This document shows, one piece after another, positions 1 to 64,000 of a DNA stretch of 64,000 nt. A program made the position numbers and the translations under genes. Numbering within the stretch: position 1 is the first letter of the stretch; every line of letters starts with the position of its first letter. The notes beneath the pieces are model-generated. The model searched no databases. It saw nothing but the letters and a program-made list of their open reading frames with translations, and was not told the origin of the DNA. The DNA is from Virgibacillus sp. 7505 (GTDB taxonomy: Bacteria > Bacillota > Bacilli > Bacillales > Amphibacillaceae): positions 1-64,000 of the forward strand of contig NZ_NPBF01000011.1 of assembly GCF_002272135.1 (NCBI RefSeq), written 5' to 3'.

Positions 1-81
1 GACATGCAACCTGCACAGGCAGACGTTTCCATTGTTGGAAAATGTCTGTCTGGCGCGGGTTTTGTGTATTTACATAGATGA
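1..81 (+). CDS. possible 3' end of an upstream gene (partial)
   Basis: The first base opens a frame that stays open for 26 codons and stops at TGA (79-81). The tail ends GAGFVYLHR. It is too short to identify. An imperfect hairpin within it (about 21-50) has no good T-run. The frame could be fortuitous, so this is only a candidate C-terminus of the gene preceding accD. Confidence 0.3.
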   Translation, partial: DMQPAQADVSIVGKCLSGAGFVYLHR

Positions 82-155
82 ATTTAACGCGCACTCACAT
101 GGAAATGATGGTACAATAAATAGTTAGATGCGTTTGTTCAAAAGGAGGAATTACC

Positions 156-1013
156 TTGCTTAAAGATTTTTTTAGCAAGAAGAAACATGCTTCTAAGCCG
201 AGTGAAGAGGCGAAGCAGGATATTCCTGAAGGACTCATGCTCAAATGCTCGGATTGTGGAAAGATCTACTACCGGGAAGAGATGAGAAAGCAATTGAATG
301 TGTGTCCGAACTGCGGCCACCATCATCAATTGCCTTCTGACGAGCGAATTAACAACTTGTTCGACGAAGGTTCATTTATGGAATATGATACAGACTTAAA
401 AACAGGCAATCCGCTTGGATTCCCAAGCTATACGCAGAAGTTGGAGAAAGACCAGCTGAAGACAGGCTTAAAGGAAGCAGTCGTAACTGGTGAAGGTACG
501 ATAAACGGTTTCCGTACGGCCTTTGCTGTCATGGACTCTCGCTTCCGAATGGCAAGCATGGGTTCTGTCGCCGGGGAAAAGATTGCTCGTGCAATTGAAA
601 ATGCACGTAAAGCGAACATTCCGTTCATCATTTTCACAGCATCTGGCGGCGCCAGAATGCAGGAGGGCGCTTTAAGCCTTATGCAGATGGCCAAGACATC
701 TGCTGCTGTCCAGCGTTTCCGTGATGCTGGCGGACTGATGATTTCTGTCATGACGAATCCTACATATGGAGGAGTTTCTGCAAGTTTTGCATCGCTCGGG
801 GATTATAACTTTGCCGAGCCAGGAGCACTAATCGGCTTTGCAGGAAGACGCGTTGTAGAAGAAACAATTCGTGAAAAGCTTCCAGAGGACTTCCAGACCG
901 CGGAATTCCTATTGGCACATGGGCAGCTGGACGATGTTATCAATCGCCATGATATGAAAAAATACCTGACCACGATCCTCGATATTCATCAAGCAGGAGG
1001 AAACGTATCATGA
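156..1013 (+). CDS. accD: acetyl-CoA carboxylase carboxyltransferase subunit beta
   Basis: AccD with AccA transfers the carboxyl group from biotin-carboxyl carrier protein to acetyl-CoA, giving malonyl-CoA, the first committed step of fatty acid synthesis in the cytoplasm. The 285-residue protein has the N-terminal zinc ribbon (C31, C34, C50, C53, pattern CX2C-15-CX2C) and the crotonase-type core with SGGARMQEG near residue 165. The start is TTG, preceded by AAAGGAGG at about 140-147, and no ATG gives a better fit. Its stop overlaps the accA start by four bases (ATGA), which indicates translational coupling of the two carboxyltransferase subunits. Confidence 0.97.
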
Positions 1014-1963
1014 AACAAGTATTGGAATTCGAGAAGCCAGTCATCGCTCTGCGTGAAAAGATTGCAGAGCTGAAGACATTCACGAAGGAGAGCGACCTGG
1101 ATTTAACGGAAGAAATCGTTAAGCTGGAGACGCGGCTTGAAAAGCTGGAAAATGATATTTATACGAACCTGAAGCCTTGGGATCGTGTGCAAATGGCGCG
1201 ACATGCTGAGCGTCCGACGACTCTTGATTATGTGGAGCAGCTTTTCACTGATTTCCTGGAGTTCCATGGAGATCGTTACTATGGGGATGATGCTGCAATA
1301 GTTGCAGGTATCGCCAAGTACAAAGGCCGCCCAGTAACCATTGTAGGACATCAGCGGGGTAAAACGACGAAAGAAAACATTCGCCGTAATTTCGGAATGC
1401 CGCATCCGGAAGGTTTCCGGAAAGCAGCCCGTCATATGCAGCAGGCTGCTAAATTTGGCCGTCCGATCATTTGCTTCATCGATACAAAGGGTGCATTCCC
1501 GGGTCGAGCAGCAGAAGAACGCGGACAAAGTGAAGCAATTGCCCGTAACCTTATGGAAATGTCCGGCTTTGAAGTACCGATCATATGCATCGTTATCGGA
1601 GAAGGCGGCAGCGGCGGCGCATTGGCTCTTGGTGTCGGTGATCGTTTGCTTATGCTGGAGAATTCCACGTTCTCTGTTATTTCACCAGAAGGTGCAGCGT
1701 CCATCCTGTGGAAAGACGGCGGGAAAGCGAAGGAAGCAGCAGAAAAACTCAAGATTACAGCACCTGACTTGAAAGAACTCGGTGTTATCGATGATATTAT
1801 CCCGGAAATCCGCGGCGGTGCACATCGGGATCTCTCGGCGCAAGCAGAGCTTGTGGATCAGGCAATTGCCGAGCATCTTTCTCAATTGGAAAAATTGGAC
1901 AAGCAAGTATTACTGGAACAAAGATGGGAAAAATATAGTAATATTGGTTCGTTTGCTGAATAA
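1010..1963 (+). CDS. accA: acetyl-CoA carboxylase carboxyltransferase subunit alpha
   Basis: AccA is the partner of AccD in the alpha2-beta2 carboxyltransferase and helps bind carboxybiotin and acetyl-CoA. The 317-residue sequence has the N-terminal helical segment (residues 1-60) and the conserved core with [10 protein letters not shown] and [12 protein letters not shown]. It begins inside the accD stop (ATGA), with GGAGG 8-12 bases upstream in the accD coding sequence. No terminator is obvious after it, so some readthrough into pfkA is possible, although the 185-base gap suggests pfkA has its own promoter. The length is normal for Bacillaceae. Confidence 0.97.
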
Positions 1964-2124
1964 GCACTCGTACAACTGACTTCATCTTCCGCTTCTGTAA
2001 ACGATTTACATAGGCTTTTTTGCGGAATTCTTTCTCTTACTTTTTTTAATAAGAAAATTATATGTTTTTATTTGATAATAAGCTGGATAAGGATTATCTT
2101 TGAGAGGGTATAAAAGTTCTATAA

Positions 2125-3108
<984 letters not shown>

Positions 3109-3141
3109 TAGATGTTGCACTACTGAAGGAGGATTCTCATA

Positions 3142-4902
3142 ATGAGAAAAACAAAAATCGTATGTACAATTGGACCAGCTTCTGAGTCCGTAGAAACACT
3201 AGTTCAGCTAATCGAAGAAGGCATGAATGTTGCACGCCTTAACTTCTCTCACGGAGATTTCGAGGAGCATGGCGCCCGTATCAAGAATATCCGCGAAGCA
3301 TCAAAACGCACTGGCAAAACAGTAGCTATCCTTTTGGATACAAAAGGACCTGAAATTCGTACTGGAGTTCTGCAAGGCGGCGAAGCGAACATCGAAAAAG
3401 GCGACGAAATCTTTGTCAGCATGACTGAGCTGGAAGGTACTAAAGAGAGATTCTCCGTAACGTATCCGGGCTTAATCAATGATGTTCATGTCGGCTCGAA
3501 GTTTCTATTGGATGACGGCTTGATCGAATTGGAAGTACTTGACATCGATAAAGCGAATAATGAAATCAAAACAAGAGCATTGAACTCCGGATTGCTTAAA
3601 AACAAAAAAGGTGTCAATGTGCCAGGTGTCAGCGTGAATCTTCCGGGTATTACAGACAAAGATGCAAGCGACATCCAGTTCGGTATCGAACAAGGCATTG
3701 ATTTCATCGCTGCTTCCTTCGTAAGACGCCCATCTGATGTATTGGAGATCCGCGAATTGCTTGAGAAGCATGAAGCTGGTCATATCCAAATCATCCCGAA
3801 AATCGAAAACCAGGAAGGCTTTGACAACCTGGATTCCATTTTGCAGGTGAGTGACGGCCTAATGGTTGCACGTGGTGACCTTGGCGTTGAAATCCCGGCA
3901 GAAGATGTACCATTGGCACAAAAAGAGATGATCAAGCAATGTAACATCGCTGGTAAACCAGTTATCACTGCAACACAGATGCTGGACAGCATGCAGCGCA
4001 ATCCGCGTCCGACACGTGCAGAAGCATCTGACGTTGCGAATGCGATTTTTGATGGCACAGATGCAATCATGCTTTCTGGTGAAACAGCTGCTGGTAACTA
4101 CCCTGTCGAGGCTGTTCGCACGATGAACAATATCGCTCGCAAAGCAGAGACTGCACTTGACCATAAAGCGATTCTCGATGATCGTTCCAAAGCAAGTGAT
4201 ATGACAATTACAGATGCAATCAGCCAATCTGTTGGCCATACTGCCATCAACTTGAGTGTCAGCGCAATCGTTACAGCTACTTCAAGCGGTTATACTGCTA
4301 AGATGATATCCAAATATCGTCCGAAAGCTCCTATCGTAGCAGTTACATTCGATGAAGCGACAAACCGCAGACTAGCCCTTGTATGGGGTGTACAAGCAGT
4401 TACAGGTGAACGTGTGGAATCCACGGATGATATGCTTGATCTTGCAGTGGATACAGGATTATCTACTGAATTGTTCAAGCGTGGAGACCGTATCATCATC
4501 GCTGCAGGTGTACCTGTGGGAGAAACTGGTACAACCAACTTGATGAAAGTACATGTTATCGGTGATATCCTGGCAAAAGGTCAAGGAATCGGAAAAGGCA
4601 GTGTCTACGGCAAAGCTATCGTTGCAAAGGATGCAGAAGAAGCGCAGCGTCTTCTTCAGCCAGGAGATATTCTCGTAACGTACGGAACAGATAAAGACAT
4701 GATGCCGGCCATTGAGAAAGCTGGCGGTCTTATTGTAGAAGAAGGCGGTTTGACATCCCACGCAGCGGTTGTCGGCTTGAGCCTAGGTATCCCGGTTGTT
4801 GTTGGTGTAGCGGAAGCAACAACAAAAATCTCCAATGGCGCACTTGTAACAGTTGACGCAGCCAAAGGTGATATTTACGACGGTCATGCAAGTGTTCTTT
4901 AA
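3142..4902 (+). CDS. pyk: pyruvate kinase with C-terminal PEP-utilising-type domain
   Basis: Pyruvate kinase converts phosphoenolpyruvate and ADP to pyruvate and ATP. The catalytic barrel occupies roughly residues 1-325 ([20 protein letters not shown] and ATQMLDSM), followed by the regulatory C-domain to about 470. As is typical of Bacillus enzymes, an extra domain of about 110 residues resembles the mobile domain of PEP-utilising enzymes and contains [11 protein letters not shown]. The total of 586 residues matches this bacillar form. AGGAGG lies at about 3127-3132. A strong terminator follows directly, ending the pfkA-pyk unit. Confidence 0.97.
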
Positions 4903-4917
4903 GATATAAGTGAGACT

Positions 4918-4948
4918 AGGAGAGGGGATGAGACCCTCTCCTTTTTTC
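4918..4948 (+). terminator. intrinsic terminator after pyk
   Basis: The stem GGAGAGGG/CCCTCTCC with a seven-base loop is followed by six T residues. It ends the pfkA-pyk transcript. Confidence 0.9.
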
Positions 4949-5002
4949 ATTCTAAAAGGCTGTGGTACACTTGAATCATTCTAAGTTAATGGAGCGTTGT
5001 CT

Positions 5003-5395
5003 ATGAAAAAAGCGTTACTTTTCCTTTTCATCTTGTTCCCGGCCATTGAAATAACATTTTTCATCTGGGCAGGTATGGAAATGGGTTTTCTATGGCTTTT
5101 CCTTCTCATTGTCGCAACAGGTCTGCTTGGAGTAGCTTTGGCACGCCGCGAAGGAATCCAAACATATAGGAGGGCAAGGGAGCAAATGCAAAATGGCCAG
5201 CCGCCGACAGATGAGGTTCTAAACGGTATTTGCATTCTGATTGGTGGATTCCTTTTACTGCTTCCCGGCTTTTTCAGTGATTTTATAGGTATTTTATTTT
5301 TATTGCCGTTTACCCGAAAAAGACTTCGGTACTGGGTGCAGGCGCTGCTCATGCGACTTATAGCGAAAAATACGATTCGTGTTTATCGCCGTTAA
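5003..5395 (+). CDS. fxsA: FxsA family membrane protein
   Basis: This is a small integral membrane protein of the FxsA family (130 residues). E. coli FxsA is known for relieving exclusion of phage T7 by the F plasmid; its ordinary role is unclear. Membrane segments are visible at about residues 3-22, 25-43 and 75-100, and the conserved RREG segment sits after the second. I prefer ATG 5003 over the in-frame TTG 4997 because GGAG (4991-4994) lies eight bases before it. The gene is convergent with ytvI, with the two stop codons only two bases apart. Confidence 0.88.
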   Translation: MKKALLFLFILFPAIEITFFIWAGMEMGFLWLFLLIVATGLLGVALARREGIQTYRRAREQMQNGQPPTDEVLNGICILIGGFLLLLPGFFSDFIGILFLLPFTRKRLRYWVQALLMRLIAKNTIRVYRR

Positions 5396-5397
5396 GT

Positions 5398-6510
5398 CTA
5401 GTTGCCAGATTTTATATATTGCCAAAGGACACGCAGAACACCAGTATGATAAAGCGTATGGAGGATGACTAACAGTACCGGGCCGGCAAGCAGGCCGATA
5501 AAGCCTAACAGCTGGAATCCGGCAAAGACAGCAATCAATGTAGCGAGTGGATTGAGCCCGATCTGGACCGATAATAGATTGGGTTCCATCAGCTGCCGCT
5601 GCAGCACAATTACAAGATAAAGCACAGCCAGTCCGATCGTTAAAGAGAAATTGCCACTCAAAAAGCTGTACAGAATCCAAGGAACGAAGACAATTCCTGT
5701 TCCAAGATAAGGCACAATATCAACCAGTGAAATGAAAAAAGCCGTAGCAATCGGATGCTCAATGCGAAGTACAGCGAAACCGATACACATGATCACGAAT
5801 GTTAAACTCAAGAGCAAAGCCTGTGCTTTCAGGAATCCGAAGCATGCTTTTTTAAGTCCTTTGCCTACTTGTTTGGCGGAAGAGAGCAATAGTGAAGGTA
5901 GAAATCTATTTAAAAATGCAGAGATTTTTTCCCAGTCCTTACAGATGAAAAAAGTGCCTAGCAAGGCAAAAATACAAACACTTATATAGAGAGGTGCCTT
6001 GCCGAGCAACATAGGAACAGCCTCCAGTCCAACCTGAATGCCTTCCCCAAGTGTAGCAGACAGATGCTGAATGACTGCTTGCAGATTCTCATCAAGTGCC
6101 TTTTGCTGATCAGGATTCAATTCCTGTTGAAAAGACATCAATCGCTCATAATATGGCACAATATAAAGCTCCGCCAGTTTTTGTACATAACCTATAAAAT
6201 CAGTGAAATGCACGGGTACAGTCTTAGCCAGATAAGCTGCACCTTGGGCAATTTCATTTACTGCCAATGCAAGGCCAGCAAGGCAGAAACCTAAAAATAT
6301 CAATAGAATAAGTGCAACTGCCGCTGTCCTGTTCAAGGCTGTCTTCCGTTCGATCAGACGTACTGCTGGGTTCATCAGAATAGCAAGGATGACGGAAATG
6401 ATAAATGGATATACATAAGGAGCGGCCAGCAGAATGAGAGCAATACTGCCCGCTATCGATCCGAGGACGATACATAATCGCAGCAACTGGTGAAGTGTTG
6501 TCATTTGCAT
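5398..6510 (-). CDS. ytvI: sporulation-associated AI-2E family membrane protein YtvI
   Basis: This polytopic membrane protein of the AI-2E transporter/PerM family corresponds to B. subtilis YtvI, which is annotated as a sporulation membrane protein. From the ATG at 6510 it has 370 residues and about eight hydrophobic segments, with a soluble helical stretch near residues 90-170. The longer frame reaching 6612 has no ribosome site and would run across the start of the divergent gene; AAAGG at 6521-6525 supports 6510. It is divergent from ytwI with a gap of only 49 bases, so both promoters must overlap. Its exact substrate is not known. Confidence 0.9.
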   Translation of the reverse strand: MQMTTLHQLLRLCIVLGSIAGSIALILLAAPYVYPFIISVILAILMNPAVRLIERKTALNRTAAVALILLIFLGFCLAGLALAVNEIAQGAAYLAKTVPVHFTDFIGYVQKLAELYIVPYYERLMSFQQELNPDQQKALDENLQAVIQHLSATLGEGIQVGLEAVPMLLGKAPLYISVCIFALLGTFFICKDWEKISAFLNRFLPSLLLSSAKQVGKGLKKACFGFLKAQALLLSLTFVIMCIGFAVLRIEHPIATAFFISLVDIVPYLGTGIVFVPWILYSFLSGNFSLTIGLAVLYLVIVLQRQLMEPNLLSVQIGLNPLATLIAVFAGFQLLGFIGLLAGPVLLVILHTLYHTGVLRVLWQYIKSGN

Positions 6511-6559
6511 GAGCTCACATCCTTTCATTTTCGAGTGAAATAAGTTTGGAGGAAAAATT

Positions 6560-7024
6560 TTGTTAAACACATCATCATTATTTTTAGTAATCATTCTTAT
6601 ATTAGGAATCATCGGAAAAAATCAATCGATCACGATTGCCGCATATGTCCTGCTCGGCATTAAGGTACTGCAGCTGGATGACAAGGTGTTCCCATTTTTA
6701 GCTTCCAAAGGGTTAAGTATCGGAATCACCGTCCTTACAATTGCAGTACTTGTCCCAATTGCAAGCGGAGAAATTGGGTTCAAAGATTTATATGCAAGTG
6801 TGAAATCATATTATGCCTGGGTAGCATTGGCAGCTGGGATTCTTGTTGCGGTTTTAGGTAAATACGGCGTCAACCTCATGTCTTCAGATCCGCAGGTGAC
6901 AGTGGCGCTTGTAATCGGCACAATCCTTGCTGTTGTGCTATTAAACGGTGTCGCGGTAGGTCCGCTGATAGGTGCGGGAATCGCTTATATGGTATTTCAG
7001 ATTGTCGGACTATTTACTAAATAA
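6560..7024 (+). CDS. ytwI: DUF441 family membrane protein
   Basis: This is a 154-residue hydrophobic protein of the UPF0756/DUF441 family, called YtwI in B. subtilis, where it also precedes citZ. Four or five membrane helices are visible (about 4-22, 50-70, 80-100, 110-150). The start is TTG with GGAGGA at 6547-6552. No biochemical function is established for the family. A gap of 173 bases with its own promoter separates it from citZ, so the genes are neighbours rather than necessarily one operon. Confidence 0.88.
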   Translation: MLNTSSLFLVIILILGIIGKNQSITIAAYVLLGIKVLQLDDKVFPFLASKGLSIGITVLTIAVLVPIASGEIGFKDLYASVKSYYAWVALAAGILVAVLGKYGVNLMSSDPQVTVALVIGTILAVVLLNGVAVGPLIGAGIAYMVFQIVGLFTK

Positions 7025-7066
7025 CGAAAAATTGATATTATTCCAATAATAAAGAAAACAAAAAAA

Positions 7067-7110
7067 TTAAAACGTTTTCATTTCACAAATAGTTATATTA
7101 TGTTTATAAT
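7067..7110 (+). promoter_or_regulatory. citZ promoter with candidate catabolite (cre) site
   Basis: TTCACA (7082-7087), a 17-base spacer and TATAAT (7105-7110) form a sigma-A promoter. Directly upstream, 7067-7080 reads TGAAAACGTTTTAA on the minus strand, close to the catabolite-responsive element pattern bound by CcpA. An additional AT-rich dyad ATTATTCCAATAAT (about 7037-7050) could be a CcpC-type site. In B. subtilis citZ is known to be repressed by CcpA and CcpC; that the same holds here is inference. Confidence 0.6.
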
Positions 7111-7197
7111 GAAAGTGCTTCACTCAAATATCTAGCAACTTGAAGTTTTTATTACACATGTTATGGATTTGACTTTTACTAAAGGGGAGAGATTAAC

Positions 7198-8316
7198 ATG
7201 GCAGTAGTTAAGGGGCTTGAAGGTGTTGTAGCGGCAGAATCAAAGATCAGCTCGATTATCGACGATCAACTGACTTATGCTGGCTATAGCATCGATGATC
7301 TTGCTAGTAATTCCAGTTTCGAGGAAGTAATTTATTTATTATGGCATGATGAGCTGCCGACTGAGGAGCAGCTTGCACAGCTAAAAGGGGAATTGGCTGC
7401 GCAAGCTAAGCTTCCAGAACCGGTTATCGATCACTTGAAATCCTGTGATTTGAAAGCGGTTCATCCAATGGCTGCACTTCGCACTGCTGTTTCGCTGCTT
7501 GGTTTGTACGATGAGGATGCAGAAGTGAATACACCAGAAGCGAACGCTAAGAAGGCAATCCGTCTTCAGGCACAGATTGCAACACTAGTTGCTACTTTTT
7601 CCCGTATCCGTTCCGGTCAGGAACCAGTAACACCGCGGGAAGATTTTAGCTATGCTGCGAATTTCCTGTATATGTTCAACGAGAAAGAACCAAGTGCCAT
7701 TGAGATTGAAGCGATGAATAAGGCACTTGTGCTTCACGCTGACCATGAATTGAATGCATCTACATTTACTGCACGTGTCTGTGTCGGTACATTGTCTGAT
7801 ATGTATTCAGGTCTTACAGCCGCAATTGGTGCATTGAAAGGCCCGCTTCATGGAGGAGCAAACGAGGCAGTTATGGAGATGTTGTTCGACATTGGTGAAA
7901 TTGACAACGTAGAACCGTATCTTGAAAAGAAATTTGCAAACAAAGAAAAGATCATGGGTATGGGGCACCGTGTCTATAAATCTGGTGATCCGCGTGCAAA
8001 ATTCCTGAAAGAAATGTCCCGTGAACTGACAGAGATATCCGGTCAGACAAAATGGTATGAAATGAGCGTAAAAGTAGAAGACATCGTCAAGCGGGAGAAA
8101 AACCTTCCGGCAAACGTTGATTTCTATTCTGCTACATGCTATTACAGCTTGGGAATCGATCATGATCTTTATACACCGATCTTTACAGTGAGCCGTTTCT
8201 CAGGATGGATCGCACATATCCTCGAACAGTATGCAGACAACCGTCTGATCCGTCCGCGTGCAGAATATGTCGGGGAAACACATCGTACGTATACACCATT
8301 AGAAGAAAGAGTCTAA
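7198..8316 (+). CDS. citZ: citrate synthase
   Basis: This enzyme condenses oxaloacetate and acetyl-CoA to citrate, the entry step of the TCA cycle. The 372-residue protein is the short Gram-positive type. The catalytic triad is visible as H218 (in LHGGANE), H257 (in MGMGHRVYK) and D308 (in NVDFYS). AAGGGGAG precedes the ATG. It is the first gene of the citZ-icd-mdh cluster that supplies three consecutive or linked TCA steps, and the operon ends at the terminator after mdh. Confidence 0.97.
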   Translation: MAVVKGLEGVVAAESKISSIIDDQLTYAGYSIDDLASNSSFEEVIYLLWHDELPTEEQLAQLKGELAAQAKLPEPVIDHLKSCDLKAVHPMAALRTAVSLLGLYDEDAEVNTPEANAKKAIRLQAQIATLVATFSRIRSGQEPVTPREDFSYAANFLYMFNEKEPSAIEIEAMNKALVLHADHELNASTFTARVCVGTLSDMYSGLTAAIGALKGPLHGGANEAVMEMLFDIGEIDNVEPYLEKKFANKEKIMGMGHRVYKSGDPRAKFLKEMSRELTEISGQTKWYEMSVKVEDIVKREKNLPANVDFYSATCYYSLGIDHDLYTPIFTVSRFSGWIAHILEQYADNRLIRPRAEYVGETHRTYTPLEERV

Positions 8317-8389
8317 TATTTTTACAACCATAGAGGAAAATATTTGCTAAACTGATAGAGTATCAGATTTTATTTAGGAGGAATCGAAC

Positions 8390-9661
8390 ATGGCTGAAGC
8401 AAACAAAATCACAGTAACAAACGGAGCGCTGCAAGTACCGGACCGTCCGGTCATCCCTTTCATCGAAGGAGATGGAACAGGTCCTGATATTTGGGCTGCC
8501 GCAAGCCGTGTACTCGAGGCTGCTGTAGATAAGGCTTACAAAGGCGAGAAGTCCATTGAGTGGAAAGAAGTTTACGCAGGTCAGAAAGCATTCGATAAGA
8601 CAGGCGAATGGCTCCCGGAAGAAACACTTGATGTAATCCGCGAATATAAGATTGCCATCAAGGGTCCATTGACAACGCCGGTTGGCGGCGGTATCCGTTC
8701 ATTGAACGTAGCGCTAAGACAAGAGCTTGATTTGTTTACTTGCTTGCGTCCGGTCCGCTACTTCAATGGTGTTCCTTCACCAGTGAAGAAGCCTGAGGAT
8801 ACGGATATGGTCATTTTCCGCGAGAATACGGAAGATATCTATGCTGGTATCGAATGGCAGAAGGGCTCACCGGAAGTGAAAAAAGTCATCGATTTCCTTG
8901 AGAATGAAATGGGAGTACATAATATTCGCTTCCCGGAAACATCTGGTATCGGCATTAAGCCTGTATCGGAAGAAGGAACACAGCGACTGGTGCGCGCAGC
9001 AATTGACTACGCAATCCAAGAAAACAGAAAAAGTGTGACACTGGTTCATAAAGGCAACATCATGAAATTCACCGAAGGCGCCTTCAAGAACTGGGGCTAT
9101 GAACTTGCTGAAGCTGAATACGGCGACAAAGTATTCACATGGCAGCAGTATGATAAGATTGCCGAAGACCAAGGCCGTGAAGCTGCCGACAAAGCACAGC
9201 AGGAAGCGGAAGCAGCTGGTAAGATTGTTATTAAAGATGCGATTGCAGATATCTTCCTTCAGCAGATCCTGACTCGCCCTGCGGAATTTGATGTAGTAGC
9301 GACGATGAACCTGAATGGAGATTACATTTCTGATGCTCTTGCTGCACAAGTTGGCGGTATCGGTATCGCTCCAGGAGCGAATATCAACTACGAAACAGGT
9401 CACGCCATCTTTGAAGCGACTCATGGTACAGCGCCGAAGTACGCTGGCCTGGATAAAGTGAACCCATCTTCTGTTATCCTTTCCGGAGTGCTATTGCTTG
9501 AGCACCTTGGCTGGAGAGAAGCAGCTGATTTGATCACAAAAGCTATGGACAAGACGATTGCTTCCAAAGTTGTCACATACGATTTCGCACGCTTGATGGA
9601 CGGGGCAACAGAAGTGAAGACGTCTGAGTTCGGTGATGAATTGATCAAAAATATGGACTAA
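8390..9661 (+). CDS. icd: isocitrate dehydrogenase (NADP+)
   Basis: Icd oxidatively decarboxylates isocitrate to 2-oxoglutarate. The 423-residue length matches B. subtilis Icd. The substrate-binding serine in [12 protein letters not shown] falls at residue 104, the residue that is phosphorylated in E. coli-type enzymes. GDGTGPDIW and the C-terminal HGTAPKYAG (cofactor-site His followed by Lys and Tyr) indicate NADP specificity. AGGAGG lies seven bases before ATG. It is placed between citZ and mdh, with 73 and 21 base gaps, as one operon. Confidence 0.97.
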
Positions 9662-9682
9662 TGTGTCGAAGGAGGAAACATC

Positions 9683-10621
9683 ATGGCAATCAAACGCAGA
9701 AAAGTATCCGTAATCGGTAGTGGTTTTACAGGAGCTACAACAGCTTTCCTGATTGCACAAAAAGAGCTTGCGGATGTCGTACTAGTCGACATTCCGGACA
9801 TGGAGGATCCAACCAAGGGTAAAGCCTTGGATATGCTGGAGGCATCTCCGGTGCAGGGCTTTGATGCACATGTGAAAGGCACTTCAGACTATGCTGACAC
9901 GAAGGATTCCGATGTGGTTGTCATCACTGCGGGTATCGCTCGTAAGCCTGGAATGAGCCGCGATGATCTTGTGAACACAAACAGCAAGATCATGAAATCT
10001 GTTACTGAACAAGTTGTGAAGTATTCTCCGGACAGCATCATTGTCGTATTGACCAACCCGGTTGATGCAATGACATACACAGTATACAAAACATCCGGTT
10101 TCCCTCGTAATCGTGTAATCGGACAGTCTGGTGTCCTTGATACAGCTCGTTTCCGTACATTTGTAGCAGAAGAGCTTAACCTTTCCATCAAGGATATCAC
10201 TGGCTTTGTTCTTGGCGGACATGGAGACGATATGGTTCCGCTTATCCGTTATTCCTATGCTGGCGGAATTCCGCTTGAGACATTGATTCCGGAAGATCGC
10301 CTCAATGCAATTGTGGAACGTACACGAAAAGGCGGCGGTGAAATCGTCAATTTGCTTGGTAACGGCAGTGCGTATTACGCACCGGCGGCATCCCTGCTCG
10401 TGATGGTAGAAGCTATCCTGAAAGATCAGCGTCGTGTTATTCCTTCCATTGCTTATCTGGAAGGTGAATATGGCTACAACGATCTATTCCTTGGCGTTCC
10501 GACAATCATCGGCGGCAATGGCTTGGAGGACATCATTCAGCTGGAGCTGACAGATGACGAAAAATCACAGCTTGATAAATCCGTTGAATCTGTACGTAAA
10601 GTCATGACTGTGCTGCAATAA
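9683..10621 (+). CDS. mdh: malate dehydrogenase
   Basis: Mdh oxidises malate to oxaloacetate with NAD+, regenerating the citrate synthase substrate. The 312-residue protein is the lactate-dehydrogenase-like type. It has the nucleotide-binding GSGFTGATT loop near the N-terminus, the arginine-bearing substrate loop [10 protein letters not shown] and the catalytic His180 in [15 protein letters not shown] lies just upstream (9671-9675). A terminator follows at once, so mdh is the last gene of the citZ operon. Confidence 0.97.
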
Positions 10622-10625
10622 ATTT

Positions 10626-10662
10626 AGAAAACCTATCCTATTTTTAGGATAGGTTTTCTTAT
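10626..10662. terminator. terminator after mdh
   Basis: A perfect 15-bp inverted repeat (AGAAAACCTATCCTA and its complement, four-base loop) ends in a T-rich stretch. It separates the citZ operon from phoPR. Confidence 0.85.
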
Positions 10663-10663
10663 A

Positions 10664-10729
10664 TTTACAAACTCTTAACAGAGAAAGCGAATTGGCATGG
10701 TTCACTTTACAGTTGGAAAACGGTATGAT
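10664..10729 (+). promoter_or_regulatory. phoPR promoter with Pho-box-like repeats
   Basis: TTCACT (10701-10706), 17 bases and TATGAT (10724-10729) form a plausible sigma-A promoter. TTTACA (10664-10669) and TTAACA (10675-10680) lie 11 bases apart, as do PhoP-binding TT(A/C/T)ACA repeats, and TTCACT/TTTACA at 10701-10711 add two imperfect copies. B. subtilis phoPR is autoregulated by PhoP; only two well-phased repeats are present here, so autoregulation is an inference. Confidence 0.45.
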
Positions 10730-10753
10730 GTTGCATAGAGGGGGCTAGTATCC

Positions 10754-11449
10754 ATGGCACAAAAAGTACTTATTGTTGATGATGAAGAATCCATCGTAAC
10801 TTTATTGCAATTCAATATAGAAAGAGCTGGGTTTGAAACGGAAACAGCCTTCGATGGCTTAACAGGACTGCAGAAGGCGCTGCAGAATACATATGATATG
10901 ATCGTGCTCGATCTGATGCTTCCGGAGCTGGATGGAACAGAAGTGTGCAAGCAGCTGAGGCAGAAGCAGATCGATACGCCGATTCTTATGCTGACTGCTC
11001 GGGATGAGGAGTTGGACAAGGTTCTCGGTCTTGAGCTAGGTGCGGATGATTATCTGACAAAGCCTTTCAGCCCGAAAGAGGTAGTTGCACGGATCAAAGC
11101 TATTTTACGACGCACGAATAAAAGTGATAATTATATGGAAAGCGGCGAAATCAAAATCGCAGGCTTGTCCATTTTCCCGGATCAATACGAAGCGTCCATA
11201 AATGGAGAATCCTTGAGCTTCACCCGCAAGGAATTTGAACTTTTACTCTATCTTTCAAAAAATAAGGGGCGTGTCATGTCACGAGATCAGCTGCTGAGCT
11301 CGGTCTGGAATTATGACTTCGTCGGAGATACGCGTATCGTGGATGTACATATCAGTCATTTGCGCGAAAAAATTGAACCTGATTCCAAACATCCTGTCTA
11401 TATCAAGACGATTCGCGGCTTGGGCTATAAGATGGAGGAGCCGCAATAA
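10754..11449 (+). CDS. phoP: phosphate response regulator PhoP
   Basis: This is an OmpR-type response regulator of the phosphate starvation system. The receiver domain spans residues 1-120 with phosphate acceptor D53 (VLDLMLPELDG), the acidic pocket at D9-D10 and the LTKPF lysine. The winged-helix DNA-binding domain occupies about 135-231 and ends RGLGYKMEEPQ. It overlaps phoR by one base (TAATG), so histidine kinase and regulator are translated together. Identification as PhoP rather than a WalR-type regulator rests on sequence style and on the conserved mdh-phoPR-polA order. Confidence 0.92.
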   Translation: MAQKVLIVDDEESIVTLLQFNIERAGFETETAFDGLTGLQKALQNTYDMIVLDLMLPELDGTEVCKQLRQKQIDTPILMLTARDEELDKVLGLELGADDYLTKPFSPKEVVARIKAILRRTNKSDNYMESGEIKIAGLSIFPDQYEASINGESLSFTRKEFELLLYLSKNKGRVMSRDQLLSSVWNYDFVGDTRIVDVHISHLREKIEPDSKHPVYIKTIRGLGYKMEEPQ

Positions 11450-12822
11450 TGCGTCGCAGTTCTTATGGGATTGCCGTTTATGGATCGCTCATCCTGCTGA
11501 TCTTTGCGGCAATCGGTTTTATCCTTATGCAAATTACTTCTGAGTGGTTTATTCTTTGGAGCGCCCTGCTGATCGGAGCAGCATTGATCATTTCGGTGCT
11601 ATACCGACTGCAGGAACGCTATATAAAGCCTGTTTCCATGACTGCTGAAGTAGCAGAGGAGCTGGTGAAGGGAAACTATAAGGCAAGGAATTACGAGAAT
11701 TTCTATGGAGATGCCGGACGCTTGATTCGCTCTGTGAACCAGATTGCGCGCAATCTGCATGAGCTGGAGCTATTGGAGAAGATGCAGGAAGATCAGCTTG
11801 AAACGGTGATCGATAATATGGAAAGCGGTCTGATGCTAGTCGATGAACGCGGATATGTGCATCTGGTCAACAGGAAGTTCCTTTCCGTATTCGGAGGCAA
11901 GGACAAGGATTACATCGGTCATGTATATCATGACACGATATCCCAAACCAATATCCATCATGTTGTTTCAGAGGCCTTTCTTTATGAAGAGAAAGTTCGT
12001 GATGCTTTTACACTGCAGCGCGAAAAGGAAAAGCGCTTCTTCGAAATTGTCGCTGCACCTATATTCAATGACTCCTACGATTTAAAGGGCGCTGTACTCG
12101 TTTTCTACGAGATTACAGATTTGAAGCGTGTGGAGGAGATGCGGAAGGATTTCGTGGCCAATGTCTCGCATGAACTGAAAACGCCGCTCACATCCATCCG
12201 TGGTTTTTCCGAAACATTGCTTGAAGAAGGGGCTTTGGATGATAAGGAGCTCACAGAGCGCTTTATTACGATTATCAACAATGAAAGTCAGCGCCTTCAG
12301 GCATTGGTGAAGGATTTACTAGAGCTTTCCCGTCTGGAGAAAGAAGAACTGCAGATGCGGATGGAGAGGCTCGACTTCAGCAGTATGGTTGATACCATCA
12401 TGCCTATGATAGATCAGCATGCAGCCAATAAGAATATCGAAGTGGAACTGGAGCTTCCTGGCAGTGTCATCATGCGAGGAGACGAAGACCGGCTGAAGCA
12501 GCTCGTCATCAATTTACTGAATAATGCTGTGAACTATACACCGTCAAATGGCAAGGTGAAGCTGAAGGTAACACAATCGAATGATGCTGTGTTTGCCGAG
12601 ATAACAGATACTGGTATTGGAATTCCGGAAGATTCACTAGATCGGGTATTTGAGCGTTTTTACCGCGTCGATAAAGCTCGCAGCCGAAATACTGGCGGAA
12701 CCGGACTAGGTCTCGCAATCGTCAAGCATGTTGTGGAGGCGCATGGCGGAACGATAACAGTAAGCAGTGAAGTGAATAAAGGAACTACTTTTTCTATTCG
12801 ATTGCCAAAGGCTCTTGGTTAA
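11449..12822 (+). CDS. phoR: phosphate sensor kinase PhoR, compact form
   Basis: This sensor histidine kinase pairs with PhoP. Two membrane helices (about 6-28 and 31-51) are separated by only a few residues. A HAMP-like linker (about 53-105), a PAS domain (about 110-215), the dimerisation/phosphoacceptor helix with His241 (VSHELKTP) and the ATPase domain to residue 457 (NNAVNY, DTGIGIP, GTGLGLAI) follow. B. subtilis PhoR is about 579 residues because it carries a large extracytoplasmic domain between the two helices. Here that domain is absent, while the frame is intact, so it is a natural short form and not a pseudogene. Confidence 0.93.
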   Translation: MRRSSYGIAVYGSLILLIFAAIGFILMQITSEWFILWSALLIGAALIISVLYRLQERYIKPVSMTAEVAEELVKGNYKARNYENFYGDAGRLIRSVNQIARNLHELELLEKMQEDQLETVIDNMESGLMLVDERGYVHLVNRKFLSVFGGKDKDYIGHVYHDTISQTNIHHVVSEAFLYEEKVRDAFTLQREKEKRFFEIVAAPIFNDSYDLKGAVLVFYEITDLKRVEEMRKDFVANVSHELKTPLTSIRGFSETLLEEGALDDKELTERFITIINNESQRLQALVKDLLELSRLEKEELQMRMERLDFSSMVDTIMPMIDQHAANKNIEVELELPGSVIMRGDEDRLKQLVINLLNNAVNYTPSNGKVKLKVTQSNDAVFAEITDTGIGIPEDSLDRVFERFYRVDKARSRNTGGTGLGLAIVKHVVEAHGGTITVSSEVNKGTTFSIRLPKALG

Positions 12823-12847
12823 GATCGTCCACTGGACGATCTTTTTT
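12821..12847 (+). terminator. terminator after phoR
   Basis: AAGATCGTCC, a three-base loop, GGACGATCTT and a run of T residues. It ends the phoPR unit. Confidence 0.9.
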
Positions 12848-12913
12848 GTTTCAGCAAGGAAACATGGTAAACTAATGAAAAGAGACAGGAACGATGATAA
12901 AGGAGTTTGATGT

Positions 12914-15550
12914 ATGACGAATAAATTGGTATTGATCGATGGAAACAGCATCGCTTATCGTGCGTTTTTTGCACTGCCGCTGTTGAATAATGATAAAGGT
13001 ATCCATACAAATGCTATCTATGGATTCACTACAATGCTTTTCCGTATTTTAGAGAATGAAAAACCGACGCATTTGCTAGTAGCCTTTGATGCTGGGAAGA
13101 CGACTTTCCGTCATGAAACGTACAAAGAATACAAAGGCGGCCGTCAGAAGACACCATCTGAATTATCGGAGCAATTCCCGCTGCTGCGTGAATTGCTGGA
13201 TGCATTCTCTATTAAGCATTATCAGCTGAATCAATATGAGGCGGATGATATCATCGGTACATTGACTAAGCAAGCAGAAGCGGAAGATTACGAGATTAAA
13301 GTCATTTCCGGGGACAAGGATTTATTGCAGCTTGTCAGTGATAAGACGACTATTCAGCTTACAAGAAAAGGTATCAGTGAAATTGATTCCTATACACCGG
13401 ACTTTTTATTGGAAAACATGGAGGTCACACCTGATCAGATTATCGATATGAAAGCGCTCATGGGAGATAGCTCCGACAATATACCAGGAGTTCCCGGTGT
13501 CGGTCAAAAGACTGCTGTCAAATTGCTGAAGCAGTTCCAAACGCTCGATCGTATTTACGAACAACTGGATGATGTATCAGGTAAAAGCATAAAGCAGAAG
13601 CTGACGGATAATAAAGAATCGGCATTCATGAGCCGGGAGCTCGCAACTATTGAAACGAAAGCGCCAATTGAAGTGAGTCTTGAAGAAATTAATTATGATG
13701 GATTTCAGCCTGCAGCAGTAAGTACGATATTTAAAGATCTCGGCTTTCAGTCGCTGCTTGGGAGACTCGGTGAAGAGGGTGCACCAGAGGAAGTATCGCA
13801 AGAGCTTGCGCCGTTGGATGTAACAATCGTGGATAACATCACGGAGGACCTGTTCACTGGAGAAGATGCACTCGTCGTCGAGATGCTGACTGATAATTAT
13901 CATACAGCTCAAATCGAAGGCTTTGGTCTTGCTAATGCAAATGGAGCTTATTTCATTCCTTCAGATGTTGCGTACGATTCGGATGTGTTCAAAGCGTGGG
14001 CGGAGGACAGTACAAAAGCAAAATGGGTTTTTGATGTCAAACGGTCTGTCGTAGCATTGCTGCATCATGGTATTACGATGGAAAATGCTGATTTTGACTT
14101 GTTATTGGCGTCTTACTTGATCAATCCATCTGAAAATCATCACGACATTCCAGCAATCGGGCATCGTTTAGGTAAAAAAGATGTCTTATATGATGAAGAA
14201 GTATACGGAAAAGGCGCGAAGATGAAGGTCCCGAACTTGGAAGCCTTTAGTGAGCACCTTGCCAGAAAAGCGATGGTCATATACCAGCTTAAGCCAGAGG
14301 CAGAAGCAAAGCTGTCGGAGAACGAGCAGCTTGAATTATTCCGTAACTTAGAACTGCCGCTTGCCACCATCCTCGGAGAAATGGAATACCTAGGTGTGCA
14401 GGTCGATGTAGAGCGTATCAAAGAAATGAAAGAAGAACTAGGCGGCAGATTATCGGAAATCGAACAAAAAGTGTACGAGCTTGCTGGCGAAGAATTCAAT
14501 CTCAATTCACCGAAACAGCTGGGACCGATTCTTTTCGAAAAGCTAGGCTTACCGGTCATCAAGAAAACAAAGACAGGATATTCCACATCAGCAGATGTAC
14601 TGGAACAGCTTGCGGATCAGCATGAGATCATTCAGCAGCTGCTTTTGTACCGTCAATTAGGAAAGCTTCAGTCTACGTACATTGAAGGGCTTTTGAAAGT
14701 AGTGGATAAAGACACGAACAAGATCCATACTCGTTTCAATCAAGCCTTGACGCAGACAGGCCGCTTGAGCTCAACGGAGCCGAACCTGCAGAACATACCG
14801 ATCCGTCTGGAGGAAGGCCGTAAGATCAGACAGGCCTTTGTTCCGTCCAAGGAGAATTCCGTTATTTTTGCAGCAGACTATTCTCAGATTGAGCTCCGGG
14901 TTTTAGCGCATATCGCCCAAGATGAAAAATTGATCGAGGCATTCAATGAAGATATGGATATCCACAGCAGGACAGCAATGGACGTTTTCCATGTCGAAGA
15001 GAAAGATATTACCAGCAACATGCGCCGCCAAGCAAAGGCAGTCAATTTTGGTATTGTCTATGGAATCAGTGATTATGGTTTATCCCAAAGTCTCGGTATC
15101 ACACGTAAGGAAGCGCAGCAGTTTATCGACCGCTATCTCAAGAGCTTCCCTGGTGTAAAAACGTATATGGAAGATATCGTCCAGGATGCCAAACAGAAAG
15201 GCTTTGTAACGACGCTCATGAATCGCAGACGCTATCTGCCGGATCTGACCAGCCGGAACTTCAATGTGCGGAGCTTTGCTGAACGGACAGCTATGAATAC
15301 TCCGATCCAGGGCAGTGCAGCTGATATCATCAAAAAAGCGATGATTGATTTGGCAGAACGCCTCGAAGCGGAACAGATGGAAGCGAAGCTTTTGCTTTCG
15401 GTGCACGATGAGCTGATTCTGGAAGCACCAGAATCGGAACTAGAGAAATTAAAAGAAGTCGTCCCTGATGTCATGGAACACGCTGTGGAGCTGGATGTAC
15501 CGCTGAAAGTGGAATACGCATACGGCAAGACATGGTACGACGCGAAATAA
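12914..15550 (+). CDS. polA: DNA polymerase I
   Basis: PolA fills gaps and removes RNA primers in lagging-strand synthesis and repair. The 878-residue protein has the 5'-3' exonuclease domain (residues 1-290, with the metal-binding YEADDIIGT and GDSSDNIPG motifs), a degenerate 3'-5' exonuclease domain (about 300-470) lacking recognisable proofreading acidic motifs, as usual for bacilli, and the polymerase domain. Polymerase motif A DYSQIELRVLAH, motif B RRQAKAVNFGIVYG and motif C VHDEL are all present. AAAGGAG is eight bases before ATG. mutM follows after 21 bases. Confidence 0.98.
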   Translation: MTNKLVLIDGNSIAYRAFFALPLLNNDKGIHTNAIYGFTTMLFRILENEKPTHLLVAFDAGKTTFRHETYKEYKGGRQKTPSELSEQFPLLRELLDAFSIKHYQLNQYEADDIIGTLTKQAEAEDYEIKVISGDKDLLQLVSDKTTIQLTRKGISEIDSYTPDFLLENMEVTPDQIIDMKALMGDSSDNIPGVPGVGQKTAVKLLKQFQTLDRIYEQLDDVSGKSIKQKLTDNKESAFMSRELATIETKAPIEVSLEEINYDGFQPAAVSTIFKDLGFQSLLGRLGEEGAPEEVSQELAPLDVTIVDNITEDLFTGEDALVVEMLTDNYHTAQIEGFGLANANGAYFIPSDVAYDSDVFKAWAEDSTKAKWVFDVKRSVVALLHHGITMENADFDLLLASYLINPSENHHDIPAIGHRLGKKDVLYDEEVYGKGAKMKVPNLEAFSEHLARKAMVIYQLKPEAEAKLSENEQLELFRNLELPLATILGEMEYLGVQVDVERIKEMKEELGGRLSEIEQKVYELAGEEFNLNSPKQLGPILFEKLGLPVIKKTKTGYSTSADVLEQLADQHEIIQQLLLYRQLGKLQSTYIEGLLKVVDKDTNKIHTRFNQALTQTGRLSSTEPNLQNIPIRLEEGRKIRQAFVPSKENSVIFAADYSQIELRVLAHIAQDEKLIEAFNEDMDIHSRTAMDVFHVEEKDITSNMRRQAKAVNFGIVYGISDYGLSQSLGITRKEAQQFIDRYLKSFPGVKTYMEDIVQDAKQKGFVTTLMNRRRYLPDLTSRNFNVRSFAERTAMNTPIQGSAADIIKKAMIDLAERLEAEQMEAKLLLSVHDELILEAPESELEKLKEVVPDVMEHAVELDVPLKVEYAYGKTWYDAK

Positions 15551-15571
15551 GCACGGAAAGAAGGACAAGGA

Positions 15572-16396
15572 ATGCCGGAATTACCAGAGGTAGAAACAGC
15601 AAGAAGGACATTGGAACAGCTCGTCGTCGGCAAGACGATTAAAGATATCACGGTCCGCTGGCATAAAATCATTAAATTTGATGAAGGTGTGGAAGCTTTC
15701 ATCAATCGGCTGAAAGGACAGACGTTTCGTTCCATAGGCCGAAAAGGAAAGTTTCTCCTGTTTTACTTGGATGGGGATGTACTTGTGTCCCATTTGCGGA
15801 TGGAAGGAAAGTTCTCCGTCAAGCCCGAAGAAGAGCCTTCCGACAAGCATACCCACGTTATCTTCCAGCTGACGAATGGCGAACAGCTGCGTTATAACGA
15901 CGTCCGTAAATTCGGTACGATGCATCTGTTCACTGAAGGTCAGGAAAATGATACACCGCCGCTTACCTTGGTTGGACCAGAGCCTTTTGATGAAAGCTTC
16001 ACATTGGATTATTTCAAGGAAAAGGTACAGCGAAGCAGCAGGATGATCAAGAATATTTTGCTGGATCAGACGGTAGTTGCTGGTCTGGGTAATATTTATG
16101 TTGATGAGACATTGTTTAAAGCAGGAGTACACCCAGAGCGACGAGGCAGTTCAATGCAAGACATGGAATTGGTTCGTATTCAGCAAGCAGCCGCTGAGAC
16201 ATTGCTGGAAGCAGTCGAAAAAGGCGGCAGCACTATCCGCAGCTATGTGAACAGCCAAGGGAAGATCGGGACGTTCCAGCAGCAGCTGCTCGTATATGGC
16301 CAGAACGGCACACCATGCCCGAATTGCGGAAGGGAAATCATTAAAATCAAAGTAGGCGGAAGAGGCACACATATTTGTACTTCCTGTCAGAAGTAA
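15572..16396 (+). CDS. mutM: formamidopyrimidine-DNA glycosylase
   Basis: MutM excises 8-oxoguanine and ring-opened purines and nicks the abasic site. The 274-residue protein starts MPELPEVE, so after Met removal Pro2 is the Schiff-base nucleophile and Glu3 the partner. GLGNIYVDE marks the H2TH region and the C-terminal zinc finger has two CX2C pairs (CPNC and CTSC). The polA-mutM-coaE order is the standard bacillar repair cluster; the ytaF gene that sits between mutM and coaE in B. subtilis is absent. Confidence 0.97.
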   Translation: MPELPEVETARRTLEQLVVGKTIKDITVRWHKIIKFDEGVEAFINRLKGQTFRSIGRKGKFLLFYLDGDVLVSHLRMEGKFSVKPEEEPSDKHTHVIFQLTNGEQLRYNDVRKFGTMHLFTEGQENDTPPLTLVGPEPFDESFTLDYFKEKVQRSSRMIKNILLDQTVVAGLGNIYVDETLFKAGVHPERRGSSMQDMELVRIQQAAAETLLEAVEKGGSTIRSYVNSQGKIGTFQQQLLVYGQNGTPCPNCGREIIKIKVGGRGTHICTSCQK

Positions 16397-16409
16397 AGGA
16401 GGAAGCAAA

Positions 16410-17015
16410 GTGGGTATTGTAATCGGACTGACTGGCGGCATTGCCTCCGGGAAAAGTACAGTAAGCAGCTTGTTCAAGGAGTATGGTATCCCGGTTGTTG
16501 ATGCGGATATAGTTGCGCGTGCAGTGGTTGAGCCTGGTGAGCCTGCTTTGGCTAGTATCGTTGAAGCATTCGGCAATGATATCCTGCTTGCTGACGGATC
16601 ACTTGACCGGCAGAAGCTAGGCGGAATCATCTTTCAGGATCAAGAGCAGCGCGAGATTCTCAATGGTATCGTACATCCTGTTGTCAGGGAAAGGATGACA
16701 GCTGAGCGAGATCGTCTTAAAGTCGATCATCCAGCCGTTGTCCTTGATATACCATTATTATTTGAAGGCAATCAATTGCATTTAGTTGAAAAGATAGTTG
16801 TTGTGCATGTCGATCCGCAAACACAGCTGCAAAGACTGATGCAGCGAAATGATTTAACTGAGCAAGCAGCACTGGATCGGATCAACAGTCAAATGTCTTT
16901 GGCAGACAAAGCTGCCAGAGCGGATGCAATCATTGATAATAATGGCAGCAGGGAAGAAACGAGAGCGCAGCTGGAGCGGCTTTTAGTATCTTGGAACATT
17001 AAGGAAGGAGCCTGA
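16410..17015 (+). CDS. coaE: dephospho-CoA kinase
   Basis: CoaE phosphorylates dephospho-CoA, the last step of coenzyme A synthesis. It has 201 residues, with the P-loop GLTGGIASGKST at about 7-18 and the DADIVAR motif typical of the family. The start is GTG, with AAAGGAGG at 16396-16403. It lies 13 bases after mutM and is followed by a terminator, so it ends the polA-mutM-coaE unit. Confidence 0.96.
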   Translation: MGIVIGLTGGIASGKSTVSSLFKEYGIPVVDADIVARAVVEPGEPALASIVEAFGNDILLADGSLDRQKLGGIIFQDQEQREILNGIVHPVVRERMTAERDRLKVDHPAVVLDIPLLFEGNQLHLVEKIVVVHVDPQTQLQRLMQRNDLTEQAALDRINSQMSLADKAARADAIIDNNGSREETRAQLERLLVSWNIKEGA

Positions 17016-17034
17016 CAGAAAGGGCTCCTTTTTT
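17005..17034 (+). terminator. terminator after coaE
   Basis: GGAGCC, a short loop, GGGCTCC and six T residues. The 5' arm overlaps the coaE stop codon. Confidence 0.88.
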
Positions 17035-17053
17035 ATTCGCATTTATCTTTTAA

Positions 17054-17098
17054 TATGTTATACTAATAGTAATAAAACAATATATAGTGTGACACATT
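17054..17098 (+). promoter_or_regulatory. candidate CcpN operators at gapB
   Basis: TATGTTATACT (17054-17064) fits the CcpN-binding pattern I recall as TRTGHYATAYW at every position, and TGTGACACATT (17088-17098) fits with one mismatch. In B. subtilis CcpN represses gapB on glycolytic carbon. The second site lies 15 bases before the gapB start codon. The consensus is recalled from memory and the assignment is an inference. Confidence 0.5.
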
Positions 17099-17113
17099 AG
17101 AGGAGGCAGTATA

Positions 17114-18145
17114 ATGACAACACGTATCGCGATTAATGGATTTGGCAGAATTGGCAGATTGGTTTGCAGACGAGCAATGGAAATGCCTGATTTGGAAATT
17201 GTGGCAGTGAATGCTTCTTATCCAGCAGAAACACTGGCCCATCTTCTCCGCTATGACAGTGTGCACGGTAATTTAGATGCTGACATTTCCGCAGAAGCAG
17301 GTTCAATTGTTTATGAAGGAAAAACGATACGCGTCATAGGGGAACGGAATCCTGCACAGCTCCCATGGAAAGAACTTGAGGTTGATGTCGTCATCGAAGC
17401 GACAGGGAAGTTCTGTTCACAGGAATCAGCATCCCTGCACTTGGATGCAGGTGCGAAAAAGGTTGTCATTACAGCTCCAGGAAAAAATGTGGATGCAACG
17501 ATCGTGATGGGTGTGAATGATCGGATATATGAAAGTGAATTGCATCATGTCGTTTCCAATGCTTCCTGTACGACGAACTGCCTGGCACCTGTTGTTAAAG
17601 TACTGGATGAACGGTTCACGATTAAAAACGGTCTGATGACGACGGTTCATAGCTTCACGAATGATCAGAAGAATATCGACAATCCGCACAAAGATTTGCG
17701 CAGAGCTAGAGGCTGTACACAATCGATCATTCCGACGACAACGGGAGCTGCTAAAGCACTCGCGGAAGTACTGCCGCATCTGAAGGGGAAGCTGCACGGC
17801 ATGGCATTGCGTGTTCCGACTCCAAATGTCTCGCTTGTTGATCTTGTGGTGGATGTGGAAGAATCCGTAACTGCAGAACAAGTCAATGATGCGTTCCGAA
17901 CAGCGGCAGAAACCGACATGAAAGGCATTATCTCTTATAATGAAGAGCCATTGGTCAGTATCGATTATACGACGACAGCGCAATCGGCTACAATTGATGG
18001 TTTATCTACGATCGTTATGGAAGAAAAGAAAATAAAAGTTATTGCTTGGTACGATAATGAATGGGGTTATTCCTGCCGCGTCGTCGATTTGGCACAGCTT
18101 GTCGGCAGCAGTCTTCTAAAGACAGATGGAGCAGAAGTCATCTGA
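17114..18145 (+). CDS. gapB: glyceraldehyde-3-phosphate dehydrogenase, gluconeogenic type
   Basis: This NADP-preferring GAPDH works in the gluconeogenic direction. The 343-residue protein has the Rossmann motif INGFGRIGR and catalytic Cys152 (SNASCTTNC). After the second strand it reads NASYPAETLAHLL, without the acidic residue that selects NAD in the glycolytic paralogue; this is the signature of GapB. No glycolytic gapA operon is in this window. AGAGGAGG lies at 17099-17106, eight bases before ATG. speD follows in the same direction but has its own promoter and leader. Confidence 0.94.
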   Translation: MTTRIAINGFGRIGRLVCRRAMEMPDLEIVAVNASYPAETLAHLLRYDSVHGNLDADISAEAGSIVYEGKTIRVIGERNPAQLPWKELEVDVVIEATGKFCSQESASLHLDAGAKKVVITAPGKNVDATIVMGVNDRIYESELHHVVSNASCTTNCLAPVVKVLDERFTIKNGLMTTVHSFTNDQKNIDNPHKDLRRARGCTQSIIPTTTGAAKALAEVLPHLKGKLHGMALRVPTPNVSLVDLVVDVEESVTAEQVNDAFRTAAETDMKGIISYNEEPLVSIDYTTTAQSATIDGLSTIVMEEKKIKVIAWYDNEWGYSCRVVDLAQLVGSSLLKTDGAEVI

Positions 18146-18181
18146 GTAAAACTCCCGCTTTGAATTATTTTGGACGTATGC

Positions 18182-18380
18182 TTGCCAAACAAGTACAAAC
18201 ACTATATACTACTTTTTGCATGCATTCTTTACTGCATACAAGCATGATGTCAAAACTGTTTTCCTAAAGAATCTATGCAGCAAGTGACTGCTTAAAGGGT
18301 TAGGACCTCTTTGGACTAACTTTCCCCCGTGGCAATTCACGCATTTATTTTTTAGGTAAATATTCAAAGGGGGAAACACA
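18182..18380 (+). promoter_or_regulatory. speD promoter and structured 5' leader (candidate RNA switch)
   Basis: TTGCCA (18182-18187), a 17-base spacer and TATACT (18205-18210) should start an mRNA near 18217, leaving about 160 nt before speD. Possible helices are CATGC/GCATG (18219-18223 with 18242-18246), AAAGGGTTAG/CTAACTTT (18294-18303 with 18316-18323, two-base bulge) and CGTG/CACG (18328-18331 with 18338-18341). TTTCCCCC (18321-18328) is perfectly complementary to GGGGGAAA (18369-18376), which contains the speD ribosome site, and it shares bases with the second helix. That competition is the architecture of a translational switch. I know of no named class for it. Confidence 0.5.
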
Positions 18381-18755
18381 TTGGATACAATGGGAAGACA
18401 TGTTATAGCGGAACTATGGGATTGTAATACAGAAAAACTGAACGACATGCAGCTGATCGAGCAGATCTTCGTAGATGCAGCATTGAAGTCAGGAGCTGAA
18501 GTACGGGAGGTAGCCTTCCACAAATTTGCGCCGCATGGCGTAAGCGGAGTGGTCATCATCTCTGAGTCGCATCTGACAATACACAGTTTTCCGGAACATG
18601 GCTATGCCAGCATTGATGTTTACACTTGCGGTAACATCATTGACCCGAACGTAGCGACTGATTATATCATTGACGCGCTTGAAGCTAAAACTTGTGAAAA
18701 AGCAGAGCTTCCGCGGGGCATGGGTCCTGTGGCAGTACAGCCTAAATCACATTAA
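18381..18755 (+). CDS. speD: S-adenosylmethionine decarboxylase proenzyme
   Basis: SpeD decarboxylates S-adenosylmethionine to provide the aminopropyl donor for spermidine synthesis. The 124-residue proenzyme should cleave itself between Glu62 and Ser63 in ESHLTIHSF, turning Ser63 into the pyruvoyl cofactor. The family-typical start MDTMGRHV means initiation at TTG 18381, eight bases after AAAGGGGG; the ATG at 18390 is too far from it. It follows gapB as in B. subtilis. The ribosome site may be controlled by the leader described separately. Confidence 0.95.
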
Positions 18756-18770
18756 TACCAAGATAACCAA

Positions 18771-18800
18771 CCCTGTTCCTACTAGGAACAGGGTTTTTTT
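18771..18800 (+). terminator. terminator after speD
   Basis: CCCTGTTCCT, three-base loop, AGGAACAGGG and seven T residues. Confidence 0.92.
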
Positions 18801-18882
18801 AATGTTGTATCTCAAGTCGGTAAAATGGCAAGCCTACATAAGGGAAACATAGCTTATGGTCGCATTTTAGTTTCACTTCCGA

Positions 18883-18902
18883 TATAATAGCAGGTACTAA
18901 TA
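18883..18902 (+). promoter_or_regulatory. FapR-like operator over the fabF -10 box
   Basis: On the minus strand 18886-18902 overlaps the sequence TTAGTACCTGCTATTAT (18884-18900), closely matching the FapR site TTAGTACCTGNTACTAA as I recall it. It overlaps TATAAT (18883-18888), the likely -10 box of fabF. FapR represses lipid-synthesis genes until malonyl-CoA releases it. The -35 box is weak. Confidence 0.55.
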
Positions 18903-18922
18903 GTTACTGCTAGAAAGAAGGT

Positions 18923-20164
18923 ATGTTTTTGAATAGACGTGTCGTAGTTACAGGGTATGGTGCTGTTACACCGCTTGGCTCGGATGTAGAGACATTCTGG
19001 AATAATATTAAAGCTGGGGAATCCGGTATCAAAAAGCTGGATACGGAGAAATTTGCCGGAATAGCTTCACAAATCGGCGGAACTGCCAGCGGATTTGATC
19101 CGGAGCAGTATTTGGACAAAAAAGAAATTGAACGCTATGACTTGTATAGTCAGTTTGCTTACGGTGCTGCTGTACAGGCGATGGAGCAAGCCAATCTGTC
19201 AGCGGAGACCGTAAATCCTGAACGTGTCGGTATTTACATCGGTTCTGGTATTGGCGGCGTAAACACAATATTGAACAATCATGCAACGATGCTTGAAAAA
19301 GGTCCCAGACGTGTTTCACCATTCATGGTGCCGATGATGATCAGCAACATGGCTGCTGGTATTGTTTCGATCAAGACGGGCTTCAGTGGCCCTAGCTTTG
19401 CACCTGTATCTGCTTGTGCAACTGGGAACCATGCAATCGGGGAAGCATTCCTGAATATTAAGCATGGTTATGCGGATGCCATTCTTGCTGGAGGAGCAGA
19501 AGCATCTATTACGCCTTTCGCTTATGCCGGATTTACGAAAATGCGGGCAATGAGTACGCAAAATGATTCACCTCTAACTGCAAGCTCGCCATTCGATGCA
19601 AACCGCGATGGGTTCGTCATGTCAGAAGGTGCGGGTATTCTTGTACTGGAAGAGCTGGAACATGCACAAAAGCGTGGCGCAGTCATCCTTGGTGAAATTG
19701 TTGGATACGGGTCGACTACGGATGCGCATCACATTACATCGCCTAACTATCTTGGTCCTGCACGCGCAATGAAGCTGGCGATGCAAATGGCTGACTTAGA
19801 GCTTGGGGACGTGGATTACATAAATGCGCACGCTACAAGCACTCCTGAGGGGGATAAAACAGAAACGAAAGCAATCAAGGAAGTATTTGGAGATAACGCA
19901 AGTGACTTGCTGATCAGTTCGACAAAATCAATGACTGGGCATCTGTTTGGTGCTGCGGGAGCTGTGGAAGCGATCATCACCTTGAAAGCCCTGCAAGATG
20001 GCATTGTCCCTCCAACGATTAATTATCGCGATGCTGATCCTGATTGCGATTTGTCTTATGTTCCGAACGAAGCAGTTGAAAAGGAATTGGCAGTTGCTCT
20101 GTCGAATGGTTTCGGTTTCGGCGGACATAATGCGGTGCTTGCACTGCAAAAATGGAAAGGGTAG
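18923..20164 (+). CDS. fabF: beta-ketoacyl-ACP synthase II
   Basis: KAS II elongates acyl-ACP with malonyl-ACP in fatty acid synthesis. The 413-residue protein has the Cys-His-His triad: Cys165 in [11 protein letters not shown], the histidine of [11 protein letters not shown] and that of [20 protein letters not shown] closes the C-terminus. In B. subtilis fabF lies beside fabHA elsewhere; here it stands alone between speD and nrdR. A FapR-like site at its promoter argues that it is the lipid-regulated enzyme and not a secondary-metabolism paralogue. ATG 18923 follows AGAAAGAAGG; a TTG two codons later is also possible. Confidence 0.93.
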
Positions 20165-20183
20165 CCCTCGGCTGCCTTTTTTT
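20158..20183 (+). terminator. terminator after fabF
   Basis: GGTAGCC, three-base loop, GGCTGCC (one G-U pair) and seven T residues. It overlaps the fabF stop. Confidence 0.85.
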
Positions 20184-20306
20184 GTTGGGTCCAAGATCGC
20201 TTCGATTTTTCTCTTGAATCATGGTAGAATAGGAAAAAGACGATGCAAAAGTGTCGCAAATGCGCGAAGCCTGTCGAGGTTCGCGAAAGTAATGGGGTGG
20301 ATCGGC

Positions 20307-20771
20307 ATGAGATGTCCAAACTGCCAATATAAAAGCACAAAAGTACTAGACTCCCGTCCCATCGAGGAAGGGCGTTCCATCCGGCGGCGCAGGGAATGCG
20401 AAGACTGCGCTTTTCGCTTCACAACGTTCGAACGTATTGAAGCAACACCATTGATTGTTGTTAAAAAAGAAGGAACGCGGGAAGAATTTAGTAAAGAGAA
20501 GCTTTTGCGCGGGTTGATCAAGGCGTGTGAAAAACGTCCGGTTGCGCTGGAGCAGATTGAACATATTGTAGCAGAAGTTGAGAAGGAACTGCGTAACAGC
20601 GGAACATCTGAAGTGCAAAGCAAAGAAATCGGCGAGATGGTCATGGAACGTCTGTCTGAAGTGGATGAAGTGGCGTATGTACGTTTCGCATCTGTTTACC
20701 GGCAATTCAAGGATATCAGTGTCTTCCTGGAAGAATTGAAGGACTTGATCAAAACCGATAAGAAAGAGTAA
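20307..20771 (+). CDS. nrdR: ribonucleotide reductase repressor NrdR
   Basis: NrdR senses ATP/dATP and represses ribonucleotide reductase operons. From ATG 20307 it has 154 residues and begins MRCPNC. The zinc ribbon uses C3, C6, C31 and C34, and an ATP-cone domain covers about 47-140. The frame is open much further upstream, overlapping fabF, but the family start and GGGGTGG at 20294-20300 fix the true start. It lies 29 bases before dnaB, forming the nrdR-dnaB-dnaI unit usual in bacilli. Confidence 0.95.
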
Positions 20772-20800
20772 TAGTTTGCAAGAAGGAAAGGACAGATAGT

Positions 20801-22165
20801 ATGAACAGTCAGCATATCGGGAAACTTCTGCCAGCTGATGGTTATCAGCTCCGGATGAGAGCAGTACTTCCGGAAACATATTCAGCAGCCCTGACGCATC
20901 TGTATCAGCCGCTGCTCGGGATACGGGCAGTGACCTTATATCAGACACTGGTCAATGATTATCTCCTGCATCATGGCACATGTGAACCGCAGACCCATCA
21001 TATGCTTATGACGCTGCTGGACATGCCGATGGATCAATTATATGAAGCAAGACTGCAGCTGGAAGCGATCGGGCTCATCCGGACGTATCAAAATCCTGGG
21101 GAACAGAATCTGTATACATACGATTTGTATGCACCGTTTACACCAGATGCATTTTTCCAAGATGACATGCTATCCCAGCTGCTGTATCACCAATTAGGCG
21201 AAAGCAGATTCCAGCAAATGAAAGCTCTCTTTATTAAAGAAGAAGATTTGCCTGAGACGATGGAGGAAGTTACGGCATCGTTTGAAGCTGTTTTTTCAGC
21301 GAAGAATCTGACTAACCATGCTGTTCAGCCAAGAAAGGCAGCCGCAAGGCCGGTTGCGGATGCAAAGCGAGGACCTTCCATTGAAACGGAAGTAGTCGAT
21401 TTTGACTGGCTTCGCCAATCATTGAAGCAGCGTATGCTAGATCCGGAAGCGATTCTTACTCCTCGAAACCAAAAGCTGCTCGAATCGATGGCTGTCTTGT
21501 ACAGCCTCACCTCACCGGAACTTGACAAAGCATTGCTTTGGGCTGTCTCGGATGAGCATGAGCTGAATCCGGCAGAATTCAAATCTGCTTGTCATGATTT
21601 ATTTTTAGCACGTCCAAAAACTAACGACACAAAGGTTATGGAACTTGTGCAAAAGGAATCCAAACAGGAAACGGACAAACAGGCTACCACCAAGCAGGAG
21701 CAGCTCATTCAGATACTTGAGACCATATCACCGAAACAGCTATTAGAGGATATATCCGGAAACGGGACAGCAGCTGCTTCGGACTTGAAGGTGATCCGTG
21801 ATGTCATGTCTGAACAGGGAATGTCACCTGGCATCATGAATGTGCTGGTGTACTATGTGCTGCTCAAATCTGATATGAAGCTGTCGAAAGCATATATGGA
21901 GAAGATTGCAGCCCATTGGGCTCGTAAAAAAGTAAGTACAGTAAGAGAAGCGATGGAGCTAGCCAAAAGCAGCAATCAGCCATGGAATACGACAAATAGC
22001 ACGAACCAGTCGGGGGCAAGAAGAAAAACTTCTGGCCGTGCAGAAGTTGTACCGGAATGGTTCGATCAAAAGGGCAAGGCAGAAGCTCCCAGCGCTGCAG
22101 CTGTGCCTGATGCGGATGTAGCGCAATTGCTCAAACAGTTCAATGAAAATAAGCGGCATGTTTGA
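20801..22165 (+). CDS. dnaB: replication initiation and membrane attachment protein DnaB
   Basis: In bacilli DnaB is not the helicase but a loader component that acts with DnaD and DnaI to place the replicative helicase at oriC and attaches the origin to the membrane. The 454-residue protein has the expected two DnaB/DnaD-type helical regions (about 20-180 and 290-400) and a polar C-terminal tail. AAGGAAAGG precedes ATG. It is followed by dnaI after 25 bases. Confidence 0.93.
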   Translation: MNSQHIGKLLPADGYQLRMRAVLPETYSAALTHLYQPLLGIRAVTLYQTLVNDYLLHHGTCEPQTHHMLMTLLDMPMDQLYEARLQLEAIGLIRTYQNPGEQNLYTYDLYAPFTPDAFFQDDMLSQLLYHQLGESRFQQMKALFIKEEDLPETMEEVTASFEAVFSAKNLTNHAVQPRKAAARPVADAKRGPSIETEVVDFDWLRQSLKQRMLDPEAILTPRNQKLLESMAVLYSLTSPELDKALLWAVSDEHELNPAEFKSACHDLFLARPKTNDTKVMELVQKESKQETDKQATTKQEQLIQILETISPKQLLEDISGNGTAAASDLKVIRDVMSEQGMSPGIMNVLVYYVLLKSDMKLSKAYMEKIAAHWARKKVSTVREAMELAKSSNQPWNTTNSTNQSGARRKTSGRAEVVPEWFDQKGKAEAPSAAAVPDADVAQLLKQFNENKRHV

Positions 22166-22190
22166 CTGATAGCAGGAAGGGGGTGCACGT

Positions 22191-23126
22191 ATGGAACCCA
22201 TTCAAGCATCTTTACGGAAATGGATGCAGGAAAACAGTAATTTTAAAGAAAACTTCGAGCGCATGCAGCAGCAGGTAAGACAGGATCCGGAAGTCAAAGC
22301 GGTGTTGGAAGCAAATCCGCAGCTGACAGAGCAGGATATCCAGAGGAATCTGATGCGTCTTTACGAATATACAACACAATCAAAGCAATGCCAGGACTGC
22401 CCTTCACTTGGGGAATGCCGGAATATCCTTAATGGCTATACGCCGTCGCTTGAGGTGGATGGAAATGTCATCCGCCTGGCATATGATAAATGCCATACCC
22501 GCCTTCAGCAGGAGGAACGGGAGAAGCAGCAGTCACGGATCAACAGCTTGTACATGCCAAAGGATATACTGGAAGCGTCGACAGAAATGCTTGATCATGG
22601 CGATGCAGAACGTCAGCAGGCGATTTTGAAGACATTGCAGTTCCTGCAGCAGACAGGCGATACCATTCCTGAAAAAGGGTTGTATTTCTATGGGCCGTTC
22701 GGCGTAGGAAAGACCTATTTCCTTGGTGCCATCGCTAACTATCTGGCCGAAAGAAATATTTCCAGTATGCTTATCTATATGCCTGAGTTTGTAAGGGAAA
22801 TGAAAGCTTCCCTGAAAGATGATTCGGTGAATGAGAAAGTCGAGCTGTTCAAGAAGACCCCAGTGCTCATGCTGGACGATATAGGCGCCGAATCCCAATC
22901 TGCTTGGTTCAGGGATGAGATACTCGGTTCCATCCTTCATTACCGTATGATGGAAAGGCTGCCAGTCTTCTTTACGTCCAACTATTCCATTGCCCAGCTG
23001 GAGCAGCAGATTGCCACGACTAATCGGGGTGATGTGGAACGAGTGAAAGCGGGAAGAATCATGGAGCGTATTAAGCGTGTTGCCACCGAAGTACCGTTGT
23101 TCGGCAAAAATAGAAGAAACGATTGA
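22191..23126 (+). CDS. dnaI: primosomal helicase loader DnaI
   Basis: DnaI is the AAA+ ATPase that loads the replicative helicase DnaC. The 311 residues equal the B. subtilis length. The N-terminal zinc-binding region (CQDCPSLGEC, then YDKCH) masks ssDNA binding. Walker A GPFGVGKT is at 168-175 and Walker B MLDDIGAE about 55 residues later, with the sensor region TSNYS. AAGGGGGTG precedes ATG. A strong terminator ends the operon. Confidence 0.96.
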   Translation: MEPIQASLRKWMQENSNFKENFERMQQQVRQDPEVKAVLEANPQLTEQDIQRNLMRLYEYTTQSKQCQDCPSLGECRNILNGYTPSLEVDGNVIRLAYDKCHTRLQQEEREKQQSRINSLYMPKDILEASTEMLDHGDAERQQAILKTLQFLQQTGDTIPEKGLYFYGPFGVGKTYFLGAIANYLAERNISSMLIYMPEFVREMKASLKDDSVNEKVELFKKTPVLMLDDIGAESQSAWFRDEILGSILHYRMMERLPVFFTSNYSIAQLEQQIATTNRGDVERVKAGRIMERIKRVATEVPLFGKNRRND

Positions 23127-23130
23127 TCAG

Positions 23131-23163
23131 AAAGACAAGCCTGAGAACGGCTTGTCTTTTTTT
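23131..23163 (+). terminator. terminator after dnaI
   Basis: AAAGACAAGCC, seven-base loop, GGCTTGTCTTT and further T residues. Confidence 0.92.
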
Positions 23164-23227
23164 CAACTCATATTTCCATTCTCCGCCCATATAATGTAAC
23201 AGTTGATAGTGGCGAGGGTGGTTGATA

Positions 23228-24046
23228 TTGCGTAAAGTGTTTATCAAATCAAAAAAAGAAATGGATACATTCTGTTCGTGCCTGGCTATGCTGGAGGGAA
23301 CGAAACAGGTGTACGTGGATGAAGACGACCGTTGGGGCTATGAAGCGACAATTCATGATGGCTATCACCGGCGGATTGCAATCGCCTTAGTAGAAACGTT
23401 TCTTCATCATCGAGAGACAGAATGGATCGAGCAAATTGTGAAAGAAGTTTATTATTATAAGGACGAAGAAGCGATAAAACGTATAGCAGAATTAACACAT
23501 ACGATTCTCGTAGGAGACATGTATGAAGAAGCAAAAGAGCCGAGTTTGCCTCGACAGCAAATCACTCAGAGTTTCCAAGAAATTGCTGCCAAGCACATCA
23601 GGATTTTCTATGACGCTGTCATCCAATTCCGCAGCACTGCATACAGAGAAGCATTGATGGACGTAGTCGGTGAAGCGATAGATGAGTACAAGCGTGAAGA
23701 AGAATATCAGCTATACGTGGAATCTCTGCGGGAATATGTTGGCAAAAAGCCAATAGGAATGGAAGCGATCCATGTCATTCAAGGACGTGATTTCTCCTTC
23801 TACAAGGAAGACGGAACCTGCTATTCTGCTGAGGAAATCCATTCGCTTGCTGAGGAAGAACCGCTGTTCCTGGCTGGTATCGGCAAACCAGAAAAAAATC
23901 TGACACCGTTGATTGCCATGTCACCACGGCGAATTTACTTGTATGGTGACTACCCATCTGAACCGAAGACACTGACTGTCATCAATATTTTCCAGGAAAG
24001 AGCCACATACCTTCCTTTACATCAATTTCCTTTCTCCATGTTTTAG
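23228..24046 (+). CDS. ytxC: sporulation protein YtxC
   Basis: This is a homologue of B. subtilis YtxC, a poorly characterised sporulation-related protein located between dnaI and thrS in both genomes. It is a soluble 272-residue protein rich in Glu, Arg and Tyr with no signal peptide or membrane segment. I place the start at TTG 23228, eight bases after GAGGGTG; TTG 23222 is too close. The B. subtilis neighbour ytxB is missing here, but a TVP38-type gene of the same kind appears at 28903. Function is unknown. Confidence 0.82.
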   Translation: MRKVFIKSKKEMDTFCSCLAMLEGTKQVYVDEDDRWGYEATIHDGYHRRIAIALVETFLHHRETEWIEQIVKEVYYYKDEEAIKRIAELTHTILVGDMYEEAKEPSLPRQQITQSFQEIAAKHIRIFYDAVIQFRSTAYREALMDVVGEAIDEYKREEEYQLYVESLREYVGKKPIGMEAIHVIQGRDFSFYKEDGTCYSAEEIHSLAEEEPLFLAGIGKPEKNLTPLIAMSPRRIYLYGDYPSEPKTLTVINIFQERATYLPLHQFPFSMF

Positions 24047-24053
24047 CATGTCC

Positions 24054-24350
24054 TTGCATTTTCCCGATTCAGCGCTTATACTTACCTTATATGAAAAAGC
24101 GACAATAAAGGACATGATAGTAAAATCCGTTTGCACTGAAGAGAGGGGAGCCTAGGCTGGAAGCTTCCTGCATACGCTTTGCTGTTACCACCTTTTACAG
24201 CTCTGTCGGGGGACGAAAGAAAACCGGCAGCGTCTTATCTGCGTTACAGATTCTTGAGCCGGTTTATATATATACCGGGAATTAGGGTGGAACCACGAGA
24301 CAAACGCTCGTCCCTTTGCACATACTTTGTGCAAAGGGACGGGCTTTTTA
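24054..24350 (+). promoter_or_regulatory. thrS promoter and threonine T-box leader
   Basis: TTGCAT (24054-24059), 17 bases and TATACT (24077-24082) form the promoter. The transcript from about 24089 is a T-box riboswitch: the conserved AGGGTGGAACCACG is at 24284-24297, with bulge TGGA to pair with the uncharged tRNA 3' end. The terminator is a long perfect stem over CGTCCCTTTGCACA (24309-24322) followed by T residues to about 24350. ACC at 24187-24189, followed by A, is the best candidate threonine specifier codon. Uncharged tRNA-Thr should allow readthrough into thrS. Confidence 0.93.
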
Positions 24351-24370
24351 TATTTTAGGAGGAAAGAACA

Positions 24371-26317
24371 ATGGCAGATGTATTTGAAATCATTTTCCCG
24401 GATGGAGCAAAGAAAGAGTTTCCTGCTGGAACAACTGGCGAGGATATCGCAGGTTCCATTTCATCAGGTTTGAAGAAGCAGGCTATCGCAGTCAATGTTG
24501 ACGGCGTTGCATATGATCTGCGTACACCGCTTCCTAATGGCGGTGCAATCGAAATCGTCACACTTAAGCAGGAGCAAGGTGTGGAAATTATGCGCCACTC
24601 TGCTGCGCATTTGCTTGCACAGGCAGTAAAACGCTTGTACGGCAAAGTGCAATTCGGTGTAGGTCCCGTAATTGAAAATGGCTTCTATTATGATATGGAA
24701 CTGGAGGCTAGCATCACACCGGAGGATCTTCCGAAGATTGAAAAAGAGATGCAGCGAATCGTTGATGCCAACCTTCCGATCGTCCGCAAAGTTGTCAGCC
24801 GTGATGAAGCAAAAGCGATGTTCTCTGAGATTGGCGATAACTTGAAATTGGAATTGATCGATGCCATTCCAGAAGACCAGGATGTAACAATCTATGAGCA
24901 AGGCGAATTCTTCGATCTTTGCCGCGGTATTCACGTACCATCTACAGGCAAAATCAAAGTGTTCAAGCTGCTTAGCATTTCAGGGGCCTACTGGAGAGGT
25001 AACAGTGACAACCAAATGCTGCAGCGTATTTATGGTACTGCTTTTGAAAAGAAAAATGAATTGGATCATCATTTGAAAATGCTTGAGGAAGCAAAAGAAC
25101 GTGATCACCGTAAACTAGGAAAAGAATTGGAATTGTTCACAGTATCCCAGAAAGTCGGACAAGGTCTGCCGCTTTGGCTGCCAAAAGGTGCGACAATCCG
25201 CCGTACAATTGAACGCTACATCGTCGACTTGGAAGAAAAACTTGGCTATGATCATGTGTATACTCCAGTCCTGGGCAGTGTAGAGCTTTATAAAACTAGC
25301 GGACACTGGGACCATTATAAAGACGATATGTTCCCGCCGATGGAAATGGATAATGAAGACCTTGTTCTTCGTCCGATGAACTGCCCGCACCATATGATGG
25401 TATATAAAAATGAATTGCACAGCTACCGCAGCCTGCCGATCCGTATCGCAGAGCTAGGAACTATGCATCGCCATGAAATGTCTGGTGCTCTTGCCGGCTT
25501 GCAGCGTGTTCGTGCGATGACATTGAATGATGCACATATTTTCGCGCGTCCGGATCAATTGAAAGATGAGTTCATCCGCGTTGTGAAACTTGTACAAGCT
25601 GTGTATAAAGACTTCGGTATCGATGATTATTCCTTCCGTCTTTCTTATCGTGATCCTGAAGACAAAGAAAAATATGTTGACAATGATGCAATGTGGGATA
25701 AAGCACAAGCGATGCTGAAAGAAACAATGGAAGATCTTGAACTTGACTATGTAGAAGCAGAAGGCGAAGCAGCATTCTATGGTCCGAAGCTAGACGTCCA
25801 GGTGAAGACTGCTCTTGGTAAAGATGAAACATTGTCTACTGTTCAATTGGACTTCCACTTGCCAGAGCGTTTTGATCTGACTTATATCGGTGAAGATGGT
25901 AAAGAACATCGTCCAGTCGTTATCCACCGTGGTGTTGTATCGACTATGGAACGTTTCGTTGCTTTCTTGATCGAAGAGTATAAAGGTGCCTTCCCAACAT
26001 GGCTTGCACCAGTCCAAGCGAAAATCATCCCGGTTTCTCCTGAAGCACACTTGGCATACGCACGCCAAGTAGAGGATGCTTTGCGTATGGAAGGTATCCG
26101 TGTACAAGTGGATGAGCGTGACGAAAAGATGGGTTATAAGATCCGCGAAGCACAGGTACAGAAGATTCCGTTCCAGATTGTCGTTGGTGACCAGGAAGTG
26201 AGCGACCAAGCCGTAAACATCCGCCGTTATGGAGAGAAACAATCTGAAACGAAAGATCTGAAAGCTTTCGTTGCGGATATAAAAGAAGAAGTAGCTCAGC
26301 GCATACTGCGTAAATAA
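24371..26317 (+). CDS. thrS: threonyl-tRNA synthetase
   Basis: ThrRS attaches threonine to tRNA-Thr. The 648-residue protein has an N-terminal TGS domain (1-62), an editing domain of the second-additional type (about 65-240, [10 protein letters not shown]), the class II catalytic core (zinc-binding Cys in RPMNCPHHM, later histidines) and an anticodon-binding domain (about 540-645). TAGGAGG lies eight bases before ATG. Expression is controlled by the T-box directly upstream. Confidence 0.98.
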
Positions 26318-26323
26318 CAGAAA

Positions 26324-26362
26324 GAATCCTTTCATCACTAAAGTGGTGGAAGGATTTTTTTG
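26324..26362 (+). terminator. terminator after thrS
   Basis: AATCCTT..CATCACT pairs with AGTG.TG.AAGGATT, followed by seven T residues. Confidence 0.85.
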
Positions 26363-26485
26363 TTTGCTAAGGTATATGAAGCGACTTAATAGACATAGAG
26401 GAAAGGTTTTCACTTTTCATGACTGTCATTATTAGTAGAAATGGCTTTTTATTCGGCCAAGACATCTTGATATGCTTGATAGAGT

Positions 26486-26977
26486 TCACTTTATTTTACG
26501 CTGCTTCAACATACCCTCTACCAAAGGATATAAAACAGCGAGCAAGATGATGATCAATATCCAGGCGTGACCTTCATCAATCCAGCCTAAAGCGATCATA
26601 CTGAATTCCAAATCAATGAAGCAAAAGACCAGTACACAAATATTCTTCACCTTATTGAGCATTTTTCGGCTAAGCTGATAAAATGCTGCTGCGTTAGCTT
26701 CATTCAGTCGTTTCGGATAATTGTGTATATGAGGATACTTCCCCAACTGGTGTAATATGGTGAACATAATGATACTGAGTGCGGGGAGGAGAAGCAGGCT
26801 TTCTTTTGCCGCCCAGTCGTCAACGTGACCAGTCAGACCCATGTGGAGAGGCACTTGTTCAGGCAGCTGCCGCCAGATTATGATCAAGAAAAGGACGGTA
26901 GCAATATATCCGCTGATTCCGATGATATCCCAGGCTTTTTCGCCGCGGGTTTTCGGTATGTTGAGCTGCTTTTGCAT
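26486..26977 (-). CDS. DUF1648 domain membrane protein
   Basis: This 163-residue membrane protein has the DUF1648 signature around residues 37-60 (LPEQVPLHMGLTGHVDDW) between membrane helices at about 20-38 and 60-78; two more lie at about 108-128 and 135-153. DUF1648 occurs in SdpI-like immunity/sensor proteins, but no SdpC toxin or SdpR regulator gene is adjacent. It stands alone on the minus strand between thrS and infC, with GGGGTGA just before its ATG. Function is unassigned. Confidence 0.75.
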   Translation of the reverse strand: MQKQLNIPKTRGEKAWDIIGISGYIATVLFLIIIWRQLPEQVPLHMGLTGHVDDWAAKESLLLLPALSIIMFTILHQLGKYPHIHNYPKRLNEANAAAFYQLSRKMLNKVKNICVLVFCFIDLEFSMIALGWIDEGHAWILIIILLAVLYPLVEGMLKQRKIK

Positions 26978-27112
26978 ATATTTATCACCCCTTAGCTTAT
27001 GTACGGAACAGTGGGGGAATAAGTTCCAGCTATATTATTTTAAAGGGGGAGGTTGTCAGCATCTGAAGAATATGTTACATTAGTTGAGCAGGATTACTGG
27101 GCTTCAATATGA

Positions 27113-27366
27113 TTGACAGCATTCATCAGCTATGATAAGATTGTAAAAGTGAAATAAATATTGATCTGAGACAAGCAGAAGTACCCACTTCTCACCTGAT
27201 TGACGCCGCTTGGCAGTTGGCAGGTACGAAAACAGTGTTCTAGGACAAATGTGGGTGCCGTATGCGTACCGGCATTTTTTTTATGCTTTTTTACAACCAT
27301 GTTTAACTGATAAGCGGCGGATATCTTGTCCCCGATCATAAGTTTCCCAAAATATCCTGGAGGTGG
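27113..27366 (+). promoter_or_regulatory. infC operon promoter and L20 leader
   Basis: TTGACA (27113-27118), 17 bases and TAAGAT (27136-27141) form the promoter. The 200-odd-nt leader has the position and features of the Firmicute L20 autoregulatory leader: a central folded region (TCACCTGATTGACGCC near 27193-27208) and a terminator (TGCCG..CGGCA plus eight T residues, about 27253-27282). In B. subtilis ribosomal protein L20 binds this leader and promotes termination ahead of infC-rpmI-rplT. The assignment is from context and recalled sequence features. Confidence 0.78.
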
Positions 27367-27372
27367 ATGATT

Positions 27373-27891
27373 ATTAGCAAAGATACGAATATCAATGAGA
27401 AAATTCGCGCACGTGAGGTTCGACTCATTGATTCAAACGGTGACCAGCTTGGCGTAAAATCCCGTCAAGAAGCATTAGAAATCGCACAAACAAGAAATCT
27501 TGATTTGGTGCTTGTGGCTGCAAACGCAAAACCACCCGTGTGCCGGATTATGGATTATGGTAAATTCCGCTTCGAGCAACAGAAGAAAGAAAAAGAAGCG
27601 CGTAAAAACCAGAAAATAATCAACGTAAAAGAAGTTCGTTTGAGCCCTGGTATTGAGGATCATGACTTCAACACGAAGCTTCGCAACGCGCGCAAGTTTC
27701 TTGAAAAAGGCGATAAAGTAAAGGCTTCTGTTCGTTTCCGCGGACGTGCCATTACGCATAAAGAATTAGGCCAAGAAGTTCTCGAAAAGCTAGCTGGAGA
27801 GTGCAAGGATGTTGCAACGGTTGAAATGAAACCGAAAATGGAAGGCCGCAGCATGTTCCTAATGCTTGCTCCTATAGCTGAGAAACAGTAA
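27373..27891 (+). CDS. infC: translation initiation factor IF-3 (probable ATT start)
   Basis: IF-3 keeps ribosomal subunits apart and checks start-codon/fMet-tRNA pairing. The two-domain protein (N-domain to about 70, lysine-rich linker, C-domain) has [12 protein letters not shown] and [13 protein letters not shown]. The nearest ATG (27367) is only three bases from GGAGG (27359-27363). ATT at 27373 is nine bases away and yields MSKDTN, matching the N-terminus of the Geobacillus protein; non-AUG starts on infC are a known self-control device. I therefore place the start at 27373 (172 residues); starting at 27367 adds two residues. Confidence 0.93.
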
Positions 27892-27917
27892 GCCGAAGGA
27901 TATAAGGAGGAAATACG

Positions 27918-28112
27918 ATGCCAAAAATGAAAACCCACAAAGGGTCCGCTAAACGTTTCAAGAAAACAGGTACTGGAAAAGTAGTTCGTAACCACGGTTA
28001 CACAAGCCATTTGGCTGCTAATAAATCTACTAAACAGAAACGTAAACTTCGTAAAGATGCACTTGTTTCTGCTGGTGACTTCAAACGTATCAAACAAATG
28101 CTACCTAAATAA
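27918..28112 (+). CDS. rpmI: 50S ribosomal protein L35
   Basis: This is a 64-residue, strongly basic large-subunit protein beginning [15 protein letters not shown], the diagnostic L35 start. AAGGAGG lies seven bases before ATG. It sits between infC and rplT, the universal order. Confidence 0.98.
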
Positions 28113-28151
28113 TAAAATTAAAGATTTTTTTGTCCTATAGGAGGGAATACT

Positions 28152-28508
28152 ATGCCACGTGTAAAAGGTGGAACAGTAACGCGTCAGCGTCGTAAACGCG
28201 TTCTTAAGCTAGCTAAAGGTTATTATGGTGCGAAACACGCACTATTCAAAACTGCAAAACAACAAGTAATCAAATCCGGTCAGTACGCATACCGTGACCG
28301 CAGACAGAAAAAACGTGACTTCCGTAAACTTTGGATCGCACGTATCAATGCTGCTGCACGTATGAACGAACTTTCTTACAGCCGTTTGATGCACGGTCTT
28401 AAACTTGCTGGTATCGAAGTAAACCGTAAAATGCTTTCAGAGCTTGCAATCTCTGACGAAAAAGCATTCGCGCAACTTGCTACTAAAGCAAAAGACGCAT
28501 TGAAATAA
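28152..28508 (+). CDS. rplT: 50S ribosomal protein L20
   Basis: L20 is an early assembly protein of the large subunit and, in bacilli, the repressor of its own operon through the leader upstream of infC. The 118-residue basic protein begins [15 protein letters not shown] and has the expected long N-terminal helix. TAGGAGG precedes ATG. A strong terminator follows 3 bases after the stop. Confidence 0.98.
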
Positions 28509-28511
28509 GTC

Positions 28512-28543
28512 AAAAAGCCGCTATCCTTTGATAGCGGCTTTTT
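28512..28543 (+). terminator. terminator after rplT
   Basis: AAAAAGCCGCTATC, four-base loop, GATAGCGGCTTTTT: a perfect 14-bp stem with a T tail. Confidence 0.93.
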
Positions 28544-28563
28544 GTATAGAAAGGGGTAGGAAT

Positions 28564-28824
28564 ATGTGGCTGGTCATTAGTCTCTATCTGCTGGTTATTA
28601 ATATCCTGCTTTTCAGCTGGATGGGAATAGATAAACAAAGAGCAAAGAAGCACGAGTGGCGCATAAGTGAAAGAAGGCTGTGGATCACAGCAATCATCGG
28701 GGGCGCCCTAGGCGGCTGGCTCGGGATGCAAGCATTTCGACATAAAACGAAGCATACCGCGTTCGTTATCGGCTTTCCTTGCCTTGTCGCCATGCATGTC
28801 CTGCTTATTCTTTATTTGCTGTAA
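28564..28824 (+). CDS. ysdA: DUF1294 family membrane protein YsdA
   Basis: This 86-residue membrane protein of the DUF1294 family has helices at about 4-20, 36-55 and 65-84. The cytoplasmic loop DKQRAKKHEWRISE followed by GGALGGWLGM is the family hallmark. ATG 28564 follows AAAGGGG; the frame extends upstream into the rplT terminator and that part is not coding. B. subtilis also has ysdA directly after rplT. Function is unknown. Confidence 0.88.
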   Translation: MWLVISLYLLVINILLFSWMGIDKQRAKKHEWRISERRLWITAIIGGALGGWLGMQAFRHKTKHTAFVIGFPCLVAMHVLLILYLL

Positions 28825-28902
28825 GATAAATGCTGTGTGCTTGTCATAAAGGCTCGTCTCCTGTCATATATATTAGAGACATCTGAGAAGGAGTGAGCAG
28901 CA

Positions 28903-29475
28903 ATGGACCAGGTTGGCGTAAGTCTCTTGACGGTCGTCGCGACAGGCGGCTTGTTTGCACCGCTTTTGTTCATCCTCCTGTACCTGCTTCGACCTGCTTT
29001 ATTTCTGCCTGTCGTTTTCCTATGTATCTCTGGAGGGATCCTGTTTGGTGCTGTTGCCGGTACAATATTGTCTATTATCGGGATTACCGCATCCAGTATG
29101 CTGTTTTATGGTGTAGCCCAGCGTTTCCCACGGTCTGCAAACAGGATTCTCATGCTGAAACAAAAGCTGATTGGCAGGCACACGAGCTTTACAACGGGTC
29201 AAGTCGCCTTAATGCGGCTAGTGCCATTTATTCACTTCCACATCTTAAGCGTCTGCTTGATGGAAACCAACCGCAGTTGGAGGTCATATGGGAAAGCCTC
29301 GGTTCTATCAAGTATCCCGCTTGCAGCTGCCTATTCTTTTGCTGGGACGTGGCTGCGCTACTTGCCGCCAGCAGCGATAGCTGGGGTCTTGGTCGTGCTA
29401 CTGGTATGTATTTATCTGATGCGGAAAAAGGAATTTACAATCAAATGGGAAGAATTTTTCAAGGAAAGTGCATAA
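28903..29475 (+). CDS. TVP38/TMEM64 (VTT domain) family membrane protein
   Basis: This 190-residue polytopic protein has the VTT/SNARE-associated domain fold: helices at about 5-30, 34-60 and 125-175, with a re-entrant FLCISGGILFGAVAG motif and the conserved R-x-x-P pair in MRLVPFIHFH. Members are proposed to move lipids between membrane leaflets. It resembles YtxB, which in B. subtilis lies between dnaI and ytxC and is missing from that place here, so a local relocation is possible. GAAGGAG precedes ATG. A longer overlapping frame at 28893 in another phase is not coding. Confidence 0.82.
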   Translation: MDQVGVSLLTVVATGGLFAPLLFILLYLLRPALFLPVVFLCISGGILFGAVAGTILSIIGITASSMLFYGVAQRFPRSANRILMLKQKLIGRHTSFTTGQVALMRLVPFIHFHILSVCLMETNRSWRSYGKASVLSSIPLAAAYSFAGTWLRYLPPAAIAGVLVVLLVCIYLMRKKEFTIKWEEFFKESA

Positions 29476-29508
29476 AACACTGGCGCTTTTATAAGCTCCA
29501 GTGCTTTA

Positions 29509-29883
29509 TCATATTTCTGTCAGGACGAGCTCCTTTATCGGATGCTTCCATTCAATCGAAGCATAAGGAAAATGGCTCAGGATGCATTCTTCCATCTTAT
29601 ATAAATCATTTCGGGAAAATCCGGTCAATCGATCCGGCTGTACAGCATTCATCACGACCTTGGTCACTTCAATGCTGTCTTCCCTTGGCTGGAGATATTT
29701 CTTACCAATCATCCGATAGCCGCGATAGTTTAATGAGAAATAATGATCATACTGTTCGCGGTATTCCACTTCCTCTGCATTGAGGTGTGAGGCATCATTC
29801 AATTGGTTTTTCCTTGCTTTCATGACGGTGTAGAACAAAAGAATTGCTGCACCTGCCAGCAACAGGAGAAAAAGAATCTTCAT
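29509..29883 (-). CDS. ysdB: YsdB-like protein
   Basis: This 124-residue protein has one N-terminal membrane anchor (residues 3-19) followed by a soluble charged domain. It resembles B. subtilis YsdB, a sigma-W regulon protein that follows ysdA there. The gene is on the minus strand, converging on the TVP38 gene and diverging from the nucleotide hydrolase gene, with AAAGGAGG before ATG. Its role is unknown. Confidence 0.8.
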   Translation of the reverse strand: MKILFLLLLAGAAILLFYTVMKARKNQLNDASHLNAEEVEYREQYDHYFSLNYRGYRMIGKKYLQPREDSIEVTKVVMNAVQPDRLTGFSRNDLYKMEECILSHFPYASIEWKHPIKELVLTEI

Positions 29884-29996
29884 AGCGAGCAGGCCTCCTT
29901 TACTTTTTGTATAGATACGATTACGCTAAAGAAGAAGTTTCATCCGTTTTACTATACCCTCACTACATAGGAATAACGCAAGAAGGAGTCTTATAT

Positions 29997-30485
29997 ATGG
30001 ATTACGTATATCTATTCAATAAACAGCGGGAGCTGGATGCTTACATTGAAGACAAGCTGGAATCAACCGATCGTGACGATCTTTTCCGCAAGAAAATAGT
30101 AGCGCTTCAGGTTGAAATCGGGGAATTGGCCAATGAAACCCGCTGCTTCAAATTCTGGAGCAGAAAAGGTCCAAGCGAGCAAAGTGTCATTTTAGAGGAA
30201 TATGTGGATGGTCTGCATTTCATTTTGTCACTTGGACTTGATAAAGGTCTTACATATGCCGCTGGTCCGTTAGCTGCCACCGAAATGGATCAAACCGATG
30301 CATTTTTGGAATTGTACCGTAGCATCGGTGCCTTTTACAGCGAACCAGTACAGGGAATGTATGAAAAGCTTTTCCATAGCTTCCTGCAGCTAGGCAGGCA
30401 GCTAGGATTCACGGAAGCCTCGATACTGGAGGCTTACCAGCAAAAAAACGAAGTGAATCATACGAGACAGGACGAAGGCTATTAA
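29997..30485 (+). CDS. dimeric-type dUTP diphosphatase
   Basis: This all-alpha NTP pyrophosphatase of the dUTPase-2 type is expected to hydrolyse dUTP to dUMP and keep uracil out of DNA. The 162-residue protein carries the metal-binding pair EIGELANE and EEYVDGLHF, the EXXE...EXXD motif of the MazG-like superfamily, and the aromatic segment RCFKFWS that contacts the base. I choose ATG 29997 because AAGGAG (about 29982-29987) is at the right distance; the upstream extension to 29907 has no ribosome site. It is followed after 18 bases by ysdC. Confidence 0.85.
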   Translation: MDYVYLFNKQRELDAYIEDKLESTDRDDLFRKKIVALQVEIGELANETRCFKFWSRKGPSEQSVILEEYVDGLHFILSLGLDKGLTYAAGPLAATEMDQTDAFLELYRSIGAFYSEPVQGMYEKLFHSFLQLGRQLGFTEASILEAYQQKNEVNHTRQDEGY

Positions 30486-30503
30486 ACGGAGGAGGACTGC
30501 ATT

Positions 30504-31583
30504 ATGAATGACAAATTGAATATGCTGAAAAGCTTGACTGATGCACCAGGTGTTTCTGGAGATGAGGCAGGTATCCGCAAGGTAATGCGCGAGTATATAT
30601 CCCCATTTGCCGATGAGGTAACAACTGATAATCTCGGCAGTTTGATTGCCATGCAAAAAGGCAGCAAGGCAGATGGTCCGAAGGTGATGGTTGCCGGTCA
30701 TCTCGATGAAATCGGCTTTATGGTGACACGTATTGATGCAAATGGTTATCTGTACTTCCAGACGCTCGGCGGCTGGTGGAGCCAAGTCATGCTGGCACAG
30801 CGTGTAACTGTCCATACGAGAAAGGGTGAGCTTGTCGGTATCATCGGTTCCAAGCCGCCGCATCTGCTTTCACTTGAAAAACGGAAAAAACCGGCTTCTA
30901 TAGAGGAAATGTTCATTGATATCGGTGCAAGCAGCAAGGAAGAAGCAGAAGAATTCGGTGTTCGTCCTGGGGATTCGGTTGTGCCTTATTTCGAGTTTAC
31001 GAAGATGAAGAATGAAAAACTGCTTCTAGCCAAAGCTTGGGATAATCGCATAGGCTGTGCAGTAGCCATTGATATTTTGAAGAACTTGCATGATACCGAC
31101 AAGGAAGCGACTGTCTATGGTGTCGGTACTGTTCAAGAAGAAGTAAGAAGACGAGGAGCTACTACTTCTGCCAATAAAATCGGACCGGATATTGCTTTTG
31201 CAGTCGATACAGGTATTGCAGGTGACACTCCAGGCATCAGCGACAGGGAAGCAACAGGCAAGCTAGGAGCTGGACCGCAGATCGTTTTATATGACGCTGC
31301 ACACATTGCCCATATAGGTCTTCGTGATCTTGTAATCGAAACAGCAGAAGAGCTGAAGATTCCTTATCAGTACGACACAATCAAAGGCGGGGCAACGGAT
31401 GCGGGCAGTATTCATCTGACTGGCAATGGTGTCCCTGCATTGACAATCGGTATTCCAACCCGCTATATCCATACACATGCGGCAATGCTGCATGAAGATG
31501 ATTATGATAATACCGTGAAACTCCTGACTGCGGTCATCCAGAAATTGGACAAAGAAACAGTCGAGAAAATCACTTATAGCTAA
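30504..31583 (+). CDS. ysdC: M42 family metallo-aminopeptidase
   Basis: This is a cytosolic aminopeptidase/glucanase-like enzyme of family M42, which forms large tetrahedral particles and trims peptides. The 359-residue protein has the two-metal ligands in order: [18 protein letters not shown], the catalytic pair [18 protein letters not shown] and the C-terminal IHTHAAM. AGGAGG precedes ATG. It shares a shared terminator with the convergent lytic transglycosylase gene. Confidence 0.93.
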
Positions 31584-31586
31584 ATT

Positions 31587-31620
31587 AAAAAACCAGCTTC
31601 CACGCGGAAGCTGGTTTTTT
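31587..31620. terminator. bidirectional terminator
   Basis: AAAAAACCAGCTTCC, four-base loop and its perfect complement. It has A and T runs on both flanks, so it serves ysdC and the convergent transglycosylase gene. Confidence 0.93.
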
Positions 31621-32236
31621 ATGCTAGGTAGCTGCCCATTATCTTTCGGACATAATTCGTCGTTTCATTGAATGGCGGGATGCCATTATATTTATCGACA
31701 TTTCCCGGGCCGGCGTTATACGCTGCCAAAGCTAGGCTGGTGTTGCCGTCATAGCGGTCCAGCATCTGTTTTAAATATTTTGTGCCTGCCATCACGTTCT
31801 GCTCCGGATCGAAGCTGTTGGTCACCCCGAGTCCAGCTGCTGTAGCTGGCATAAGCTGCATAAGACCTTGTGCACCTACGCCGCTTTCAGCCAATGGATC
31901 GAAGTTAGACTCCATCTGAATGACAGAGCGGATGAGTTTCTCATCGACTCCGTATCTGGAAGCAGCATCAGAGATGATACCATCAATCGTCTCGTTACCA
32001 GAACTTTTGGCAGTACTATCTGTAACAGATTGAACAGAGGGTACGTTTTGCGTTTGAGTCATGGAACTGAGCGTTACATAAGGATTCAGTCTAACCGAAG
32101 AACCGGTATCCATTGTCTGCATAAGCAGATCGCTGAAAGACTGACTGGTACTTGACGTCGGCGAAAAGGCTGCCCGTTGCTGATAAGATGCGAGCATCGT
32201 CGGACTAAGTGTGGAAAGCAGATAAGATGTATCCAA
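31619..32236 (-). CDS. soluble lytic transglycosylase (SLT) domain protein
   Basis: This enzyme should cleave peptidoglycan between N-acetylmuramic acid and N-acetylglucosamine, releasing anhydro-muropeptides. The 205-residue protein has a polar, low-complexity N-terminal half and an SLT domain from about 85 on. The catalytic Glu109 lies in QMESNFDP, followed by [10 protein letters not shown] and [10 protein letters not shown]. No cleavable signal peptide is evident, as in B. subtilis CwlQ (YjbJ), which it resembles. The start is TTG at 32236, ten bases after GGAG. Confidence 0.88.
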
Positions 32237-32317
32237 AAAACATATCTCCTGTCACATATTGTTAGTCCAATTGTAGCTCAAAAGAACCAGGGGTACAAGA
32301 CCTATTTCAGCGGAGTT

Positions 32318-32530
32318 TTATCCTTGTGTTTGGACGCCCTTAGCTAGTGCATCAACCATTTCCTGTTTCTCCTGATCGCCTGCGTTTTTCCAGATCAATT
32401 CGAATAAAACTCCCAATCCAGGAAGAAGAACTTCTCTTCCATCGATGGAATCTGTGATCGTCGCTTGCAGCTGTTCCTCATTGTTGTCCTTGATATTGGC
32501 CAAGATAGCACGTCGGATATCTAAATCCAT
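32318..32530 (-). CDS. sspI: small acid-soluble spore protein SspI
   Basis: This is a minor SASP of the SspI family, made in the forespore. The 70-residue acidic protein begins [16 protein letters not shown] and has no homology to the DNA-binding alpha/beta SASPs. TAGGAGG precedes ATG. In B. subtilis sspI also adjoins ysgA and pheST, divergently. It is direct evidence that the organism forms spores. Confidence 0.93.
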
Positions 32531-32625
32531 GCATGAGCACCTCCTAAACTTTTTTATAGTTTGACCTCTGTTCGTAAAACTATGTATGATAGAGGATATG
32601 TCAAGAAAGAGGAAGTGAACGTGCG

Positions 32626-33366
32626 TTGATTACATCAACTCAAAATGCCCAGGTGAAACAGTGGCAGAAATTAAAAAGGAAGAAAGAACGGACAAAATCA
32701 AATACATTCCTGGTAGAGGGATTCCATCTTACAGAAGAAGCAATCAAAGCTGGCTGGATGATTGACCAGCTTATACTGCGTGAGGAAACGGAACAGCCGG
32801 AATGGGCATCGGAATTGGAGCCAGTGCGTGTATCGGACCATGTTTTTAAAGCCATTACGGAGACGGAAACACCGCAAGGGATTGCAGCAGTGGTACAGAT
32901 GCAGGATAAGAAACTGAAACGACACAATCGTATCCTTCTATTGGATGCTGTCCAGGATCCCGGTAATTTAGGTACCATCATTCGTACGGCAGATGCAGCG
33001 GGGTATGATGCTGTCTACTTGGGAGAGGGTTCGGCTGATCGATATAATGACAAGGTTATCCGTGCTACGCAAGGCTCTATCTTCCATTTACCTGTACTAA
33101 CTGCCGATTTGGCGCTTTTATTGCCGGAACTGCAGGAAAGCGGGTATACCGTATGGGCAGCAGCATTGGAAGGTGCTGTCGATTACAGAGATTTGACTGC
33201 ACCGAAAAAAACAGCATTACTCGTCGGTAATGAAGGGGCAGGAATCGACAAACGGCTGATTGCCCAGAGTGATATGGCTGTAAAGATTCCTATTTTCGGT
33301 AAAGCAGAATCACTTAATGTAAGTATTGCTGCGGGTATTTTGCTGTATCACACGGTAAATAGGTAA
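32626..33366 (+). CDS. ysgA: SpoU/TrmH family RNA 2'-O-methyltransferase
   Basis: This 246-residue protein is a SPOUT RNA methyltransferase. The N-terminal substrate-binding domain (about 1-95) begins [15 protein letters not shown], and the C-terminal knotted domain has [29 protein letters not shown] and [15 protein letters not shown]. It corresponds to B. subtilis YsgA upstream of pheS; the rRNA or tRNA target is not established. The start is TTG 32626, with AAGAGGAAG further upstream. Confidence 0.9.
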
Positions 33367-33373
33367 AAGCGGG

Positions 33374-33676
33374 TTGCAAGAAGTCCCGGTATTTTCTATA
33401 ATGAAACAAGATTAATATTGAGATGCGTGGAAAGAGTCAGTAATCCCTGCGGATCGCGACAACAGGAAGGCATGCCTATGACTGAGAGCATGCCGGTTGC
33501 GGCAGCGGATGAACCTTCACTCTGGAGCAGGCACCGGGACCTTGTCGATGACAAGTAAAGGTGTATCCGGATTGCTAAATCCGTTATCAAGCTTCAAGTT
33601 GGGTATACTTGTATACCAACAAGGGTGGTACCGCGAATGAAAGCTCGTCCCTTTTCGGAGGGAGGGGCTTTTTTTA
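33374..33676 (+). promoter_or_regulatory. pheST promoter and phenylalanine T-box leader
   Basis: TTGCAA (33374-33379), 17 bases and TATAAT (33397-33402) form the promoter; transcription should start near 33409. The T-box sequence AGGGTGGTACCGCG is at 33622-33635, with bulge TGGT, matching a tRNA with discriminator A as in tRNA-Phe. The terminator (about 33642-33676) ends in seven T residues. TTC at 33516-33518, followed by A, is the likely Phe specifier codon. Confidence 0.94.
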
Positions 33677-33703
33677 TGCTCAAAAATCATAGGAGGCAAA
33701 AGC

Positions 33704-34738
33704 ATGAGAGAAAAGCTCGTAGCATTACAAGCAGAAGCCATCGAGAAAGTACAGCTAGCAGACAACCTGCAGAGCTTGCAGGATGTACGTGTCGCTTATT
33801 TAGGGAAAAAAGGTCCAATTACAGAAGTACTTCGCGGAATGGGAAAACTATCTCCTGAAGAACGCCCGGTTATTGGTGAATTGGCAAACAAAGTCCGTGA
33901 GGCAATTGCAACTGCGTTAGATAATAAAAAGAATCTGCTGGAAGAAGCAGCACTGAATGAACAGCTTCAAAAAGAGGCAATCGATGTCACATTGCCAGGA
34001 CGACCTGTCAAAACAGGCGGTCCTCATCTTTTGACTAGCATCATTGAAGAAGTGGAAGATCTTTTCCTCGGGATGGGATTTGAGATAAAAGAAGGTCCGG
34101 AAGTAGAAACGGATTATTTCAACTTTGAAGCATTGAACCTGCCGCAGGACCACCCTGCACGTGATATGCAGGACAGCTTCTATGTTACAGATAACTTGCT
34201 TTTACGCACCCAGACTTCTCCGGTTCAAGCGCGTACGATGCGTGAATACGACGGCAACAGAGCAATCAAAATGATTTGCCCAGGTATTGTGTACCGACGT
34301 GATACAGATGATGCAACGCATTCCCATCAGTTCACCCAAATCGAAGGACTGCTAGTCGACAAAAATGTACGTATGAGTGACTTGAAAGGTGTTCTGCTGG
34401 AATTCTCCCGTAAATTGTTCGGAGCAGACCGCGAAATCCGATTGCGTCCAAGCTTCTTCCCGTTCACAGAGCCCTCTGTTGAGGTCGATGTAACATGTAA
34501 GGTTTGTGACGGTAAAGGCTGTAACGTATGTAAGCATACTGGCTGGATCGAAATCCTAGGTGCTGGTATGGTGCATTCCAATGTACTGCGCATGAGCGGC
34601 TATGATCCGGAAGAATATTCTGGCTTCGCATTCGGTATGGGTGTTGAGCGGATTGCAATGCTTAAGTACGGTGTTGATGATATCCGTCACTTCTATACAA
34701 ATGATGTACGATTCCTATCGCAATACCATAAGGCATAA
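33704..34738 (+). CDS. pheS: phenylalanyl-tRNA synthetase alpha subunit
   Basis: PheS is the catalytic subunit of the alpha2-beta2 PheRS. The 344-residue protein has an N-terminal coiled coil (1-85) that binds tRNA and the class II core with [34 protein letters not shown] and the C-terminal [11 protein letters not shown] (motif 3). TAGGAGG lies ten bases before ATG. It is followed by pheT after 15 bases. Confidence 0.98.
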
Positions 34739-34753
34739 CGGGAGGCAAAAACG

Positions 34754-37180
34754 ATGTATGTATCTTTGAATTGGCTGAAGCAATATGTAGACATAGATAA
34801 TATTACCCCGGAGGAGCTGGCTGAAAGAATCACACGCTCCGGAATTGAAGTAGAAAGTATTGAACGCGTGGCACCAGAAAGCACGAATGTTGTTGTGGGC
34901 TACGTGGAGAGCTGTGAACAGCATCCGAATGCTGACAAACTGAATCTTTGCCAAATCAATGTTGGCACAGAGACATACCAGATCATCTGCGGTGCTCCGA
35001 ATATTGCTCAAGGACAAAAGATTGCAGCCGCACTGCCAGGAGCACGTCTTCCAGGCGGCGTAAAAATCAAAAAAGCCAAGCTTCGCGGAGTGGAATCGAA
35101 CGGTATGGTCTGCTCGCTGCAGGAGCTTGGTATCGATGAAAAGTTCGTACCAAAGGAATACGCAGAAGGAATCTTCGTTTTCCCGGAAGATACGGAAGTT
35201 GGTACTCCAGTAGCAGAACTGCTTAACTTGGATGATGTCATCCTGGAGCTTGGTTTGACTCCAAACCGTGCTGATGCAATGAGCATGCTTGGCGTTGCTT
35301 ATGAAGTGGCAGCTATCCTTGATAAGGAAGTGAAGCAGCCGGAAGAGACGTATCCGACAAGCGGCAGCAAGGCAGCTGACCTTGTATCAGTGAAAGTGGA
35401 GGATGGCGAGCTTAACCCATATTACGGCGCGTTCGTCATTGAAGACGTTACAATCGCTCCATCACCGCTTTGGATGCGCAATTACCTAATGGCAGCAGGC
35501 ATTCGTCCAATCAATAATGTTGTAGACATTACGAACTATGTACTGCTCGTTTACGGACAGCCGCTACACGCATTTGATTATGACAAAGTAGCAACGAAGG
35601 AAATCGTGGTGCGATCCGCTAAGCAGGGTGAGAAAATCCAAACACTGGATGATCAGGAGCGCACTTTAAAGGGTGATGAAATTGTCATTACAAACGGTGC
35701 TGAGCCAATCGCGCTCGCTGGTGTGATGGGTGGCGCTAACTCCGAGGTTTCCGATGATACGAAAACGGTATTGCTTGAGGCGGCATATTTCGATGCACGT
35801 GCTATCCGCCGCTCCAGCAAGCATCATAACTTGCGCAGTGAAGCGAGTGCGCGCTATGAAAAAGGCATCGATCCGAATCGTGTGGAACGAGCTGGAGCAT
35901 ATGCAGCGCGTCTTCTAGCCGAGTATGCTGGCGGCAAGGTTGTGCAAGGTATCGTAGCATTTGACGAGCTGGATCGTGAAGAGAAGCAAGTCAAGATCGA
36001 TACAGCAAGTGTGAATAATCGCCTAGGCACAACAATTTCCGATGAAGAAATCGCGTCCATCCTGACAAGGCTGCAGTTCGGTTTTGAACAAGACAACAGT
36101 CAGTTCACTGTGTCTGTACCAACAAGACGCGGGGACATCAGCTTGTTCGAGGATATGCTGGAGGAAATCGCTCGTATTTACGGTTATGATAATATTCCTT
36201 ATACATTGCCTGAAGGTGAAGCCTTCGCTGGTAAGCTGACGACAAAACAATATTTGAAACGTCAGCTGAAGCAGTACTTGCAAGGTGCCGGACTGATGGA
36301 AACCATCACATACTCGCTTACAAGCAAAGCACGCACAGAAATGCTTGTAAGTCCTGATGTATTGGAACAGACAGTGTACCCTGTTAAATTGAAAATGCCG
36401 ATGAGTGAAGATCACAGTCATTTGCGCCTTAGCATTATCCCAGAGCTTGTTGATACACTTTCCTATAACGTGGCTCGTAAGCAAGAGAACCTAGGCTACT
36501 TCGAATTTGGCCGTGTATTCCTGTCCAAAGAAGAACAGATTACCGAGCAGCCGAACGAAACAGCACGTTTAGCAGGTGCTTTGACTGGTACTTGGATGGA
36601 ACAGCCGTGGCAGCAGGAGAAGAAGCCTGTCGATTTTTATGTAGCGAAAGGAATCGTGGAAGGAATCTTTGCACAGCTTGATCTGGAACCAGTATTCCAG
36701 CAATCAGAGGTTGATGGCTACCATCCGGGACGTACGGCATCAGTTTCCCTTAACGGCAAAGTTGTCGGCGTAGTCGGCCAGCTGCACCCGACAGTTCAAA
36801 AAGCTTTTGATCTTAAGGAAACATATGTGTTCGATTTGGACATCGCTTATTTGATGGATCAGTATGAAGAAGTACCAAGCTTCCGCACGATTCCGCGTCA
36901 TCCTTCCGTTACAAGGGATATCGCACTAGTTGTGGATGAAGCAGCACATGCAGGCGACATCCAGCGCACAATCCAGGAAGCAGGCGGAGAGCTTGTTCAG
37001 CAAGTGCAGATCTTCGATGTGTATCAAGGCGAGCACATGGAAGCAGGCAAGAAGTCAATTGCCTACACAGTGCTTTACCAGGATCCGACACGCACGCTCA
37101 CAGATGAAGAAGTAGAAGCATCTTATAACAATATCATCGAAAATGTGAAAGTGAAGCATGATGCAGAATTGAGAAGTTAA
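34754..37180 (+). CDS. pheT: phenylalanyl-tRNA synthetase beta subunit
   Basis: PheT carries tRNA-binding and editing modules of PheRS. The 808 residues hold an OB-fold tRNA-binding domain (about 40-150), B3/B4 editing domain (about 210-400), B5 domain (about 405-475), the inactive catalytic-like core (480-690) and a C-terminal anticodon-binding FDX-ACB domain (about 710-806). GGGAGG precedes ATG. A terminator hairpin follows the stop. Confidence 0.98.
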   Translation: MYVSLNWLKQYVDIDNITPEELAERITRSGIEVESIERVAPESTNVVVGYVESCEQHPNADKLNLCQINVGTETYQIICGAPNIAQGQKIAAALPGARLPGGVKIKKAKLRGVESNGMVCSLQELGIDEKFVPKEYAEGIFVFPEDTEVGTPVAELLNLDDVILELGLTPNRADAMSMLGVAYEVAAILDKEVKQPEETYPTSGSKAADLVSVKVEDGELNPYYGAFVIEDVTIAPSPLWMRNYLMAAGIRPINNVVDITNYVLLVYGQPLHAFDYDKVATKEIVVRSAKQGEKIQTLDDQERTLKGDEIVITNGAEPIALAGVMGGANSEVSDDTKTVLLEAAYFDARAIRRSSKHHNLRSEASARYEKGIDPNRVERAGAYAARLLAEYAGGKVVQGIVAFDELDREEKQVKIDTASVNNRLGTTISDEEIASILTRLQFGFEQDNSQFTVSVPTRRGDISLFEDMLEEIARIYGYDNIPYTLPEGEAFAGKLTTKQYLKRQLKQYLQGAGLMETITYSLTSKARTEMLVSPDVLEQTVYPVKLKMPMSEDHSHLRLSIIPELVDTLSYNVARKQENLGYFEFGRVFLSKEEQITEQPNETARLAGALTGTWMEQPWQQEKKPVDFYVAKGIVEGIFAQLDLEPVFQQSEVDGYHPGRTASVSLNGKVVGVVGQLHPTVQKAFDLKETYVFDLDIAYLMDQYEEVPSFRTIPRHPSVTRDIALVVDEAAHAGDIQRTIQEAGGELVQQVQIFDVYQGEHMEAGKKSIAYTVLYQDPTRTLTDEEVEASYNNIIENVKVKHDAELRS

Positions 37181-37182
37181 AT

Positions 37183-37229
37183 AAAAAAGGGATAGCAGAA
37201 TCGTATGATTCTAGCTATCCCCTTTTTTA
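37183..37229 (+). terminator. terminator after pheT
   Basis: GGGATAGC(T)AGAATC pairs across a four-base loop with its complement, with one bulge, and is followed by six T residues. Confidence 0.88.
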
Positions 37230-37243
37230 TAGGAGGAAAGCAA

Positions 37244-37691
37244 ATGGATTATATTACATATCTGCGACAAATGGTTGGACAGGAAAAAGTGATCATGGTT
37301 GTAGCTGGTGTATTCGTCCTGAATGACAAAAGGAGTTATTGCTTCAAAAAAGGAGAGATAACGGAGAATGGGGATTGCCGGGTGGATTTATGGAAATGGG
37401 AGAGAGCACAGCGGAAACAGCCCTACGTGAGGTTTTTGAGGAAACTGGACTTCAACTTGGCGACAGTTGTTCCGCGTATACTCTGGACCTGAATATGACA
37501 AGACGTTTGCCAACGGTGATCAAGTGGCCCTTGTTCAAGTTTTGTACTACTGCCAGGAATTCAGTGGTGAACTGATCAGATATAATAGTGAGTCCGCTGA
37601 TAATAGGTTTTACCCGTTGCAAGCATTACCTGAAGAGTTATTCCAGGAGCATATTCCATTCATTCGAGATTATAAGAATGTGTTGAAGTAA
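37244..37691 (+). pseudogene. NUDIX hydrolase broken by two frameshifts
   Basis: Three consecutive frames encode one NUDIX hydrolase of about 150 residues. The first begins MDYITYLRQMVGQ with AGGAGG before its ATG. The second carries an intact NUDIX box ([20 protein letters not shown]). The third ends FIRDYKNVLK. Both joins are fixed by adding one base: a G near 37327 (AAAAGG to AAAAGGG) and a T near 37465 (AGTTG to AGTTTG). Both changes sit in short homopolymers, so they could be true mutations or sequencing errors. The intact family hydrolyses nucleoside diphosphate-linked compounds; the substrate is unknown. Confidence 0.88.
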
Positions 37692-38037
37692 ATGATTTCA
37701 AGTATCGAAGTGTATGTCTTCGAAGCTCTTCATATTGTGACGCATTTGTATCAGTGAATGCTTCCTTACGGCTTGAAGGAATATCTTCGTATAAAAGTGT
37801 TTCTGCGAATTGAGATGCTGTGAAATCCAGTCTTACTCCATCTACAATATTATAAAAATGCGAGCCCTCTGGAGCAGCTGTTTTTACTATTTGTCCGCCA
37901 AGTAAGTCATGAATCACAAGAGCAGTGACACTACATTGGCCTTTTGCCGGGTTAGCTGGTGTCCATTTCGAGCTTGTCTGTAGCGACCATGAATGTAATA
38001 ACGAGACTCTGATTTGTTCCAGTTGAATACTTTTCAA
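37660..38037 (-). CDS. YunG-like protein
   Basis: This is a soluble 125-residue protein resembling B. subtilis YunG, a conserved protein of unknown function. Conserved-looking features are WTPANPAKGQCSVTALV, with a single Cys that resembles a protease-like active-site context, and GSHFYNIVDGVRLDFT, with a His downstream. Start is TTG at 38037 with AAGGAGAG just upstream. Its 3' end overlaps the end of the NUDIX pseudogene on the other strand by about 30 bases. Confidence 0.7.
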   Translation of the reverse strand: MKSIQLEQIRVSLLHSWSLQTSSKWTPANPAKGQCSVTALVIHDLLGGQIVKTAAPEGSHFYNIVDGVRLDFTASQFAETLLYEDIPSSRKEAFTDTNASQYEELRRHTLRYLKSFTSTHSYNLE

Positions 38038-38129
38038 CTAAGTATCTCTCCTTGCTTTGATAATTGAGTTTTGAGATTATTTTCTAAAGGATAATCAAAA
38101 ATGTAAACAAATACAATGGGGGAGAAAAG

Positions 38130-38618
38130 ATGGAGATCAGAAAAGCGGAACCGGCTCACGCAGAAGCAATAGCTTATATTTGTGCCAAAGGCTGGAGACA
38201 GACAGTGGAAGGGAAGCTTAGTAAAGAAGCCCAGAAGCTAACTGTGGAACACTGGTACAATCTTGATCGTGTTAAAGTGGACATAAATGCAGGAGGATAT
38301 AATTATGTTGCGATTGCTGAGGAGGAAGTGGTCGGTGTAATCGGGGGAAAGGTCACAGCACCTGAAATGGGAGAGGTTTTTGTACTTTATGTAGATGAAA
38401 AATTACGTTATCAAGGTACAGGAACACTGCTGCTGGACGCATTGACGCAAGATCAAAAGAAACAAGGTGCACGGAAACAATGGGTATCTGTTCAAGAAGG
38501 CAACCAGCTTGGAATACCTTTTTATGAAGCGAGGGGTTTTTGTTTCCAGGAAAAGAAAACTACATTAATGGATACGGGGGAAACACAAGTGTCGCTTCGC
38601 TATTATCGGGAATTATAA
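38130..38618 (+). CDS. GNAT family N-acetyltransferase
   Basis: This 162-residue acetyltransferase begins MEIRKAEPAHAEAIAYI. The acetyl-CoA-binding motif is seen in LYVDEKLRYQGTGTLLLDAL (Q/R-x-x-G-x-G/A), and the C-terminal part has IPFYEARGF, as in many small-molecule acetyltransferases. GGGGGAG precedes ATG. The substrate cannot be inferred. It is flanked by YunG-like and HNH genes in an accessory patch between pheT and rnhC. Confidence 0.85.
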   Translation: MEIRKAEPAHAEAIAYICAKGWRQTVEGKLSKEAQKLTVEHWYNLDRVKVDINAGGYNYVAIAEEEVVGVIGGKVTAPEMGEVFVLYVDEKLRYQGTGTLLLDALTQDQKKQGARKQWVSVQEGNQLGIPFYEARGFCFQEKKTTLMDTGETQVSLRYYREL

Positions 38619-38669
38619 CGTTAAAAGGCATAATTCCTGTCTATACTGGTAGTAAGCGAGGGGATAGAG

Positions 38670-38975
38670 ATGGCGAAACAGCAAACAGGCAGATGTGCGC
38701 TCTGCGGCAGGGACAAGGTCACCTTGACAGAGCATCATCTGATCCCGAAGGAAATGGACGGCACATTTCTGGATACAGCCATGATATGTATTCCATGCCA
38801 TAAGCAAATCCATGCTTTATATACAAATGAGGAGCTTGCTGCAAGGCTGCCTAGTATCGAAGACTTGCGAGCGGATGAGAAACTTTCCAAATATATCAAA
38901 TGGATCCGGAAACAGCCTGCGGGAAGGCTTGTTCGTACAAGGAAATCAAACAGCCGCCGCGGATACGGCCATTAG
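38670..38975 (+). CDS. HNH-type zinc protein (YisB-like)
   Basis: This 101-residue protein has CALCGRDKV (C9, C12), an EHHLIPK motif and CIPCHKQIHALY (two further Cys and His), the layout of a zinc-containing HNH nuclease core. It resembles B. subtilis YisB, annotated as a possible endonuclease. It is a stand-alone housekeeping-like gene and not part of a recognisable restriction system here. GAGGGG lies upstream of ATG. It overlaps the end of rnhC by four bases, converging. Confidence 0.78.
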   Translation: MAKQQTGRCALCGRDKVTLTEHHLIPKEMDGTFLDTAMICIPCHKQIHALYTNEELAARLPSIEDLRADEKLSKYIKWIRKQPAGRLVRTRKSNSRRGYGH

Positions 38976-39964
38976 ATATACTTTTCTGCTTTTGCACTAT
39001 TAGCAAAATGCATTTTCGTAAAGACAGGCAATGCCTGTCGGCCGTGTGTACGGATAAGGCGTCCTGCGGCTTGATCGACAGCAGCACTGGCTCCTTTTGG
39101 AATCGTGAAGCCCGCCTGTTTGGACAGTTTATCCATTTCCCTAACAAAGCTAGCTCGGGAAATAATTGATGCAGCAGCAACGGCAAGTGAATGGCTTTCT
39201 GCCTTTGTCATGAAGCTTACATTCTGCTGAAGCCTCTCCCCTTCTGTAGCAAGGTGTTTGATATACGTTGATGGCAGCTGGAATTGGTCAATCAAGATTC
39301 CCTCTGGCTTGGTCGGGGCAATCTTGGCCAGCAGTTTCTGAATGGCATGATGATGCAGCATCGTTTTCATCTTCCCTTGGGACCAGCCTCGCTGCTGGAG
39401 TTGATTGTATCTTTCATTGCGCATGACGAGCAGGGAATAGGGAAGGTCAACATGCATCAAATCCTTGGCGATTCGCTGGATTGCATCATCCTTTAAGAGC
39501 TTGGAATCTTTGACGCCGAGCTCTTTCAGTAGGGCGAACTGGCTTTGGTCTACATACACACTCGCAACCGTAATCGGCCCGAAGAAGTCACCAGTGCCTG
39601 CTTCATCTGAACCGATATGGGAAGAAGCGAATAAAGCCGGGGCAGGGGCGTATCTGTGATCATTGACACTTGGTTTCGGGCCTGCGGTTCCTTTTGGAGC
39701 AGGATGTTTGAGATCTTTGACACCTGTTTTCGGGCCTGGTTTTTTCGGACCAGCTGGTGCACTTCCCCATCTATCCGCTTCCTTTTCAGGCGCTTTACCC
39801 TGGAAGAGTACTTTTCCGGATCTGTAAGCGGTAATGGCACAGCTAGGTGTCTTCGCCGAAAAGATGGCTCCTGGAGGTGCTGGTTTCTCATTATGGCTGT
39901 ATGTTGCTTTCATCTGCTGGATTGTGTCCAGCGGCAATTGTAAAACAATTTGTCCCACGTTCAT
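38972..39964 (-). CDS. rnhC: ribonuclease HIII
   Basis: RNase HIII cleaves the RNA strand of RNA-DNA hybrids, removing R-loops and primers. The 330-residue protein has an N-terminal TBP-like substrate-binding domain (1-65), a Pro/Lys/Gly-rich linker of about 45 residues (about 66-112) and the catalytic domain starting IGSDEAGTGDFFGP, whose DE pair and the later D (DSKLLKD) bind metal. The linker is longer and more repetitive than in B. subtilis (313 residues in total). GGAGAG precedes ATG. It is divergent from zapA, as in other bacilli. Confidence 0.94.
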   Translation of the reverse strand: MNVGQIVLQLPLDTIQQMKATYSHNEKPAPPGAIFSAKTPSCAITAYRSGKVLFQGKAPEKEADRWGSAPAGPKKPGPKTGVKDLKHPAPKGTAGPKPSVNDHRYAPAPALFASSHIGSDEAGTGDFFGPITVASVYVDQSQFALLKELGVKDSKLLKDDAIQRIAKDLMHVDLPYSLLVMRNERYNQLQQRGWSQGKMKTMLHHHAIQKLLAKIAPTKPEGILIDQFQLPSTYIKHLATEGERLQQNVSFMTKAESHSLAVAAASIISRASFVREMDKLSKQAGFTIPKGASAAVDQAAGRLIRTHGRQALPVFTKMHFANSAKAEKYI

Positions 39965-40081
39965 CTCTCCAATCTGACAATTAGTATAGCACGCCGTTTG
40001 TCTATACAGAATAGTTTCCTAAATCGACACCTTCATGTTACTATAAAGACTAGTATTATAAGAGAAGTGAGGGGAGATAAC

Positions 40082-40357
40082 GTGTCCCAATCTGATAAAA
40101 CACGTGTTACGGTTGAGATACATAACCGGTCCTATACAATCGTCGGACAAGAGCCAGCTCATCGCATGCGGATGGTGGCAAGCCTTGTCGATCAGAAGAT
40201 GTCGGAGATCCATCAAGCAAATCCGAATCTTGATACCGCGAAATTGGCCGTCCTGACGGCTGTGAATACAACTAACGATTACTTAAAACTGAAAGAAGAG
40301 TATGCACAATTGCTAGGCTCTATTACAAGGAAAGAGGCTAGAAAGGATAATGATTGA
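40082..40357 (+). CDS. zapA: cell division protein ZapA
   Basis: ZapA binds and bundles FtsZ at the septum. From GTG 40082 it has 91 residues, beginning VSQSDKTRVTVEI, with the small N-terminal beta part and the long C-terminal coiled-coil helix (ANPNLDTAKLAVLTAVN). GAGGGGAG at 40068-40075 fixes this start; the frame continues to 39950 without a ribosome site. Its end overlaps the yshB start by eight bases, indicating coupling. Confidence 0.9.
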   Translation: MSQSDKTRVTVEIHNRSYTIVGQEPAHRMRMVASLVDQKMSEIHQANPNLDTAKLAVLTAVNTTNDYLKLKEEYAQLLGSITRKEARKDND

Positions 40358-40916
40358 TTTACTTATCATCGCCATGCTCCTGTTCGGCGTACTCGTCGGC
40401 TTAAAGCGTGGCTTCATCATGCAGCTGTTCCATTTAGCAAGCTTTGTCGTATCATTCATAGTTGCAGCTATATATTATGATCAGCTCGCACCGAAGCTCG
40501 AACTTTGGATTCCGTATCCGGATATATCTTCCGATAGCGCTTGGTCCGATATATTCGGAGCAGTACCGCTCGATCAGGTATTTTACAATGCAATCGCGTT
40601 CGCAATTTTGTTCTTTGCGACGAAAATCATCCTGCATATCATCGGATCCATGCTGGATTTCATTGCAGACTTGCCGATTTTGCGCTCAGTGAATAAGCTG
40701 CTCGGTGGTGTACTCGGCTTCGTTGAAATCTATCTGCTCGTATTCGTGATATTGTATCTATCGGTATTGCTGCCGATCACACCAGTGCAGGAAGCGCTGG
40801 ACAGGTCAATACTAGCAGCATGGATCGTGGAACATACACCATATATTTCTGGTGAGATCAAGGATCTATGGCTGAATCATGTTGCAAATAAATTACCCAC
40901 TGAATTGATGGGATGA
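40350..40916 (+). CDS. yshB: CvpA family membrane protein
   Basis: This 188-residue protein has four membrane helices (about 2-18, 25-45, 80-105 and 115-150), GLKRGFIMQLF after the first, and LLGGVLGFVEIYLL, typical of the CvpA/colicin V production family. AAAGGATA within zapA serves as ribosome site. The order zapA-yshB-polX-mutS2 is conserved in bacilli. Function is unclear. Confidence 0.88.
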   Translation: MIDLLIIAMLLFGVLVGLKRGFIMQLFHLASFVVSFIVAAIYYDQLAPKLELWIPYPDISSDSAWSDIFGAVPLDQVFYNAIAFAILFFATKIILHIIGSMLDFIADLPILRSVNKLLGGVLGFVEIYLLVFVILYLSVLLPITPVQEALDRSILAAWIVEHTPYISGEIKDLWLNHVANKLPTELMG

Positions 40917-40923
40917 AATGCTT

Positions 40924-40954
40924 AACCCTTGCGGCATCGTGCGCAAGGGTTTTC
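40924..40954 (+). terminator. terminator after yshB
   Basis: AACCCTTGCG, eight-base loop, CGCAAGGGTT and a short T run. It may be leaky because polX starts 27 bases later with no clear promoter. Confidence 0.75.
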
Positions 40955-40980
40955 TACCTTGTTTTGAAAGGATGAGAGGT

Positions 40981-42696
40981 ATGGCTATCAATAAAAAGGA
41001 CGTAGTCAAACTGCTTGAGACAATTGCAATTTATCTTGAGCTAAAAGGGGAAAATACATTCAAGGTGTCCGCTTACCGGAAAGCTGCAGCGGCATTGGAA
41101 GCAAATGACCAATCCATAGATGAAATCGAGGATTTCACGTCGCTGAACGGAATCGGAAAGGGTACGGCGGCGGTTATAGAGGAATATATCAAAGACGAAC
41201 AGTCTGATACATTACGTCAGCTGCAGGAGGAAGTTCCTGAAGGGCTGGTGCCGCTCCTTGATCTGCCTGGTCTTGGAGGCAAAAAGCTGGCTAAGCTGTA
41301 TCAGGAGCTTGGCGTTATCGATGCGGCTAGCTTGAAAGAAGCTGTGGAATCGGGTAAAGTCGCATCGTTAAGCGGGTTCGGCAAGAAATCTGCCGAAAAG
41401 ATACTAGATGGTCTTGCAAATGTCGGATCCAGACCAGAACGTATTCCAATTGCAATGATGCTGCCGCTAGCGGAACGAATCGAGTCCTTCCTCGAATCAT
41501 TAGAAGGAATCGAACAGTTTGCCCGTGCAGGCAGCCTGCGGCGGATGCAGGAAACAGTGAAGGATTTGGATTTCATCATTGCAACCAATGATCCAAAAAC
41601 TGTTCAAGAGCAGCTGCTTACGATTGACAACTTGAAAGAAGTCATCGCAAAAGGTGACACGAAAGTATCCGTTACCTTGGAAGAAGGCTACGACATCAAT
41701 GTAGACTTCCGGATGATCGAACCAGCAGCCTTTGCAACGACGCTTCACCATTTCACTGGCTCTGCCGACCATAATGTAGCGCTGCGTCAGCTGGCGAAAA
41801 AACGTGGGGAGCGCATCAGTGAATACGGTGTTGAGAATGTAGAAACAGGGGAATTAACTACTTTCCAATCTGAAAAGGAATTTTTCGGTCACTTCGGTTT
41901 GTCCTTTATTCCTCCTGAAGTAAGGGAAGCACAAGGCGAACTGGAAAGCTTCAAACAAGAAATACCGCTTGTTCAGCTATCAGATATCCAGGGAGATTTG
42001 CATATGCACTCAACTTGGAGTGATGGTGCCCAATCGATAGAGCAAATGGCTAAGCAGGCGATGGAGCTTGGCTACTCTTATATAGCAATAACGGATCACT
42101 CAAAGTATCTTAAAGTGGCTAATGGTCTGGATGAGAAACGGCTGCGCAAACAAAGGGAAGAAATAGAGCGCATCAATGCGTTGTATCCGGACTTTCACAT
42201 ATTTGCTGGCGTTGAAATGGATATTCTGCCAGATGCTCGTTTGGATTTTGACGATGACTTCCTGCAAGAGATGGATTATGTCATTGGTGCAATTCACTCC
42301 AGCTTTTCGCAATCAGCCGATCAAATCAAAGAACGTCTGACAGCAGCGCTTGAGCATCCGAACGTGAATGTCATCGCTCACCCAACCGGCCGTCTGATCG
42401 GAAGAAGAGCCGGCTATGCAGCAGATCCGGACTGGCTCATCGAAAAGGCTGCGGAGACAGGTACGGTCATCGAGCTGAACGCCAACCCTAACCGGCTGGA
42501 TTTATCGTGGACATATTTGAAAAAAGCCCAAGAGCTTGGCGTAAAAATTGCTGTTAATACCGATGCGCATAGTTATGCAACATTATCATTCATGGAAGTC
42601 GGTGTGGCGATGGCACGTAAAGGCTGGCTCAAACCAGAGACGGTTATCAATACCTGGTCCAAGCAGCAATTGATGGAGCTTTTTAAGCGCAGCTAA
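40981..42696 (+). CDS. polX: DNA polymerase/3'-5' exonuclease PolX
   Basis: PolX is a family X repair polymerase with a PHP-type nuclease domain. The 571-residue protein has helix-hairpin-helix elements (LNGIGKGTAA, LPGLGGKKLA), the pol-beta-like palm (GSLRRMQETVKDLDF) up to about 320, and the PHP domain beginning DLHMHSTWSDGA with later HPTGR and NTDAHSY metal ligands. I take ATG 40981, following AAAGGATGAGAGGT. The open frame reaches 40918 through the preceding terminator and that part is not coding. Confidence 0.94.
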   Translation: MAINKKDVVKLLETIAIYLELKGENTFKVSAYRKAAAALEANDQSIDEIEDFTSLNGIGKGTAAVIEEYIKDEQSDTLRQLQEEVPEGLVPLLDLPGLGGKKLAKLYQELGVIDAASLKEAVESGKVASLSGFGKKSAEKILDGLANVGSRPERIPIAMMLPLAERIESFLESLEGIEQFARAGSLRRMQETVKDLDFIIATNDPKTVQEQLLTIDNLKEVIAKGDTKVSVTLEEGYDINVDFRMIEPAAFATTLHHFTGSADHNVALRQLAKKRGERISEYGVENVETGELTTFQSEKEFFGHFGLSFIPPEVREAQGELESFKQEIPLVQLSDIQGDLHMHSTWSDGAQSIEQMAKQAMELGYSYIAITDHSKYLKVANGLDEKRLRKQREEIERINALYPDFHIFAGVEMDILPDARLDFDDDFLQEMDYVIGAIHSSFSQSADQIKERLTAALEHPNVNVIAHPTGRLIGRRAGYAADPDWLIEKAAETGTVIELNANPNRLDLSWTYLKKAQELGVKIAVNTDAHSYATLSFMEVGVAMARKGWLKPETVINTWSKQQLMELFKRS

Positions 42697-42720
42697 CAGC
42701 GTAAAAAGTGGGGGGAAAAC

Positions 42721-45063
42721 ATGAATAAACGAATATTCCGTGTACTGGAATTCGATAAAATCATACAGAAGCTAAGTGAACAAGCAGCATCGTCACTTGG
42801 CAAAAAAAGAGTCATGAAAATAGAGCCGGCGACGGAGCTTGCAGAAGTAGAACAGCTACAGGCTGAAACGGATGAAGCAGCTTCTGTCATCCGGCTTCGC
42901 GGCGGTATACCGCTTGGCGGCATTTATGATATCCATGCAAGCGTCAAGCGTGCAGTGATCGGCGGTATTTTAAATGCGAACGAGTGCCTCGATATTGCCA
43001 GTACGATTTATGGCGGTAAGAACTTGAAACATTTCATCGATGAGCTGGAAGAACCGGAGATACCGATCATTCGCAGTCTTGTTGATCAGCTTGTATCATT
43101 GAGTGATTTGGAACGTCATATCAAGAGTGCAATCGATGATCATGGTCGAGTAATGGATGGCGCCTCCGAACGACTCCGCGGTATCCGTTCCCGCATCCGT
43201 ACGAACGAAAGCCGAGTGCGGGAAAAGCTTGAATCGTATACTAGATCGAAAAGCAAGATGCTGTCAGATTCCATCATCACAATCCGGAATGACCGCTATG
43301 TGCTGCCTGTCAAACAAGAATACCGCGGGGCAATCGGCGGTATCGTCCATGACCAGTCTTCCTCTGGGCAGACTTTATTCATGGAACCACAGGCGGTAGT
43401 GGATTTGAACAACCAGCTGCAAGAAGCAAGGGCACAGGAAAAGGCGGAAATTGAACGGATCCTCAAGGAAATCAGTATGCGAGTTGCCGAGGATGAAGCA
43501 ATTTTGCTGGCGAATATCGAAATCCTTGGTCAAATCGATTTCATTGCAGCACGGGCCAAGCTAGGTGCAGTTATGCGATGCTCTATGCCGAAAATGAATG
43601 ACAAAGGTATCATTCATTTAAAGCAGGCTAGACATCCGCTGATCGATCCAGAGCAGGTAGTGGCAAATGATATCGATCTTGGAGAAGATTACTCTACCAT
43701 TGTCATCACAGGTCCGAATACTGGTGGTAAGACCGTTACGATCAAAACGATTGGGTTATTTACACTGATGGCCCAATCAGGACTTCAGGTGCCAGCGCTT
43801 GATGGCGGTGAAATGGCAGTCTTCACGGAAGTGTTCGCAGATATCGGTGATGAACAATCCATTGAACAGAGCTTGAGTACGTTCAGCTCTCATATGGTCA
43901 ATATCGTTGATATCCTGAAGCAAGTGGATCATCAGTCACTTGTACTATTTGATGAGCTAGGTGCAGGTACGGATCCGCAGGAAGGTGCGGCACTGGCGAT
44001 GAGCATACTTGATGAGACGATCAAACGCGGCGCTTCTGTTGTCGCGACGACACATTATCCTGAGCTCAAGGCATACGGCTACAACCGCGACCGCGTGGTG
44101 AATGCGAGCGTGGAGTTCGATGTGGAAACACTAAGACCGACATATCGCTTGCTGATCGGTGTTCCTGGCCGCAGTAATGCATTCGAGATTTCCAGACGAC
44201 TTGGCTTGAAGGAATCCATCATTGATAGTGCCAAGGAATTGATCGGTACCGATTCGAAGAGCGTAGAAAACATGATCGCTTCACTGGAAACATCCCGCAG
44301 AGAAGCGGAGCACGATTATGAAACAGCTCGAGCACAGCTTGAAGAAGCTGAAACGCTGAAGCGTGAGTTGGAGAAGCAGTGGCAGGAATTCGATGCCAAG
44401 CGTGAGCGCTTGTACCAAAAGGCTGAAGAAAAGGCTGCTAAGGCTGTCGAGCAGGCTAGGGAAGAAGCTGAAGAAATTGTTGCTTCTCTTCGCACAATGA
44501 AAAATCAAGCCAGTGTAAAAGAGCATGAAATCATCGAAGCCCGCAAACGACTGGAAGGCGCTTCACCGGAGCTTGCGAAAAAAGGCACAAAAGCAGCACC
44601 GCAAACGAAGGAAAACAAGCAGCTTATGCCTGGGGATGAAGTCCTTCTTTTGACATTGGGTCAAAAAGGAACAGTTGTCGAAAAGGTAAGTGACAAAGAA
44701 TATTTGCTCCAAATTGGAATTATGAAAATAAAAGCGAAACGAAAAGACATCGAATTCGTAAAGAGACAGGACGTATTAAAAGAAAAGCCGGTTGCAACAG
44801 TAAAAGGCTCCGCCTATCATGTGAGCACAGAACTTGATTTGCGAGGGGAACGCTACGAGGATGCCCTGCGCCGCGTCGAGAAGTATGTGGATGATGCGCT
44901 GCTGGCTGGATATCCTCATGTATCGATCATCCATGGTAAAGGAACGGGTGCCCTGCGTACAGGTGTGCAGGAATTTGCCAAACGCCACCGAGCAGTGAAG
45001 AATTATCGTTCTGGGGGCATGAATGAAGGCGGAACCGGTGTAACCGTGCTTGAATTTCAGTAA
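42721..45063 (+). CDS. mutS2: MutS2 (endonuclease/ribosome-rescue ATPase)
   Basis: MutS2 is a MutS-like ATPase without mismatch-recognition domains; it acts on branched DNA and, in B. subtilis, splits collided ribosomes. The 780-residue protein has Walker A GPNTGGKT (331-338), Walker [14 protein letters not shown], a long coiled coil (about 515-630, rich in Glu, Ala and Lys) and a C-terminal Smr domain with [12 protein letters not shown] and [16 protein letters not shown] precedes ATG. It is followed closely by yshE. Confidence 0.96.
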
Positions 45064-45083
45064 ACAGCGGGGAGTACGGGGTT

Positions 45084-45488
45084 ATGGAGTCATTTTGGGA
45101 AAATACGATCGTCCTGACAGCTGCGCGCTATAGCGTGGCAGTACTGAGCATCATCGTGTTTATGGCTATTTTTGAGCTGGTGACTTCCTATAAGAACTGG
45201 GAAGAAATCCGCCGGGGTAATTTATCTGTTGCGATGGCAACAGGCGGTAAGATGTTCGGTATAGCGAACGTGCTTCGCTTCTCCTATGAACATAATGATG
45301 GTATCCTCCAGAGCATCATGTGGAGTTCCATTGGTTTTGTTATGCTGCTGATAGGCTATTTCATTTTCGAATTCCTGACGCCGACGTACAAAATCGACAC
45401 GGAAATCGCTAATGATAACCGTGCGGTCGGATTTATTTCGCTTGTTATTTCAGTGGGATTATCTTATGTTATAGGAGCAAGTATTTAG
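45084..45488 (+). CDS. yshE: DUF350 family membrane protein
   Basis: This 134-residue protein with four membrane helices (about 15-32, 50-70, 75-95 and 110-130) belongs to the DUF350 family, corresponding to B. subtilis YshE between mutS2 and trxA-type neighbours. GGGGAG lies ten bases before ATG. Function is unknown. Confidence 0.85.
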   Translation: MESFWENTIVLTAARYSVAVLSIIVFMAIFELVTSYKNWEEIRRGNLSVAMATGGKMFGIANVLRFSYEHNDGILQSIMWSSIGFVMLLIGYFIFEFLTPTYKIDTEIANDNRAVGFISLVISVGLSYVIGASI

Positions 45489-45587
45489 TGCGATGTTTAG
45501 GAATGAACGCTTCTAAGCAAACTAGTAGCGTTACGGACTTCAGCAGTGCTATACTCGATGAAAGCTTTTATTTAGGAGGAATGTAAT

Positions 45588-45902
45588 ATGGCAATTGTAA
45601 ATGCAACTGATTCAAACTTTAATACAGAAACAAGCCAAGGACTTGTCCTTGCTGACTTTTGGGCAACTTGGTGCGGACCTTGTAAAATGATCGCACCTGT
45701 TTTGGAAGAAATCGACGGAGAAATGAGCGATAAAGTTAAAATCGTGAAACTTGACGTAGATGAAAACCAAGCTACTGCTGGTAAATTCGGCGTAATGAGC
45801 ATCCCGACATTGCTTCTTTTCAAAGATGGCGAAGTTGTGGATCAAGTAATTGGCTACCAGCCAAAAGAAGCTCTTGTTGAGCTTGTTAACAAACACGCGT
45901 AA
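45588..45902 (+). CDS. trxA: thioredoxin
   Basis: This is the cytoplasmic disulfide reductant for ribonucleotide reductase, peroxiredoxins and others. The 104-residue thioredoxin fold has the redox motif WCGPC (28-32) and the cis-proline region [15 protein letters not shown] lies eight bases before ATG. It is a separate unit with a hairpin after it. Confidence 0.97.
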
Positions 45903-45917
45903 GCAATAGACATGAGA

Positions 45918-45952
45918 TCCCTTGTTACATCCTTGTAGCAAGGGTTCCTTTA
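45918..45952 (+). terminator. probable terminator after trxA
   Basis: CCCTTG.TAC, loop, GTA.CAAGGG, followed by a weak T-rich tract. Confidence 0.7.
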
Positions 45953-45981
45953 TGTAAAGCACTAGAAAAAGGGGAAAGCGA

Positions 45982-47796
45982 ATGAACAAGACGATAACGG
46001 ATAAACTCGCTGTTCTGCCGCCGCAGCCTGGCTGTTATTTGATGAAGGATAAAAATGGGACGGTCATTTATGTCGGAAAGTCCAAGCTCCTCCGCAACCG
46101 GGTCAGATCCTATTTCACCGGTGCTCACGACCGCAAGACACAGCGACTCGTCGCGGAAATTGTAGATTTCGAATATATTGTTACCTCCTCCGAAATTGAA
46201 GCACTCATTCTTGAAATGAACCTAATCAAGAAATATGACCCTAAATATAACATCCTCCTGAAGGATGATAAAACATATCCATATTTGAAAATCACAGCAG
46301 AAGAACAGCCGCGTTTGCTGGTGACACGAAAAGTGAAAAAAGATAAAGGCAAGTACTTCGGACCATATCCGAACGTAATCGCTGCACGGGAGACAAAGAA
46401 GCTGCTGGACAGACTATACCCGCTGCGCAAATGTAATACGATGCCGGACCGCGTCTGCTTGTATTACCACATGCACCAATGTCTTGGTCCGTGTGTTTAT
46501 CCTGTCTCGCAGGAGACGAACCGTAATATCGTACAGAATATCACGACATTCCTAAACGGGGGACACCATCAGATCAAGAAGGATTTACAGCAGAAGATGC
46601 AGGAAGCAGCTGAAGAGCTCGATTTCGAGCGTGCGAAAGAGCTGCGCGACCAAATCCAGCATATCGAATCTGTCATGGAGCAGCAGAAGATGACATTGAC
46701 GGATCAGACAGACCGCGATGTTTTCGGCTTCGCCTATGACAAAGGCTGGATGTGTGTGCAAGTATTCTTCATCCGCCAAGGCAAGCTGATCGAACGCGAT
46801 GTAAGTATGTTCCCGTTTTTCGATGAACCAGAGGAAACATTCCTTACTTTTGTCGGGCGCTTCTATCTGCACCAAAACCATTTGCTGCCAAAGCAAGTGC
46901 TCGTCCCGATCGGTACAAACGTAGAGGGATTGCAGCAGCTTTTGGAAACGGATGTAGCCATTCCATATCGCGGCCGCAAGAAAGAGCTTGTCGAGCTTGC
47001 AGGAAAGAATGCTAAAATCGCCATCAAGGAGAAATTCTCCCTTATCGAGCGTGATGAGGACCGGACAATCAAGGCGGTTGAATCTCTCGGAGAGAAGCTC
47101 AATATAGCGACACCGCACCGTATCGAAGCATTCGATAACTCCAATATCCAAGGAAGCGATCCGGTATCTGCAATGATCGTCTTTACTGATGGACGTCCGG
47201 ATAAGAAGGAATATCGCAAGTACAAGATACGTGATGTAAAAGGTCCTGATGATTACGATACGATGCGAGAAGTCATTCGCAGGCGATATAAGCGGGTGCT
47301 GCAGGATAATTTGCCTTTGCCTGACCTGATTGTCATCGACGGCGGAAAAGGACAAATGAGCGCAGCAATCGAAGTGCTGGAGGACGAACTTGGGCTTGAT
47401 ATACCAGTTTGCGGCCTTGCTAAGGATGACAAGCACAGGACAAGTGAATTGCTGTACGGAACACCGCCAGTCGTTGTAGATTTCGAACGGAACGCCCAAG
47501 ATTTCTATTTGGTGCAGCGTATCCAGGATGAAGTGCACCGATTCGCCATCAGCTTCCATCGCCAGCTGCGCGGGAAGAGTGCGATCAAATCAAAGCTGGA
47601 CGATATTCCAGGAGTCGGCGAGAAGCGCAGAAGACTGCTCATGCGTCACTTTAAATCAGTGACAGCAATTCAAGAAGCAAGCGTAGAAGAAATTGCTAAG
47701 CTAGGAATTCCGGCACCGACTGCTCAAGTTATTCTGAACCATTTGAATAATCCTGAGGAAGTTGCAGAAGAACAGGAAGATGAAAACCAGGCCTAA
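45982..47796 (+). CDS. uvrC: excinuclease ABC subunit C
   Basis: UvrC makes both incisions in nucleotide excision repair. The 604-residue protein has the GIY-YIG 3'-nuclease ([19 protein letters not shown], about 12-30), a UVR motif for UvrB contact (about 200-235), the RNase H-like 5'-nuclease ([18 protein letters not shown]) and C-terminal helix-hairpin-helix repeats ([13 protein letters not shown]). AAGGGG precedes ATG. A long antisense frame inside it is not a gene. Confidence 0.97.
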
Positions 47797-47814
47797 GATA
47801 GGCCTGGTTTTTTT
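47786..47814 (+). terminator. terminator after uvrC
   Basis: CCAGGCC, loop, GGCCTGG and seven T residues, beginning at the uvrC stop. Confidence 0.9.
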
Positions 47815-47888
47815 GTAAGCAATTATTCTTTGATACTTTGTGATCTATGCTATACTTGATTTAACATTAATTACCAAACTGCTGCTGA

Positions 47889-48104
47889 ACACAAGTCCAA
47901 AAAATCCTTCAAGAGAATGCTCCGGATAAAGCTTTAATAGGATTATTTGCTTCAAAACGAAATGAAGCATCTCATAAAAGAAATGATTTTAGAAATTACG
48001 CTCCTGGTATGACATGTATGTTTAAATTTATTTCCAGAAATATTAGTACTAGTTACCAAATTTATTATTTAAATGTAACAATAATATTAGACCAAATGAA
48101 ATGA
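47889..48104 (+). pseudogene. start-less gene fragment coupled to the next gene
   Basis: After a TGA at 47886-47888 a frame stays open for 71 codons with protein-like composition (ILQENAPDKALIGLFASKR, later NYAPGMTCMFKFISRN). Its TGA (48102-48104) overlaps the ATG of the next gene (48101) as ATGA. No start codon with a ribosome site is visible, so this looks like the C-terminal remnant of an upstream operon partner whose 5' part was lost. A short real ORF starting at the internal ATG near 48006 is the alternative. No family was recognised. Confidence 0.4.
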
Positions 48105-48559
48105 GGAGATATAGGAAGGATGATAAATATTTTGCCATGACCACGTCATATCATCGACAGCTTGTACGGACTGTTGTGCGGGAAAGATGGACAAAAACGG
48201 TAGATGAACTTTTAGCAGTTCATTTAATGAAGCCGTTTCCTAATACGGAATTGCAGCGAATGCTAGTACATAACACAAGGATGGATGAGTTGGATATAGC
48301 AGACTGGAACACGCATTGGATGGAAATCGCAGGAGCTGTATGTCATTTGGGAAGAGGTAATCTTCCTGAAAGGGGACTAATCTATTGGTGCAGCTTGAAC
48401 TTCTTTTTACGTCATCCGGAGTGGGGTAACCAGAACGACATCTTATCAAAAGAATATCCTGTGTTTCATCGTGAATTTATGGAATACGAGCGTGCTAGAT
48501 TTTATGTATTGTTCTTTTATTATCAATGGACAGCTGGAAGGAAGTTCTTGAATAGATAG
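48101..48559 (+). CDS. hypothetical protein
   Basis: This is a 152-residue soluble protein that I do not recognise. It is rich in Trp, His, Tyr and Arg, with a central HNTRMDELDIADWNTHWMEI and a C-terminal aromatic stretch RFYVLFFYYQWTAGRKF. No ribosome site stands before ATG 48101, but the start overlaps the stop of a preceding frame, so coupling is possible; ATG 48137 (140 residues) is the alternative, also without a well-placed site. Its position between uvrC and yslB is an insertion relative to B. subtilis. Confidence 0.55.
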   Translation: MRRYRKDDKYFAMTTSYHRQLVRTVVRERWTKTVDELLAVHLMKPFPNTELQRMLVHNTRMDELDIADWNTHWMEIAGAVCHLGRGNLPERGLIYWCSLNFFLRHPEWGNQNDILSKEYPVFHREFMEYERARFYVLFFYYQWTAGRKFLNR

Positions 48560-48593
48560 TTCAAAACAGCCTGTATAAGGCGTGAGAAGCATT

Positions 48594-48623
48594 AAAAAAT
48601 GACGTGCAAGAAACACACGTCAT
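48594..48623 (-). terminator. terminator after yslB
   Basis: On the minus strand ATGACGTG, loop, CACGTCAT is followed by six T residues. Confidence 0.88.
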
Positions 48624-48645
48624 CCTCCATTATATGTTGTATCCA

Positions 48646-49089
48646 TCAATCTTCCTTAGCAAAATACACATTGAATTGTACATGTTCTTTTTTAGGTACA
48701 TTTTCGTCTACACATTCACAGGCAAGCTCCTTGATCTGCTCGATGCTTGCAGCGAGGAAGCCTGCTTCCATTCGGTATTCTTTTCCGACTCCGACCTTCC
48801 ATCTATGTAAGACTGGTGCTCCAGAGAGTTCGAATGTCATTTCTTGTCGTTTCTGTTTGATAAGGCTCAAGTTCCCCCAGCCCATCTGGATGAAGAAGTC
48901 CTCGACTTGTTCCATGGATGTCGGGTTTACTTTTCGTGCCAGTTTTTTGCCCATCACATAAAGGATGGAGGAAGCGTCCTCACCTAATAAGTCTGGTAAA
49001 CTGACAAAACGCAATATATCGTGACCGGCACCATGAGTGATGAGCTGTTCCATATAATCCTTGTCGAATTCTTGCATTTTCTTTTGCAT
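48646..49089 (-). CDS. yslB: YslB family protein (DUF2507)
   Basis: This 147-residue protein matches the DUF2507/YslB family that lies between uvrC and sdhC in bacilli. The fold is the V4R-like type of small-molecule-binding proteins, judging from FFIQMGWGNLSLI and LSGAPVLHRWKVGVGKEYRMEAGFLA. Unlike B. subtilis, where it reads toward sdhC, here it is on the minus strand, divergent from sdhC. GAAAGGAAG precedes ATG. Function is unknown. Confidence 0.88.
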   Translation of the reverse strand: MQKKMQEFDKDYMEQLITHGAGHDILRFVSLPDLLGEDASSILYVMGKKLARKVNPTSMEQVEDFFIQMGWGNLSLIKQKRQEMTFELSGAPVLHRWKVGVGKEYRMEAGFLAASIEQIKELACECVDENVPKKEHVQFNVYFAKED

Positions 49090-49264
49090 GCATGTCTTCC
49101 TTTCCCGCCTTGTTGCAATTACAAAGTATCTTTACTCACTTTACCATGAAAACCGGGTAAACTGCCAATGTCTTTTGGCTGAATTGACAATGTTTATGAA
49201 ACTGACAAAATTCATCGTTAATCGATTGATTTATATAAAATAAAAAAAGAGATTAGTAAATTTT

Positions 49265-49314
49265 TTAAAGCGTTTTCTTGACGCCTAAATTTGATAGTTA
49301 TACAATAATATTGT
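49265..49314 (+). promoter_or_regulatory. sdhCAB promoter with cre-like site and -10 palindrome
   Basis: TTGACG (49278-49283), 17 bases and TACAAT (49301-49306) form a good sigma-A promoter. TAAAGCGTTTTCTT (49266-49279) resembles a catabolite-responsive element and overlaps the -35 box. ACAATAATATTGT (49302-49314) is a perfect palindrome covering the -10 box. The remaining leader of about 95 nt to sdhC is AT-rich. Confidence 0.6.
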
Positions 49315-49408
49315 TAAGAACGGATTCAGTTTTCAATCGGTTTTATTTTTAATCGAATATGAAAACGCAATCATTCTGTTAATTCTGAGAGCTACTGAGG
49401 GGGTACGT

Positions 49409-50029
49409 ATGAACGAGAATCGAGAGTTTTTCTACCGCAGGCTTCATTCGTTGTTAGGAGTGCTTCCAATCGGAATCTTCCTTATCCAGCACTTGGTCAT
49501 TAACCACTTTGCTGCATACGGAAGCGGCAGCTTCAATACTGCTGCCGGTTTCATGCACAATCTTCCATTCCGATTCGTGCTGGAATGGGTCGTCATCTAC
49601 ATACCGATCCTGTATCATGCCATTCTCGGTGTGTACATCGTACTGACAGGCAAGAACAATACGAGAAGATATGGATACTTCCGGAACCTGATGTTTCTGC
49701 TGCAGCGGATCACTGGTATCGTGACACTGATATTCATCGCATGGCATGTGTATCAGACTCGCGTTATCACGATCTTCACGCAAGAAACAATTGATTTCGA
49801 TTTCATGGAAGCGATTTTGACACAGCCATTCTTCTTCTGGTTCTACTTGATTGGCGTCATTTCCACAACGTTCCATTTCGCGAACGGCTTATGGAGCTTC
49901 CTGGTTACATGGGGGATCACTGTTTCTCCGCGTTCCCAGCGAATTGCAACATATGCGACCCTGCTTGTGTTCCTAGGCGTAACGTATTTGGGGATACGCT
50001 CTTTGCTGGCATTCGGTATGGGCGTATAA
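49409..50029 (+). CDS. sdhC: succinate dehydrogenase cytochrome b558 subunit
   Basis: SdhC anchors the succinate:menaquinone reductase in the membrane and holds its two hemes. The 206-residue protein has five membrane helices (about 13-32, 58-78, 92-112, 135-158 and 180-200) with candidate heme-ligand histidines H23/H28-type near QHLVINHF, YHAILG, WHVYQ and FHFANG. This is the single-anchor, two-heme Firmicute type. GAGGGGG precedes ATG. sdhA follows after 32 bases. Confidence 0.95.
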   Translation: MNENREFFYRRLHSLLGVLPIGIFLIQHLVINHFAAYGSGSFNTAAGFMHNLPFRFVLEWVVIYIPILYHAILGVYIVLTGKNNTRRYGYFRNLMFLLQRITGIVTLIFIAWHVYQTRVITIFTQETIDFDFMEAILTQPFFFWFYLIGVISTTFHFANGLWSFLVTWGITVSPRSQRIATYATLLVFLGVTYLGIRSLLAFGMGV

Positions 50030-50061
50030 GATAGCGGCTTTAAGAGAGGGGACTTAAAGAA

Positions 50062-51831
50062 ATGAGTAAACGAAATATAGTTGTTGTCGGCGGGGGTCTT
50101 GCAGGCTTGATGGCAACCATCAAAGCAGCAGAAGCCGGCGTTCATGTAGATTTATTATCCATTGTTCCGGTGAAACGCTCCCACTCCGTTTGTGCACAGG
50201 GAGGCATCAACGGAGCGGTCAATACGAAGGGTGAGGGTGACTCCACTTGGGAGCATTTCGATGATACGGTTTACGGTGGTGATTTCCTTGCCAACCAAGG
50301 TCCTGTAAAAGGAATGTGCGATGCAGCACCAAGTATCATCCATATGCTCGACCGGATGGGAGTCATGTTCAACCGGACACCGGAGGGACTGCTTGATTTC
50401 CGTCGTTTCGGGGGTACGCAATATCACCGGACAGCTTATGCTGGTGCAACGACTGGTCAACAGCTGCTTTATGCACTTGATGAACAGGTGAGACGCTTTG
50501 AAACAGCAGGTCTGGTAACAAAATATGAAGGATGGGAATTCGTTCATGCCATCATTGATGAGGAAGGTGTCGGACGCGGTATCCTGACACAGAACATCCA
50601 ATCCCATGAATTGCGCGCGTTAAGGGCAGATGCAGTCATCATGGCGACAGGCGGTCCTGGTATCATCTTCGGAAAATCGACGAACTCCATCATCAACACG
50701 GGTTCTGCTGCTGGAGCTTTGTATGAGCAAGGCGCAATTTATGCGAATGGAGAGTTCATTCAGATTCATCCTACAGCCATACCTGGTGACGATAAGCTCC
50801 GTCTGATGAGTGAATCCGCCCGCGGAGAAGGCGGTCGTGTTTGGACGTACAAAGATGGTGAGCCTTGGTACTTCCTTGAAGAGAAATACCCAGCGTACGG
50901 AAACTTGGTACCACGTGATATTGCAACGCGTGAGATCTTCGATGTATGTGTTAACCAAAAGCTTGGTATCAACGGCGAGAACATGGTTTATCTTGATCTT
51001 TCCCATAAGGATCCAAAAGAGCTGGATGTCAAACTGGGCGGTATCATTGAAATTTATGAAAAATTCGCTGGTGATGATCCACGTAAGGTTCCAATGAAGA
51101 TCTTCCCGGCAGTCCATTATTCTATGGGCGGTCTTTGGATCAGCGATGATCAAATGACAAACATTCCGGGAATCTTTGCAGCTGGAGAATGTGATTACTC
51201 CCAGCATGGTGCAAACCGTCTTGGTGCGAACTCCCTTCTGTCCGCAATATACGGCGGAATGGTTGCCGGACCGAATGCAATCAAATATATCGACGGACTG
51301 GATAAGCATGCTGATGATATCTCCAGCAAATTATTCGATGATGCACTTGCAAAAGAGCAGGCAAACTTCGATAAGATGATAAGGATGGACGGGAAAGAAA
51401 ATGCATACAAGCTGCATCGTGAGCTAGGCGAATGGATGACAGATAATGTGACAGTAGTTCGTGAAAACAGCAAATTGCTGAAAACGGATGACAAATTGCA
51501 GGAGCTGCAAGAGCGCTGGAACAATATCAACATCCATGATACATCCCTTTGGAGCAACCAAGGTGTCATGTTCACCCGCCAGCTGAAAAACATGCTGCAT
51601 TTAGCTCGTGTTATGACAATTGGAGCGTATATGCGGAATGAAAGCCGGGGCGCCCATTACAAACCAGAGTTCCCAGAACGTAACGATGAAGAATTCTTGA
51701 AGACTACGATGGCTAGATATGATGAATCTTCCAACTCACCAGACATCTATTATGAAGAAGTAGACACTTCCTATATCGTGCCGAGAAAACGTGACTACAG
51801 CCAAGCGAAAGCGAAGGAGGCAAAAGCATAA
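50062..51831 (+). CDS. sdhA: succinate dehydrogenase flavoprotein subunit
   Basis: SdhA oxidises succinate to fumarate through a covalently bound FAD. The 589-residue protein has the dinucleotide fold VVGGGLAGLMA, the FAD-linked histidine region RSHSVCAQGGINGA, the active-site ESARGEGGRVW and the C-terminal GEXXXXGXHGXNRLGXNSL-type region (GECDYSQHGANRLGANSL). GAGAGGGG precedes ATG. The stop overlaps the sdhB start by one base. Confidence 0.97.
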   Translation: MSKRNIVVVGGGLAGLMATIKAAEAGVHVDLLSIVPVKRSHSVCAQGGINGAVNTKGEGDSTWEHFDDTVYGGDFLANQGPVKGMCDAAPSIIHMLDRMGVMFNRTPEGLLDFRRFGGTQYHRTAYAGATTGQQLLYALDEQVRRFETAGLVTKYEGWEFVHAIIDEEGVGRGILTQNIQSHELRALRADAVIMATGGPGIIFGKSTNSIINTGSAAGALYEQGAIYANGEFIQIHPTAIPGDDKLRLMSESARGEGGRVWTYKDGEPWYFLEEKYPAYGNLVPRDIATREIFDVCVNQKLGINGENMVYLDLSHKDPKELDVKLGGIIEIYEKFAGDDPRKVPMKIFPAVHYSMGGLWISDDQMTNIPGIFAAGECDYSQHGANRLGANSLLSAIYGGMVAGPNAIKYIDGLDKHADDISSKLFDDALAKEQANFDKMIRMDGKENAYKLHRELGEWMTDNVTVVRENSKLLKTDDKLQELQERWNNINIHDTSLWSNQGVMFTRQLKNMLHLARVMTIGAYMRNESRGAHYKPEFPERNDEEFLKTTMARYDESSNSPDIYYEEVDTSYIVPRKRDYSQAKAKEAKA

Positions 51832-52607
51832 TGGAAGCGACGAAAACGAAGCAAGAGACGATAACAATTATTGTGACACGTCAGAATGATCCGAGTAGCG
51901 CCCCTTATGAAGAAACCTTCCACGTACCATACCGGGAGAATATGAACGTCATCTCTGCTTTGATGGAGATCCGGAGAAACCCGGTGAATGCGGAAGGCAA
52001 GGAAACGACCCCTATCTATTGGGATATGAACTGTCTGGAAGAGGTTTGCGGAGCATGTTCCATGGTTATCAACGGTACGCCAAGACAGTCTTGTGCGGCA
52101 CTAATCGATAAACTGGAGCAGCCAATTCGTCTAGAGCCAATGTCTACGTTCCCAATCATCCGTGATTTGGCTGTGGACCGCTCTCAAATGTTCGACAGCC
52201 TGAAAAAAGTCAAAGCTTGGGTACCGATTGATGGTACGTACGATCTAGGACCAGGTCCGCGTATGCCAGAGAAGAAACGCCAATGGGCATATGAGCTTTC
52301 CAAATGCATGACTTGCGGCGTGTGCTTGGAAGCATGCCCGAACGTAAACGATAAATCAGATTTCATCGGCCCAGCACCGATTTCCCAAGTTCGTTTGTTC
52401 AACGCCCATCCTACTGGTGCAATGAATAAAGGGGAACGTCTGGAAGCATTGATGGGTGAAGGCGGTATCGGCAGCTGCGGTAACTCTCAGAACTGTGTTC
52501 AGGTCTGCCCGAAAGGTATTCCGTTGACAACATCCATCGCCGAGATGAACCGTGCAACGAATATCCAGTCTTTCAAGAACTTCTTTGGAAGTGACACGAA
52601 CTACTAA
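51831..52607 (+). CDS. sdhB: succinate dehydrogenase iron-sulfur subunit
   Basis: SdhB passes electrons from the flavin to the quinone site. The 258-residue protein has an N-terminal [2Fe-2S] ferredoxin domain (CLEEVCGACSMVI, then C at QSC) and a C-terminal domain with two cysteine clusters, CMTCGVCLEACP and CGNSQNCVQVCPKG, for the [4Fe-4S] and [3Fe-4S] centres. AAGGAGG lies inside the end of sdhA. It is the last gene of the operon. Confidence 0.97.
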   Translation: MEATKTKQETITIIVTRQNDPSSAPYEETFHVPYRENMNVISALMEIRRNPVNAEGKETTPIYWDMNCLEEVCGACSMVINGTPRQSCAALIDKLEQPIRLEPMSTFPIIRDLAVDRSQMFDSLKKVKAWVPIDGTYDLGPGPRMPEKKRQWAYELSKCMTCGVCLEACPNVNDKSDFIGPAPISQVRLFNAHPTGAMNKGERLEALMGEGGIGSCGNSQNCVQVCPKGIPLTTSIAEMNRATNIQSFKNFFGSDTNY

Positions 52608-52610
52608 AAT

Positions 52611-52643
52611 AAAAGCCACCAGATCATTATCTGGTGGCTTTGT
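52611..52643. terminator. bidirectional terminator, sdhB / tetR
   Basis: AAAGCCACCAGAT, four-base loop and its perfect complement, between the convergent sdhB and TetR genes. Confidence 0.9.
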
Positions 52644-53174
52644 TTATGATTTTATACCTCGTTCAAATATTCCAACCATATGTTCAAGTGATCTCTCCAA
52701 ATCAACATCAAGTTTAAATCCAGCATGTTTATTCAAATCAATGAAGCCGTGCAGCATGCTGCGAAATCCTCTGATAGCATGGATCTCTTCTGTTTCCTCT
52801 AATGAGAATGCTGTTAAACCATCAGCTATAAGCTGTACAAGCTTTTCACCAACTTCTCCGGTTCCGCCTGGCAGGGAGGAGGCATACAGACCTGGATGAG
52901 ACGAACCGAAATGGACATAGGCCTTGGCTAGTGACAATAATGGCTGTGCTGTTTGTTCTGTTCCTTTTAAAGCGTCATACAGTTGAATTTGAGCCATTTC
53001 AGCCATTTCATGCTTGATTTCTTCTAAGTTTTTGAAGTGATTATACAAAGAAGGCGGCTTAATAGATAAGGAGCGGGCGATGTTTGCCATTGTGACTGCT
53101 TCGTATCCTTGTTGTTCTGCTAAGGATAGCGCGGTGTCGATAATCATTGTTTTCGTAAGCTGCTTTCTAGGCAT
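52644..53174 (-). CDS. TetR family transcriptional regulator
   Basis: This 176-residue repressor begins MPRKQLTKTMI. Its helix-turn-helix (about 28-48, MANIARSLSIKPPSLYNHF) has the TetR signature, and the C-terminal ligand domain is of the WHG/TetR_C_33 type (GFRSMLHGFIDL). AAAGGAG lies nine bases before this ATG, so the eight-residue N-terminal extension from 53198 is rejected. The start overlaps the end of the metallo-beta-lactamase gene, and the operon promoter carries two matching palindromes, so it probably represses itself and its partner. Confidence 0.9.
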   Translation of the reverse strand: MPRKQLTKTMIIDTALSLAEQQGYEAVTMANIARSLSIKPPSLYNHFKNLEEIKHEMAEMAQIQLYDALKGTEQTAQPLLSLAKAYVHFGSSHPGLYASSLPGGTGEVGEKLVQLIADGLTAFSLEETEEIHAIRGFRSMLHGFIDLNKHAGFKLDVDLERSLEHMVGIFERGIKS

Positions 53175-53874
53175 GTATTCTTTCTCCTTTTTCGGCACGC
53201 AGAATAGCTTGTTTCATATGCGCAAACGGTTCATGAAGCAAATCTCCATGTCCAACAGCTAAGATTTTAGGTTCTAAGTCGGCTAGCTTCTTAGCAGTTT
53301 GAACGGAGATTTGTTTATGCCAGGTAGCCCAGCTGGGAAATGGAAACTGCCATCTTAGATCACCGGATACTGCTATTCCGCCTCGAAGCTGAAACGCGTC
53401 TCCGACAAGAAGGGCACCATCTCGATGGTCGAACAATGCCAGCATACCTGGTGTGTGCCCTGGTGCTGCTATCACTTCGAGTGATCCGACACGGTCACCT
53501 TCGCTTAAGAACCTATCTGGCTTAGTCTTAATATTTTTTGGGTAACCGCCCTTGATGGCATGGCCAGCTTCCATTTTCTTTTCGTTTTGAAGTATATCCC
53601 ACTCCATCTGAGATAACATGACTTCTGCATCAGGTAAAGCATCTTTCAAGCTGTCTAAACCGCCAATATGATCTGAATGGGCATGAGTTAATACAATCTT
53701 TGTTATCGGTTTACCAATAGTTCGGGCTGCCGAGAGAATAGAAGATGCTGAAGAAGCTAGAGCTGCATCGACCAATGTTAGTCCGTCTTCTTCTTCAATT
53801 AAATAACAGTTCACCGGGAATAGTCTTGGCATAAAAGTGAGTTGGTATAGATTGCTTTGTTTTTGTATACGCAT
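53167..53874 (-). CDS. MBL-fold metallohydrolase
   Basis: This 235-residue metallo-beta-lactamase fold protein has the metal site THAHSDHIGG (H64, H66, D68, H69), the later APGHTPGM and GDAFQLRGG motifs and a final GHGD. Such enzymes are usually thioesterases, glyoxalase-like or lactonase-like; the substrate is not evident. The start at 53874 is supported by GGAGGAAG; the longer frame to 53934 runs through the operator. It is first in a two-gene operon with its TetR regulator, suggesting induction by the substrate or a toxic compound. Confidence 0.9.
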   Translation of the reverse strand: MRIQKQSNLYQLTFMPRLFPVNCYLIEEEDGLTLVDAALASSASSILSAARTIGKPITKIVLTHAHSDHIGGLDSLKDALPDAEVMLSQMEWDILQNEKKMEAGHAIKGGYPKNIKTKPDRFLSEGDRVGSLEVIAAPGHTPGMLALFDHRDGALLVGDAFQLRGGIAVSGDLRWQFPFPSWATWHKQISVQTAKKLADLEPKILAVGHGDLLHEPFAHMKQAILRAEKGERIHA

Positions 53875-53887
53875 AAAATCTTCCTCC

Positions 53888-53936
53888 AAACTAATGGTAT
53901 TAGTTAAACTATAAACTAATACCATTAGTTTCACAA
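53888..53936 (-). promoter_or_regulatory. MBL-tetR promoter with two TetR-type operators
   Basis: Two 17-bp palindromes of form AACTAAT-NNN-ATTAGTT lie at 53889-53905 and 53914-53930, centres 25 bp apart, and together form a perfect 18-bp inverted repeat. On the minus strand TTGTGA (53936-53931) and TATAGT (53913-53908) are -35 and -10 boxes separated by exactly 17 bases, and that spacer is the second palindrome. The first palindrome covers the expected transcription start. Confidence 0.8.
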
Positions 53937-54063
53937 GGATTTATTTTCCATTATATTGAATATACATCTACAGGTTAACTAAACGTACCCTACGTATATA
54001 GCTGAGGTTTCCCTTGCCTTGCTGTTAGCCAGGGTATATTGCATGGTAAGGAGGAAAAATACA

Positions 54064-54762
54064 ATGAAAAGACAGATTATCGCTCTTGGGGGCGGAGGAT
54101 TTTCAATGGAACCGGATAATTTAGCGCTTGATCGATATATACTTTCCCAGAGCGCTAAAGACGAGCCGCGTGTTTGTTTCATTCCTACAGCCAGTGGAGA
54201 TAGTGCGGATTATATCCAACGTTTTTATAAGGCTTTTCAACAACTGCCATGCACGCCTAGTCATCTATCTTTATTCGAGCCGTCGTTTCCAAGTTTGCGT
54301 GATTTTGTGATGGAGCAGGATATCCTGTATGTCGGAGGGGGAAGCACCCGGAATATGCTCGCACTGTGGCGTGAATGGAAGCTGGATAATATATTAGCTG
54401 AAGCTTATCAGAATGGAGTCATCTTGGCAGGACTAAGTGCAGGGGCCAATTGCTGGTTTGAAGAAGGGCTCACCGACCCTTTGAACGGGCCGCTCTATAC
54501 ATTAAATGGACTTGGTTTTCTATCAGGCAGTGTTTGTCCTCATTTTGATGGAGAAGCGAAACGCAGACCAAGTTACCTAGAAGCGGTCGGAAAAGGAAGT
54601 ATGAAAGAAGGTTATGGCGTGGGTGATTTTGCTGCCATGCATTTCGTGAATGAGCAGCTGAGCCGAGCTGTTAGTTCCCGGAAAGGTGCTGCTGTGTATA
54701 AAATAAACAGGCAAGAAGACGGAAGTTCTGAAGAAGCAATTCCGGCTACTTACCTGAATTAG
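54064..54762 (+). CDS. peptidase E (family S51) / type 1 glutamine amidotransferase-like
   Basis: This is a probable Asp-specific dipeptidase or related serine hydrolase. The 232-residue protein has the nucleophile elbow GLSAG with Ser125, an N-terminal IALGGGGFSMEP and YVGGGSTRNML before the nucleophile, matching YgaJ-type S51 proteins of bacilli. ATG 54064 follows AAGGAGG; the 15-residue extension to 54019 is rejected. It is a monocistronic-looking gene with an unknown substrate. Confidence 0.87.
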   Translation: MKRQIIALGGGGFSMEPDNLALDRYILSQSAKDEPRVCFIPTASGDSADYIQRFYKAFQQLPCTPSHLSLFEPSFPSLRDFVMEQDILYVGGGSTRNMLALWREWKLDNILAEAYQNGVILAGLSAGANCWFEEGLTDPLNGPLYTLNGLGFLSGSVCPHFDGEAKRRPSYLEAVGKGSMKEGYGVGDFAAMHFVNEQLSRAVSSRKGAAVYKINRQEDGSSEEAIPATYLN

Positions 54763-54771
54763 ATTCAGCAG

Positions 54772-54939
54772 TTACATTTCTACAATAAACCAGTGTATGT
54801 TTGAAGTAGTCTCTGAGACAAGCTGCTTTTTCATCAATTCGGCTTCTTCCATCGTATCGAATAGTTTGCACATCGTACTGCCTGTCTCTTTCAGACAGCG
54901 AACGTCATCCTTCTCTTCACGCATGATCACATACGCCAA
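54772..54939 (-). CDS. small hypothetical protein
   Basis: This is a 55-residue frame ending ...HWFIVEM, with composition like a real protein (acidic and basic helix-forming residues, two Cys). GAGGG is directly before an ATG at 54945 but six bases before TTG 54939, so I place the start at TTG. It converges on the peptidase E gene with a nine-base gap. No family was recognised. Confidence 0.5.
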   Translation of the reverse strand: MAYVIMREEKDDVRCLKETGSTMCKLFDTMEEAELMKKQLVSETTSNIHWFIVEM

Positions 54940-55062
54940 TATCATCCCTCATTTATAGTTTTCTAAGATGTGTTTAGAAGATTATATATCGAAGAGGATC
55001 TGTTGTATAGCAGTTTTCTGTAAAAAATTGATAAAAATAAGGAAAATTATACTAGGTAAATT

Positions 55063-55100
55063 AAAATAACCTTACAGCTAAAATGCTATAAGGTTATTTT
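55063..55100. terminator. bidirectional terminator near dinB-like gene
   Basis: AAAATAACCTTA and a perfect 12-bp complement separated by 14 bases. T tracts lie on either strand. It lies just past the end of the DinB-family gene. Confidence 0.8.
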
Positions 55101-55103
55101 GGT

Positions 55104-55556
55104 TCAGCGGAAGAAGGGAAGATCTGTTGCCCCGACTAAACGAGCATAAACGAACAACTGGCCTTTGTGATGCAGTTCATGATCATACATAGCTTGAAGA
55201 TAAAGTTCTTTCTTACCTTGCATACCCGGTATCTTCGCTTCGTTTTCCAGTGCCAGTTCTTCATCAGTGATAGTATCAAAGGCTTGCGCTGTATCATCTG
55301 TAAATTGCTTAACAGCTTGCTTAAGATCTTCCATCATATGTACTTCAGGGAGATCCGGAGGTGACATAACTTCCGTTTTCACCATATTTACGAACATATT
55401 GCTCGAGCCAGCTACATGGAGAACCAGATCACGAAGCGTCATTGCATCTTCCCATGGTTTAAAATCCAGATGGCCATCTTCGATTCGGTCAATCAGTTGG
55501 ATTAATACATTGCGATGCTGCAGCCAATTTTCTTTCCAGTGTTTTGTTTTACTCAT
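55104..55556 (-). CDS. DinB family protein
   Basis: This is a 150-residue four-helix protein of the DinB/YfiT superfamily. Candidate metal-ligand histidines are seen in LVLHVAGSS and DHELHHKGQL, the usual spacing. Family members include thiol-S-transferases and proteins of unknown role; here no partner gene is adjacent. Start ATG 55556 follows AAAAGGAG. Confidence 0.85.
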   Translation of the reverse strand: MSKTKHWKENWLQHRNVLIQLIDRIEDGHLDFKPWEDAMTLRDLVLHVAGSSNMFVNMVKTEVMSPPDLPEVHMMEDLKQAVKQFTDDTAQAFDTITDEELALENEAKIPGMQGKKELYLQAMYDHELHHKGQLFVYARLVGATDLPFFR

Positions 55557-55665
55557 GATGTATGCTCCTTTTATGGTGGTTTCTTATACTATAAACAAAA
55601 AAGTTATGTGCTGTCATTTGTTAGAGTCTGCGTGACATTTTAAGTGCTGTTTAAACGTCCATTTA

Positions 55666-56412
55666 TTATTCACAAGCATAGTCATCCTTATCCCGGTCAA
55701 ACTTACGTTGGTAGGCAGGGTGAGTGCTTGGTACACCGTCTGGATATGTTTTTCTAAGTTCCGTACAATTGGCAAACTGTGTTGATTGAGAAGATTCATT
55801 TGATGAGCTGTCTACTGGTGTTTCGGAAGTGTCCTGACTAGTGGCACAGCCGTCGAATCCGCGATCTGTCACGTATCCATTTTGCTGCCAAACTGCTTCA
55901 TCATCTTTTTTAGCAGTTGCTTGTGCTTTCTCGAAATTATCAAGGTATCTTGTATTTGGCGGGTACACATAAGCTACACGTGCCAATCCTTCTTCCAGTA
56001 ATGTCTGCTGCACGCTCACTCCATCAGCATATACATAGGCAAGTAAACGTCCATACTTGTCCGTTCGTGAACCAACATCGAATTCCAGCTCCAGTTTGTC
56101 CGCATCCGCCACTAGTTCTTCATTACGTTTGCTGGCATCCTTTCCATAGGGCTGAACACATTTGTTCGGCGCTTTCGTCTCTGGAGTATCTATAAGCAAG
56201 TAGCGGACAGTTTCTTCTTGCCCGTTGTAGTTCACTTTGATTGTGTCGCCATCCACTATTCGGATTAATGAAACTTCTACTTTGTCAGTTGTACCTGACG
56301 TGATCGTGGGTTTGGCTTTCGTATCGGTCTGTTATGTTTGGATTACACCGCAGCCACCTATTAACAGCAGTACAAAGGTCAGCCAAACAATATGGTTTAT
56401 TTTTTTTCTCAT
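55666..56412 (-). pseudogene. secreted lipoprotein thermonuclease with an internal stop
   Basis: From ATG 56412 a lipoprotein signal peptide is read (MRKKINHIVWLTFVLLLIGG followed by Cys21, lipobox LIGGC), but TAA at 56334-56332 stops it after 26 residues. The same frame then continues through a staphylococcal-nuclease-like domain (DGDTIKV, LLIDTPETKAP, YGRLLAYVY) and a C-terminal excalibur calcium motif (DRDKDDYACE). A single CAA-to-TAA change explains it. GTG 56256 could still start a cytoplasmic nuclease domain, but without a ribosome site. Intact homologues degrade extracellular DNA. Confidence 0.82.
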
Positions 56413-56480
56413 GAAGTACGATAACTCCTTCTAGCTGCATTATATGTATAATAAGAGGGAAGATATCGTTTCACAAGGGC

Positions 56481-56516
56481 AAAAAGCAGGGCATCGGATA
56501 GATGCCCTGCTTTTTT
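56481..56516 (-). terminator. terminator after aldehyde dehydrogenase gene
   Basis: A 15-bp stem (AAAAAGCAGGGCATC and complement), five-base loop, with T residues on the minus strand. Confidence 0.9.
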
Positions 56517-57993
56517 ATTCTGGTATATAAGGAAGATCCAATTCATCCGGCATATTGATGACATGTGTTTCGGCGTATGCAAGCAAGCCTTCTTTGCCAT
56601 ACTCACGGCCAATGCCGGATTGTTTTACGCCGCCAAATGGAAAGCGGACGTCCAAGCCTTGGATGGCAGCAGTATTGATCATCGTCGTTCCAGCCTGAAT
56701 CCGCTTGGCTACTTTAACCGCATGCTCTTGCTTGCCCCAAACCGAACTAGTCAGGCCATAGATGCTTTTGTTGGCAAGATGAATCGCATGCTCATCATCT
56801 TTGAAAGGTAAGATGGGGACCGTCGGACCAAACTGTTCTTGTTCGACAATCGGATCATCATAATCAGCACCAAGCACAAGCGTAGGCTGCATAAAGTATC
56901 CTTGTTTGAATAGGTCTTCATCCATTATTTTGCCGAGTTTGATGACTTCAGCCCCTTTTTGTTTGCTGTCATCAATCAGCCCCTGGACAAATTCCATCTG
57001 CTTTTTATTATTTACCGGACCAATCGTGACGTCTTCGGCGAAGGGATCACCAACGCGAATCCACTTATCAGCAGCTTCCCGATATTTTTCGATAAACGCT
57101 TCGTAAATGGACTCATGTACGTAAACACGTTTGGCGATCATACAAATTTGGCCTGCCGTCAGGAAGTTTGAAACGACAATCCGGCGCATTGCTTTTTCAT
57201 CATTCACATCAAAGTCTTCCAGTACAACGGCAGCGTCATTGCCGCCTAGCTCCAATGTCATATGCTTGATTGTATCGGCCGCTGCTTTCATAATGTGCTT
57301 TGCTGTTTCTGTTCCGCCAGTGAACGCAATCTTAGCTACTTTCGGGTTGGAAGTCAGTTCGACGCCAACTTCAGCTTCGCCATGCACAAGATTCAAAACG
57401 CCTGCTGGAAACTCGCCTGCAATTATCTCAGCAACTCTGCTGACAGCCAGCGGCGCCAGGGGGCTTGGCTTCAGGACCATCGTATTGCCTGCAAGCAAGG
57501 CAGGCGCAATCTTGATAGTTGAGAGCGAAATTGGATAGTTCCAAGGAGAAATAGCACTGATCACTCCGATTGCATCACGAGCTATGATTGTTTTACCGCC
57601 ATCATGCTCGTTCACTTCATCTTGAAGTACTTCCATGACATTATCACAGGCAAACTCCATCCACATCAGGGACACAGCGATTTCGCCCTTCGCATCATAT
57701 AATGCTTTCCCATGTTCCCTGGATAGGAGAGCTGCAATGTCTGATGCGTTATCTTTTATCTTTTGGATAGCTCGGCGCATGCGCGTGATTCGATCCTCGA
57801 ATGAAGATTGCCGCCACTCGGTGAACGCTTGATCAGCGGCATCAATTGCCTGGATTGTTTCGTCTTTCGTATTGAGCGGGGCGTATCCGACCACTTCTTT
57901 AGGGTTAGCCGGATTTTCTCTGGGAGCTTGTTTTTCGGCTTTATGCTTTTTTCCATTAATGATGCTATCAATCACAACTGGTTCCACAGACAT
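56515..57993 (-). CDS. NAD(P)-dependent aldehyde dehydrogenase
   Basis: This oxidises an aldehyde to the acid. From ATG 57993 it has 492 residues, with catalytic Glu248 in LELGGND and Cys284 in TAGQICMIAK, cofactor region FTGGTETAK and SPWNYP. GGAG lies eight bases before this ATG; the three-residue upstream extension is less likely. It resembles succinate-semialdehyde/long-chain type dehydrogenases in bacilli, but substrate cannot be read from sequence. It is divergent from the SDR gene across 132 bases. Confidence 0.9.
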   Translation of the reverse strand: MSVEPVVIDSIINGKKHKAEKQAPRENPANPKEVVGYAPLNTKDETIQAIDAADQAFTEWRQSSFEDRITRMRRAIQKIKDNASDIAALLSREHGKALYDAKGEIAVSLMWMEFACDNVMEVLQDEVNEHDGGKTIIARDAIGVISAISPWNYPISLSTIKIAPALLAGNTMVLKPSPLAPLAVSRVAEIIAGEFPAGVLNLVHGEAEVGVELTSNPKVAKIAFTGGTETAKHIMKAAADTIKHMTLELGGNDAAVVLEDFDVNDEKAMRRIVVSNFLTAGQICMIAKRVYVHESIYEAFIEKYREAADKWIRVGDPFAEDVTIGPVNNKKQMEFVQGLIDDSKQKGAEVIKLGKIMDEDLFKQGYFMQPTLVLGADYDDPIVEQEQFGPTVPILPFKDDEHAIHLANKSIYGLTSSVWGKQEHAVKVAKRIQAGTTMINTAAIQGLDVRFPFGGVKQSGIGREYGKEGLLAYAETHVINMPDELDLPYIPE

Positions 57994-58125
57994 GTCAAGC
58001 ACTCCGTTTCTATTGATTTGGTATTACTATACCCAAAAGAGAAGGCAATAATTATAGGCGGCGATTATGCGTTATAAAGAGGGGGAATGCTATAGTAGTT
58101 ATGTTAGGAATAGGAGGTCTTTTAT

Positions 58126-58878
58126 ATGGATTTAAAGGGTAATAAAATATTGATTACGGGCGGAGCATCCGGTATTGGCTTTGCTTTTGCGGAACGTTTT
58201 TTGCAGGCGGGCAATGAAGTGATTGTATGCGGCAGAAGGGAAAGTAAGCTGCAGGAGGCAAGGGACAAGCATCCGGAACTGATTACACGTGTATGTGATG
58301 TTACGGTTGAATCCGAGCGAACTGCGCTATTTGAATGGGTAAAACAAGAGCATCCAGATGTAAATATACTAGTCAATAATGCAGGAATCCAGCAGCGCTT
58401 CAATGTTTTAGAAACTGATGCAGTGAATGACTGGGCATATTTCAATAAAGAAATATCAGCCAATGTTGAAGCACCATTCCATCTATCCATGCTGTTTGCA
58501 CCTTTCATTGCTTCCAGCGGGAAGAAAGCAGCCATTATAAATGTGACCTCAGGTCTTGCGTTCACGCCAATGGCCATAGCACCAATCTATTCGGCAACAA
58601 AAGCCGCATTGCATTCCTTCACGATGAGTCTGCGCTTGCAGCTTGCTGAAACGGAAGTGGAAGTGATTGAAGTTGCTCCGCCGGCAGTCAACACAGATTT
58701 GGGAGGAGTAGGCATCCATACCTTCGGAGAACCAGTCGATGCGTTTGCTGAAGGGATATTCAAAGGGCTGGCCGAAGGTAAGGAAGAAATAGGGTACGGT
58801 ACTTCAGCCAAGGCCTTGCGAATGTCACGTGATGAAATTGATGAAGCAGTAAAGAATATATATAGCAGGGTGAAGTAA
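58126..58878 (+). CDS. short-chain dehydrogenase (DltE-like)
   Basis: This is a 250-residue classical SDR with cofactor motif TGGASGIG (11-18), NNAG (84-87), catalytic Ser142, Tyr155 and Lys159 (YSATK). It resembles DltE-type oxidoreductases of B. subtilis, but no dlt genes are present here. TAGGAGG lies before ATG. Divergent from the aldehyde dehydrogenase gene, it could act on a related alcohol/carbonyl pair; that is speculation. Confidence 0.87.
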   Translation: MDLKGNKILITGGASGIGFAFAERFLQAGNEVIVCGRRESKLQEARDKHPELITRVCDVTVESERTALFEWVKQEHPDVNILVNNAGIQQRFNVLETDAVNDWAYFNKEISANVEAPFHLSMLFAPFIASSGKKAAIINVTSGLAFTPMAIAPIYSATKAALHSFTMSLRLQLAETEVEVIEVAPPAVNTDLGGVGIHTFGEPVDAFAEGIFKGLAEGKEEIGYGTSAKALRMSRDEIDEAVKNIYSRVK

Positions 58879-58885
58879 AGAGAAG

Positions 58886-58916
58886 AAGAGCTGATCACAA
58901 GGACCAGCTCTTTTTT
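58886..58916. terminator. terminator between SDR and rsbR-like genes
   Basis: AAGAGCTG.TC, loop, GA.CAGCTCTT and six T residues. It lies between convergent genes. Confidence 0.85.
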
Positions 58917-58922
58917 GATGAT

Positions 58923-59768
58923 TTATTTCAATTTACCGTATCCAAGATGATACAAGGCATTTTTTAGATTCGATACTGTAGTTATCGACTTGAAATCTAA
59001 ACCAAGTGAGACCATCGTCTGTGCGATTTCTGGACGGATTCCCGTAATGATGGTTTTAATCCCGCTTACACGAAGGGATTGAACAATTTGAACAATTTGA
59101 TTGGCCACCATCGTATCGATCATCAACACGCCAGAAACATCCAAGACTAGGTGATCCAATTCTAAAGCATTGCCTTGTGTCAATGCAGTCTCCATGATCA
59201 ATTTGGCCCGATGTGTGTCGATCTCGCCGACAATGGGTATAACAGCTAATCCTTCATAAATCGGAACTACCGGCACTGACAATTCTTCCAGCGCACTATA
59301 GGCAATGCTAACCATCTTCTTATTATGTTTCTCAAACTGTCTTCCAATTTCGAAGCTGACTACCTCCAGCATTGGATCGATGATTTTCGATACATCCAGC
59401 ATGGTAATCGCAGCAAAATGCCGCTCCTCCAGTTCAACCGTGAATATATCCCAAATAACACTGCGGAAGCTGGAAACGTATTGCAACGTAGCAGTCAAGG
59501 AAACATTCATCTCCGTAGCTGCTTGTCCAGCCCACGAACCCCAAGCTAAAAAGCTCTTTTCCACTTCTTCCTTATTATCCTCAGCAAAAAGGATGGCACC
59601 GATATTAGATACAAGTTTCGCATTGAATTTGGATAATTGCTCTTTCGGAAGAGATAAGATACGAAGCTCTTTATTTAATGTCGAATCGAGGTTTAGAAGT
59701 ACAGACTCGGCAATAATATCCTGGTTCATCTGTATCTTCTCCCCTATATATCTCAATTCGTCTTTCAT
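58923..59768 (-). CDS. RsbR-type stressosome protein
   Basis: This co-antagonist-like protein has an N-terminal non-heme globin-type sensor domain (1-165) and a C-terminal STAS domain (about 165-281). Thr185 (GEIDTHRA) and Thr219 (MIDTMVAN) are 34 residues apart, exactly as the two RsbT-phosphorylated threonines T171 and T205 of B. subtilis RsbRA. It should join stressosomes that sequester RsbT and trigger sigma-B. No rsbS, rsbT or sigB gene is nearby, so it is a dispersed paralogue. Start ATG 59768 follows AAAGGGG. Confidence 0.88.
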   Translation of the reverse strand: MKDELRYIGEKIQMNQDIIAESVLLNLDSTLNKELRILSLPKEQLSKFNAKLVSNIGAILFAEDNKEEVEKSFLAWGSWAGQAATEMNVSLTATLQYVSSFRSVIWDIFTVELEERHFAAITMLDVSKIIDPMLEVVSFEIGRQFEKHNKKMVSIAYSALEELSVPVVPIYEGLAVIPIVGEIDTHRAKLIMETALTQGNALELDHLVLDVSGVLMIDTMVANQIVQIVQSLRVSGIKTIITGIRPEIAQTMVSLGLDFKSITTVSNLKNALYHLGYGKLK

Positions 59769-60144
59769 ACTGATGTCCCCTTTTATGTTGTGTACTACCT
59801 TAAGAATAATCTAAGTGCAAGTGGAATGGAAGTTATAAGTGGTATAAATAATACTCCTTTTATTAGAAATTACGGCTGACTATCTTCATTTGAAATTATT
59901 ATGTACATCTGCGATTCGTCTTATTAGGTACCACAGAGAGGGAGTGGTTAAACGGAAAAAATAATAAAAAATAAACGTATCCCGGTATAAATCGAATACG
60001 CTCATATTTTTTATCCCTTATAGTTTGAAGCTTGGATATCTATAACACTTTTCGCTGGTATATAAAAGTAGTAAATGCCCACGACGTACCATAGAAAGGT
60101 AGGCTAATCCAAATATAGATTCAAAGTGCATGTTTTGATGTGTT
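59769..60144. other. intergenic region without recognisable gene
   Basis: These 376 AT-rich bases lie between the 5' end of the rsbR-like gene and the 3' end of the methyltransferase gene. TTGCAC-17-TAGTAC on the minus strand (about 59820-59792) could be a weak promoter for the rsbR-like gene. Otherwise I see short unrelated frames only. From here on the sequence is clearly more AT-rich. Confidence 0.5.
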
Positions 60145-61059
60145 TTATTTTTTTACAGCATGAATGTAATGAATGGTCTCAAAGGCTGATAGGTAATCTT
60201 CTCGATTGTTAAAATACAATTCATTAATTTTATCAGGTGATAAATGTTCATAAATGAGTAAGCCTGATTTCTCTAACACTTTTTCGATTTCAAAGTAAGA
60301 AAAACATGATTTCATTGGTTCCCCGCCTATTGATGCCATTTTCACCATATTTTCAACTCTATTAGAGGTTCCTTTTTCTTCGAATAGTTTTTCGTCTGCA
60401 TAATCAAGAACGATCGAACTTCCTGGTGGAACCTTGGTGAATATATAATCTATTAAGCTTTTAACTTCCTCTTTAGTTAAATAGTAGGAAACACCTAAAA
60501 GACTAAAGAACGTCTTTTTGTTTTCAAATCCTTTACCTATTAGGTTTTGATAGGACAACTTTTTGGTGAAGTCCATAGAAACAAAATGAAGATTACTTGG
60601 GATTTTTAAATTAGCCTCGTCCAATCTTTGCTTTTTAAATTCCTGTGTAGTGGGATGATCAATTTCGAATATTTCTAAGCTGTTTTCCAATTCTGGATGT
60701 CGGAAACTGAAAGTATCTAATCCAGCGCCAAGTATGACATATTGTCTTAATCCTAACGCTACCTCATTAAGTAATACTTTTTCGCAATACGCAGCACGTG
60801 ATAAGGTTATAGGAGAAAGTTGGACTTGTGTAATCCATTTTAATATTTCTTCTGTATTTCCCTCGAATTTTTGTGCGATATCTTCGTCGAAGAAATGTAT
60901 ACCTTGAACCATATTCTCTTTGATGTCATTGAATTCTTTATCAGAAATTAAGTCTTTAGCTATATAATCATTAAAGATTTTAGGGGTATCAAATTGACTA
61001 TGGTAGGATCTGCCGAAAGCTGATATTAACGAAGTTACACTTGACTCATCTTTCTTCAT
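60145..61059 (-). CDS. class I SAM-dependent methyltransferase, leucine carboxyl methyltransferase family
   Basis: The 304-residue protein has the SAM-binding motif VILGAGLDTFSFR (Gly-rich loop 111-115), the acidic IFEIDHP at strand 2 and FFSLLGVSYYLT, as in the LCM/TIGR00027 family, many members of which methylate small molecules or polyketide-like products. Codon use is more AT-rich than in the genes before 59 kb, suggesting acquisition. AAAGGAG (61069-61075) precedes ATG. It is expressed from a very strong promoter with an immediate terminator-like hairpin. The substrate is unknown. Confidence 0.87.
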   Translation of the reverse strand: MKKDESSVTSLISAFGRSYHSQFDTPKIFNDYIAKDLISDKEFNDIKENMVQGIHFFDEDIAQKFEGNTEEILKWITQVQLSPITLSRAAYCEKVLLNEVALGLRQYVILGAGLDTFSFRHPELENSLEIFEIDHPTTQEFKKQRLDEANLKIPSNLHFVSMDFTKKLSYQNLIGKGFENKKTFFSLLGVSYYLTKEEVKSLIDYIFTKVPPGSSIVLDYADEKLFEEKGTSNRVENMVKMASIGGEPMKSCFSYFEIEKVLEKSGLLIYEHLSPDKINELYFNNREDYLSAFETIHYIHAVKK

Positions 61060-61082
61060 ACAAACACACTCCTTTATTTAGA

Positions 61083-61176
61083 ACAAAAAAAATAGGATTC
61101 CCCTGGCCAGGAGAATCCTATTATATACATTAAAAATATAAAAGTAAATTATAGCATAAATAAATTATTTTGTCAA
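61083..61176 (-). promoter_or_regulatory. consensus promoter followed by leader terminator
   Basis: On the minus strand TTGACA (61176-61171), a 17-base spacer and TATAAT (61153-61148) form a perfect sigma-A promoter. About 20 nt past the expected start lies the hairpin AATAGGATTC..GAATCCTATT (61122-61091) with inner CCT/AGG pairs, then eight T residues (61090-61083). The ribosome site of the methyltransferase gene follows eight bases later, so transcription must pass a strong intrinsic terminator. Confidence 0.85.
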
Positions 61177-61258
61177 GTTAAAATTATTAATCACAGCTTT
61201 TTTCGTACAAATATCGACACCTAGCAAGCGTTACATGGATAAAGAGACTTTTCTTTAA

Positions 61259-61564
61259 GTGGCTCAAAAAAGAAGGAATTCTTACCCCGTACCCATTATA
61301 TATACAGGAAGTTTTCCACGGGGGAGTAAAAATGAATATATGGTAAAAGTGAAGTACATGGACAATAAGAGACCTGGGAGAGTAGATATAGGCGGTCTTG
61401 AAGCTGAGAACCCTACGGAAAAGACCCGCCCGCAATACCCGCGTCACCCATCTCAGCCCAATTCATTTCAACAGAGATCATTAAGCAAAATTAAATTCAA
61501 CGTTCATAACTACATAATAATCCTACTCATCAAAAATAAAAATAATAACAGCATACAAAGATAG
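61259..61564 (+). CDS. doubtful hypothetical ORF
   Basis: This frame of 101 codons from GTG has a Pro/Arg/Lys-rich, plausible central part (KRPGRVDIGGLEAENP, then TRPQYPRHPSQPNS) but a low-complexity tail. No ribosome site lies before GTG. The DNA from about 61260 to 61460 is more GC-rich than its surroundings and the opposite strand is also open. It could be a remnant of an imported gene or not coding. Confidence 0.25.
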   Translation: MAQKRRNSYPVPIIYTGSFPRGSKNEYMVKVKYMDNKRPGRVDIGGLEAENPTEKTRPQYPRHPSQPNSFQQRSLSKIKFNVHNYIIILLIKNKNNNSIQR

Positions 61565-61572
61565 CTGTTATT
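61544..61572 (-). terminator. terminator after small membrane protein gene
   Basis: AATAACAGC, 11-base loop and perfect complement. On the minus strand a T-rich tract follows. Confidence 0.7.
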
Positions 61573-61608
61573 TCGCATTTTGTGGGGATCAATAGTACTT
61601 TTGTTCTT

Positions 61609-61788
61609 TTAATATCTACTACTTTTCCAGTCGTTATAAAAATCTATAAGTGTTGAATGTATTGCATGTAAAGCCATTAAAATTAAATACAACATCATAA
61701 AGGTGGCAATTTCACCTGTGAAAAAGGCAATAATTGCAATTACTACTAGCCAGAAGTATAAAATTATCTTATTCGTATTCATATTCAT
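61609..61788 (-). CDS. small membrane protein
   Basis: This 59-residue protein begins MNMNTNKIILYFWL and has two closely spaced membrane helices (about 7-25 and 28-48), then the polar tail DFYNDWKSSRY. GGAGG lies 12 bases before this ATG (within the codons of the longer frame from 61806). No family was recognised; small two-helix proteins of this kind are often toxins, immunity peptides or membrane-enzyme accessories. Confidence 0.55.
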   Translation of the reverse strand: MNMNTNKIILYFWLVVIAIIAFFTGEIATFMMLYLILMALHAIHSTLIDFYNDWKSSRY

Positions 61789-61878
61789 TTTCTTGTAAAC
61801 CTCCATTATCCTCTTTATTTTAACGTAAGATAGAGTGATTTCATATAAATTCCAAAAAAACTACAGCATGTTGGTCTA

Positions 61879-62300
61879 GTGCATAAAAAAACGCCAAACC
61901 GTGGGTTCTTGTTTTTGTTCTAGGGTTTTCTCTAGTAGCACCGAGTTTTGCTAGAGCTGAAGAGAGCCAAGTTAGTAAGGATTCATTTGGAGAAGTAATT
62001 ATTATCATGCCTGAACAAGAGCCAGATGAAAACGTTATTGTAAGAGATAAAGATTGGGCAGGTAAGTTAGAATATAATAATGAATTATCTGAAGAAGAAG
62101 CTCCGGAACTCTTTGAGAATCTAGAGGATGTTTCGATAGATGACATTGATGATACATAGGATAACGAGATAGATTGGGATAGTGTTCCTCTAGTAAAAGA
62201 TCCGAATCAAGAAGAACCTGTATTTCATGCAAGTGCTAGAGTACTAATTGCTAAGTTAGTATGGAGTGGGCATATGAAACAACTTTATCCAATATATTAG
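61879..62300 (+). pseudogene. degenerate secreted protein gene
   Basis: A GTG at 61879 opens MHKKTPNRGFLFLF, which stops at TAG. Adding one T in the run at 61912-61916 instead gives a full signal peptide, FLFFVLGFSLVAPSFARA, continuing into an acidic protein (EVIIIMPEQEPDENVIVRD) in the frame that stays open to TAG 62157-62159. After that stop the frame continues to TAG 62298-62300 (ARVLIAKLVWSGHMKQL). So a frameshift and a nonsense mutation have broken a secreted protein of about 140 residues. No clear ribosome site remains. It sits ten bases before the next gene. Confidence 0.65.
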
Positions 62301-62310
62301 GAGTAAAATT

Positions 62311-62829
62311 ATGCTGCAAATCAAACAATTTATAGTAACTAAACCAATTGAGAGTTTAGAAAATGCCTCTTTAAAACCTGAAGACTATGTTTGTTTCTTT
62401 GAAAACTATAAAGATAGATGTGTTGAGTTTGTAAAAACAAACATAGGCGAGCTACTGAACGATAACCTCTTAAGTCTTGATGGGGGACTTTCATTTATAT
62501 ATCAGAATAAAGAGTATCTGGGTGTCGAGTATTGGGATGACCTTCCCATGCTTTGGGCATTTATATTTAATACTTTAGAAGAATGCTTGGAATCCGGTGA
62601 AGGTAATTGCCTTTTTCCAGGGCAACCGGTAGAAATAGCGATGAAAGACAAAGGTACTAACATTCAAATCCAATTCGATCATCAGACTGTAACAGTAGAT
62701 AAAAAGTTAGTGGTAAAAGAGTTGCTAATACATGGTAAATTATTCTATGAAACTCTTGTGAAAGATCTGAATCTAACTGCTTACAAGTATGACCTCAATA
62801 GGATAAATCGATTGGCGTCTGTATTATAG
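62311..62829 (+). CDS. hypothetical protein, possible immunity protein
   Basis: This is a 172-residue acidic soluble protein that I do not recognise. Central features are YQNKEYLGVEYWDDLPMLW and CLESGEGNCLFPGQPVEI. TAGGAG lies eight bases before ATG, overlapping the end of the degenerate secreted-protein gene, so the two were once an operon. Acidic single-domain proteins behind secreted proteins are often immunity factors; that role is inferred only from context. Confidence 0.65.
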   Translation: MLQIKQFIVTKPIESLENASLKPEDYVCFFENYKDRCVEFVKTNIGELLNDNLLSLDGGLSFIYQNKEYLGVEYWDDLPMLWAFIFNTLEECLESGEGNCLFPGQPVEIAMKDKGTNIQIQFDHQTVTVDKKLVVKELLIHGKLFYETLVKDLNLTAYKYDLNRINRLASVL

Positions 62830-62898
62830 ATCTATTACTCATGAACCAATTAAATTAACTAAAGGATTTCCTTCGTTAGTTAAGAAGATGTAAAAAAA

Positions 62899-62925
62899 CA
62901 AACCCTCCTTAATCGGAGGGTTTTA
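62899..62925. terminator. bidirectional terminator
   Basis: AAACCCTCC, six-base loop, GGAGGGTTT, with T on the plus strand and a longer T run on the minus strand. Confidence 0.85.
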
Positions 62926-62956
62926 ATCATTCACCAAACATTGCAGTTGTATCCTT

Positions 62957-63139
62957 CTAGAATATCTCCTTAAATACATCAATTTCACCTTGAGTATATT
63001 TGTGTAGCAGTGGATTGTTAGGCGTCAATTCATAATTTATATCCTCATCTTAATCAAGTTCAAGCGCCACGAAAAGAGTTAACCCATCAACAATCTGCTG
63101 CCTCGCCAATACATACTCAGAATATAAATTGTGCCTCAC
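62957..63139 (-). pseudogene. small gene with an internal stop
   Basis: GTG 63139, preceded by GGAGGAG at the right distance, opens a frame reading VRHNLYSEYVLARQQIVDGL and stops at TAA (63052-63050, codon 30). It continues in the same frame for 30 more codons (DEDINYELTPNNPLLHKYT) to TAG 62959-62957. A good ribosome site plus continued protein-like sequence suggest a 60-residue gene with one nonsense mutation. No family was recognised. Confidence 0.5.
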
Positions 63140-63229
63140 AATATCTCCTCCTTTTACTCCTATAATCGGATAAAGGAGAGAATAAGTGTGGTTATTTACT
63201 CATTCATAATAAAACTCATTGGAAAATGA

Positions 63230-63721
63230 TCACCTTTCTGTGTACACAGTTAATATTAGGGCTCCACTTTCTATAAAAAATGGTGGGTCCTCCGCGCCAG
63301 CTCTAATTGAAAAGTTGTAAGTGCCCGGTTCAACATCAGACATCCATAGTAAGTCCAATGTCTCATATTGTTCATAGGTCTCATCTATATTCTTTGCTCG
63401 GAAGCCTTGTTCCACTTGGTAGATAATAAATGGTTCACTTGCTTCAATAAGAGACAATTGGACGATACCATTTGCTTCAGCAGCAGGTGTATGAGGAAGA
63501 AAAAAATAGACATTACCTTCAATCTTTATCTTTGAATTTTTAGTAATGGTGACCGGTTGAAAATTATATATAGTTGTTGCTCCCGACTGATTAATGTCAA
63601 TTTCTTGTATCTCAGTAATATTAAAACCGTCACTTGGGGCAGTTTCTTTACATTTTCGTCTGTTGTTTTTATTTCGTTTTTCTATCCAATTTTGAGAATA
63701 AGAATTATTTCTTTTACTCAT
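63230..63721 (-). CDS. hypothetical protein
   Basis: This 163-residue protein has a basic, Asn/Lys-rich N-terminus (1-30) and a beta-rich remainder (TTIYNFQPVTITKNSKIKIE, later LWMSDVEPGTYNFSIRAGA) suggesting a jelly-roll or surface-structure domain. There is no signal peptide. AGGAGA precedes ATG. The composition recalls spore-surface or phage-like structural proteins, but this is only an impression. The partial gene upstream on the same strand may be its operon partner. Confidence 0.65.
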   Translation of the reverse strand: MSKRNNSYSQNWIEKRNKNNRRKCKETAPSDGFNITEIQEIDINQSGATTIYNFQPVTITKNSKIKIEGNVYFFLPHTPAAEANGIVQLSLIEASEPFIIYQVEQGFRAKNIDETYEQYETLDLLWMSDVEPGTYNFSIRAGAEDPPFFIESGALILTVYTER

Positions 63722-63827
63722 GCTAAAGTCTCCTTATACAGTCATACATATTATTATGTTGGAAAACTTTCTCGCGATAAGGTAATAGTCCTTACATATT
63801 AAAAGAAGGGCTATCAAAGCTATTTAT

Positions 63828-63851
63828 AAAAAAAATCCCCAATAAGGAGAT
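63828..63851 (-). terminator. probable terminator at the end of the partial gene
   Basis: On the minus strand ATCTCC, five-base loop, GGGGAT (one G-U pair) and seven T residues. Confidence 0.7.
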
Positions 63852-64000
63852 TAATTAGGCCAAGAGTCAAAGGAGGGAATGCGTAAAGGACCTTTGCTCG
63901 TAAGGTTTCGGTATTTAACTGTTACACTTAGACCTGGATTTAGATAAATGAAATCATCTGTTTCTTTTGAAACATGCTCATTGTATTCGGCATAAAATTT
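63851..64000 (-). CDS. 3' end of a hypothetical gene (partial)
   Basis: The last 49 codons of a gene running in from the right edge, ending PSFDSWPN and TAA. The fragment FIYLNPGLSVTVKYRNLTSK looks beta-rich, similar in style to the 63230 gene. It is followed by a terminator. Start and function are outside the window. Confidence 0.6.
   Translation of the reverse strand, partial: KFYAEYNEHVSKETDDFIYLNPGLSVTVKYRNLTSKGPLRIPSFDSWPN

What the first reader, a model, noticed from the sequence alone, without database searches (positions are those of the whole stretch)
18182..18390. speD leader looks like an undescribed translational RNA switch
Seen: an independent promoter (TTGCCA-17-TATACT) gives a leader of about 160 nt. 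TTTCCCCC (18321-18328) can pair perfectly with GGGGGAAA (18369-18376), covering the ribosome site of the TTG-initiated speD. The first three bases of that anti-site also belong to the alternative helix AAAGGGTTAG/CTAACTTT, so the two folds compete. Further helices lie at 18219-18246 and 18328-18341. Known: SpeD uses S-adenosylmethionine and makes the donor for spermidine, both plausible ligands. Inference: a SAM- or polyamine-sensing switch; I know of no named class upstream of bacillar speD.
Basis: partly seen in the sequence, partly recalled or inferred. Interest (0 to 1): 0.7.

Follow-up and report, generated by a model that had tools for sequence, protein, structure and literature searches.

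The report
Conserved pseudoknot leader RNA of speD
The stretch of messenger RNA in front of the spermidine-making gene speD holds a strongly conserved folded RNA that can cover the gene's ribosome-binding site; it recurs before speD in many Gram-positive bacteria, matches no entry of the RNA family catalogue that was searched, and looks like an undescribed genetic switch whose trigger is still unknown.

Summary
A near-invariant core (18292-18332) precedes speD in 78 of 80 named relatives. RNA models find it in 323 of 397 genomes of the order and 192 of 398 of the class, one match in each row listed, and in two other classes of the phylum. All 112 matches that I opened lie directly before a speD homologue. 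Helices P1 and P2 covary in structure-blind alignments. CCCCC inside the P1 loop can pair with an unusual GGGGG Shine-Dalgarno sequence, making a pseudoknot; GGGGG stands before 75 of 79 speD genes against 48 of 505 neighbours. Rfam 15 has no match over threshold and none at E <= 10 in the window's leader; no description was seen in the papers searched. Best reading: a new pseudoknotted leader-RNA class controlling speD translation, most likely a metabolite switch. The ligand is not established and protein-mediated autoregulation is not excluded.

The parts
18182..18210 (+). sigma-A-type promoter TTGCCA-17-TATACT of speD
   Evidence: TTGCAA or TTGCCA with TATACT is the best site in 53 of 79 leaders
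18257..18278 (+). 5' half of the outer closing stem (TGTTT, CCTAAAGAAT, ATGC)
   Evidence: constrained fold of the window, coordinates; lineage-variable
18284..18292 (+). 5' strand of P1 and its extension (GTGA C TGCT)
   Evidence: fold; P1 covaries
18292..18298 (+). conserved joining strand TTAAAGG (J1/2)
   Evidence: mostly near-invariant in A2 and A6
18299..18303 (+). P2 5' strand GTTAG
   Evidence: two-sided and one-sided consistent changes in distant relatives
18304..18315 (+). P2 apex GA-CC-TCTTT-GG-A (internal loop, 2-bp cap, variable loop)
   Evidence: replaced by other loops in distant relatives
18316..18320 (+). P2 3' strand CTAAC
18321..18328 (+). TTTCCCCC; CCCCC 18324-18328 is the anti-SD
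   Evidence: CCCCC in 60 of 61, 40 of 40 and 11 of 11 matches
18329..18331 (+). conserved GTG between anti-SD and P1 3' strand
18331..18340 (+). 3' strand of P1 and extension (GGCA AT TCAC)
   Evidence: covariation
18341..18362 (+). 3' half of the outer closing stem (GCAT, ATTTTTTAGG, AAATA)
18369..18373 (+). Shine-Dalgarno GGGGG (GGGGGAAA to 18376), partner of CCCCC
   Evidence: GGGGG shortly before a start codon in 60 of 61, 40 of 40 and 11 of 11 matches
18381..18755 (+). speD, S-adenosylmethionine decarboxylase, TTG start

Best explanation
The speD leader belongs to an undescribed class of pseudoknotted cis-regulatory RNA. Fold: P1 closes a loop that holds the P2 hairpin (GUUAG/CUAAC) and, just before P1's 3' strand, CCCCC. 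The downstream SD (GGGGG) pairs with that CCCCC, giving an H-type pseudoknot with P2 in its first loop. When this pairing (or the nested equivalent without P1) forms, the SD is hidden and speD is not translated; when it opens, speD is translated. Shown here: conserved sequence, covarying P1 and P2, co-conserved CCCCC and GGGGG, position before speD in every match opened. Inferred: that SD hiding lowers translation; that a small molecule stabilises the pseudoknot in a pocket made by the conserved UUAAAGG, UU and GUG strands; that the switch turns speD OFF. Most likely ligand by pathway logic: spermidine (end-product feedback), ahead of SAM or decarboxylated SAM. I put a ligand-dependent switch of any kind at about 0.66, within it a polyamine at about 0.35 of the whole.
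For: Near-invariant core in 78 of 80 named loci. Covariation on structure-blind MAFFT alignments: A2, 53 cells with both sides changed against 17.5 +/- 7.4 shuffled and at most 21 slid; A4, 94 against 27 +/- 4 and at most 34; A6, 109 against 39 +/- 5 and at most 30. P2 reads GUGGG/CUCAC or GUUGGG/CCCGAC in distant relatives. Distribution 323 of 397, 192 of 398, 7 of 41, 4 of 40 genomes. 61 of 61, 40 of 40 and 11 of 11 opened matches stand before SpeD; outside the order, 158 of 159 element-bearing genomes of the class sample have a SpeD match, the exception having its element at a contig edge. GGGGG SD in 75 of 79 speD against 48 of 505 neighbour ORFs. RNAalifold on A4, unprompted, predicts P2 plus CCCC/GGGG. 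No conserved upstream ORF: of 96 leaders a stop lies in the core in 93, 7 and 79 by frame, and the mostly open frame has a start upstream (within the 60 nt looked at) in 27.
Against: The pseudoknot pairs hardly vary, so they give no covariation support; in A4 the outermost of the five pairs is out of register in 28 of 68 rows. In the pseudoknot-free ensemble of the window's leader P1 has probability 0.00 (P2 0.92, CCCCC/GGGGG 0.99). RNAalifold on A2 predicts P2 but not P1, and on A1 it keeps P1 but pairs the GGG of AAAGGG with CCC of the anti-SD, an invariant alternative that would free the SD. GGGGG also occurs in about 10 % of neighbours' SD windows. No ligand test. Every opened match is at speD, none at speE, speB or a transporter; many metabolite switches serve several genes of a pathway. 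One relative of the window's family (L173) has CCCTC with AAGGTGGAA, a weaker pairing, and L066 gives no match. 81 SpeD genomes of the class sample outside the order have no match. Of seven SpeD leaders judged by eye to lack the element two still have GGGGG.
Confidence: 0.66

Rival explanations
1. Protein-mediated autoregulation: SpeD itself or another RNA-binding protein binds the conserved core and locks the SD-hiding fold, as ribosomal-protein leaders do.
For: Association with speD alone in all 112 opened matches; one match per genome in the rows listed; an Hfq co-purified speD leader fragment in B. subtilis (PMC3574147, passages seen).
Against: The same core serves SpeD proteins that are 70-99 % and others that are only 38-46 % identical to the window's; the conserved bases lie largely in joining strands and the SD pairing, as in compact ligand-binding pseudoknots (recalled); the Hfq paper suggests that its leader peaks are mostly stable structured domains.
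Confidence: 0.17
2. Static translation-tuning or mRNA-stabilising structure without a switch.
For: Stable SD pairing predicted in isolation (0.99).
Against: A static hairpin would not need near-invariant joining sequences together with P1/P2 covariation over several classes.
Confidence: 0.12
3. Within the switch reading: SAM or decarboxylated SAM, not a polyamine, is the ligand (ON or OFF). This is a part of the 0.66 given to the best explanation, not additional to it.
For: SpeD consumes SAM; single-gene translational SAM switches are known at metK (SMK box, SAM-VI; recalled).
Against: The genome carries 19 SAM-I riboswitches, none on speD's contig, so a SAM OFF switch of the common type was available and not used there; no Rfam similarity to a SAM class in the window's leader or L178's.
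Confidence: 0.25
4. Upstream peptide (uORF) attenuation, as for the odc1 motif or (recalled) mammalian SAM decarboxylase.
For: Another polyamine gene is reported with a uORF motif (odc1, PMC8632094, passages).
Against: No frame is both open and started in most of 96 leaders; P2-loop insertions of varied length (L159, L236, L238).
Confidence: 0.02
5. Transcription attenuator at the 18328-18341 hairpin followed by CATTTATTTTTT.
For: Flagged as terminator-like.
Against: Weak 5-bp stem, distant T run, and in relatives this stretch is P1's 3' strand.
Confidence: 0.03

Closest known systems
Spermidine riboswitch (SAM-I variant), PMC10853860
   Same: cis-acting RNA upstream of polyamine genes including speD in Gram-positive genera; genetic OFF switch; spermidine ligand (introduction and passages seen)
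   Different: SAM-I four-stem architecture, rare, found at speE, speB, ldcC and speD; the window's leader has no SAM-I match
SAM-II / SAM-V / preQ1-II type H-pseudoknot riboswitches (recalled)
   Same: SD-hiding H-type pseudoknot; small aptamer
   Different: different sequence, a P2 hairpin in loop 1 and in many members a further hairpin before the SD (seen by eye); no Rfam hit at E <= 10
SMK box (SAM-III) and SAM-VI (recalled)
   Same: translational, tied to one gene of SAM metabolism (metK)
   Different: different junction architecture and gene; no Rfam hit
B. subtilis 'Unknown or speD leader region', Hfq co-purified 79-nt peak, PMC3574147 Table 2
   Same: RNA fragment from the speD-gapB interval
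   Different: no structure, conservation or mechanism given for it in the passages seen; overlap with this element is likely but not checked, as the strain 168 sequence was not on hand

Membership tests
Any Rfam 15 family | covariance-model score above gathering, or a weak match at E <= 10 | tested here: not met
   window: none in the leader; L178: one 20-bit match, E 0.5, to UPD-PKc, gathering 40, upstream of the core; 20 loci at gathering: two tRNAs and one lysine riboswitch, none at the element
Spermidine riboswitch (SAM-I variant) | SAM-I-like aptamer (RF00162 similarity) | tested here: not met
   RF00162 finds 19 copies in the genome, none on contig C11 where speD lies
Spermidine riboswitch (SAM-I variant) | spermidine binding | not testable with these tools
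   needs in-line probing
SD-hiding pseudoknot riboswitch (functional kind) | conserved structured domain supported by covariation | tested here: met
   structure-blind alignments; model-fitted, lean towards the structure
SD-hiding pseudoknot riboswitch (functional kind) | SD is a conserved pseudoknot partner | tested here: inconclusive
   CCCCC and GGGGG co-occur in 60 of 61, 40 of 40 and 11 of 11 matches and GGGGG is enriched at speD, but the pairs are nearly invariant, so pairing itself is not shown by covariation
SD-hiding pseudoknot riboswitch (functional kind) | selective ligand binding that changes expression | not testable with these tools
uORF-controlled leader | conserved open reading frame with start | tested here: not met

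The most novel reading that the evidence does not exclude
An old, widespread pseudoknot riboswitch class of the Bacillota that senses a polyamine-pathway metabolite (spermidine, decarboxylated SAM or SAM) and switches speD translation by drawing speD's own SD into the aptamer: if the ligand is a polyamine, a natural polyamine sensor unrelated in structure to the SAM-I variant and far commoner.
Probability: 0.5. Interest if true: 0.9.

Novelty: new variant of a known kind. Interest (0 to 1): 0.8.

Why it matters
SpeD draws SAM into spermidine synthesis. In the papers seen I met no mechanism for its control in Bacilli (PMC2743287, passages, only lists speD among genes that respond to amino-acid pulses). 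Here is a candidate present in most genomes sampled of one large order, small enough for in-line probing and crystallography, with an immediate genetic test in B. subtilis 168. If it binds a polyamine it would bear directly on whether dedicated polyamine riboswitches exist beyond rare SAM-I variants; PMC10853860 calls earlier claims unconvincing (abstract).

Tried and rejected
Single-sequence folding as proof (z only -1.98). Transcription attenuation at 18328-18341: not conserved. uORF. First SD control in the window: GGGGG before some possible start of 8 of 60 ORFs, several being internal starts and one speD itself, so a neighbour-gene control was added. Viral contigs: 0 matches to an exact pattern. 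Phylum-wide R3 search: 5 of 289, all within the class, none outside it. Genes after speD in 25 loci were only glanced at by the first 45 residues of ORFs; operon structure was not determined.

Literature: the ten text searches are (listings). PMC2864571, PMC6429828, PMC8632094, PMC11109978 and PMC3766115 were searched in their main text for speD or polyamine terms and show no speD motif there; supplements could not be read. PMC4448311's speD row concerns E. coli or Synechococcus. PMC5519356, PMC8208703, PMC10407285: passages only. Not held, so unread: five papers that I recall as Irnov 2010, Weinberg 2017, Yao 2007, Weinberg 2007 and Barrick 2004. Novelty therefore rests on Rfam 15 and these searches.

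Full report
What was checked. The window comes from a genome very close to Terribacillus saccharophilus (SpeD 99 % identical in L001, L002 and L004). gapB (17114-18145) precedes and speD (18381-18755, TTG start) follows the leader. Rfam 15 finds only an L20 leader elsewhere in the window at gathering thresholds and nothing at E <= 10 in 18100-18480.

Conservation. A covariance model, R1, built from 68 distinct leaders of these loci and the window, finds matches in 323 of 397 genomes of the order and 192 of 398 of the class, one in each row listed. In the class sample SpeD is found in 275 of 398. Of the 159 element-bearing genomes outside the window's order 158 have a SpeD match; the exception, G636, has the element at a contig edge; 81 SpeD genomes outside the order lack a match (handles typed). 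In a phylum sample the wider model R2 hits 9 of 378, two of them outside the class; samples of the classes of those two give 7 of 41 and 4 of 40, each including its centre. A third model, R3, found nothing outside the class in 289 genomes.

Gene context. I opened 112 model matches, a part of those found: 61 of 61 (from 63 sources, of which L066 and L183 had no match), 40 of 40 and 11 of 11 stand directly before a SpeD homologue, 70-99 % or 38-46 % identical to the window's. Five of the distant ones were tested and all five are TIGR03330. The 112 are distinct; two repeat named loci. In three genomes with two SpeD genes (G409, G496, G536) the window-like copy shows no element by eye (L248-L250) and the divergent copy has it (L178, L162, L165).

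Structure. P1 (before UUAAAGGG and after CCCCCGUG) and P2 (GUUAG/CUAAC) were counted on MAFFT alignments that know nothing of structure. A2: 94.5 % of cells paired (P1 87.1 %), 53 cells with both sides changed against 17.5 +/- 7.4 in shuffles and at most 21 when slid. A4 (68 leaders, wider): 94 against 27 +/- 4 and at most 34; five inner P1 pairs 96.1 %, the sixth 59.1 %, P2 97.0 %, outer helix P0 70.3 % with changes on both sides in all six pairs. A6 (52 diverse leaders, 11 from outside the class): 109 against 39 +/- 5 and at most 30. The number of pairs with a two-sided change is not above shuffles in A6 (7; 115 of 500 reach it) and hardly in A2 (4; 58 of 500); in A4 it is (14; 0 of 500). 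The rows are related, so these numbers are not probabilities; the slid controls keep relatedness. The model-fitted alignments A3 and A5 agree but lean towards the model. RNAalifold by itself gives P2 but not P1 on A2, P1 with a GGG/CCC pairing on A1, and P2 with CCCC/GGGG on A4; it cannot predict a pseudoknot. In distant relatives P2 reads GUGGG/CUCAC or GUUGGG/CCCGAC with loops of varying length.

The SD pairing. CCCCC lies in the P1 loop; the SD lies outside, so their pairing makes a pseudoknot with P1 and is compatible with P2. CCCCC is present, and GGGGG stands shortly before a start codon, in 60 of 61, 40 of 40 and 11 of 11 opened matches; the exception both times is L173. The five pairs hardly vary, so covariation is silent; on A4 90.9 % of cells pair, the outermost pair being out of register in 28 of 68 rows. 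As a control, GGGGG was found before 75 of 79 speD ORFs and 48 of 505 neighbouring ORFs in the named loci; SpeD leaders judged to lack the element have GGGGG in 2 of 7. For the window, the nested SD-paired fold is predicted at -45.5 and the P1+P2 fold with SD free at -41.0 kcal/mol; in the nested ensemble CCCCC/GGGGG has probability 0.99, P2 0.92 and P1 0.00, so P1 in this leader rests on comparison and on a fold that allows pseudoknots, which was not computed. The window's P1-state stem runs from 18257-18292 to 18331-18362.

Mechanism. Shown: a conserved, covarying leader RNA at one gene, with co-conserved anti-SD and SD. Inferred: closing that pairing stops initiation at speD. Near-invariant joining strands (UUAAAGG, UU, GUG) over several classes suggest a binding pocket rather than a plain hairpin, hence a switch. 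The invariant GGG of AAAGGG could pair with the anti-SD instead of the SD, one possible ON state. The genome holds 19 SAM-I riboswitches but none on speD's contig, which leans away from plain SAM repression; end-product feedback by spermidine is my first guess, by pathway logic only. A protein ligand remains possible because the element serves a single gene.

What is known. A spermidine riboswitch exists as a SAM-I variant (PMC10853860; introduction and passages read); its architecture differs. A speD leader fragment co-purifies with Hfq in B. subtilis (PMC3574147; passages), listed as 'Unknown or speD leader region'. A genome whose SpeD is 97.5 % identical to my recalled B. subtilis SpeD carries the element, so B. 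subtilis probably has it. Ten text searches and five motif or regulon papers held show no description; several older catalogues were not held, so prior mention there cannot be excluded.

Verdict. A real, widespread, apparently undescribed leader RNA class; a translational switch is the best reading; the ligand is open.

Noticed in passing
window 27167-27287: Ribosomal protein L20 leader (RF00558, 63.1 bits), an ordinary known element.
   Followed up: no
L159 1498-1617; L236 1501-1584; L238 1501-1583: The P2 loop carries long GC-rich insertions, so the loop itself is not part of the conserved core.
   Followed up: partly
L248, L249, L250: In three genomes with two SpeD genes the element belongs to the divergent copy, while the copy most like the window's SpeD has a plain leader.
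   Followed up: partly
L173 1389-1456: A relative from the window's own family has a decayed element (CCCTC and AAGGTGGAA), perhaps a natural loss-of-control variant.
   Followed up: no
window 18224-18253, minus strand: Promoter-like TTGACA-18-AAGAAT pointing away from speD inside the leader; could be chance.
   Followed up: no
A1 columns 113-115 with 146-148: RNAalifold pairs the invariant GGG of AAAGGG with CCC of the anti-SD; a possible alternative state that would free the SD.
   Followed up: no
L190 972-1101: Lysine riboswitch about 550 nt downstream of the speD leader element in another lineage.
   Followed up: no
own genome, 19 places: Nineteen SAM-I riboswitches, none on the contig of speD.
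   Followed up: partly
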